Source of the DNA: Lysobacterales bacterium
Lineage (GTDB): Bacteria > Pseudomonadota > Gammaproteobacteria > Steroidobacterales > Steroidobacteraceae
Direction: 5' to 3'
Assembly (NCBI GenBank): GCA_003819815.1
Contig: RPQJ01000029.1
Span: 1 to 32,847, forward strand
Length of the DNA stretch: 32,847 nucleotides
This document shows, in pieces, positions 1 through 32,847 of this stretch. Each line of letters opens with the position of its first letter. Positions within the stretch are counted from its first letter, which is position 1. Position numbers and translations under genes: made by a program. A model generated the notes under the pieces. That model was not told where the DNA came from. It was given only the letters and a program-made list of their open reading frames with translations, and ran no database searches.

Positions 1-42
1 GATCGTCGCGGAGGCCCGCAGGGCAAGGCCGGCTCGCCGCAT
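1..42 (-). CDS. Start of an unidentified protein, cut by the window edge
   Basis: The minus strand has an ATG at 42 followed by 14 open codons reading MRRAGLALRASATI up to the window edge. A GGGGAG purine run lies about 9 nt upstream, and the start sits 19 nt after the stop of the DUF2892 gene, so it looks like the next gene of the same sulfur operon. The basic N-terminus could begin a signal peptide or membrane anchor, but too little is visible to assign a family. The reading frame could also be chance. Confidence 0.35.
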   Translation of the reverse strand, partial: MRRAGLALRASATI

Positions 43-61
43 GTCGCGTCTCCCCAGGGAC

Positions 62-262
62 TCAGAACGCGGCGCCGGGCTGCACGCCCAGCTTGCGCAG
101 GATCAGCACGAGCGGGCAGAAACCCGTGAACGCCGACTGGAACAGGTTCGCGCCCACGAACGCGGTGAACCAGAACCAGTACGGGCTCACGTACACGCCG
201 AGCACCAGGCTCGCGAGGATCATGAAGCCGGCGAACGCCAGCACGATGCGGTCGATGCTCAT
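62..262 (-). CDS. DUF2892 (YgaP-like) small inner membrane protein
   Basis: This 66-residue protein has two hydrophobic helices (about residues 5-25 and 28-48) and a TGFCPL motif with Cys49, as in DUF2892 proteins and the membrane part of the rhodanese YgaP. It probably sits in the inner membrane as a dimeric two-helix unit. DUF2892 modules often occur beside or fused to rhodanese domains, and here a rhodanese gene lies 24 nt upstream on the same strand. A role in handling sulfane sulfur or thiocyanate at the membrane is inferred from that context only. A purine-rich AAGGAG lies just upstream of the ATG at 262. Confidence 0.85.
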
Positions 263-286
263 GGCAGGGCTCTCCTTGGGCAGGGG

Positions 287-652
287 TCAGCGCCGGCCGT
301 CTTCGATGACGCGGCCGGTTTGCGGGTCGATGCGGATGACGGGCAGGCCGGCGGCCTTCCACGCCTGGATGCCGCCCGCGAGGTGCGTGAGGTGGCCGTG
401 GCCCGCGGCCTGCAGCTTGTGCGCCGCCGTCAGCGAGCGCTTGCCGGACCCGCAGTGCAGCACCAGCTTGCGGCCTTCCATCGGCAGCGCACCGGCGTCG
501 AAGGTCGACAGGGGATAAAGCAGTGCGCCGTGGATGCGCTCGAACGCGTACTCGTTGGGCTCGCGGACGTCCACGAGCAGGATCTCGCCGTTGGCGAGCC
601 AGGCGTGGACCTGCTCGGGGCTCGCGTCGGTGACGTGGGTGTCGTGATGCAT
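287..652 (-). CDS. Single-domain rhodanese (sulfurtransferase)
   Basis: This 121-residue protein is one rhodanese domain. It has the N-terminal VDVREPNEY motif (about residues 27-35) and the active-site loop CGSGKRS with catalytic Cys67. It has no signal peptide, so it is cytoplasmic. Rhodaneses move sulfane sulfur through a cysteine persulfide. The gene lies between a persulfide-dioxygenase-like gene (35 nt upstream) and a DUF2892 gene, the same set of functions found in bigR-type sulfide operons, so it probably passes persulfide sulfur within that detoxification route. The last residues are polar and divergent. Substrate is unknown. Confidence 0.9.
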   Translation of the reverse strand: MHHDTHVTDASPEQVHAWLANGEILLVDVREPNEYAFERIHGALLYPLSTFDAGALPMEGRKLVLHCGSGKRSLTAAHKLQAAGHGHLTHLAGGIQAWKAAGLPVIRIDPQTGRVIEDGRR

Positions 653-687
653 GGGTGAGGATCCGTGGTCAGGGTGTGGATGGGTGT

Positions 688-1560
688 TCAGAGCGGGCGG
701 CCGAGCACGTCGAGCGGCACGCGCAGGTAGCTCACGCCGTCGGGGTCCGGCGGCGGCATGCGCCCGGCCCGGATGTTGAGTTGCACCGACGGGACGATCA
801 GGTTCGGCACGTCGAGCGTCGCGTCGCGCGCGCAGCGCATCGCGACGAACTCGGCCTCGGCCGTACCGGCCCGCAGGTGGATGTTCGACGACCGCTGCGC
901 GGCGATGGTCGTCTCGCAGAGGGGCTCGCGGCCGCCCGGCGCGTAGTCGTGGCAGACGAAGACCCGCGTTTCGGGCGGCAGTGCGTAGAGTGACTGCACG
1001 GACCGGTAGAGCTGTGCCGCGTCGCCGCCCGGGAAGTCGCAGCGGGCCGTGCCGCCGTCCGGCATGAAGATCGTGTCGCCGGGAAAGAGCGCGTCACCGA
1101 AGAGATAGGACACACTGTCGCTCGTGTGGCCCGGCGTCGCGATGACGCGCCCCTCGATCGCACCGAGCTCGAGCCGATCGCCGTGGTCGAGCAGGCGGTC
1201 GAACTGGCGGCCGTCCGGCACGAACTCGTCGCCCAGTCCGAAGATGCGCTTGAAGGTCGCCTGCACGGCGAGGATGCCCCGGCCGATCGCGATGACGCCG
1301 CCGGCGCGCGACTGCAGGTACGGCGCGCTCGAGACATGGTCGGCGTGGGCGTGCGTCTCGAGGATCCAGCGCACTCGCAGTCCGGCGGCCTCGATGTGTG
1401 CAAGCAGCAGGTCGGCCGCGGCCGTGCCGGTGCGTCCGGAACGCCAGTCGAAATCGAGCACCGGGTCGACGACCGCCGCCTCGCCCGTCGCGGGATCGGC
1501 GACGACGTAGGACCACGTGCCGGTCGGCGCGTGGTGGAACGGCGTCACGGTGGGCGGCAT
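688..1560 (-). CDS. blh: MBL-fold hydrolase, persulfide dioxygenase/Blh-like
   Basis: The 290-residue protein has the metallo-beta-lactamase motif THAHADH (His70, His72, Asp74, His75), a downstream TPGHTSDS metal ligand region, GDTIFMPDGG and a C-terminal VFVCHDY segment. This layout is that of ETHE1-type persulfide dioxygenases and of Blh from bigR operons, which oxidise glutathione persulfide to sulfite. I take the ATG at 1560, with AGGAG 6 nt upstream. An in-frame upstream ATG at 1593 falls inside the promoter and operator and is unlikely. The gene is divergent from an ArsR regulator with a BigR-type cysteine pair. Sulfite made here could leave through the TauE-like exporter. Exact substrate is inferred. 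Confidence 0.85.
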   Translation of the reverse strand: MPPTVTPFHHAPTGTWSYVVADPATGEAAVVDPVLDFDWRSGRTGTAAADLLLAHIEAAGLRVRWILETHAHADHVSSAPYLQSRAGGVIAIGRGILAVQATFKRIFGLGDEFVPDGRQFDRLLDHGDRLELGAIEGRVIATPGHTSDSVSYLFGDALFPGDTIFMPDGGTARCDFPGGDAAQLYRSVQSLYALPPETRVFVCHDYAPGGREPLCETTIAAQRSSNIHLRAGTAEAEFVAMRCARDATLDVPNLIVPSVQLNIRAGRMPPPDPDGVSYLRVPLDVLGRPL

Positions 1561-1589
1561 TTCGGCTCCTGGACTGTGGGCTCCGGACC

Positions 1590-1618
1590 ACAATATTAGT
1601 GCTTGCTAATTTAGTCAA
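1590..1618 (-). promoter_or_regulatory. Sigma-70 promoter of the blh-rhodanese operon
   Basis: On the minus strand, TTGACT (1618-1613) and TATTGT (1595-1590) are separated by exactly 17 nt, a good -35/-10 pair about 25 nt upstream of the blh AGGAG and ATG. The AT-rich palindrome at 1595-1610 lies between and over these elements, so a bound repressor would block polymerase. Confidence 0.7.
1595..1610. promoter_or_regulatory. Palindromic operator, probable BigR/SqrR-type site
   Basis: ATTAG-N6-CTAAT is a perfect inverted repeat in an otherwise GC-rich window, placed in the 97-bp gap between the divergent blh and arsR starts. A second, overlapping repeat GCTTG-N10-CAAGC spans 1601-1620. AT-rich palindromes overlapping the promoter are typical operators of BigR/SqrR/YgaV repressors. 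That the neighbouring regulator binds here is inference. Confidence 0.65.
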
Positions 1619-1631
1619 GCCTGATTAGCCT
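1603..1631 (+). promoter_or_regulatory. Weak candidate promoter of the arsR-tauE arm
   Basis: TTGCTA (1603-1608) and TAGCCT (1626-1631) have a 17-nt spacer on the plus strand and sit about 27 nt upstream of the arsR ATG. The match to consensus is only moderate. It overlaps the palindromic operator, which would give autoregulation. Confidence 0.4.
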
Positions 1632-1657
1632 GTCTTCGACGGAGGACTTCCGACGAC

Positions 1658-2056
1658 ATGACACCTGCCCCGACCGAGAACGACTGCGCCCCTGCGCCAG
1701 ACCCGGCCGCCAGCGAGCTCATGCGGGCGCACGCCGCGGACGCCGCCCGGCTCATGAAGGCGCTCGGCAACGAGCAACGGCTGCACATCCTCTGCCACCT
1801 CATCGACGGTCCGCTGTCGGTCGGCGAGCTGAACCAGCGCCTCGAGCTCAGCCAGTCCGCGCTGTCGCAGCACCTCGCGGTCCTGCGCGAGCTCGGGCTC
1901 GTGGCCACGCGCCGCGAAGCGCAGACGATCCACTACTCGATACCCGACGGCCCGGTGGTCCGCGTGATGGCGCTGCTGCAGGACATCTATTGTCCGCGGG
2001 ATCCCGGGCAGCTCCCGGACCGCGAGGCCCGCGCTGCCGCCTTCTGCAGCGAGTGA
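1658..2056 (+). CDS. bigR: ArsR-family regulator with BigR/SqrR cysteine pair
   Basis: This 132-residue winged-helix protein has the ArsR core (KALGNEQRLHIL, then the recognition helix SQSALSQHLAVLRELG at about residues 65-80). It carries Cys46 in LHILCHL and Cys112 in DIYC. The 66-residue spacing equals that of the sulfide-sensing pair in SqrR (41/107) and BigR (42/108), where persulfide chemistry forms a tetrasulfide link and releases DNA. Two more cysteines lie at the termini (10, 130). Its neighbours (persulfide-dioxygenase-like, rhodanese, DUF2892, TauE-like) are the known BigR regulon functions. It is probably a repressor of both arms. GGAGG lies about 11 nt before the ATG. Direct sensing is inferred from family knowledge. 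Confidence 0.85.
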   Translation: MTPAPTENDCAPAPDPAASELMRAHAADAARLMKALGNEQRLHILCHLIDGPLSVGELNQRLELSQSALSQHLAVLRELGLVATRREAQTIHYSIPDGPVVRVMALLQDIYCPRDPGQLPDREARAAAFCSE

Positions 2057-2072
2057 GCGGCGGGCTCCGCGC

Positions 2073-2858
2073 ATGATCCTCGCGCTCGCCGGTGCGCTCG
2101 TGATCGGCCTGAGCCTCGGGCTGCTGGGCTCGGGCGGGTCGATCCTGACCGTCCCGGTACTGCACTATCTGCTCGGGCATCCCGAGAAAGCCGCGATCGG
2201 CGGGTCGCTGCTCGTGGTGGGGCTGATTGCGACCGCGGCTAGCGTGCCCTACGCGCTGCATCGCCAGGTGGACTGGCCGAACGTCGGCTGGTTCGGCGTC
2301 CCCGGCATGGCGGGAGCGCTGCTCGGCGCCACGCTCGCGCGCTGGGTCCCGGGCACGCTGCAGCTCGCCCTCTTCGCGTGCGTCATGCTGCTCGCCGCGT
2401 GGCGCATGCTGCGCGCCAGCCCCGTTGCCGCCGGGGCGCGCGAGCCACGCAGGGCGGCGATCGTGGCCGGCGGACTTGGCGTCGGCGCGCTGAGCGGACT
2501 GGTGGGCGTCGGGGGCGGGTTCCTGATCGTTCCGGCGCTGGTGCTGCTTGCCGGCGTGTCGATGTCGAACGCGGTCGGCACGAGCCTCGCGATCATCTCC
2601 CTGAATGCATACACGGGCTTCGCGAAGTACCTGGTCGTGCTCGAGCGCGAGTCGCTGGCGCTCGACTGGCCGGTGCTGCTCGTCGTGTCGGCGGTCGGCA
2701 TCGCAGGCAGTCTCGCAGGCAACCGCCTGGCCCGGCGCCTGCCGCAGCCGGTGCTGCGCCGGCTTTTCGGGGTGCTGCTCGTGGTAATGGCGCTGGTGAT
2801 CGTCGTCGACGTCGCGCCGCGTCTCATCGGGGATCCGGGTCCGACCGCGGCCGGCTAG
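2073..2858 (+). CDS. TauE/SafE-family sulfite exporter permease
   Basis: The 261-residue polytopic protein has about eight hydrophobic segments and two repeated glycine-rich signatures, LLGSGGSILTVPVL near residue 20 and GLVGVGGGFLIVPALVLL near residue 145, which mark the two halves of TauE/SafE (DUF81) permeases. Family members export sulfite or organosulfonates. It starts 16 nt after the bigR stop and so is probably cotranscribed with it. In this context it would remove sulfite made by the divergent persulfide dioxygenase. Its stop codon overlaps that of the convergent GST gene by 4 nt, leaving no room for a terminator between them. Confidence 0.88.
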   Translation: MILALAGALVIGLSLGLLGSGGSILTVPVLHYLLGHPEKAAIGGSLLVVGLIATAASVPYALHRQVDWPNVGWFGVPGMAGALLGATLARWVPGTLQLALFACVMLLAAWRMLRASPVAAGAREPRRAAIVAGGLGVGALSGLVGVGGGFLIVPALVLLAGVSMSNAVGTSLAIISLNAYTGFAKYLVVLERESLALDWPVLLVVSAVGIAGSLAGNRLARRLPQPVLRRLFGVLLVVMALVIVVDVAPRLIGDPGPTAAG

Positions 2859-3445
2859 CCTCCGCGCGGCACCCCCCGGCGCGGCATCGCCCCTGCCAGG
2901 GTGTCCGCGCTCACCGGTGCACCTGCGGCGACGAGCGCCTCGCGCTGTGCGGGGATCGGGGTACGCAGCATCGGGGCCTCGTAGGGCTGCAGCCGCGCGA
3001 GACAGTCGAGCGCGAGCACCCGGTCCACGAACGTCGCCGTGCGCGGCCAGCGCAGCGGGTCGACCTTGTAGCGGGCGAACGCCGCATTGCGCAGGAAGCA
3101 GGCGATCGCGTCGAACAGTCCCCAGACGAAGACGTCGCCCATGCGAGAGTCCGCGTACTCCTCGAGCCACCGTGCCCGCGCCCGATCGACGACGTCCTCC
3201 GGATGCAGCGCCGGGGTCGGGTAGCGGTCCTCGAGGTACTCGCAGATCACCGTCGAGTCCGCGAGCGTCACGCGGTCGTCGACGAGCACCGGAACGCGCC
3301 GGAGCGGGCTCAGGCTCCCGAAGCGCTCGTCGCCGTAGAACGCGACGATCGGGTCGATCTCGTAGGCGAGCCCCTTGTACTCGAGGCACGCGAGCACCTT
3401 CCGCACGTAGGGCGAGAGATAGCCGCCGACGACGCGGATGGGCAT
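2855..3445 (-). CDS. Glutathione S-transferase family protein
   Basis: This 196-residue protein has an N-terminal thioredoxin-like domain (SPYVRKVLACLEYKG at residues 11-25, cis-proline loop VPVLVDD, glutathione-contact DST in LADSTVICEYLE) followed by an all-helical C-terminal domain. Such proteins bind glutathione and transfer it to electrophiles or act as thiol carriers. The catalytic residue is not obvious, since a serine replaces the redox cysteine of glutaredoxin-like members at the helix N-terminus. It starts 6 nt after the ubiK stop on the same strand, so the two are probably one transcript. Substrate unknown. Confidence 0.85.
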   Translation of the reverse strand: MPIRVVGGYLSPYVRKVLACLEYKGLAYEIDPIVAFYGDERFGSLSPLRRVPVLVDDRVTLADSTVICEYLEDRYPTPALHPEDVVDRARARWLEEYADSRMGDVFVWGLFDAIACFLRNAAFARYKVDPLRWPRTATFVDRVLALDCLARLQPYEAPMLRTPIPAQREALVAAGAPVSADTLAGAMPRRGVPRGG

Positions 3446-3451
3446 GCGGCG

Positions 3452-3703
3452 CTAGGTGTCGCCGGACTCGAGCGACGACAGGCGCGACTCGAGGTCGGCG
3501 AGCTTCTCCCGGGTCCGCTTGAGTACCGCGGCCTGCACGTCGAATTCCTCGCGCGTCACGAGGTCGAGCCGCGCGAGCTGGGACTGCAGCAGGCCCTTGA
3601 AGTTCTGCTCGAGGTCGCGCCGCAGCGCGAGCGCGCCCTCCGGCACGGAGGCCGCGAGCCGCCGGGCGAGATCGTCGATGAGGCGAGGGTCGAAGGACGA
3701 CAT
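3452..3703 (-). CDS. ubiK: UbiK, accessory factor of ubiquinone biosynthesis
   Basis: The 83-residue protein matches the BMFP/YqiC family: an amphipathic N-terminal helix (FDPRLIDDLARRLAASVP), a central segment, and a C-terminal coiled coil rich in Arg, Glu and Leu (about residues 50-80). UbiK forms a complex with UbiJ and helps the aerobic ubiquinone hydroxylase complex, probably by binding lipid intermediates. A ubiJ homologue lies in this window at 22154-22780. I chose the ATG at 3703 because it gives the family length and N-terminus; the frame stays open further upstream but there it reads through the glnK regulatory region. Confidence 0.88.
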   Translation of the reverse strand: MSSFDPRLIDDLARRLAASVPEGALALRRDLEQNFKGLLQSQLARLDLVTREEFDVQAAVLKRTREKLADLESRLSSLESGDT

Positions 3704-3722
3704 GGCGTGGAGGGCGTGAGTG

Positions 3723-3740
3723 GAAAGGGGACAGTTTATG
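3723..3740. repeat. Possible fragment of a dispersed intergenic repeat
   Basis: GAAAGGGGACAGTTTATG is out of keeping with the GC-rich surroundings and resembles the GGGGACAGTTTAT-type intergenic repeat tails I recall from many proteobacteria. No second copy is visible in this window, so the call rests on recollection only. Confidence 0.25.
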
Positions 3741-3791
3741 AGGAAGAGCGGGAGGTTGCGCTCCGGGGTGAAGCGCGAGGCGGGGGACGGC

Positions 3792-3806
3792 GCGCCAAAA
3801 CGGTGC
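3792..3806. promoter_or_regulatory. NtrC-like enhancer site upstream of glnK
   Basis: GCGCC-N5-GGTGC matches the NtrC palindrome GCACC-N5-7-GGTGC with one mismatch. It lies about 65-80 bp upstream of the sigma-54 promoter, a normal enhancer distance. NtrC itself is not encoded here, so the assignment is inference. Confidence 0.5.
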
Positions 3807-3869
3807 GGATGCCGGGCCGCAGGAGGCCCCGGGCAGGGGCTCGGGCCGAAAAGACGGGCCCTCGCGCCG

Positions 3870-3885
3870 TGGCACGGTTCCTGCA
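3870..3885 (+). promoter_or_regulatory. Sigma-54 promoter of glnK-amtB
   Basis: TGGCACGGTTCCTGCA matches the -24/-12 consensus TGGCAC-N5-TTGC with one mismatch (CTGC) and the required GG-N10-GC spacing. Transcription would start near 3896, about 34 nt before the glnK ATG. Nitrogen-limited, NtrC-activated sigma-54 transcription is the known control of glnK-amtB in gammaproteobacteria. Confidence 0.75.
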
Positions 3886-3929
3886 TCGAGGGTCGTCGGG
3901 CGCCGGTGTGCGGCGCAGGGAGGCCCTCC

Positions 3930-4268
3930 ATGAAGTTGATCACCGCCATCATCAAGCCGTTCAAGGTCGATGACGTGCGGCAGGCCATCGCCGACATCGG
4001 CGTGCAGGGCGTGACGGTCACCGAGGTGCAGGGCTTCGGCCGCCAGCGCGGCCACACCGAGATCTATCGCGGCGCGGAGTACCGCGTCGACTTCCTGCCG
4101 AAGACCAAGGTCGAGATCGCGGTCGACGACACCGTCGCCGAACAGGTGATCGAGGCGATCACCAACGTGGCCCGGACCGGAAAGATCGGCGACGGCAAGA
4201 TCTTCGTGACCCGGCTGCACCACGCCGTGCGGATCCGCACCGGCGAGGCCGGCGCCGAGGCGCTCTGA
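3930..4268 (+). CDS. glnK: P-II nitrogen regulatory protein GlnK
   Basis: The 112-residue protein is full length for P-II. It has the T-loop sequence GHTEIYRGAEYRVDFLPK with the uridylylation site Tyr51 at the canonical position, and the ATP-binding TGKIGDGKIFV segment (about residues 83-92). P-II trimers bind ATP/ADP and 2-oxoglutarate and report nitrogen status. GlnK blocks AmtB by inserting its T-loop into the channel. The amtB gene follows after 52 bp, which favours glnK over glnB. The ATG at 3930 has AGGGAGG 6 nt upstream. The frame is open further upstream but that stretch contains the sigma-54 promoter. Confidence 0.95.
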   Translation: MKLITAIIKPFKVDDVRQAIADIGVQGVTVTEVQGFGRQRGHTEIYRGAEYRVDFLPKTKVEIAVDDTVAEQVIEAITNVARTGKIGDGKIFVTRLHHAVRIRTGEAGAEAL

Positions 4269-4320
4269 GCCCGCGCGCCCTTCCCTACAGAGTTTTCCCG
4301 AGCGTACCAGGAGAGTAATC

Positions 4321-5727
4321 GTGATTCGTTCCAGACTGTTCGGCACCACCGGCATGGCGCGGACGGCGCTCGCGCTGCTGCCCCTGCTCGCCCCCGCGCT
4401 GGGGTACGCACAGGACGCGCCCGTGCCCGACAAGGGCGACACCGCATGGATGCTCACCGCAACCGTGCTGGTCATCCTGATGACCATCCCCGGGCTCGCG
4501 CTGTTCTACGGCGGCATGGCCCGCTCGAAGAACGTGCTGTCCCTGCTCATGCAGGTCTTCATGATCTTCAGCATGATCGCGCTGCTGTGGGCGACCTACG
4601 GCTACAGCCTCGCGTTCACCGCGGGCAACGCCTTCATCGGCGGGTTCGACCGCCTGTTCATGCAGGGCATGGCGACGGATTCGCTGGCGGCGACCTTCAG
4701 CAAGGGCGTCTACATCCCCGAGTACGTCTACTTCGTCTTCCAGCTCACCTTCGCCGCCATCACGCCGGCGCTGATCGTCGGCGCCTTCGCGGAGCGCATC
4801 AAGTTCGGCGCGGTGCTGCTGTTCACGGTGCTGTGGTTCACCTTCTCGTACCTGCCGATCGCGCACATGGTGTGGTTCTGGGCCGGCCCGGACGCCTACA
4901 CCGACGCCGACGCGGCTGCCGCGGCCACGGCCGGCGCGGGCTTCCTGTTCCAGAAGGGCGCGCTCGACTTCGCGGGCGGCACCGTCGTGCACATCAACGC
5001 GGGCATCGCGGGCCTCGTGGGCGCGATCATGATCGGCAAGCGCATCGGCTACCGCACGACGGCCATGCCGCCGCACAACCTGCCGCTCGTCATGGTCGGC
5101 GCCTCGCTGCTGTGGGTCGGCTGGTTCGGCTTCAACGTCGGCTCGGGCCTCGAGGCCAACGGCTTCGCCGGCATGGTGTTCGCGAACACGATCCTCGCCA
5201 CCGCCGCCGCGGCCCTCGCCTGGAGCTTCGCCGAGTGGATCCACCGCGGCACGCCCACGATGCTCGGCGCGGCCTCGGGCGCGGTCGCCGGACTCGTGGC
5301 CATCACGCCGGCCTGCGGCTGGGTGGGCCCGATGGGCGCGATCGCGATCGGCCTCGTCGCGGGCCTCGTGTGCCTGTGGGCCGTCGCGGGACTCAAGAGC
5401 AAGTTCGGCTACGACGACTCGCTCGACGTGTTCGGCGTGCACTGCGTGGGCGGCATCGTCGGCGCGCTCCTGACGGCGGTGTTCTGCTCTCCCGCGCTCG
5501 GCGGCACCGGCGTGTACGACTACGTGGCGAACGCGGTCGGCGAGTACTCGATGGCCGGACAGTTCAAGGCCCAGCTCTGGGGCGTTGTGGTGAGCCTGCT
5601 CTGGTCGGGCATCGTCGCCGCGATCGCCTTCAAGATCGTGGACCTCGTGATCGGCCTCAGGGTCACCGAGGAACAGGAGCGCGAGGGCCTCGACACCGTG
5701 TCCCACGGCGAGCGCGCCTACAACTGA
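4321..5727 (+). CDS. amtB: Ammonium transporter AmtB
   Basis: The 468-residue protein has a cleavable-looking signal sequence (about residues 1-30, ending ALGYAQ) and then eleven predicted membrane spans. It contains the twin-histidine pore residues in TVVHINAGIAGLVGA and DVFGVHCVGGIVGALL, and the FSYLPIAHMVW segment typical of Amt proteins. It conducts ammonium across the inner membrane. The start is GTG at 4321 with AGGAG upstream. It is the second gene of the glnK-amtB operon, expected to be induced by nitrogen limitation and blocked by unmodified GlnK. A strong terminator follows at 5781. Confidence 0.96.
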   Translation: MIRSRLFGTTGMARTALALLPLLAPALGYAQDAPVPDKGDTAWMLTATVLVILMTIPGLALFYGGMARSKNVLSLLMQVFMIFSMIALLWATYGYSLAFTAGNAFIGGFDRLFMQGMATDSLAATFSKGVYIPEYVYFVFQLTFAAITPALIVGAFAERIKFGAVLLFTVLWFTFSYLPIAHMVWFWAGPDAYTDADAAAAATAGAGFLFQKGALDFAGGTVVHINAGIAGLVGAIMIGKRIGYRTTAMPPHNLPLVMVGASLLWVGWFGFNVGSGLEANGFAGMVFANTILATAAAALAWSFAEWIHRGTPTMLGAASGAVAGLVAITPACGWVGPMGAIAIGLVAGLVCLWAVAGLKSKFGYDDSLDVFGVHCVGGIVGALLTAVFCSPALGGTGVYDYVANAVGEYSMAGQFKAQLWGVVVSLLWSGIVAAIAFKIVDLVIGLRVTEEQEREGLDTVSHGERAYN

Positions 5728-5780
5728 CGGAGTCTGTGGAAGGCGGCCGGTTCCTGGTCCGGTCGCCTTCTCCCCCGCTT

Positions 5781-5808
5781 GCGGGCGCTTCGGCGCCCGC
5801 TTTTTTTT
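5781..5808 (+). terminator. Intrinsic terminator of glnK-amtB
   Basis: An 8-bp perfect GC stem (GCGGGCGC / GCGCCCGC) with a TTCG tetraloop is followed immediately by eight T residues. It lies 53 nt after the amtB stop. Confidence 0.93.
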
Positions 5809-5818
5809 CTGGAGGAAG

Positions 5819-5874
5819 AGGAAAAGGTGTCAGACATATTTTCCGGACGGAAAATATGTCTGACACCTTTTCCT
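5819..5874. repeat. 27-bp perfect inverted repeat with GTGTCAGACA motif
   Basis: Arms 5819-5845 and 5848-5874 are perfectly complementary around a 2-nt centre (GA). Each arm holds GGTGTCAGACA and an AAAATAT stretch, so base use is much more AT-rich than the surroundings. A further partial TGACACCTTATTCC copy follows at 5874-5887. It lies outside any gene, just after the amtB terminator. The GGTGTCTGACACC-type palindrome resembles REP-like dispersed repeats of proteobacteria, but only this copy is in the window. It could also form a cruciform or a second stem in readthrough RNA. Confidence 0.75.
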
Positions 5875-5954
5875 GACACCTTATTCCTCTGAGGTGCAGT
5901 TCGCACTTTAGGGTCGCCCGGAAGCCGTTCGGAGGCGCCCGGCGCCGCTCCTGC

Positions 5955-5960
5955 TAGACT
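5955..5960 (+). promoter_or_regulatory. -10-like hexamer before the DUF4124 gene
   Basis: TAGACT fits TANNNT and lies 25 nt before the chosen start at 5986. With initiation near 5967 the transcript would have a very short leader carrying the GGAGG. No convincing -35 is visible. Confidence 0.35.
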
Positions 5961-5985
5961 CGGGCCTCCCATGGAGGCCGACCGG

Positions 5986-6447
5986 ATGAAACCGAAGCTC
6001 ACCGCCCTCGCGGCCTGCCTGCTCGCAGTAACGGCTCAGGCGGGCGAGGTCTTCAAGACCACGGATTCCGAGGGACGCACGATCTACACGGACCGTCCCC
6101 AGACGCTGCCCGCCGAGCGACTCGACGTGCGGACGTCGACGACCGACACGGTCGAGGTGGCCCGCCGGTACGACGAGCAGAAGAAGCAGTACGCCGAGGC
6201 GGACAAGGCACGCACCGACGCGGTGCAGAAGGCGACGGACGCGAAGAAAACCGAGGAACTCACAGCCGAGGACCGCGCCAAGCGCTGCGTCGAGTCGCGC
6301 GAGCGCTACGAGTCGATGATGAACGCCCGTCGCCTGTTCGAACCCGGCTCCACGGAGGGCGAGCGCCGCTACCTCTCCTCGGAGGAGATCGACGCCGCGC
6401 GCGCCAACGCGAAGCAGACGATGGACGAGTTCTGCACCGGCCAGTAG
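5986..6447 (+). CDS. DUF4124 domain protein, exported
   Basis: The 153-residue protein has a signal peptide (MKPKLTALAACLLAVTAQAG, cleavage probable after AQA) followed at once by a DUF4124 domain (EVFKTTDSEGRTIYTDRP). A charged, probably coiled region then runs through about residues 55-110. DUF4124 proteins are small periplasmic or envelope proteins of unknown function, common in gammaproteobacteria. Two cysteines (in AKRCVES and DEFCTGQ) could form a disulfide. I chose the second ATG at 5986 because GGAGG lies 8 nt upstream and the signal peptide begins there; an in-frame ATG at 5971 precedes it. Confidence 0.85.
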   Translation: MKPKLTALAACLLAVTAQAGEVFKTTDSEGRTIYTDRPQTLPAERLDVRTSTTDTVEVARRYDEQKKQYAEADKARTDAVQKATDAKKTEELTAEDRAKRCVESRERYESMMNARRLFEPGSTEGERRYLSSEEIDAARANAKQTMDEFCTGQ

Positions 6448-6449
6448 CC

Positions 6450-7355
6450 GTGCCGCACGCCGTCGGATTCGTGGGGCTCGGGGCGATGGGCGTCGGCATG
6501 GCACGGCGCCTGCACGCCGCGGGCCTCCTCGCGGCCGTCTGGAACCGCACCACTGCACGCGCTGAAGCCCTGGCCGGAGAAACGGGCGTCGAGGCCCCCT
6601 CCACCCTCGCGGAGCTCGCCGCGCGCTGCGACGTCGTCGTGACCTGCGTCTCCGCCGATGCCGACGTGCTCGAAGTGGTCGACGCGCTGCGCCCCGCACT
6701 GCGACCCGGCTCGATCGTGATCGACTGCTCGACGGTCGCGGCCGACACGGCACGCACCGCCGCCGAGCGGCTCGCTGCCCACTCCGTCGCATTCCTCGAC
6801 GCTCCGGTGAGCGGCGGAGTCGAGGGCGCCCGCGACGGCACGCTCGCGATCATGGTCGGCGGGTCGGCGGAGTCCTTCGAGCGCGTTCGGCCGGTTCTCG
6901 CCGCGATGGGTCGGACGATCACGCACTTCGGCGCAAGCGGGGCGGGCCAGGCTGCGAAGGCCACGAACCAGATCATGTGCGCCGGCATCATCCAGGCCGT
7001 CGCGGAGGCGATGGCCTTCGCGAAGGCCGAGGGCCTGCCGCTCGAAGCGCTGATCGAGACGCTCGGCAAGGGCGCCGGCTCGAGCTGGTACTTCGTGCAC
7101 CGCGCGCCCAACATGGTCCGCGATGCATATCCGCCCGGCTTCCGCGTGCGCCTGCACGCGAAGGACCTCGGCATCTGCCACGACATGGCCGCGCGCCACG
7201 GCGTGCAGCTGCCGGTGGTCGAGATGACGCTGCTGCACTATCGCCGGCTCATCGAGCAGGGCCACGGCGACGAGGACATCTCGACCATCTTCCGCCTGAA
7301 GGACGCGATGTTCGCGCCGGCCGCGGCGGCGCGGTCGCCCAGCGGCGAGCCATGA
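6450..7355 (+). CDS. NAD(P)-dependent beta-hydroxyacid dehydrogenase
   Basis: The 301-residue protein belongs to the 3-hydroxyisobutyrate dehydrogenase / tartronate semialdehyde reductase family. It has the N-terminal Rossmann motif GLGAMGVGMARRL (residues 8-20), the substrate signature DAPVSGGVEGARDGTLAIMVGG near residues 115-136, and the catalytic-lysine segment GQAAKATNQ. These enzymes oxidise or reduce beta-hydroxyacids with NAD(P). Which acid is used cannot be told. The start is GTG at 6450, since the Rossmann motif begins within eight residues and no ATG fits. It lies 2 nt after the DUF4124 stop, and its own stop overlaps the algZ start by 4 nt. Confidence 0.88.
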   Translation: MPHAVGFVGLGAMGVGMARRLHAAGLLAAVWNRTTARAEALAGETGVEAPSTLAELAARCDVVVTCVSADADVLEVVDALRPALRPGSIVIDCSTVAADTARTAAERLAAHSVAFLDAPVSGGVEGARDGTLAIMVGGSAESFERVRPVLAAMGRTITHFGASGAGQAAKATNQIMCAGIIQAVAEAMAFAKAEGLPLEALIETLGKGAGSSWYFVHRAPNMVRDAYPPGFRVRLHAKDLGICHDMAARHGVQLPVVEMTLLHYRRLIEQGHGDEDISTIFRLKDAMFAPAAAARSPSGEP

Positions 7356-8458
7356 GCAGCCGGCCTCCGTCGCCGCCCGACGGCACGGGGAGCAGAGGTT
7401 TCTTCCTTCCCGACTTCTGCGAGGCGCGCGCGGTGCTCGCGATCGTGCTGATCGCCGCGCTGCTCGCGGTCGTGCTGGCGCTCGCCGGTGCCGACGACCC
7501 TGCCCTCTTCTGGACCGAGCTCGCGCGCACCGCGGCCTACCTGCTCTGGACCGGCCTCCTGTGCGCCGCCGTGCTCTGCAAGGCGCGGCCGTGGCTCGCG
7601 CGGCAGTCGCTGCGTCGGGCGGTCGTCGGCGCGCTTGGGCTGATGGTGGGCACCGTCGCGGCGGTCTCGGAGGTCGTCTTCCAGGCCGGCCGGCTGTGGG
7701 CCGAGCGGGTGGGCCTGCCATCGGGGCTGTTCCCCGAGGGCCACGCGGCCTTCGTGCTGCCGAACCTCCTGATCGCCACGATCGTCGGCGCCCTCGCGCT
7801 GCGCTACTTCTACGTCGCGCACGAGTGGCGGCGCAGCGTCGAGCTCGAGGCACGCTCGCGGATCCGCGCGCTGCAGGCCCGCATCCGCCCGCACTTCCTC
7901 TACAACAGCATGAACACGATCGCGGCGCTCACGAGGACCGACCCGGCGCGTGCCGAGGAGGCCATCGAGGACCTCGCGGATCTCTTCCGCGTGAGCCTCA
8001 GCGAGCAGCGCGCGCAGATCACGCTGCGCGAGGAACTCGAGGTCTCGAGGATCTACCAGCGCATCGAGCAGCTGCGGCTCGGCGACCGGCTGCACGTCCG
8101 CTGGCAGGTGGGCGACCTGCCGCCGCAGGCGGTCGTGCCGAGCCTGCTGCTGCAGCCGCTGCTCGAGAACGCGATCGGCCACGGCATCGAGCAGCTGCCC
8201 GACGGCGGCACCGTCGTGATCGACGGCAGCACCGACGGCGTAGAGATCGTCATCGAGGTCACGAACCCCGTCGCCACCGCCGCGCGGACGCTCCGCTCCG
8301 GCAACCGCATGGCGCTCGACAACATCCGCCAGCGCCTCGATCTCGCATTTCCGGGCCGGGCGTCGATCGAGGTGGACGAACGCGAGACCGAGTACCGGGT
8401 GCGGCTCCGCTTCCCGAAGGTGCTCGACCCGGCCGGCCGCCCCCCAGGCCCGTGGTGA
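7352..8458 (+). CDS. algZ: Sensor histidine kinase, AlgZ/LytS family
   Basis: The 368-residue protein has four membrane segments (about residues 27-47, 58-78, 90-110, 134-155). A HisKA_7-type region follows, with phosphoacceptor His181 in RPHFLYNSMNTI, then an ATPase domain with LLLQPLLENAIGHGIE (N-box) and a GNRMALDNIRQRL segment in place of the usual G-box. It would phosphorylate the LytTR response regulator encoded 24 nt downstream. In Pseudomonas the AlgZ/AlgR pair controls alginate, pili and rhamnolipids and sits next to hemC, as here, but the targets in this organism are unknown. ATGA overlap with the upstream dehydrogenase suggests coupling. Confidence 0.9.
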   Translation: MSSRPPSPPDGTGSRGFFLPDFCEARAVLAIVLIAALLAVVLALAGADDPALFWTELARTAAYLLWTGLLCAAVLCKARPWLARQSLRRAVVGALGLMVGTVAAVSEVVFQAGRLWAERVGLPSGLFPEGHAAFVLPNLLIATIVGALALRYFYVAHEWRRSVELEARSRIRALQARIRPHFLYNSMNTIAALTRTDPARAEEAIEDLADLFRVSLSEQRAQITLREELEVSRIYQRIEQLRLGDRLHVRWQVGDLPPQAVVPSLLLQPLLENAIGHGIEQLPDGGTVVIDGSTDGVEIVIEVTNPVATAARTLRSGNRMALDNIRQRLDLAFPGRASIEVDERETEYRVRLRFPKVLDPAGRPPGPW

Positions 8459-8482
8459 CACGGCGAGGCGCTACGTCGGACA

Positions 8483-9262
8483 ATGCGCGCCTCTGCCCGA
8501 CCGACCCGTGCCGACTTGGAAGCAATCCGCACCCTGATCGTCGACGACGAACCCCCCGCCCGGGAACGCCTGCGCCGGATGCTGGGCGACGTTCGTGAGG
8601 TCGCCGTGGTCGGCGAGGCGGGCAATGGCGGCGAGGCGCTGCAGCTCTGCGCCGAGCTGTCGCCCGACGTGGTGCTGCTCGACATCCGCATGCCGGGCAT
8701 GGACGGGATCGAGGCCGCCCGGCACCTGAGCTCGTTTGCGCACCCGCCGGCCGTGATCTTCACGACCGCCTACGACCAGCACGCGCTCGAGGCGTTCGAG
8801 ACGCAGGCCGTCGGCTACCTGCTGAAACCCGTGCGCCAGGAGAAGCTCGCGCGCGCGATCCGCCACGCTGCGCGCGTCGCGGCGCCGCAGCTTTCGCGCC
8901 TCGCCGAGCAGTCGCGCCTCGGCCAGCGGCGGTCGCAGATCTGCGCCCGGCTGGGCGAGCAGCTGCGGCTGATCCCGATCGAGGACGTCCATTGCTTCAC
9001 GGCGGACCAGAAATACGTCACCGTGCACCATCGCGCCGGCCGCGACCTGATCGACGAGTCCCTGCGCGCCCTCGCGGACGAATTCGCGCCGGACTTCGTG
9101 CGCATCCACCGCAACTCGCTCGTCGCCGTGCGGCAGGTCGCGTCGATCGAGCGCGGCGAGGACGGCCACTACGTCGTGCGGATGAAGGGCGCCGGCGAGG
9201 CGCTGCCGGTGAGCCGCCGCCACGCCGTCGAGGCCCTGCGCCGACTGCGGAGCGGACACTGA
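8483..9262 (+). CDS. algR: LytTR-family response regulator AlgR
   Basis: The 259-residue protein has an N-terminal receiver domain (acidic pair Asp21-Asp22, phosphoacceptor Asp67 in LLDIRMPGMDG, Lys115 in YLLKPV) and a C-terminal LytTR DNA-binding domain (about residues 150-255, with FTADQKYVTVHH and FVRIHRNSLV). This is the AlgR architecture. It is followed within one base by a permease gene and then the hem cluster, so a transcript from algZ could cover all of them. The sequence before the receiver (residues 1-15) is longer than usual, and the true start could be slightly downstream. Confidence 0.92.
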   Translation: MRASARPTRADLEAIRTLIVDDEPPARERLRRMLGDVREVAVVGEAGNGGEALQLCAELSPDVVLLDIRMPGMDGIEAARHLSSFAHPPAVIFTTAYDQHALEAFETQAVGYLLKPVRQEKLARAIRHAARVAAPQLSRLAEQSRLGQRRSQICARLGEQLRLIPIEDVHCFTADQKYVTVHHRAGRDLIDESLRALADEFAPDFVRIHRNSLVAVRQVASIERGEDGHYVVRMKGAGEALPVSRRHAVEALRRLRSGH

Positions 9263-10390
9263 ATGAGCGCCCTCCAGGACGAATCCGGGAACGATTCCCA
9301 GCCTGCACGGAAGTCCGCGGACCGGCAGCTGTACGCCAGGCTCGGCGCCATCGTGCTGCTCGTCGGCCTCGGCTACCTGGTGCTCCGGATCGTCGTGCCG
9401 CTCTGGCAGCCGCTCGTCTGGGCCATGCTGCTCGGTGCGCTCCTGGCCCCGGTCAACGAGCGGGTCGCGAGGCGGCTCGGCGGGCGGCCGCGGCTCGCGA
9501 GCTCGATCACGCTCGCCATGACCGTCGTGCTGTTCCTGCTGCCCCTCACGATCATCGCGGGGGCGGTCGCGGCGCAGGCGACGCAGCTGCTGCAGGAATT
9601 CGACACGCGACTGCCCGGACTGCGCGACGGTTCTTCGCTGAAGCTGCCGTCGTGGCCGTGGATCGACGCGGGCATCGCGTGGCTGCAGGCCAACGCCGGC
9701 GTCTCGATCGGCGATCTGCGCGGCTGGCTCGTCGAGGGCGGCCGGCAGGTCCTGCAGGCGCTCGTCGCGTCCGGCGGCTCGGTGGTGCTCGGAGCGCTCG
9801 GCACGGTGGTCAACCTGGCGCTGATGCTGTTCGTGCTGTTCTTCCTGCTGCGTGACGGCCCGAGGATGGCCCGGGACCTCGTGATCCTGCTGCCGATCGA
9901 GGAGCAGCGCCGCGCCCGTCTCTGGCGCCACCTACTCGACGTCACGCGCGCCGTCTTCCTCGGCATCGGCCTCACCGCGCTCGTGCAGGGCATGCTGGTG
10001 GGCATCGGCTTCCGCATGGCCGGCCTGCCCTCGCCGCTCGTCTTCGGCGTCGTCGCGACGCTGTCCGCGCTGATCCCGGTCGTGGGCGCGAGCCTGGTCT
10101 GGGTGCCGGGCGTGCTGTATCTCGTCGCCACGGGCGACTACGGGCATGCGACCTTCCTCGCGGCATGGGGCGTGATCGCGGTCGGCCTTGCGGACAACCT
10201 GCTGCGGCCCATCCTGATCTCGGGCCAGGCCTCGGTACCGACGCTCGCGGTGTTCATCGGCGTGATGGGCGGACTCGCCGCGTTCGGCTTCATCGGACTC
10301 TTCGTCGGGCCCATCGTGCTCGGCCTGCTCGTGGCGCTGTTCCGCTACGAGCGCGAGGAACGCCTGGGCCTGCACCAGCCCCAACCCTGA
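9263..10390 (+). CDS. AI-2E/PerM-family membrane permease
   Basis: The 375-residue protein has a charged N-terminus and about seven to eight membrane segments. The C-terminal half (LVWVPGVLYLVATGDYGHATFLAAWGVIAVGLADNLLRPILISG) is the typical signature of the AI-2E transporter / PerM family. Members include exporters of AI-2 and Na+/H+ antiporters, so the substrate cannot be stated. The ATG follows the algR stop directly with no gap, and hemC starts 24 nt downstream. The usual Pseudomonas order places algR directly beside hemC, so this permease is an addition to that arrangement. Confidence 0.88.
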   Translation: MSALQDESGNDSQPARKSADRQLYARLGAIVLLVGLGYLVLRIVVPLWQPLVWAMLLGALLAPVNERVARRLGGRPRLASSITLAMTVVLFLLPLTIIAGAVAAQATQLLQEFDTRLPGLRDGSSLKLPSWPWIDAGIAWLQANAGVSIGDLRGWLVEGGRQVLQALVASGGSVVLGALGTVVNLALMLFVLFFLLRDGPRMARDLVILLPIEEQRRARLWRHLLDVTRAVFLGIGLTALVQGMLVGIGFRMAGLPSPLVFGVVATLSALIPVVGASLVWVPGVLYLVATGDYGHATFLAAWGVIAVGLADNLLRPILISGQASVPTLAVFIGVMGGLAAFGFIGLFVGPIVLGLLVALFRYEREERLGLHQPQP

Positions 10391-10414
10391 ACAAACCGGA
10401 TCGGAGAGCATCCC

Positions 10415-11356
10415 TTGTCCCGCACGCTACGCATCGCCACGCGCCGCAGCCAGCTCGCGCTCTGGCAGGCAGAACACGTCGCGGCCCTGCTGCGCGAGGC
10501 GCACCCGGGCCTCGACGTCGAGCTGGTCCCGATGACCACCCAGGGCGACCGCGTGCAGGACCGTGCGCTCGCGGAAGTGGGCGGCAAGGGACTCTTCGTC
10601 AAGGAACTCGAGATCGCGCTGCAGGAGCGCCGCGCCGACATCGCCGTGCACTCGATGAAGGACGTGCCGAGCGAGCTGCCCCCCGGCTTCTGCATCGCCG
10701 CAGCGCTGCCACGCGCCAACCCGCTCGACGCCTTCCTCTCGCTGAGATACTCGCGCTTCCGCGACCTGCCGCCCGGCGCGCGCGTCGGCACGTCGAGCCC
10801 GCGCCGCCAGTCGCAGCTCAAGAGCGTCCGCAGCGACCTGTCGCTCGAGCTGCTGCGAGGCAACGTCGACACGCGGCTGCGCCGGCTCGAGGAAGGCCAC
10901 CTCGACGCGATACTGCTCGCCTGCGCCGGCCTCGAGCGGCTGGGCCTGGGCGCCCGCATCACCGAGGTGCTCGATCCCGGACTGTCGCTGCCGGCGGTCG
11001 GACAGGGCGTGATCGGCATCGAGTGCCGCGAGGACGACGCGTTCGCGCGCGACGCGCTGCGCGCGCTGCACCACGAGGAATCGTTCGTGCGCCTGCGGGC
11101 CGAGCGCGCCTTCGCCGCCACGCTCGGGGGCAGCTGCCACTCGCCGATCGCGGCGCACGCGCTGTTCGGCTCCGGCGGACTCACGCTGCACGGTTACGTC
11201 GGCGCGCCCGACGGCCGCGAGACGTATCGCGACGTCGAGACCGGTGCCGCGACCGAGGCCGACGCGCTCGGACGGCGGCTCGCGCTGCGCATGCAGGCGG
11301 CCGGCGCCGGCGCCCTGCTCGACCGGTTGCGCGACGAGGCCGCCGCCGCGTCGTGA
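10415..11356 (+). CDS. hemC: Porphobilinogen deaminase (hydroxymethylbilane synthase)
   Basis: The 313-residue protein is full length. It begins with LRIATRRSQLALWQ, has the HSMKDVPSELPPG segment (about residues 79-91), GTSSPRRQSQL (about 125-135) and the cofactor-binding Cys241 in LGGSCHSPI, which carries the dipyrromethane. It joins four porphobilinogen units into hydroxymethylbilane, the third step from ALA to heme. The start is TTG at 10415 with GGAGAG about 8 nt upstream; no ATG or GTG fits the conserved N-terminus. The stop overlaps the hemD GTG by 4 nt. Confidence 0.96.
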   Translation: MSRTLRIATRRSQLALWQAEHVAALLREAHPGLDVELVPMTTQGDRVQDRALAEVGGKGLFVKELEIALQERRADIAVHSMKDVPSELPPGFCIAAALPRANPLDAFLSLRYSRFRDLPPGARVGTSSPRRQSQLKSVRSDLSLELLRGNVDTRLRRLEEGHLDAILLACAGLERLGLGARITEVLDPGLSLPAVGQGVIGIECREDDAFARDALRALHHEESFVRLRAERAFAATLGGSCHSPIAAHALFGSGGLTLHGYVGAPDGRETYRDVETGAATEADALGRRLALRMQAAGAGALLDRLRDEAAAAS

Positions 11357-12135
11357 CCCGTCTCGACGGACTCACCGTCGTCGTCACCCGGCCGGCGGCC
11401 CAGGCGGCCCGCTTCACGGAGAGGCTTGAGTCGCTCGGGGCTCGCGCCCTGTCGTTCCCGACACTCGAGATCGAATGTCTGGACATCGGTCTGGACGACC
11501 GCGAGGCTCTCGCGCCGGACCGGCACGACTGGACCCTCTACACGAGCTCGAACGCCGTCGAGTGCTCGCTGGCGCAGTTGCCGCGCCCCAACCACACCCA
11601 GATCGCGGCGATCGGCCGCGCGACGGCCCGCGCGCTCGAAGAGCACGGCGTCACGGTGCACGCGTCGCCCGAGGGCCCCTCCGACTCGGAGCACCTCCTT
11701 GCGCTGGCCGCGTTCGCCGACGTGGCGGGCCTCAGGATCCTGATCGTCAAGGGGACCGGCGGCCGCACCTACCTGCGCGAGGAACTGACGCGGCGTGGAG
11801 CGGCTGTCGCGCAGGCCGAAGTCTATCGGCGACGCAGGCCGGTGCCGGCGCCGGCCGTGGTCGCTGCGCTCGAGGCGTCCTGCGGCGACGCCCGGATCGT
11901 CTGCACCGTCACGAGCGTCGACGGTCTCGACGGGCTCCTCGAGCTGCTGCCGAAGCCGCGGTTCGCCCGGCTTCGCGACCTGCCGCTCTGCGTCCCGGGC
12001 GAGCGCGTCGCCCAGGCGGCCCGGGACCGCGGCTGGCGCGGCCGCCTGATCGTGTCGCCTTCGGCCGAGGACGAGTCGATGCTCGGCGCACTGCGCACCG
12101 CAGCCGGGCCGGGCGGGCCGCTGGCGCCTGCGTGA
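11353..12135 (+). CDS. hemD: Uroporphyrinogen-III synthase
   Basis: The 260-residue protein begins with the family motif LDGLTVVVTRPAAQA, continues with LYTSSNAVE, IAAIGRATARALEEHG and ILIVKGTGGRTYLREEL, and ends in a second lobe with VCTVTSVDGL. It inverts ring D while cyclising hydroxymethylbilane to uroporphyrinogen III. The family is poorly conserved, so the call rests on these lobe motifs and on position directly after hemC. The start is GTG at 11353 in a GTGA overlap with the hemC stop. About 20 C-terminal residues (AAGPGGPLAPA) look unstructured. Confidence 0.92.
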   Translation: MTRLDGLTVVVTRPAAQAARFTERLESLGARALSFPTLEIECLDIGLDDREALAPDRHDWTLYTSSNAVECSLAQLPRPNHTQIAAIGRATARALEEHGVTVHASPEGPSDSEHLLALAAFADVAGLRILIVKGTGGRTYLREELTRRGAAVAQAEVYRRRRPVPAPAVVAALEASCGDARIVCTVTSVDGLDGLLELLPKPRFARLRDLPLCVPGERVAQAARDRGWRGRLIVSPSAEDESMLGALRTAAGPGGPLAPA

Positions 12136-12175
12136 TAGGATCCCGGGCCGAGGAATCGCTCCTCGTGCCAGCCGC

Positions 12176-13219
12176 ATGCCCGCCGAAATCGAATCGCTGT
12201 CGACCGACCAGAAGAGCCACCGCAACGGGCGCGGCGTGAGCCCCATGCTGGTCGCGCTCGTCGTGCTCGGCTTTCTGCTCGGCGTCTACGCGCACTGGCG
12301 CTTCGGCCAGTTCGACGAGAAGCTCGACCGCGTCCGCACCCACGTCGCGGAGCTGCGCGACGTGCAGGAGCGGCTCGACGCTCGCGTCGCCGCGCTCGCG
12401 GACGATCTCGAGGCGAGTCGCAGCGCGTGGCGCACCGAGCTGAAGGGCCTGCGCGACGTCCCGAACCAGGTCGACGAGCTCGGCCGCAGCGTCGAGGAGC
12501 TGCGCACGCGCACCGACGCGCCGCAGCGAGCCTGGGTGCGCGCCGAGGCGATGTACCTGCTCGAGCTCGCCGAGCGTCGCCTCAAGCTCGAGGGCGACGT
12601 CACCACGGCTCTCGCCGCCATGACCTCGGCCGACGCACGGCTCGCGGCCTCGGAGGATCCGGCCCTGCGCGAAGTGCGCGAGAAGCTCGCGGCCGAGATC
12701 GCGGCGCTGCGCGCGGTGCAGGTCGTCGACCTGCGCGAGGTGCTCGCGCGCATCGGCCGTCTCGAGGACTCCGTGGCGATGCTGCCGGTACGAGGCATGC
12801 CGGTCTCGCAGGGGCGACGCGAGAAGTCCGAGCCCGAGGCGACCGGCGCTTTCGAGCGCGCGCTGCGGCGCGTGAGGCAGGCGGTGCGCGATCTCTTCTC
12901 GCTGCGCCGCGTCGAGCCCGCGATGGCGCGGCTCGTGACGCCCGAGGAGGAGTCGCTGAGGCGCCAGCATCTCGAGCTGCTGCTGTTCGCGGCGCGCGTC
13001 GCCGCGATGCGGCCGGACGGCGCCGGCTACGCGCAGTCGCTCGGTTCGGCGGGCTCGTGGATGCAGCAGTACTTCGATTCCACGAGACCCGAGGTCGCGG
13101 ACGCGCTCACGGAGATCGCGGCGCTCGCCGCCATCGACATCGACCCCGCGCTGCCGCCGGTCGGCGCCGCCGCCCGCGTGCTGCAGGACGTGATCCGGGG
13201 CAGCACGACGCCACCATGA
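12176..13219 (+). CDS. hemX: HemX-like membrane protein
   Basis: The 347-residue protein has a single membrane helix near the N-terminus (about residues 23-41), a long coiled-coil segment rich in Arg, Glu and Leu (about 45-115), and a helical domain with YLLELAERRLKLEGDV. This is the HemX / uroporphyrinogen-III C-methyltransferase-like family, which despite its name lacks a methyltransferase fold. Its biochemical role is unsettled. It lies between hemD and hemY as in other gammaproteobacteria and probably acts with HemY in the inner membrane. A TAGGAT hexamer at 12136-12141 could be a -10 element for an internal promoter. Confidence 0.88.
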   Translation: MPAEIESLSTDQKSHRNGRGVSPMLVALVVLGFLLGVYAHWRFGQFDEKLDRVRTHVAELRDVQERLDARVAALADDLEASRSAWRTELKGLRDVPNQVDELGRSVEELRTRTDAPQRAWVRAEAMYLLELAERRLKLEGDVTTALAAMTSADARLAASEDPALREVREKLAAEIAALRAVQVVDLREVLARIGRLEDSVAMLPVRGMPVSQGRREKSEPEATGAFERALRRVRQAVRDLFSLRRVEPAMARLVTPEEESLRRQHLELLLFAARVAAMRPDGAGYAQSLGSAGSWMQQYFDSTRPEVADALTEIAALAAIDIDPALPPVGAAARVLQDVIRGSTTPP

Positions 13220-14424
13220 GGGCCGCCGCCATCGTCGCCCTGGCGCTGGTCGCCGGCGGACTGCTGGCGCACCTCCTTCTGTCCGATCCGGGCTACGTCG
13301 CGGTCCGCATCGGGCGTTCGCTGTTCGAGACCACCGTCCCGGTGCTCGTCCTGCTGCTCGCGCTCCTCCACCTGCTGCTGCTCTGGCTCGGACGCGCCTT
13401 CGCGTCCCGGCGACGCCTTGCGCGACTGCGCACCGACCGGCGGAGGCGACGCGCGCGCGACGACACCCAGCGCGGACTGCTCGATCTCGCGGCGGGCCAG
13501 TGGCGCAGCGCCGAGGAACTGCTGAGCCGCGCGGCTCCCGACGCGGACTCCCCCGCGGCCAACTACCTCGTGGCGGCGCGCGCCGCCGACCTGCTCGACG
13601 CGACCGACCGCCGCGACGAGTGGCTCGCCCGCGCGGAGGAAAATGCGCCCGAAGCCCGCGTCGCGGCGCGCGTCACGCTTTCCGAGATGCAGATGCGGCG
13701 CGGCCAGGACGAGGCGGCGCTGCAGACGCTCGAGCAGCTCGAGGCGTCGGGCGACCTCAATTCCCGCGGACTCGAGCTCATGGCGCGGCTCTACCAGAAG
13801 CTCGGCCGCGGCGACCGGCTGCGCGCGCTCGGTCCGAGGCTCCTCGGCGCCAAGGAACTGCCCGACGCGCAGGTGAACGAGCTGCTCGCGCAGGTCCGGC
13901 TCGCGGACGTGCGGGCCGCCGGCGAACAGGGCAACCAGTCGGCGCTCGAGAAGGCGTGGTCCGACCTGCCGCGTTCCGTGCGGAAGCTGCCCCAGTCGAT
14001 CGTCGCCTACGCACGCGCCGCCATGGCATGCCGCGATCACCCGAGCGCCGAGCGGGTGCTGCGCGACCTCATCGACGAGACGGGTGACCCGTCCGCGACG
14101 CGACTGTACGGCGACCTCGTGCTGCCAGACCCGCTGCAGCCGCTCGAGCGCGCGGAGGCTTGGCTGCGCAAGCGTCCCGAGGACCCGGAGCTGCTCGCGA
14201 CCTGCGCGAGGCTGTGCCTGCGCGCCGAGCTCTTCGGCAAGGCGCTGAGCTACCTCGAAGCGAGCCTCGCGCGGCGGCCGAGCGCCGAGAACAGCCTGAT
14301 CCTCGCGGACCTGCACGAGCAACTCGGCGAGCACCGGCAGGCGATGCAGCGCCTGCGCCAGGCGGTCACGCAGTCGCTCGGCCGGCGACCCGAGCTGCCA
14401 AAGGTCCGGCTGCGCCGTCGCTGA
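13216..14424 (+). CDS. hemY: HemY, TPR-containing heme-pathway membrane protein
   Basis: The 402-residue protein has two N-terminal membrane helices (about residues 3-22 and 39-60) with the HemY_N signature DPGYVAVRIG between them. A long helical TPR-like domain follows (repeats such as ANYLVAARAADLLDATDRRDEWLARAE are visible from residue 115 on). HemY of this type is a proteobacterial inner membrane protein clustered with hemCDX and is not the protoporphyrinogen oxidase also called HemY. It may scaffold heme biosynthesis enzymes. ATGA overlap with hemX. It is convergent with the flavoreductase gene, only 16 bp apart, with no terminator visible. Confidence 0.9.
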   Translation: MRAAAIVALALVAGGLLAHLLLSDPGYVAVRIGRSLFETTVPVLVLLLALLHLLLLWLGRAFASRRRLARLRTDRRRRRARDDTQRGLLDLAAGQWRSAEELLSRAAPDADSPAANYLVAARAADLLDATDRRDEWLARAEENAPEARVAARVTLSEMQMRRGQDEAALQTLEQLEASGDLNSRGLELMARLYQKLGRGDRLRALGPRLLGAKELPDAQVNELLAQVRLADVRAAGEQGNQSALEKAWSDLPRSVRKLPQSIVAYARAAMACRDHPSAERVLRDLIDETGDPSATRLYGDLVLPDPLQPLERAEAWLRKRPEDPELLATCARLCLRAELFGKALSYLEASLARRPSAENSLILADLHEQLGEHRQAMQRLRQAVTQSLGRRPELPKVRLRRR

Positions 14425-14440
14425 CGGGGGTCGATCGGGC

Positions 14441-15490
14441 TCAGCGCGGCGCGGCCGCCCCCTGCAGTTTCGACAGCGTATCCGGGGCGTAATCGAACGA
14501 GTCGAAGTAGAGCTGATCGCGCGGCAGTCCGTGGCGTGGAAAGTCCGCGCGGATCGCCTCGATCATCGCCGGCGGTCCGCTCGCGTAGACGTCGTGGCCC
14601 GACAGGTCCGGGTGCTCCTCGAGCACCGCGGCATGCACGAGGCCGCGCCGACCGGTCCAGCCGGGAGCCGCCGGCCCAGGCCCCGACAGCACGGGACGGT
14701 AGCTGAATCCCGGGCGCGACCGCCCGAGGCGCTCGAGCCACGCGTGCTCGTAGAGGTCCGCCGGGGCCTGCCCGCCCCAGTAGAGCGTGACCGGCCGGCG
14801 GTCGTCGACGGCGATAAGCTGCCGCAGCATGGCGCGCAACGGCGCGTAGCCGGTGCCGCCCCCGATCATGAGCGGCGGCCGCGGCGACTCGGTGCGCAGC
14901 CAGAACTGACCCAGCGGTCCCTCGACGCGCAGCAGCGTGCCCTCGCGGAGCGTGTCGAAGAGTTGTCCCGTGAATCCGCTCTTCGAGGCGCGGCGCACGT
15001 GCAGTTCGAGGTGCCGTCCGTCGGCCGGCGCGCTCGCGATCGAGAAGCTGCGCCGGCGTCCCTCGGACAGCATCACGTCGACGTACTGGCCCGGGCGGAA
15101 GTGCAGGTCCTCGACCGCCGGCAGCCGCAGCACCACCGACATCACGTCCTCCGCGAGCCGCTCGAGCCGCTCGATGCGGCACGGCAGGCTCTTCACCTCG
15201 ACGTCGGGCGCCGGCCGGACCTCGCGGGTCTCGATGCGGAGGTCGGTGAGCGCTCGTGCCTGGCAGAGCAGCGCGTAACCTGCCCGCGCTTCCTCGTCGG
15301 TGATGCCGGGCGGCCGTTCGCCCGGATAGTCGAACGAGCCCGAGAGGATGCGGGCGCGGCACGACGCGCAGTGCCCGCCCTTGCAGCTGTGCGGAAGGTT
15401 GAGGCCCGCGCGCAGCGCGGCGGCGAGCACATTCTCGCCGGGATCCACGGCGAACGTCTGGCCGGTCGGAACGAGCGTGGCCTGGGGCAT
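14441..15490 (-). CDS. Ferredoxin-fused flavin/NAD(P)H reductase (AscD/CDP-6-deoxy-glucoseen reductase type)
   Basis: The 349-residue protein joins three modules. First is a plant-type 2Fe-2S ferredoxin domain with Cys36, Cys41, Cys44 and Cys76 (C-X4-C-X2-C-X31-C). Next is an FAD-binding barrel with RRSFSIASAP. Last is an NAD(P) domain with GGGTGYAPLRAML and the terminal FDSFDY. It should carry electrons from NAD(P)H through FAD and the cluster to a partner protein. Such proteins are named after the deoxysugar enzyme AscD, but relatives also serve oxygenases, and no deoxysugar genes are near. The usual CGPP motif of the NAD domain reads SGPPAM. Starts at ATG 15490, 66 bp divergent from the SDR gene. 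Confidence 0.88.
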   Translation of the reverse strand: MPQATLVPTGQTFAVDPGENVLAAALRAGLNLPHSCKGGHCASCRARILSGSFDYPGERPPGITDEEARAGYALLCQARALTDLRIETREVRPAPDVEVKSLPCRIERLERLAEDVMSVVLRLPAVEDLHFRPGQYVDVMLSEGRRRSFSIASAPADGRHLELHVRRASKSGFTGQLFDTLREGTLLRVEGPLGQFWLRTESPRPPLMIGGGTGYAPLRAMLRQLIAVDDRRPVTLYWGGQAPADLYEHAWLERLGRSRPGFSYRPVLSGPGPAAPGWTGRRGLVHAAVLEEHPDLSGHDVYASGPPAMIEAIRADFPRHGLPRDQLYFDSFDYAPDTLSKLQGAAAPR

Positions 15491-15544
15491 GGCGGGCAGG
15501 ATGCCACGATCCGGCGTCGAGCGAATCGAGCGGGGCGGTTCACG

Positions 15545-15550
15545 TATGCT
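15545..15550 (+). promoter_or_regulatory. -10-like hexamer 6 nt before an ATG (leaderless type)
   Basis: TATGCT is followed by exactly 6 nt and then the ATG at 15557. Initiation 6-7 nt after the hexamer would place the mRNA start on the start codon. No Shine-Dalgarno and no clear -35 is visible. The same arrangement occurs at dapF, the SDR at 26692 and the MerR gene. Confidence 0.5.
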
Positions 15551-15556
15551 CGGCGC

Positions 15557-16447
15557 ATGGATGCACGCTGTCTCATCGCCGGATGCGGATACACCGGGCT
15601 GCGGCTCGCGCGGCGGCTGCAGCCCCGCTGGCAGGTCGTGGCGCTGGCGCGTTCCGAACACGCGGCCGACCGGCTCGCGGCCCAGGGGCTCGACGTCGTT
15701 CGAGCGGAACTGGACGTCGAACCCCGCGAGGGAAGCCTGGGCGCTCCTGCAGATGACGCGGCGTGCGCGTACCTGGTGCCCCCGGACGAGCGCAGCGAGG
15801 GCGATCCGCGTCTCGAGCGCTTCCTGCGCGCCGTCGAGCCGGCCCGACCCGCCGTGCTGCTCTATGTGAGCACGACCGGCGTGTACGGCGATGCCGCCGG
15901 CCGTCGCGTCACGGAGGACTCGCCCGTCGCCCCGGCGACCGACCGCGCGCGCCGCCGCGTGGCCGCCGAAGGCGCGGCCGAGCGCTGGTGCGAGCGACGC
16001 GGCATCCGCTGCGTGATACTCCGCGTGCCCGGCATCTACGGGCCGGGACGCCTCCCGATCGACCGCCTGGAGCGTGGCGAACCCGCACTGCGGCCCGAGG
16101 ACGCGGGCCCCGGCAACCGCATCCACGTCGACGATCTCGTGACTGCCTGCGCGGCCGGCCTCGAGCGGCCGGTGAGCGGGATCTTCAACGTGACCGACGG
16201 CGATCCTTCGAGCACGACGGTGTTCCTGCAGCGCACGGCGGAACTCGCCGGCCTGCCGCCGCCGCCGCTCGTCGCGCTTGCGGAGGCTCGCGGCCGCATC
16301 GCCCCGGGCATGCTGTCGTTCCTCGTGGAGTCGCGGCTCGTCGACAATCGCAGGATGCGCGAGGTGCTCGGCGTCGAGCCTGCATACGGACGCTGCACGG
16401 ACGGCATCGCGGCGAGTCTCGCGGAGATGCGCGCGTCCCCGGGCTGA
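15557..16447 (+). CDS. NAD(P)-dependent SDR/epimerase-like protein (YeeZ type)
   Basis: The 296-residue protein is an extended short-chain dehydrogenase fold. It has the N-terminal nucleotide motif IAGCGYTGLRLARRL (about residues 7-21), LLYVSTTGVYGD with the usual Ser-Thr active-site strand (about 97-108), and VPGIYGPGRLPIDRL. The canonical YxxxK pair is not obvious: the region after VYGD reads RARRRVAAEGAAE where Tyr would be expected, so catalysis is uncertain. It resembles YeeZ-type NAD(P)-binding proteins of unknown substrate. It precedes dapF by 25 nt, which is also preceded by its own -10-like element. Confidence 0.82.
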   Translation: MDARCLIAGCGYTGLRLARRLQPRWQVVALARSEHAADRLAAQGLDVVRAELDVEPREGSLGAPADDAACAYLVPPDERSEGDPRLERFLRAVEPARPAVLLYVSTTGVYGDAAGRRVTEDSPVAPATDRARRRVAAEGAAERWCERRGIRCVILRVPGIYGPGRLPIDRLERGEPALRPEDAGPGNRIHVDDLVTACAAGLERPVSGIFNVTDGDPSSTTVFLQRTAELAGLPPPPLVALAEARGRIAPGMLSFLVESRLVDNRRMREVLGVEPAYGRCTDGIAASLAEMRASPG

Positions 16448-16460
16448 AGCCGCTTTCGGC

Positions 16461-16466
16461 TATGCT
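16461..16466 (+). promoter_or_regulatory. -10-like hexamer 6 nt before dapF (leaderless type)
   Basis: TATGCT, 6 nt, then the dapF ATG at 16473; identical hexamer and spacing to that before the SDR gene at 15557. No ribosome binding site lies in the 6-nt gap. Confidence 0.5.
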
Positions 16467-16472
16467 TCGCGG

Positions 16473-17327
16473 ATGCGGATCGCGTTCACGAAGATGCATG
16501 GACTCGGCAACGACTTCATCGTCTTCGAGGCCGCCCGGAGAGGCGACGTGCCCTCCCGCGAGACGCTGCAACGACTCGCCGACCGCCGGACCGGGATCGG
16601 CTTCGACCAGGCGCTCGTGCTCGCTCCGCCGCGCCGGGCGGGTACCGACGTCCACTACCGCATCTTCAATGCGGATGGCTCCGAGGTCGAGCAGTGCGGC
16701 AACGGCGCCCGCTGCATCGCGCGACTCGTCGCGACTCGTCTCGGCATCCGGGAACGACCGCTCGCGATGGACAGCCCGGGAGGGCTCGTCCGTGCGGAAC
16801 TGCGGCCGGACGGCCTGGTGTCGGTCGAAATGGGCGTGCCGGACTTCGACCCGCGGTCACTGCCGTTCGTCGCGGACGCCGAAGCGCCGAGCTACCGCCT
16901 CGACCTGACGGGCGGTCCCGTCGAGTTCGGCGCGGTGTCGATCGGGAACCCTCACGCGGTCATCCGCGTCCGGGACGTCGACGACGCGCCGGTGGACACC
17001 GTCGGACCGGCCGTGGAGAATCACGCGCGATTTCCGCGACGCGTGAACGTCGGTTTCCTCGAGATCCTCGCGCCGGACCACGTCCGCCTCCGCGTCCACG
17101 AGCGGGGCGCCGGCGAGACGCTGGCGTGCGGGACCGGCGCCTGCGCCGCCGTCGCGGTCGGCCGGCGTCACGGCCCGCTGGCCGAGGAGGTCCGGGTGGA
17201 CCTGCCCGGCGGACGACTCACCGTGCGCTGGCCCGGACCGGGCGCACCGGTGTGGCTGACGGGCCCGGCCGAGACGGCGTTCGAGGGCCAGGTGGAGATA
17301 CCCGAGACCCTGGGGAGCACAGGATGA
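16473..17327 (+). CDS. dapF: Diaminopimelate epimerase
   Basis: The 284-residue protein has the N-terminal FTKMHGLGNDFIV and the two catalytic cysteines: Cys75 in EQCGNGARC and Cys219 in GETLACGTGACA, close to the E. coli positions 73 and 217. It converts LL- to meso-diaminopimelate for lysine and peptidoglycan synthesis, without a cofactor. It leads the run DUF484-xerC-hslV-hslU, a common gammaproteobacterial order. Stop overlaps the DUF484 start (ATGA). The ATG at 16473 fits the conserved N-terminus exactly. Confidence 0.97.
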   Translation: MRIAFTKMHGLGNDFIVFEAARRGDVPSRETLQRLADRRTGIGFDQALVLAPPRRAGTDVHYRIFNADGSEVEQCGNGARCIARLVATRLGIRERPLAMDSPGGLVRAELRPDGLVSVEMGVPDFDPRSLPFVADAEAPSYRLDLTGGPVEFGAVSIGNPHAVIRVRDVDDAPVDTVGPAVENHARFPRRVNVGFLEILAPDHVRLRVHERGAGETLACGTGACAAVAVGRRHGPLAEEVRVDLPGGRLTVRWPGPGAPVWLTGPAETAFEGQVEIPETLGSTG

Positions 17328-18040
17328 ACAAGCAGCCGATTCCACGCGTCGAACCGGGCAGCGTCGCCGAAGAGCAGATCGCCGAGCACCTGGCCGCGCA
17401 CCCCGAGTTCTTCGACCGCCATCCCGGCGTGCTCGCCCGCCTCCGGGTGCCGCACCAGCGCGGCAGCGCCGCCGTCTCGCTGGTCGAGCGGCAGGTGCTC
17501 GTGCTGCGCGAGAAGCACGCGGCGCTCGAGCAGAAGCTGCACGAGCTGATCGAAAACGGCCGCACGAACGACGCGATCTCGGACCGCGTGCACCGGATGT
17601 CGCGCCGGCTCCTGCGCGCGCGGGACCTGCCGGCGCTGGTCACGGCGCTCGAGACCTCGCTGCGCGAGGACTTCGGCGCCTCTCGCTGGGTCATCCTGCT
17701 CACCGACCCCGCGTTCTACGCGATCGCTGCGCACCCGGGTCGCCAGGTACGGGTCGTGCCGCGCGGCAGCCCGGAGCTCAAGATGTTCGAGACGTTCTTC
17801 GAGTCCGCGCGTCCGCGCAGCGGGCAGATCCGCGACACGCAGCGCGAGTACCTGTTCGGCGCCGAGGGCGGCGGGCAGGTGGGCTCGACGGTGCTGATCC
17901 CGCTGGGGGAACGGGCCTCGCTCGGCCTGCTCGCGATCGCGAGCCACGATACCGAGCGCTACCTGCCCACGATGAGCACCGACTTCCTGGTCCGCATCGG
18001 CGAACTCGTCACCGAGGCGTTCACCGCGCGCAACGCATGA
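17324..18040 (+). CDS. DUF484 family protein (GAF-like)
   Basis: The 238-residue protein shows the DUF484 pattern: a helical N-terminal segment with AAHPEFFDRHPGVLARLRVPHQ, a coiled-coil stretch around VERQVLVLREKHAALEQKL, and a GAF-like C-terminal domain (about residues 110-235). Its function is unknown. It lies between dapF and xerC in many gammaproteobacteria, with ATGA overlaps on both sides here, so its translation is tightly tied to theirs. No catalytic motif is visible. Confidence 0.9.
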   Translation: MNKQPIPRVEPGSVAEEQIAEHLAAHPEFFDRHPGVLARLRVPHQRGSAAVSLVERQVLVLREKHAALEQKLHELIENGRTNDAISDRVHRMSRRLLRARDLPALVTALETSLREDFGASRWVILLTDPAFYAIAAHPGRQVRVVPRGSPELKMFETFFESARPRSGQIRDTQREYLFGAEGGGQVGSTVLIPLGERASLGLLAIASHDTERYLPTMSTDFLVRIGELVTEAFTARNA

Positions 18041-18942
18041 GCGCGGTGCTCGAGGCGGGCGTCGAGCGTTTCCTCTCGAGCCTGCGCCACGAGCGCCGGC
18101 TCTCGGTCCATACGGCGGACGGCTATGGCCGCGACCTCGCCGCCCTGCTCGACTACTGCCGGGCCCAGGGCATCGCCGAGTGGCGCACGCTCGACACGCA
18201 GCACGTCCGCAGCTTCGCGGCCCAGTGCCACCGGCGCGGGCTCGGCCCGCGCAGCATCCAGCGGCGGCTCTCCGCCGTCCGCAGCCTGTGTCGCTTCCTG
18301 ATCCGCGAGGGCGAGCTGGCGAACGACCCCGCCGCGGACGTGCAGGCGCCGAAGGCGGCCCGCCGCCTGCCGACCGCACTCGACGCCGACGCGATGGCGC
18401 GGCTCCTCGAGTTCCGCACCGACGACCGGCTCGGCGTGCGCGACAAGGCGATCATGGAGCTCTTCTATTCCTCGGGCCTGCGCCTGTCAGAGCTGCTCGG
18501 GCTCGACCTCGGCGACGTCGACCTGCGCGACCGCACCGTCCGGGTCCTCGGCAAGGGCAGCAAGACGCGCATCGTGCCGGTCGGGAGCCACGCGGTCGCG
18601 GCGCTCTCCCGCTGGCTCGGCGAGCGGATCGCGCTCGCGGCGACCGACGAACCGGCGGTGTTCGTCGGCGTCAACGGCCGCCGGCTCGGGCCGCGGATCG
18701 TGCAGCGGCGCATCGCCGCCTGGGCCCGGCGGCAGGGCCTGCCGGAGCACGTGCATCCGCACATGTTCCGGCATTCGTTCGCCTCGCACCTGCTCGAGTC
18801 GTCGCAGGACCTCCGCGCCGTGCAGGAACTGCTCGGCCACGCGAACATCAGCACGACCCAGGTGTACACCCACCTTGATTTCCAGCACCTGGCCCGCATC
18901 TACGACGCGTCCCACCCCCGGGCGCGCCGCAAGAGACCGTAG
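18037..18942 (+). CDS. xerC: Tyrosine recombinase XerC
   Basis: The 301-residue protein has the N-terminal core-binding SAM-like domain and a C-terminal catalytic domain with all active residues: Arg149 (SGLRLSE), Lys173 (GKGSKTR), His242 and Arg245 (HMFRHSF), His268 (GHANIS) and nucleophile Tyr277 (TQVYTHL). With XerD it resolves chromosome dimers at dif. Position after dapF-DUF484 and length support XerC over XerD. No dif-like site was recognised in the window. Confidence 0.96.
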
Positions 18943-18943
18943 G

Positions 18944-19489
18944 ATGTCCACGTTCGACCCGCACGGGACCACCATCGTCTGCGTCCGCCGCAACGGCCTC
19001 GTCGCGATGGGCGGCGACGGCCAGGTCACGATCGGCAACACCGTGATGAAGGGCAACGCCCGCAAGGTGCGCCGGCTGCACGACGGCAAGGTGATCGCCG
19101 GCTTCGCGGGCGGCACGGCCGACGCCTTCACGCTGTTCGAGCGCTTCGAGGGCAAGCTGCAGCAGTTCGGCAACCTGACGCGCGCCGCGATCGAGCTCGC
19201 GAAGGACTGGCGCACCGACCGCAGCCTGCGCCGCCTCGAAGCGCTGCTCTGCGTCGCCGACGCGCGGAGCTCGTTCATCGTCTCCGGCAACGGCGACGTG
19301 ATCGAGCCCGAGCACGACCTGATGGCCGTCGGCTCCGGCGGCTCGTACGCCCAGGCCGCCGCGCTCGCGCTGCTGAAGAACACGAACCTCGGCGCCCGCG
19401 CGGTCGTCGAACAGGCGCTCGGCATCGCCGCGGACATCTGCATCTATACGAACCGGAACGTGACGGTGGAGGAGATCAGGGAAGAGTGA
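18944..19489 (+). CDS. hslV: HslV, peptidase subunit of the HslUV protease
   Basis: The 181-residue protein contains [38 protein letters not shown] and LAKDWRTDR, all typical of HslV. The nucleophile is the N-terminal threonine of mature HslV, here at residue 9, so an 8-residue propeptide (MSTFDPHG) must be removed before the TT pair. E. coli HslV loses only its Met. Downstream strands keep [16 protein letters not shown] (as [11 protein letters not shown]). HslV forms double hexamer rings capped by the ATPase HslU, encoded next. Starts 1 nt after the xerC stop. Confidence 0.96.
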
Positions 19490-19520
19490 GGAGCCGCGGC
19501 GCTGCCGCGTGAGCTACGCT

Positions 19521-19564
19521 CCCCCTCCCCTGCCCCTCGCCCCCTGCCCACCCCCTCTGCCCCC
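19521..19564. other. C-tract array (G-quadruplex-forming on minus strand) before hslU
   Basis: Seven C-runs of 3-5 nt (19521-25, 27-30, 33-36, 40-44, 47-49, 51-55, 60-64) are separated by 1-3 nt spacers and end one base before the hslU ATG. The minus (template) strand therefore has seven G-runs that could form a G-quadruplex. The mRNA would be C-rich, unstructured and without a Shine-Dalgarno. Confidence 0.7.
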
Positions 19565-19565
19565 T

Positions 19566-20900
19566 ATGTCCTCAATGACGCCCCGAGAAATCGTCCAGGA
19601 ACTCGACAAGCACATCGTCGGGCAGTCGGCCGCGAAGCGTGCGGTCGCGATCGCGCTGCGCAACCGCTGGCGGCGCCTGCAGGTGCCGGAGGCGCTGCGG
19701 GCCGAGATCACGCCGAAGAACATCCTGATGATCGGCCCGACCGGCGTCGGCAAGACCGAGATCGCGCGGCGCCTCGCGCGGCTCGCGAACGCCCCGTTCG
19801 TGAAGGTCGAGGCGACGAAATTCACCGAGGTGGGCTACGTTGGCCGCGAGGTCGACTCGATCATCAAGGACCTCGTCGACGTCGCCGTGAAGCTGACGCG
19901 CGAGGCCGAGACCGAGAAGGTGCGCCACCGCGCGATGGACGCCGCCGAGGAGCGCGTGCTCGACGCGCTGCTGCCGCGGCCCCGCGCCGTGGGCTTCGGC
20001 ACCGAGGCGGAGCCGCCCCGCGACGGCGACACGCGCCAGCGCTTCCGCAAGATGCTGCGCGAGGGCCAGCTCGACGACCGCGAGATCGAGGTCGAGGTGC
20101 GCGCGATGCCGGCCGGCGTCGACATCATGGCGCCGCCCGGCATGGAGGAGCTCTCGCAGCAGCTGCAGGGCATGTTCCAGAACCTCGGCGCCGGCCGCTC
20201 GCGGCCGCGCAAGGTCAAGGTCCGCGAGGCGTTCAGGCTGCTCACCGACGAGGAGGCCGGCAAGCTCGTCAACGAGGAGGAGCTCAAGCTCCAGGCGCTG
20301 CGCAACGCCGAGCAGAACGGCATCGTCTTCATCGACGAGATCGACAAGATCGCGCGCCGGCAGGAGACGATGGGTGCGGACGTGTCGCGCGAGGGCGTGC
20401 AGCGCGACCTGCTGCCGCTCGTCGAGGGCTGCACCGTCAACACCAAGTACGGCATGGTGAAGACGGACCACGTGCTCTTCATCGCGTCGGGCGCGTTCCA
20501 CATGTCGAAGCCGTCGGACCTGATCCCGGAGCTGCAGGGCCGCCTGCCGATCCGCGTCGAGCTCGAGGCGCTCGTCGTCGACGACTTCGTGCGCATCCTC
20601 ACGGAGCCCGACGCGTCGCTCTGCACCCAGTACGAGGCGTTGCTCGCGACCGAGGGCGTGAAACTCGAGTTCGACACGAGCGGCGTGCGGCGCCTCGCCG
20701 AGGTGGCGTTCGACGTCAACCAGCGCACCGAGAACATCGGCGCGCGGCGTCTGCACACCGTGATGGAGCGGCTGCTCGAGCGCGTCTCGTTCGAGGCTTC
20801 GGACAAGTCGGGCTCGTCGCTCGTCGTCGACGCGGCGTACGTCGACCGCAACCTGGGCGAGCTCGCGCGCGACCAGGACCTCGCCCGATACATCCTCTGA
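19566..20900 (+). CDS. hslU: HslU, ATPase subunit of the HslUV protease
   Basis: The 444-residue AAA+ protein starts [20 protein letters not shown]. It has Walker [10 protein letters not shown] (about residues 56-64), pore loop GYVGR, the inserted I-domain (about 110-240), Walker [10 protein letters not shown], sensor IASGAFH and the C-terminal RYIL tail that docks into HslV. It unfolds substrates for the HslV chamber. I chose the ATG at 19566 because it reproduces the family N-terminus. An in-frame GTG at 19509 would add a 19-residue proline-rich extension encoded by the C-tract, which is unlikely. No ribosome binding site precedes 19566, so translation may be coupled to hslV. Confidence 0.96.
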
Positions 20901-20916
20901 TCGCCGGCCCGCCGCC

Positions 20917-21300
20917 ATGCCGACCGTGACCCCGACCGAGATCAAGCTGCGAACGAAGTCGCGCGTGCTCGAGGTGGCGTTCGACGACGGCTCGCGCTAC
21001 GAGCTGCCGTTCGAGTACCTGCGGGTGTACTCGCCGTCGGCCGAGGTGCGCGGGCACGGCCCGGGGCAGGAACAGCTGCAGCTCGGCAAGCACGAAGTCG
21101 GCATCCGCTCCGTGGACCCGGTCGGCAACTACGCGGTACGGCTCGCGTTCGACGACGGCCACGACACCGGGCTCTACAGCTGGGACTATCTGCACGAGCT
21201 CGGGCGGACCCGCGCCGAAAAGTGGCGGCAGTATCTGGACCGGCTCGAGAAGCTCGGGCTGCCCTACCCGACCCCGGTGCCGCCGAAACGGCCCGCCTGA
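20917..21300 (+). CDS. DUF971 domain protein
   Basis: The 127-residue protein is a stand-alone DUF971 domain: an N-terminal IKLRTKSRVLEVAFDDGSRYELPFEYLRVYSPSAEV, then VGIRSVDPVGNYAVRLAFDDGHDTGLYSWDYLHELG. DUF971 also forms the N-terminal domain of gamma-butyrobetaine hydroxylase; alone it is of unknown biochemical role, though it has been linked to Fe-S cluster handling. It lies 16 nt after hslU and 74 bp before ubiE, the usual gammaproteobacterial position. Confidence 0.9.
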   Translation: MPTVTPTEIKLRTKSRVLEVAFDDGSRYELPFEYLRVYSPSAEVRGHGPGQEQLQLGKHEVGIRSVDPVGNYAVRLAFDDGHDTGLYSWDYLHELGRTRAEKWRQYLDRLEKLGLPYPTPVPPKRPA

Positions 21301-21359
21301 GCGCCGCGGGTCCCGCCGGGCCGTCCTGGCGTCCGCAGCGCGGCCTGGCGCAACCCGCG

Positions 21360-21365
21360 TAGAAT
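21360..21365 (+). promoter_or_regulatory. -10-like hexamer before ubiE
   Basis: TAGAAT lies 9 nt before the ubiE ATG at 21375, in a 74-bp intergenic gap. Initiation at the usual distance would leave a leader of only about 3 nt. No -35 match is clear. Confidence 0.4.
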
Positions 21366-21374
21366 GGCCGCTCC

Positions 21375-22154
21375 ATGAGCGAGCAAGCCCCCGGCAACCC
21401 GCGCAACCCGAAACCGGGCACGGTCGACTTCGGCTACCGCGAGGTGCCGGCCGCGGAGAAGTCGCGCCACGTCCGTGCGGTGTTCGACTCCGTCGCGGGC
21501 AAGTACGACCTCATGAACGACCTGATGTCGGCCGGCGTGCATCGGCTGTGGAAGCGCTACGCGCTGTCGCAGACCGGGCTGCGGCCGGGCCAGGCCGCGC
21601 TCGACGTGGCCGGCGGCACGGGCGACCTCGCCGCCGGCATGGCGGAGCAGGTCGGCGAGCGCGGCCTCGTCGTGCTCTCGGACATCAACGAGTCGATGCT
21701 CGCCGTGGGGCGTGACCGCCTGCTCGACCGCGGCCTGCTGCGCAACGTGCGCACTGCGATCGCGAACGCCGAGTGCCTGCCGTTCGCCGACTCGAGCTTC
21801 GACTGCGTGACGATCGGCTTCGGACTGCGCAACGTCACGGACAAGCCGGCCGCGCTGGCGTCGATGAGGCGCGTGCTGAAGCCGGGCGGCCGGCTCCTGA
21901 TCCTCGAGTTCTCGAAGCCCGTCGTGCCCGGGCTGAAGCCGGTCTACGACGTCTACTCCTTCAGCGTGCTGCCGTGGCTCGGCCGGCGCGTCGCAGGCGA
22001 CCCGGAGAGCTATCGCTACCTCGCGGAGTCCATCCGCCGCTTCCCCGACCAGCCGACGCTCACCCGGATGATGCAGGAAGCCGGCCTCGAGGACTGCCGC
22101 TGCCACAACCTGAGCGGCGGCATCGTCGCCCTGCACAAGGGCTACCGGTACTGA
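21375..22154 (+). CDS. ubiE: UbiE, C-methyltransferase of ubiquinone/menaquinone synthesis
   Basis: The 259-residue protein has [29 protein letters not shown], the SAM motif [11 protein letters not shown] (about residues 76-86), [34 protein letters not shown] and the C-terminal [12 protein letters not shown], all hallmarks of UbiE. It methylates C2 of the demethoxyubiquinone ring (and demethylmenaquinone where present). The first residues ([22 protein letters not shown]) match the usual linker. The stop overlaps the ubiJ ATG by one base. Confidence 0.96.
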
Positions 22155-22780
22155 TGATCCTCGACCGTCTCGAAGCGGTGCTGAACCGCAACGTCGCCGA
22201 GTCGCCGCGTGCGACCGCGCTCGCGGGCCAGCTCGACGGTCGCTCGATGTCGCTCACGGTCGAAGGCACGCCGCTCGTCATCGTCCTGCGCGCCGAGGAC
22301 GGCCGGCTGCGGTTGTCGTCGCGCGCGGAGTCCCCGGCCGACGCGCAGCTGTCGGGCACGCCCTTCGCGCTGCTGTCGCTCGTTGGCTCGCAGCCCGAGG
22401 GAGCCCTGCGGGCCGGCGCCGTGCGGATCGAGGGCGACGCCGACGTGGCGCAGAAGTTCCGCGAACTGCTCGGCGAGGCGCGGCCCGACGTCGAGGAGGA
22501 ACTTTCGCACGTGATGGGCGACGTCGCGGCGCGCCAGGTGGCGAACTTCGCGCGCGGGTTCCTCGACTGGGGCCGGCGCGCGTCGGGATCGTTTTCCGGG
22601 AGCGTGGTCGAATTCCTGCAGGAGGAAGGCCGCGACCTGCCGACCCGTGTCGAGGTCGACGAGTTTCTCGACGGCGTCGACCGGCTGCGCGACGACATCG
22701 ATCGGGCCGACGCCCGCGTCGTCCGCCTCGAGGCCGCACGCGCCGCGCGCCGCCCGGCCGGCGGATCCGAAGAATCGTGA
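22154..22780 (+). CDS. ubiJ: UbiJ, SCP2-domain ubiquinone accessory factor
   Basis: The 208-residue protein has an N-terminal SCP2-like lipid-binding domain (about residues 1-100, with [18 protein letters not shown] and GTPFALLSLVG) and a helical C-terminal part (VMGDVAARQVANFARGFLDWGRR) that continues into a charged coiled coil. UbiJ binds the octaprenyl tail of intermediates and partners with UbiK (encoded at 3452-3703 in this window) in the soluble Ubi complex. It lies between ubiE and ubiB exactly as in E. coli. TGATG junction with ubiE. Confidence 0.9.
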   Translation: MILDRLEAVLNRNVAESPRATALAGQLDGRSMSLTVEGTPLVIVLRAEDGRLRLSSRAESPADAQLSGTPFALLSLVGSQPEGALRAGAVRIEGDADVAQKFRELLGEARPDVEEELSHVMGDVAARQVANFARGFLDWGRRASGSFSGSVVEFLQEEGRDLPTRVEVDEFLDGVDRLRDDIDRADARVVRLEAARAARRPAGGSEES

Positions 22781-22831
22781 TCCACCCGACCACCACCCGC
22801 GAAGCGGTCACCTGATCCCCGGCCTCATCCC

Positions 22832-24469
22832 ATGCGCCTCAGAGTCCTCGGCCGCCTGCTCCAGATCCAGCGCGTGCTCGTCCGGCACGGGCTCGACGAG
22901 TTCATCCTGCAGACACACCTGCTGCGGCCGCTGCGCTACGCCTTCTACCTCTCCCCCGCGACGTGGTTCGAGCGCCGCAAGGGCGGCTCGCGCGGCGAGC
23001 GCATCCGGCTCGCACTCGAGGAGCTCGGCCCGATCTTCGTGAAGTTCGGCCAGGCGCTCTCGACGCGGCGCGACCTGCTTCCCTCGGACATCGCCGACGA
23101 ACTCGCGAAGCTGCAGGACCGCGTGCCGCCGTTCCCGGGCGACCAGGCCCGGGCGATCGCCGAGCGCGCCTACGGGCGCCCGCTGGCCGAGGTGTTCGAT
23201 TCGTTCGACGAGATGCCGCTTGCCGCCGCCTCGATCGCCCAGGTGCACACGGCGCGGCTCCGCACCGGCCAGGACGTCGTCGTGAAGGTCGTGCGCCCCG
23301 GGGTGCGCGAGCGCATCGAGCGCGACCTCGAGGTGATGTACGTGGTCGCGGGCCTCGCCCTCGACTACGCGCGCGAGGCCTACCGCCTGCGGCCGGTCGA
23401 GATCGTCCGCGAGTACGAGAAGACGATCGTCGACGAGCTCGACCTGATGCGCGAGGCCGCGAACGCGGCGCAGCTGCGGCGCAACTTCGAAGGCTCCGAC
23501 CTGCTCTACGTGCCCGAGGTGCACTGGGACTACTGCCGTCCGGAAGTCATGGTGATGGAGCGCATCCACGGCATCGTCATCAGCGAGATGGACGAACTGC
23601 GGCGGCGCGGCGCGAACATCCAGCGGCTCGCCGAGAACGGCGTGCTCATCTTCTTCACCCAGGTGTTCCGGCACAACTTCTTCCACGCCGACATGCACCC
23701 GGGCAACATCTTCGTGCAGCTCGAGGACCCGGAGTACCCGAAGTACGCCGCGGTCGACTTCGGCATCGTCGGCTCGCTCGACGCCCGCGACCAGCACTAC
23801 CTCGCCGAGAACTTCCTCGCCTTCTTCGAGCGCGACTACAACCGCGTCGCGCGCCTGCACGTCGAGTCGGGCTGGCTGCCGGCCGACACGCGCGTCGACG
23901 AGCTCGAGGCCGCGGTGCGGACGGTCTGCGAGCCGATCTTCAACAAGCCGCTGTCCGAGATCTCGTTCGGCCAGGTGCTGCTGCGCGTGTTCGAAACCGC
24001 GCGTCGCTTCAACATGCACGTGCAGCCGCAGCTCATCCTGCTGCAGAAGACGCTGCTGCAGATCGAGGGGCTCGGGCGCCAGCTCTATCCCGAGCTCGAC
24101 CTGTGGAAGACGGCGCAGCCGATCCTGAAGGAATGGGCCGCGGACCGCCTGAGCGGCCGGGCGCTCGCCGACCAGCTGCGCCGCCAGCTGCCGGACCTGA
24201 GCGAGGCTCTGCGCATGCTGCCGCAGGTGCTGCAGCAGGCGGTGCAGCAGGCCTCCCAGGGCAACCTGCGCATCAAGGTCGACCAGCCGGGTTTCGAGAG
24301 GTTGCGCGCCGAAATCCGCGCGGGTGCGCGCCGGCGCGATGCGACGATCGTCGGCGCGGTCACGCTGCTCGGCGGCCTCGTGTGGCTCGCGGTCAGCTTC
24401 AACCCGTGGCCCGGCGCCGTGCTGTGCGCCGCCGGCGGCATCGCGATCGTGCTCGCGCGTCGCGACTGA
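22832..24469 (+). CDS. ubiB: UbiB, ATPase-like kinase required for ubiquinone synthesis
   Basis: The 545-residue protein is full length. It has the UbiB-specific KxGQ motif in FVKFGQALSTRRDLLP (about residues 70-85), an A-rich nucleotide loop AAASIAQVH, VVVKVVRPGV with the lysine, the catalytic HADMHPGNIF and the metal-binding VDFGIVG. Two C-terminal membrane helices follow (about 500-543). UbiB is an atypical protein-kinase-like ATPase at the inner membrane that helps extract lipophilic intermediates. It ends the ubiE-ubiJ-ubiB group, 51 bp after ubiJ. Confidence 0.96.
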   Translation: MRLRVLGRLLQIQRVLVRHGLDEFILQTHLLRPLRYAFYLSPATWFERRKGGSRGERIRLALEELGPIFVKFGQALSTRRDLLPSDIADELAKLQDRVPPFPGDQARAIAERAYGRPLAEVFDSFDEMPLAAASIAQVHTARLRTGQDVVVKVVRPGVRERIERDLEVMYVVAGLALDYAREAYRLRPVEIVREYEKTIVDELDLMREAANAAQLRRNFEGSDLLYVPEVHWDYCRPEVMVMERIHGIVISEMDELRRRGANIQRLAENGVLIFFTQVFRHNFFHADMHPGNIFVQLEDPEYPKYAAVDFGIVGSLDARDQHYLAENFLAFFERDYNRVARLHVESGWLPADTRVDELEAAVRTVCEPIFNKPLSEISFGQVLLRVFETARRFNMHVQPQLILLQKTLLQIEGLGRQLYPELDLWKTAQPILKEWAADRLSGRALADQLRRQLPDLSEALRMLPQVLQQAVQQASQGNLRIKVDQPGFERLRAEIRAGARRRDATIVGAVTLLGGLVWLAVSFNPWPGAVLCAAGGIAIVLARRD

Positions 24470-24488
24470 ACGTACGCCGCGCGACGCC

Positions 24489-25178
24489 ATGCGCTACCGT
24501 CAGCACGTCACCGAGGACGCCGTCACGCTCGAGCCGCCGTCGCCCGCCACGGCCTCGGTCGTGCTGCTGCACGGCCTCGGCGCCGACGGCTGGGACTTCG
24601 CGCCGATCGTCGACGAGCTCGAGCTGCCTCCCGCGCTCGCGCCACGCTTCGTGTTCCCGCACGCGCCGCTGCGGCCGGTCACGGTGAACGCGGGATACGT
24701 GATGCGGGCGTGGTACGACATCCGCGAGTTCACGCCGGAAGGCCGCGCCGACGCGGCGGGACTCGCCGAATCGTCGACCCGGGCGAGCGAGTATCTCGAC
24801 CGGGAGATCGAGCGCGGCGTGGCGCCGGGGCGCATCGTGCTCGCCGGCTTCTCGCAGGGCGGCGCCGTCGCCCTGACCGCGGGCCCGCGCTACCCGCACC
24901 GTCTCGCCGGCATCCTCGCGCTTTCGACGTACCTGCCGTTCCCGGAACGGCTCGCGGCGGAGCGGTCCGGCGCGAATGCCGGACTGCCCGTGCTGCTTTG
25001 CCACGGACGGCACGATCCGGTCGTTCCGCTGGCGATGGGGGTCGAAGCCCGCGACGTGCTCACGGCGAACGGCTACGAGGTCGAGTGGCACGAGTATCCG
25101 ATGCAGCACGAGGTGTGCCCGGCGGAACTCGGCCACGTCGCGGCCTGGCTCACGGCACGGTTCGCGGCCGCGGGCTGA
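24489..25178 (+). CDS. Carboxylesterase, alpha/beta hydrolase (phospholipase/carboxylesterase family)
   Basis: The 229-residue protein has VVLLHGLGADGWDFAPIV with the oxyanion-hole loop, the nucleophile Ser122 in GFSQGGA, Asp176 in CHGRHDPVVP and His207 in PMQHEVCPAE, a complete catalytic triad. It belongs to the EstB/acyl-protein-thioesterase family that hydrolyses short acyl esters; the natural substrate is unknown. It has no signal peptide. It starts 19 nt after ubiB and is the last gene of that run. The gene-free hairpin region follows. Confidence 0.9.
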   Translation: MRYRQHVTEDAVTLEPPSPATASVVLLHGLGADGWDFAPIVDELELPPALAPRFVFPHAPLRPVTVNAGYVMRAWYDIREFTPEGRADAAGLAESSTRASEYLDREIERGVAPGRIVLAGFSQGGAVALTAGPRYPHRLAGILALSTYLPFPERLAAERSGANAGLPVLLCHGRHDPVVPLAMGVEARDVLTANGYEVEWHEYPMQHEVCPAELGHVAAWLTARFAAAG

Positions 25179-25234
25179 TCGCGCTCGGCGCCTCGAGACG
25201 GCTGCGCACAGTGCCGTGCGCGTGTCGCTCGCCG

Positions 25235-25350
25235 CGAAGACCGGAATCCGGAAGCTCTTCCCGGGACGCCGTGAACCCCTCCTTGGGGGCTCCGGGCGCC
25301 GCGTCCCTGCGGCGCACGGCCCGGGAAGAGCTTCCGGATTCCGGTCTTCG
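25235..25350 (+). repeat. Large hairpin element 1 (31-bp outer stem, two inner hairpins)
   Basis: Outer arms 25235-25265 and 25320-25350 are perfectly complementary over 31 bp. A 54-nt core lies between them. After an ACG bulge, CCGTG (25269-25273) can pair with CACGG (25315-25319). Inside are hairpin A (CCC/GGG stem with loop CTCCTT near 25279-25284) and hairpin B (GCGCCGC 25296-25302, loop GTCCCT, GCGGCGC 25309-25315). The fold is a three-way junction. The core is shared, in opposite orientation, with element 2. It lies between convergent genes, so it may also end transcription from both sides. No protein-coding role is supported. Confidence 0.85.
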
Positions 25351-25454
25351 TGGCTCGGTGGCTGTCGCGGTTGGCGCTGCGCAGGTCTCGCGCTGGCGCG
25401 ATAGCGTCCGGGAATGCGTACGCCCACGCGCAGCACGACCGACGCACCGAGTCC

Positions 25455-25564
25455 GCCCGCTGTCCGGAGCATCCTTGCCGGGCCGTGCGCCGCAGGGACG
25501 CGGCGCCCGGAGCCTACATGGACGTACTCGCGGCGTCCCGGCAAGGATGCTCCGGACAGCGGGC
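25455..25564 (-). repeat. Large hairpin element 2 (28-bp outer stem, same core inverted)
   Basis: Outer arms 25455-25482 and 25537-25564 are perfectly complementary over 28 bp but differ in sequence from those of element 1. The 54-nt core (25483-25536), read on the minus strand, equals the element 1 core in its last 32 nt and first 6 nt. Hairpin B is identical (GCGCCGC/GCGGCGC, loop GTCCCT). Hairpin A is TAC/GTA with loop GTCCAT instead of CCC/GGG with CTCCTT. Stems changed while pairing and loops were kept. Confidence 0.85.
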
Positions 25565-25652
25565 AGACGAGAGAGCGCGTGAGCCGCCGCGCAGCGTGAC
25601 GCGTCTGCGCCCGCGTCTGCACAGCGCGCACCAGAGCACACCGCCAACGACG

Positions 25653-26339
25653 CTACCGCAACTCGATCCAGGTCGCCCGCGCCCTGGCGCAGAGTTCCCC
25701 GTCCTCGTCGAAGATCGCCGTGCCCGCCCGGTGCTTGCGGCCGTCGACGTCGATGCGCCAGCCGATGACGATGCATGACTCGCCGACGTGCACGCGCCGG
25801 TCGACGTGCGCGTGCATCTCGCCCAGCAGCATCGGGCGGCGTCCCGCCGTGACGGCGAAGTAGCCCGGGCAGTCGAGCGCCGCCCAGTGGAACTCGGGCG
25901 CGACCTTGCCGTCGCCGCCGTCGAGCGCGTCGGCCGGCAGCCACGGCGCTGCGACGATGCCGCTCTCGAGCCGGCCCGCGAAGATCCGCAGCCCGTCGCC
26001 GCGGCGCCGGTGCGGGCCGCAGACGAAGCACTCCGGGAAATTGTGCTCGCGGAATCCCGCGTAGTGCTGCGAGGCCCAGACGGCCTGCACGTACTGCGGC
26101 GGCGGCGGCACCTCGAGCTCGAGGCGCGCGGGCGTCGCGCGGGCGACGGGACCGGCCTCGGAGCGGAGTTCCCAGCCACCGTCGGCCTGTTCGAGCGACA
26201 GGATCGTGCCCAGCGGCGGAGGCGTCACGAGCCGAACCTGCACGTCGGCGCGCAGCGTGGCCGCGATGAGCCCGCAGACGTAGCCGCCGTTGCCCGAATC
26301 CGGCGGGCCGCGGTAGCGGCGGTCGATCGTGAGATTCAC
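25653..26339 (-). CDS. Thioesterase-like hotdog protein
   Basis: The 228-residue protein resembles thioesterase-like proteins with two hotdog halves: an N-terminal half with DSGNGGYVCGLIAATL and a C-terminal half with GDGKVAPEFHWAALDCPGYFAV and MHAHVDRRVHVGE. Between them is FPECFVCGPHRR (about residues 101-111), a cysteine motif frequent in this hypothetical family. Hotdog proteins usually hydrolyse or bind acyl-CoA; the substrate is unknown. I chose GTG at 26339 because it forms a GTGA overlap with the upstream DUF2007 gene. The frame is open further upstream, but that part is antisense or out of frame to that gene. Confidence 0.75.
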   Translation of the reverse strand: MNLTIDRRYRGPPDSGNGGYVCGLIAATLRADVQVRLVTPPPLGTILSLEQADGGWELRSEAGPVARATPARLELEVPPPPQYVQAVWASQHYAGFREHNFPECFVCGPHRRRGDGLRIFAGRLESGIVAAPWLPADALDGGDGKVAPEFHWAALDCPGYFAVTAGRRPMLLGEMHAHVDRRVHVGESCIVIGWRIDVDGRKHRAGTAIFDEDGELCARARATWIELR

Positions 26340-26662
26340 CGAGCGCCCTCGCTCCCCGGGGGCGGCGCCGCGCAGTTCCAGCACTGCGAGAACTGCGGCT
26401 CGACCTCTTCCCCGCAGCGCGGGCACGTCCAGGGCTCGCCGTCCTCCACGGATTGCAGGGCCTCGTCGATGAGCGCGCGAGCCCGCAACGACTCGCCCGG
26501 CTGGCGCACCCACAGCTCCGGCCAGCACTCGACGAACGGGATCTCGCCCACGACGCCGCCGAGGCGGTCGTTGCGGACCACGCAGGCGATGCCCTCGGAC
26601 TCGAGCACGTTCCTCAAGTGGGCGATCTCGACCAGGGATTCGGCGGTATGGACCTTGCGCAT
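26336..26662 (-). CDS. DUF2007 domain protein with C-terminal zinc ribbon
   Basis: The 108-residue protein has an N-terminal DUF2007 domain (KVHTAESLVEIAHLRNVLESEGI, then PELWVRQPGESLRARALIDEAL), the putative prokaryotic signal-transducing fold with a ferredoxin-like core. A four-cysteine ribbon follows, CPRCGEEVEPQFSQCWNC, probably binding zinc. No function is established. The ATG at 26662 has GGAGG 8 nt upstream. It is cotranslated with the thioesterase-like gene through a 4-nt overlap, and is divergent from the SDR gene with only 29 bp between starts. Confidence 0.85.
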   Translation of the reverse strand: MRKVHTAESLVEIAHLRNVLESEGIACVVRNDRLGGVVGEIPFVECWPELWVRQPGESLRARALIDEALQSVEDGEPWTCPRCGEEVEPQFSQCWNCAAPPPGSEGAR

Positions 26663-26679
26663 CGGCGGGCCTCCGCGCG

Positions 26680-26685
26680 TAGCAT
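26680..26685 (+). promoter_or_regulatory. -10-like hexamer 6 nt before the SDR gene (leaderless type)
   Basis: TAGCAT, then 6 nt, then the ATG at 26692. A TTGCGC 19 nt further upstream could be a weak -35, inside the start of the divergent DUF2007 gene. No ribosome binding site is present. Confidence 0.5.
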
Positions 26686-26691
26686 GACGCA

Positions 26692-27549
26692 ATGAGCAGG
26701 ACCCGTGCCCTAACGATACTGTCCGGACGCTTTCCCGCAAAGCGCGCCTTCGTCACCGGTGCGGCGAGCGGGCTCGGCCGGGCCACCTGCGGGCTGCTCG
26801 CGACCGACGGGTGGCGGCTCGGCCTGCTCGACCGCTCGGCGGAGAAGCTAACCCGGGTGTCGGCCGCGCTCGAGGCCGCCGGGGCGGCGGTACACGCCTA
26901 TGCGGGCGACGTCTCCGACGAGGCGTTCGTCGCGCACGCGGTCGAGGACTACGGGAATCGCGTCGGCGGGCTCGACCTCATGGTCAACAACGCGGGGGTG
27001 GCCGTGGCGGGAGCCGCGGAGGTGACGCCGCCCTCCGACTGGCGCTGGATCGTCGACGTCAACCTGCTCGGGGTCGCCTGGGGCACGCGCGCGGCGATCC
27101 CGCAGATGCGGGCAGCGGGCCGCGGACTGATCCTGAACGTGGCGAGCGCGGCGGGGTTCGCGTCCGGCCCGCGCATGGCGGCGTACAACGCGACCAAGGC
27201 GGGCGTGATCGCGCTCACCGAGACGGTGGCGGCGGAACTCGAGACGACGGGCGTGCAGGCGACGGTCGCGATGCCCGGGTTCTTCCGCACGTCGCTGCTC
27301 GACACGATGCGGGCGCCGCCGGCCGACGGCGAGCTCGCGCAGCGCCTGATGCAGCGCGCCTCGCACGATGCCGACGATGCAGCGGCTGCGCTCCTGCTGG
27401 CCGCGGCCCGCGGGGCAAGCCACGTCGTGTGGCCCCGCGAGTACCGGCTGCTATGGTGGCTGAAGCGGGGGTTCCCGGGCTGGTTCGTCAGGCGAGCCGG
27501 GCGGATGGGCGGGCGGCTCGCGGCGCAGGCGGATCGACCGCGAGGATGA
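26692..27549 (+). CDS. Short-chain dehydrogenase/reductase
   Basis: The 285-residue classical SDR has TGAASGLGRA (cofactor, about residues 22-31), NNAGVAVAG (about 98-106), the catalytic Ser in NVASAAGFAS and the YxxxK pair in AAYNATKAG (about 164-172). The C-terminal extension RGFPGWFVRRAGRMGG is basic and may be membrane-associated. Substrate unknown; the coenzyme preference is not determined. The last 62 nt overlap, on the opposite strand, the 3' end of the M15 peptidase gene. Confidence 0.9.
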   Translation: MSRTRALTILSGRFPAKRAFVTGAASGLGRATCGLLATDGWRLGLLDRSAEKLTRVSAALEAAGAAVHAYAGDVSDEAFVAHAVEDYGNRVGGLDLMVNNAGVAVAGAAEVTPPSDWRWIVDVNLLGVAWGTRAAIPQMRAAGRGLILNVASAAGFASGPRMAAYNATKAGVIALTETVAAELETTGVQATVAMPGFFRTSLLDTMRAPPADGELAQRLMQRASHDADDAAAALLLAAARGASHVVWPREYRLLWWLKRGFPGWFVRRAGRMGGRLAAQADRPRG

Positions 27550-28198
27550 AGCGGGTGTAGATCTCGGGCAGGCGCTCGAGCACTTCGTCGCGGCCGAGGA
27601 TCTCGCTCTCCGCGATGGCGCGACGCAGCACGGGCAGCGTGAGCGACTCGAGCGCCTCGCTCGCGAGGGGCCAGTAGCTCAGGTGCCACGGCTCCACGCC
27701 CGCACCGCACTCGCCGGTCGAGTACGGGCGATAGAACCCGTATCCCGCCATGTGCTCGTCGAGCCACGCGGTCAGGCGCTCGAACGGGCCGCCGGGACCA
27801 TACTCCGCCGGCACGAGCTGCAGCCGGCAGCCGGCCGGCAGCGAAGCTGCGTCGTACACGTCGACGTCGGTGCCCCAGTGATGGCGGCTGCCGCCCGGAA
27901 GCGCCGACCAGCACAGGATCGCGTCGATGCGCGCCGGCTCGTCGAGCATGGCCACGTCGAGCGGCTGGCCTGCGCGGTCGAGCAGTGCGCGTTCGCCGCG
28001 CCACTTGCCGTTCCAGATGGCGAGCTGGCGGTCGAAGTCGCGGAACCCCGACGCCGCCACGAGGTCGATTCCTGCACGGGCGGCTGCATCGCGCATCGCG
28101 AGGAACGACGTGGCCGCGCCGTAGTGCAGCAGGCAGTGCGGCTGCTCGAGTTCGACGATGTGGGTGCGGGCGCGGCCCGTGAGTTCGAGTTCGTTCAT
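27488..28198 (-). CDS. M15/VanY-family D-alanyl-D-alanine carboxypeptidase-like protein
   Basis: The 236-residue protein carries the M15B zinc motifs: SRHHWGTDVD with ligands His106 and Asp113, and EPWHLSY with Glu169 and His172. The family removes the terminal D-Ala from peptidoglycan peptides. The usual SGFR (residues 50-53) is present. There is no signal peptide or membrane anchor from the ATG at 28198, so it may act on cytoplasmic peptides in recycling, or another start or export route exists. The C-terminus overlaps the convergent SDR gene by 62 nt. Confidence 0.88.
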   Translation of the reverse strand: MNELELTGRARTHIVELEQPHCLLHYGAATSFLAMRDAAARAGIDLVAASGFRDFDRQLAIWNGKWRGERALLDRAGQPLDVAMLDEPARIDAILCWSALPGGSRHHWGTDVDVYDAASLPAGCRLQLVPAEYGPGGPFERLTAWLDEHMAGYGFYRPYSTGECGAGVEPWHLSYWPLASEALESLTLPVLRRAIAESEILGRDEVLERLPEIYTRFILAVDPPAPRAARPSARLA

Positions 28199-28269
28199 GC
28201 CAGCGTTCTTCCGCGCGAAGCATACCGGACTCCGCAGCCGCGCCGCGGGGTGCGGTCGTGACGGGCGTC

Positions 28270-28281
28270 GGAAAATTTTCC
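28270..28281. promoter_or_regulatory. AT-rich 12-bp palindrome GGAAAATTTTCC
   Basis: A perfect palindrome in a GC-rich intergenic gap between the divergent M15 peptidase and GGDEF-EAL genes, about 60 nt before a TATGAT hexamer. It could be an operator; no binding protein can be named. Confidence 0.35.
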
Positions 28282-28342
28282 AACCTGCCCAATGTGGCCG
28301 ATCTGGGGCGATTTGCCTCTCGCCGTCGCGGAGCGCTGCGAC

Positions 28343-28348
28343 TATGAT
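28343..28348 (+). promoter_or_regulatory. -10-like TATGAT upstream of the GGDEF-EAL gene
   Basis: TATGAT lies 73 nt before the chosen ATG at 28422. A TTGCCT at 28313-28318 is too far (24-nt spacer) to be a normal -35, so the promoter is only a candidate. Confidence 0.4.
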
Positions 28349-28421
28349 CCCGGGCGAACCGATACCAAACACAAGAAGGGCGCAAGATGCTCCGCGGTCG
28401 GCCGAGCCGCACGGGCGAGGC

Positions 28422-30455
28422 ATGAAGGGGTTCCGCCTCAGAAGCCGTTACCTGCTGACGGTGCTGGGCATCGGCCTCGCGCTCACGGGCGTCGTCGTCC
28501 TCGCCGTCGAGCTCGGCGGCCAGCAGCGGGTGCCGCTCGCGCTCGTCGTCGTCGCCGGGATCGTGCTCTCGCTGCTCGCCGCGGCATTCGCGTCGGTGCT
28601 CATCTCGCGCATCGACCGCGCGATGGGCGCGCTGATGGCAAGCGCCGAACGCATCGGCCGCGGGCTCTACTCGGAGCCGGTGCGCGTGAGCGGCGTCCCG
28701 GAGGTCGCGCCCCTCGAAGATGCGCTCGAGCGCATGCGCCAGGCCCTCACCGGCACGGCGATCTCGCGCGACTACCTCGACGCGGTGCTGAACAGCATGA
28801 GCGACGCGGTGCTCGTCACGGCACCGGACGGCCGCGTGCGCACCGTCAACGCGGCGGCAGTCGCGCTGTTCGGCCACCGCCCGGAGCAACTCGTGGGGCG
28901 CGACTTCGACTCGTTGATCGCGGAGGCGCACCGCGCCTCGTTCGAAGCGGACAAGATCGTCGAGGAGCCGGGCGAGACCGTCGTGCGCACGGCACGCGGC
29001 CAGACCATCCCCGTATCGGTGAGCGCTTCCTCCGTCTCGAGCGAGGACCCGGGCTTCCAGGGGCGGATCTACGTGCTGCGCGACATCACGGAGCGCAAGC
29101 GCGCCGAGCGGCGGATCCGCTACCTCGCGCGGTTCGACATGCTCACGAAGATGCCGAACCGCATGCAGTTCCAGCACCTGCTGCAGCAGGCGCTCGCGCG
29201 CGTCGCGCGGCAGGGTCGCGGCGTCGTGCTGCTGTACGTCGACGTCGACAACTTCAAGGAGATCAACGACACGTTCGGCCACGCTGCGGGCGACAGGGTC
29301 CTCGAGACCATGAGCGAGCGGCTCACGCGCGTGCTGCCGAAGGAGTCGGTCGTCGGACGGCTGGCCGGCGACGAGTTCGCGGCATTCATCGAGACCGCGG
29401 ACGGAGCCGAGGACCGCCACCAGCAGGCCAGCGGGCTCGCGCGCCTGCTGCTGCGCGAGGTATCGCGTCCGCTGCACGTGAGCGACCACGAGATCGAGGT
29501 GACGGCGAGCATCGGCATCGCGACGTGTCCCGAGGACGCAGACAACGTCATCGACCTGATCCGCAACGCCGACGCGGCGATGTACCACGCGAAGCGCGCC
29601 GGTCGTAACTGCCACGTGTTCTACGCGCCGGAGATGAACGCCGCCGCGGTCGAGCGGCTGCTGCTCAAGAGCAAGCTGCGCCGCGCGCTCGAGCGCGACG
29701 AGTTCCTGGTGCGCTACCAGCCCAAGGTCGAGCTCGCGAGCGGCCGGGTGGTGGGCGCGGAGGCGCTGCTGCGCTGGCGCCTGCCGGGCCACGGCGACAT
29801 CGCGCCCGCGCAGTTCATTCCGCTCGCCGAGGAATCGCGGCTGATCCTCGACATCGGTGCGTGGGTGCTGAACCAGGTGTGCAGCGACTACGCACACTGG
29901 CAGAAGAATATCGACGACCCGGGCCTGGTCGCGATCAACCTGTCGCTCAAGGAACTGAGCCAGGCGAGCTTCATCCCCCGCTGCCGCTCCGTGTTCGAGC
30001 GGCACGGCGTCTCGCCGAGCCGGGTCGAGCTCGAGATCACCGAGACGACGCTGATGATGGATGCCGAGCGCACGCTGCCGCTGCTCGACGAGCTGCGCGC
30101 CATGGGCGTGCACCTGTCGATCGACGACTTCGGGACGGGCTACTCGAGCCTGAGCGCGCTGCAGCAGTTCCCGATCGGTACGCTCAAGATCGACCAGTCG
30201 TTCGTGCGCAACGCGGCCGCCGACCCCGACGACGCCACGATCGTCCGCACCATCATCGAGATGGGCCGCAGCCTCGGCCTGCACGTGCTCGCCGAAGGCA
30301 TCGAGACCGAGGAGCAGCAGCGCTTCCTTCTGCAGAGCGGGTGCCAGTACGGCCAGGGCCGCCTGTTCGGCGAGCCGGTGTCCGCGGACGAGTTCCTCGA
30401 GATGGTGCTCAGGCAGGCCACCGGGGCGTTCCCGGTCCTTCGACAGCCTGCCTGA
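28422..30455 (+). CDS. Membrane-bound GGDEF-EAL protein with PAS domain
   Basis: The 677-residue protein has two membrane helices (about residues 9-32 and 37-62), a HAMP-like linker, a PAS domain (about 117-225), a GGDEF domain and an EAL domain. The GGDEF signature reads RLAGDEF (residues 313-319); AGDEF variants are known to be active. The RxxD inhibitory site is absent. The EAL domain has EAL at 447-449, NLS, ELEITET, DDFGTGYSS, LKID and EGIET, so the phosphodiesterase site looks complete. It should make or degrade cyclic di-GMP depending on its PAS input. Start at ATG 28422 after GGGCGAGG. The frame is open upstream. Confidence 0.93.
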   Translation: MKGFRLRSRYLLTVLGIGLALTGVVVLAVELGGQQRVPLALVVVAGIVLSLLAAAFASVLISRIDRAMGALMASAERIGRGLYSEPVRVSGVPEVAPLEDALERMRQALTGTAISRDYLDAVLNSMSDAVLVTAPDGRVRTVNAAAVALFGHRPEQLVGRDFDSLIAEAHRASFEADKIVEEPGETVVRTARGQTIPVSVSASSVSSEDPGFQGRIYVLRDITERKRAERRIRYLARFDMLTKMPNRMQFQHLLQQALARVARQGRGVVLLYVDVDNFKEINDTFGHAAGDRVLETMSERLTRVLPKESVVGRLAGDEFAAFIETADGAEDRHQQASGLARLLLREVSRPLHVSDHEIEVTASIGIATCPEDADNVIDLIRNADAAMYHAKRAGRNCHVFYAPEMNAAAVERLLLKSKLRRALERDEFLVRYQPKVELASGRVVGAEALLRWRLPGHGDIAPAQFIPLAEESRLILDIGAWVLNQVCSDYAHWQKNIDDPGLVAINLSLKELSQASFIPRCRSVFERHGVSPSRVELEITETTLMMDAERTLPLLDELRAMGVHLSIDDFGTGYSSLSALQQFPIGTLKIDQSFVRNAAADPDDATIVRTIIEMGRSLGLHVLAEGIETEEQQRFLLQSGCQYGQGRLFGEPVSADEFLEMVLRQATGAFPVLRQPA

Positions 30456-30477
30456 ATCCGGCGGAGCCCCGATTCAG

Positions 30478-30507
30478 AAAAAAAGAGGGCGGGAATCATT
30501 CCCGCCC
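30478..30507 (-). terminator. Intrinsic terminator facing the minus strand
   Basis: A 9-bp stem GGGCGGGAA/TTCCCGCCC (30487-30495 and 30499-30507, loop TCA) is preceded on the plus strand by seven A residues (30478-30484). Read on the minus strand it is a stem followed by a T-run. On the plus strand no T-run follows. The adjacent genes both read plus, so the transcript it would end is not annotated. Confidence 0.65.
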
Positions 30508-30567
30508 GAACGGGGGTCATCGTTGACGCCCGAATTCTAAGACTTCCGACATTTAGAATCAATATAC

Positions 30568-30586
30568 GTACAGCACTTGACTGTAC
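30568..30586. promoter_or_regulatory. Inverted repeat GTACAG-N7-CTGTAC, candidate operator
   Basis: A 6-bp palindromic pair with a 7-nt spacer that contains TTGA of a TTGACT (30577-30582). It lies 44 bp before the MerR start, in an AT-rich patch (30535-30600). MerR-family regulators commonly bind such repeats in their own promoter; which protein binds is inference. Confidence 0.45.
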
Positions 30587-30617
30587 TTTAGCTATACAAA
30601 TGACCGCCTCGTGGGCG

Positions 30618-30623
30618 TATGAT
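30618..30623 (+). promoter_or_regulatory. -10-like TATGAT 6 nt before the MerR gene (leaderless type)
   Basis: TATGAT, 6 nt (CCCGCG), then the ATG at 30630. No ribosome binding site separates them. This supports 30630 over the upstream in-frame ATG at 30600, which would place the hexamer inside the gene. Confidence 0.5.
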
Positions 30624-30629
30624 CCCGCG

Positions 30630-31517
30630 ATGTACTCCATCAAGGCCGTCGCCCAGGCCACGGGGCTGACCGTCGAGACGCTGCGTGCCTGGGAACGCCG
30701 CTACGGCGTCGTGGTGCCGGGCCGTGATTCGACGGGGCGCCGGGTCTACCGGCCCGAGGACGTGCTCCGGCTGCGTCGGCTGCGCGAGGCAACGGAGCGC
30801 GGCCACCCGATCGGCCGCCTCGCCACCCTGAACGAAGACGGGCTCGCCGACCTGCTGAGCGAAGCCCCGGACCGGAGCAGCCAGGCCGCCTCGAACGCGT
30901 TCGTCGAGCGGATCCTCGAATCGGCGCAGCGTTTCCGCTCCGCGGATTGCGAGCAGGCGATCACGCTCGCGATCGCGATGCTGCCGCCACGCAGCCTCGT
31001 CGAGGAGGTGCTGCAGCCGCTCCTCCGGGAGGTCGGCGAACGCTGGCACCGGGGCGAGTTCTCGATCGCGCAGGAGCGGATGATCTCGAGCCTCGTGCGA
31101 CGGCACGTCGGGCTGATGCTCGACTCGTTCGACCGCAACGCACGGCTTCCGCCGATCGTGTTCGCGACGCTGCCCGGCGAGCGCCACGAGTTCGGCCTGC
31201 TGATGTCGGCAATGATGTGCGCGAGCCGCGGCCACAAGGCCCACTACCTCGGTGCCGACCTGCCGCCGGACGAAATCGCCCGCTACGCACTCGAGGTGCA
31301 GGCCGCGATCGTGGCGCTGAGCCTCGTCCTGCAGGAAGGCCTCGTCGACGTGCCGGACCAGCTGCGGACGCTGCGCAGCGCGCTGCCGGAAGAAATCGGA
31401 GTCTGGCTCGGCGGCGAGGCTTGCCGCGCGCTGCCGAAGGACGCGATCCCGGACGGCTGCATCGTCCTGAAGGACTGCCTCGAGCTCGAGCAGCGCCTCG
31501 AGATGCGGCCGGCCTGA
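30630..31517 (+). CDS. MerR-family regulator with cobalamin-binding domain (CarH/LitR-like)
   Basis: The 295-residue protein has an N-terminal MerR helix-turn-helix (YSIKAVAQATGLTVETLRAWERRYG), a helical middle domain, and a B12-binding domain with ERHEFG, the E-x-H-x-x-G form whose His186 would be the lower cobalt ligand. The middle domain has W139 and H140, then E149-R150. CarH photoreceptors have W-H and, nine residues on, E-H at these positions, so the last His is replaced by Arg here. It may sense light through adenosylcobalamin or be a B12-independent relative. No carotenoid genes are near. It follows the GGDEF-EAL gene by 174 bp with its own AT-rich control region. Confidence 0.85.
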   Translation: MYSIKAVAQATGLTVETLRAWERRYGVVVPGRDSTGRRVYRPEDVLRLRRLREATERGHPIGRLATLNEDGLADLLSEAPDRSSQAASNAFVERILESAQRFRSADCEQAITLAIAMLPPRSLVEEVLQPLLREVGERWHRGEFSIAQERMISSLVRRHVGLMLDSFDRNARLPPIVFATLPGERHEFGLLMSAMMCASRGHKAHYLGADLPPDEIARYALEVQAAIVALSLVLQEGLVDVPDQLRTLRSALPEEIGVWLGGEACRALPKDAIPDGCIVLKDCLELEQRLEMRPA

Positions 31518-31532
31518 CCGTCTTCCCGGCCT

Positions 31533-32159
31533 TCAGCGGCCGGCCACCGGCGCGTGCGGCCGCACGCCTTCGATCACCTGCCGGACGGCGTCGTCGGTCG
31601 CCTCCTCGAAGGCCGCGATCACCGAGCGGCGCGTGTCCGCTGCAGCGGCTGCCTCCGACGACGCCCGGAAGCTCGCGACACGACCCAGCCGGCGTCCGTC
31701 GACCAGCGTGGCCTGCACCTCGACGCGCACCCGCGGGGGTGCGCCCGCAGACGCGTAAGCGGCCTCGAATCGCCGCAGCTCCAAGTCGAGAAAGAGATCC
31801 GGCGGAACCCGGCTCGGCACGGCGACGACCGCCGCGAAGCTGCCATCCGCACTCAGCGCCTGCACGAGCCGGCGCTGCAGCATCTCGGGCGCGGCCTCGG
31901 ACCAGCGGACTCCCGCGTAATAGTCGAAGCGGCTGCCCGGCTGCACGACCGCGATGCGCTCCGTGTCGAGCGACGTCGCGGCGCGTGGACGGGTGACGCC
32001 GAGCGACGCCGGCGAGGCGGCCGCTGCCCTCGGCGGCGCCGCGGACTGCGCGCCGTCGAGACGGTAGATCTCGGGCGCCTCGGACTTCGACTCGAGCAGC
32101 GACCCCGCGCAGCCCGCGAGCGCGACGCAGGCGAGGATCGTCGGGACGACGGCTCTCAA
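31533..32159 (-). CDS. ABC-transport auxiliary lipoprotein (PqiC-like)
   Basis: The 208-residue protein has a lipoprotein signal (MRAVVPTILACVALAGC) with the lipobox LAGC and Cys17 as the acylation site. The mature part matches the ABC-type transport auxiliary lipoprotein family (PqiC/DUF330 type), with IYRLDG, RFDYYAGVRWSEAAPEMLQRRLVQAL and an FRASSEAAAAADTRRSVIAAFEEATDDAVRQVIE C-terminal helix. Such lipoproteins work with MCE proteins in phospholipid or lipid trafficking across the envelope. It overlaps the MCE gene by 4 nt (ATGA) and is the last gene of that operon. Convergent with the MerR gene, 15 bp apart. Confidence 0.85.
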   Translation of the reverse strand: MRAVVPTILACVALAGCAGSLLESKSEAPEIYRLDGAQSAAPPRAAAASPASLGVTRPRAATSLDTERIAVVQPGSRFDYYAGVRWSEAAPEMLQRRLVQALSADGSFAAVVAVPSRVPPDLFLDLELRRFEAAYASAGAPPRVRVEVQATLVDGRRLGRVASFRASSEAAAAADTRRSVIAAFEEATDDAVRQVIEGVRPHAPVAGR

Positions 32160-32847
32160 GGTGCGATCTCCACTCCACGCTCCTTCGGTTCCCGCAGCAG
32201 GCTCGATGGCTGTTCGCGCAGCGTGCGGGCGAGCTCGCGCACCTCGCTGCTCGCGTCGCGGACGTCGATGACCAGCTGCTGCACCTCGCCGAGGCCGGGG
32301 CCGGCGAAGCCCGCGAGCGACGCCTCGTTCGCGACAACGATGCGCTCGAGGCTCTCGGCCGTGCGGGACAGGCGCTCGACCGCGGCCTCGGCGTTCTCGA
32401 GCGTGGCCGCGACGCCGGGCCCGGCGTCCGCGGCGATCGAGTGGACGCGCTGCGTGACCGCCGCAAGTTCCGACGACGTCCGCCGCAGGTCGGCAGCGAG
32501 CGCCGCGGCATCGCGCGACAGCGCGGGCAGCTGCGTGGACGCCTCGCGCAGGTTCGCGAGCGACGTGCCGACCGCCTCGAGGTTCTCGTCGCCGACGAGC
32601 CGCTCGATGCGGACCATGACCGCGCTCGCCTGGTTCACGAGGTCGGGCAGCTTCTCGACGAGCGCCTGGATGTCGCCCTTCTTGGCGGCGATCATCGGAT
32701 AGCGGTCGCCCTGCACGAGCGCACGCCCCGGGTCCTTCTTGGAATCGACCTGGAGGTCGATGTAGAGGAGGCCGGTGAGACCGAGGAGCCCGAGTCGCGC
32801 CTCGGTGGCGCCCGAGAGCGGTGCTTCCTCGTCGACCTCGACGACCA
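32156..32847 (-). CDS. MCE (MlaD-like) domain protein, N-terminus cut by window edge
   Basis: The frame is open to the window edge. The visible part starts in the MCE domain (APLSGATEARLGLLGLTGLLYIDL, then GRALVQGDRYPMIAAKKG) and continues into a long helical, probably coiled-coil region (about 170 residues). This is the typical layout of MCE proteins (MlaD, PqiB, YebT), which form hexameric rings or tunnels in the periplasm and pass lipids from an ABC transporter. The ATPase and permease genes are presumably beyond the right edge. An internal GTG at 32716 is not the real start, since the conserved MCE motif begins upstream of it. Confidence 0.88.
   Translation of the reverse strand, partial: VVEVDEEAPLSGATEARLGLLGLTGLLYIDLQVDSKKDPGRALVQGDRYPMIAAKKGDIQALVEKLPDLVNQASAVMVRIERLVGDENLEAVGTSLANLREASTQLPALSRDAAALAADLRRTSSELAAVTQRVHSIAADAGPGVAATLENAEAAVERLSRTAESLERIVVANEASLAGFAGPGLGEVQQLVIDVRDASSEVRELARTLREQPSSLLREPKERGVEIAP

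Follow-up and report, generated by a model that had tools for sequence, protein, structure and literature searches.

The window, a stretch of 32,847 nucleotides, harbored two facing copies of a dispersed repeat, each consisting of a long stalk and a three-way junction with two hexaloop hairpins, and selection on folding acts on the strand whose loops read A-N-G-G-A-N. We assign a probability of about 0.55 to the reading that this repeat spreads non-autonomously and that RNA of this strand carries CsrA sites in pairs on a stable stalk. An earlier sequence-only reading had described the hairpins on the opposite strand (hereafter the drawn strand) and missed the ANGGAN loops on its complement (the GGA strand), as well as the kinship with YPAL/RU-2, Ysr224, and TwoAYGGAY.

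Both three-way-junction elements of that description were found, with the 54-nt cores (25266-25319 and 25483-25536) and the four hexaloops as given there. Element 1 (25231..25354) has the minus strand as its selected strand, assigned by the family-wide bias shown below. Its outer arms (25231..25265 and 25320..25354; defined by the fold, without a strand) enclose hairpin A with a 5-nt bulge (25268..25290, minus strand, by sequence reading and a pattern match at 25268-25290) and hairpin B (25292..25319, minus strand, by sequence reading), and the loops read AAGGAG (loop A, 25279-25284) and AGGGAC (loop B, 25303-25308) on the minus strand. After a strandless spacer (25355..25450), element 2 (25451..25568) follows with the plus strand as the selected one by the same bias. 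Its arms (25451..25482 and 25537..25568, again by fold and without a strand) enclose hairpin B (25483..25510, plus strand, by sequence reading and fold) with loop AGGGAC (25494-25499) and hairpin A with its bulge (25512..25534, plus strand, by sequence reading and pattern match); loop A of the latter, ATGGAC (25518-25523, plus strand), lies within TACATGGACGTA and is read on the GGA strand as UACAUGGACGUA. The RNA fold of element 1 (25231-25354, plus strand) had -108.5 kcal/mol (z -12.7) and 35 outer pairs, one of them G.U, and that of element 2 (25448-25571, minus strand) had -101.0 kcal/mol (z -10.8) and 32 outer pairs; either stability was reached by 0/200 shuffles. The two elements are complementary at 86% over 72 nt. 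They lie between convergent genes, encoding a member of the phospholipase/carboxylesterase family (Abhydrolase_2; 24324..25178, plus strand) on the left and, on the right, a 377-aa frame of uncertain start (25653..26786, minus strand) with no Pfam match.

The source assembly (G000, a MAG of 2.76 Mb in 213 contigs, 87% complete) yielded 30 places with E below 1e-7 in a DNA search (31 rows, one of which was the query read backwards). A covariance model (R1) matched at 33 places in this genome, and eight congeners had 6-20 matches each (E<=1e-3), indicating that the elements are not due to chance; the repeat was thus present in 9/9 genomes of the genus. These further copies, in the own genome and in congeners, back the proposal of a dispersed, paired intergenic repeat. 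The model is low in sequence information (effective number 0.61) and may therefore match other long hairpins, and the core was confirmed by reading in a subset of loci. Within the family, the same model located the repeat in 41/120 genomes, belonging to 15/25 genera (including that of the source genome).

Among the copies, the 54-nt three-way-junction core is conserved, and the arms of about 28-35 bp differ between loci and are mostly kept paired (two arms are unpaired at loci L003 and L007 of G000). Three core types were recognized in G000; types 2 and 3 make up four facing pairs, each composed of two elements of the same type, and one of these clusters holds a third element, of type 1. When matches within 1500 bp were joined, 136 of the 140 covariance-model matches (four weak ones with E >= 2.4e-5 were omitted) formed 107 clusters in the nine genus genomes: 27 with two elements, one with three (+--), and 79 single. 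All of the two-element clusters (27/27) face each other (+ then - on the drawn strand). We retrieved 100 of the 107 clusters (129 elements), and 128 elements could be parsed. Within a genome, entire pair units are alike (L192/L195, 80.7% over 347 bp; L196/L206, 78.6% over 336), and the spacer and flanks of the genus copies shared no motif above shuffles. At the right end of contig C104 of G000, the second element of L186 has unpaired arms, and the element with its outer flank shows 85.6% similarity to part of L203 across 216 bp, which looks like a contig whose assembly join lies in the repeat core, or else like genuine recombination. At the foot of hairpin B, L213 (congener G001) and the minus-strand element of L212, a different locus, contain similar inserts of roughly 16-19 nt (ACCCTRAAGGGCAYAA). 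Additionally, three copies of congener G003 (two in L238 and one in L245) have the hairpin A stem swapped from GCC/GGC to GGC/GCC at loci where the usual form is retained by other species, hinting at concerted evolution of the cores.

The selected strand was identified from imperfect arm pairs. After a single transition, a Watson-Crick pair is equally likely to have become G.T or A.C. Of the 128 parsed genus elements, 98 had >=80% Watson-Crick arm pairs, and their 2744 pairs comprised 94 A.C, 15 G.T, and 71 other imperfect pairs on the drawn strand (A.C vs G.T, p 4e-15; sign by element 47 to 6); the other 30 elements lay under this threshold by an ungapped count, in which indels are penalised as well. 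Among 87 elements taken from named contigs, 97 A.C, 8 G.T, and 86 other imperfect pairs were found (p 1e-20; sign by element 51 to 3), or 92 to 8 without three elements of congeners (L071, L104, L124). The named-contig set was compiled manually: wrong-strand duplicates, cut-off matches, and the genus loci L084 and L087 were omitted, and four loci from the family survey were added; two listed ones were unparsable. These p-values are optimistic because the elements are related. As a control, arms paired at offsets of -3 to +4 gave 1666 A.C and 1563 G.T in sum, with single offsets leaning up to 1.9-fold in either direction. The A.C:G.T bias was seen in all genus gene contexts (convergent 45:3; tandem 14:4 with the GGA strand antisense and 9:3 with it sense; divergent 17:1) and in both paired (42:7) and single (52:8) elements. 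Since an A.C pair on the drawn strand becomes a G.U wobble on its complement, the complement is the molecule under folding selection, and the strand could be obtained from sequence alone. The sequence-only reading, which had listed a protein-binding RNA among the possible roles, therefore read the wrong strand; such an RNA is supported by the present data as one option.

Pairing is kept while the arm sequence changes. Eighteen copies from G000 align without gaps over 104 columns; in their outer 27-pair helix 98.4% of the cells pair, double changes occur in 23/27 pairs, and G.U on the drawn strand accounts for 3/486 cells. Over the whole structure, 190 double-change cells were counted versus 55.3 +/- 5.5 in shuffles (reached by 0/500). 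Hairpin B, formerly described as unchanged, takes part in this, as pair 60/71 covaries among the 18 copies (CG 12, GC 6). Hairpin A as first drawn had two badly fitting pairs (unpaired in 5/18 and 12/18), and by sequence reading it appears to be better drawn as GCC-[GYRAR bulge]-NNN-[hexaloop]-NNN-GGC. In orthologous loci of the genus, identified via flanking proteins of about 60-97% identity, the alignable arms contained 108 columns changed on both sides, 70 changed on one side, 377 unchanged, and 11 unpaired in both; some sequences enter more than one of these comparisons, which had been chosen beforehand to have >=17 pairs and 62% identity. Twelve "paired indels" came from one misregistered comparison (L198-/L251-) and were excluded as evidence. 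The clean cases had paired vs one-sided changes of 3 to 0 (L211/L282), 8 to 0 (L214/L275), and 8 to 0 (L199/L237), and other orthologous loci lost pairing, e.g., L207/L268/L279 by sequence reading. The paired changes comprised 46 transitions and 34 transversions (of 80; flanks 226:225 of 451), so that the G.U route alone is insufficient. Covariation that exceeds shuffles and recurs within orthologous loci therefore bears out the earlier view that selection acts on the fold and not on the stem sequence.

On the complement, both loops read A-N-G-G-A-N and are usually closed by C-G. Hairpin-B hexaloops parsed in the genus (n=84) had the motif bases A in 82, G in 83, G in 82, and A in 83, and hairpin-A hexaloops (n=124), some of which were parsed out of register, had A in 106, G in 115, G in 116, and A in 110. 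C-G closed 99/113 parsed B loops and 120/127 parsed A loops; loop A is not independent in the named-contig set, as these loci were found by a pattern containing loop A. Beneath loop A lie three pairs, often UAC/GUA, followed by the conserved 5-nt bulge. The CsrA SELEX consensus is given as RUACARGGAUGU, with six-nt loops, AC and GU pairing beneath, and mostly <=4 pairs, and ANGGAN loops are reported in RsmE structures (PMC7652899; PMC3791407). The loops of the repeat thus have the form of a CsrA/RsmA site, an ANGGAN hexaloop closed by a C-G pair, and the hairpin B stem of 7-8 bp is longer than most SELEX hairpins of CsrA. The motif was intact in 82/98 elements with good arms and 25/30 with poor arms, indicating that arms and loops decay separately. 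A CsrA gene was found in 21/23 element-bearing genomes, the two misses being MAGs (one of them congener G001), and in 3/9 genus genomes, with 0 in G000 itself.

Gene contexts were obtained from codon-usage gene calls, without annotation. Of 110 genus elements with both neighbours (19 more without both were excluded), 61 were convergent, 21 tandem with the GGA strand antisense, 17 tandem with it sense, and 11 divergent; the corresponding numbers in the named-contig set, which includes some genus loci, were 29, 24, 18, and 13 (n=84; 43 more lay at edges, far from frames, or inside them). The orientation of the elements to neighbouring genes is therefore neutral. No sigma-70-like promoter signal above shuffles was found in the flanks, and frames between neighbouring elements in seven named contigs were ordinary genes by reading, with no transposase recognised.

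The repeat extends beyond the genus. A 28-letter core pattern matched at least 119 stretches in a contig collection (genome_contigs), and the matches listed, nearly all gammaproteobacterial by record title, included Xanthomonas, Marinobacter, Oceanimonas, Zobellella, Alteromonas, Thiopseudomonas, Sedimenticola, Salinivibrio, Erwinia, and others. The repeat, otherwise gammaproteobacterial, also forms a facing pair on a contig titled Bacillus subtilis SK7B5 (L128), a record that may be mislabelled. A shorter hairpin-A pattern occurred in 1-144 copies in 23/23 genomes chosen for carrying it (reversed control 0-1). In a sample of the class Gammaproteobacteria, the pattern was found in 40/369 genomes, with a maximum of 474 copies, and its exact form was absent from most; in a phylum sample, it was found in 30/398 genomes, comprising 17 of the class (15 with more than one copy) and 13 from other classes; each of these 13 had a single match, which looks like chance. 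In the 474-copy genome (G390, L323-L352), 21 elements were parsed, with A.C to G.T at 30 to 11 on the drawn strand; many share arms and form subfamilies, so that the repeat seems recently spread there, making this genome a good model for such spread. An apparent replichore bias in G390 was dropped, as it reflected output order, in which forward matches were printed first. Elements alternate in arrays in Xanthomonas contigs, and some pairs outside the genus stand back to back (L067, L075). Plasmids gave zero matches for two short queries, E. coli genomes zero for one query, and viral contigs 0, 0, and 1 across three scans.

Known relatives were found among repeats and RNAs described separately. 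The parts available to us of two papers (PMC2229807, PMC2759123) describe the Yersinia YPAL/RU-2 repeat (De Gregorio et al. 2006) as a dispersed intergenic palindrome with a suggested influence on upstream transcript stability, and do not mention CsrA-like loops. The complement of the 168-nt RU-2 sequence printed there (PMC2759123, Table 1b) holds, by eye, the core of our elements, GACGCCGTAAATACATCCATGTAGGC..GCGCCATCCTTGGCGC. RU-2 is described as a conserved 168-nt unit, whereas arms are locus-specific in G000 and copies often form facing pairs; the core sequence is thus common to both, and the conserved unit including arms was not found here. TwoAYGGAY RNA (Rfam RF01731; Weinberg et al. 2010, PMC2864571), recorded from human gut, gammaproteobacteria, and Clostridiales, similarly has two A-Y-GGA-Y loop hairpins on a poorly conserved outer stem, on the same GGA strand; a CsrA role was proposed earlier, as untested (PMC4333381), and what we saw of both papers did not mention a high-copy repeat. 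The second loop base of our repeat is often G, and thus ANGGAN fits it better than AYGGAY.

RF01731 had no match to the window elements up to E 5. In 3/9 genus genomes it scored 36.6-41.9 bits on the GGA strand (0 reached the gathering value of 43), and its alignment in congeners placed both loops onto both loops. It exceeded the cut-off in 4/23 other genomes; among the loci of these, the exact core lay inside the match in L295 and not in L294, L296, or the Erwinia loci. Overall, the exact hairpin-A core was inside the match at 10/33 RF01731 loci, always on the opposite strand (L291, L292 and its duplicate L299, L295, L297, L300, L303, L308, L310, L315); 23/33 were without it, five of them belonging to a different Erwinia repeat, and the match at L290 overlaps a covariance-model match. 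Several miRNA models likewise give scores to long hairpins, and the stalk may therefore contribute to the RF01731 score. The different repeat of Erwinia sp. ErVv1 (the genome of L075), seen at L293, L304, and L311 (~1470-1600), has a pair of hairpins with AGGGAT hexaloops and lacks a core match, and 28/37 RF01731 matches of that genome pass the cut-off; it is a separate dispersed twin-GGA repeat. The Ysr224 consensus (Rfam RF02770) carries the same core, aligned core to core, with scores of 17.8-27.5 against a gathering value of 70, and is modelled on the strand opposite to the selected one. Facing palindromic pairs and the alternating Xanthomonas arrays recall REP/BIME and REPIN, but our repeat is a three-way junction of about 120 nt without a Y1/RAYT link. 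CsrB/RsmZ sponge RNAs likewise have repeated GGA hairpin loops (PMC7652899); they are single sRNA genes, whereas the sites of the repeat are scattered over the chromosome. The element was undescribed in the papers searched, and none of the matches listed joins YPAL with TwoAYGGAY or CsrA.

The selected molecule could instead be DNA, namely a single-stranded hairpin of the GGA strand serving a recombinase or transposase of a miniature mobile element, analogous to REP/BIME or IS200/IS605 ends, with coincidental CsrA-like loops. The high copy number, the likeness of whole pair units, the shared arms in the 474-copy genome, and the neutral orientation to genes all agree with this, and YPAL has been reported as recently mobile (PMC2229807). 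Against it, elements that occupy one locus across related species keep their pairing through paired changes, which places selection in situ and not at transposition alone. In addition, the association with a REP-type (Y1) transposase raised by the sequence-only reading was not supported: Y1_Tnp is absent from a genome with 32 matches, the repeat is unmatched in another with 6 Y1_Tnp, and Y1/RAYT presence did not track element copy number over 120 genomes; two short queries gave no plasmid match, and a single viral contig matched in three scans. G.T is also tolerated in DNA hairpins, a point in favor of DNA, and we regard this explanation as rather unlikely, though deserving serious weight.

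Template switching inside the palindrome, i.e., quasipalindrome correction, might homogenise the arms without selection on folding. It would account for the mixed spectrum of transitions and transversions, for arms and flanks diverging alike at L211/L282 (arms identical at 23/26, flanks 87-90%), and for the first 16, proximal pairs being almost perfect (24 non-Watson-Crick of 1568). Symmetric copying, however, gives equal numbers of A.C and G.T, in conflict with the strand bias in both sets, and poorly paired arms exist. The bias thus speaks against template switching as the sole cause, which we consider improbable, and the process may contribute. A role as a bidirectional terminator of transcription, or as a block to exonucleases, for convergent genes has equally poor odds. 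Convergent sites are the largest context class in both sets, but no T-run adjoins either hairpin when the window sequence is read directly, so that an intrinsic terminator is not supported, and a terminator needs neither conserved loops nor a bulge nor a single-strand bias.

According to the paired-CsrA-site reading, the complement strand would be transcribed via read-through or antisense transcription, and the RNA would display two ANGGAN hexaloop hairpins side by side in a three-way junction that caps a stable stalk of about 30 bp. The hairpin pair would serve as a landing site for a CsrA/RsmA dimer, and the stalk as a scaffold of free sequence in which pairing is kept, so that it would drift by paired changes. 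The RNA could then tie CsrA to the 3' region of a host mRNA, affecting stability or Rho access, or titrate CsrA when summed over tens to hundreds of copies. The match of RF01731, with its earlier CsrA proposal, to elements on the GGA strand counts in favor, as does the CsrA gene in 21/23 element-bearing genomes. An mRNA 3' element should prefer sense, and the tandem counts in both sets speak against this reading, as do the persistence of the strand bias where the GGA strand is antisense, the lack of a promoter-like signal in the flanks, loops and arms not decaying together, the CsrA gene not found in the 87% complete source genome, the long hairpin B stem, and the transversions. The neutral orientation, the missing promoter, loops kept regardless of arms, and the gaps in CsrA keep single-stranded DNA in consideration and leave CsrA at about even odds; the structure, the family, and the strand we regard as demonstrated.

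More broadly, and tentatively, with the odds somewhat against it, Gammaproteobacteria may carry genome-wide paired CsrA sites in a mobile-like repeat kept for its RNA fold, of which YPAL, TwoAYGGAY, and Ysr224 would be fragments. A Yersinia mobile repeat, an orphan Rfam RNA, and a Yersinia sRNA, which go by separate names, would then belong to one family with a testable function. If this is true, dispersed 3'-end or antisense RNAs, numbering tens to hundreds, would act alongside CsrB-type sRNAs in titrating or positioning CsrA. These results point to a hidden pool of CsrA sites; should CsrA bind them, the number of CsrA sites per cell and the models of Csr titration would change for many marine and plant-associated gammaproteobacteria.
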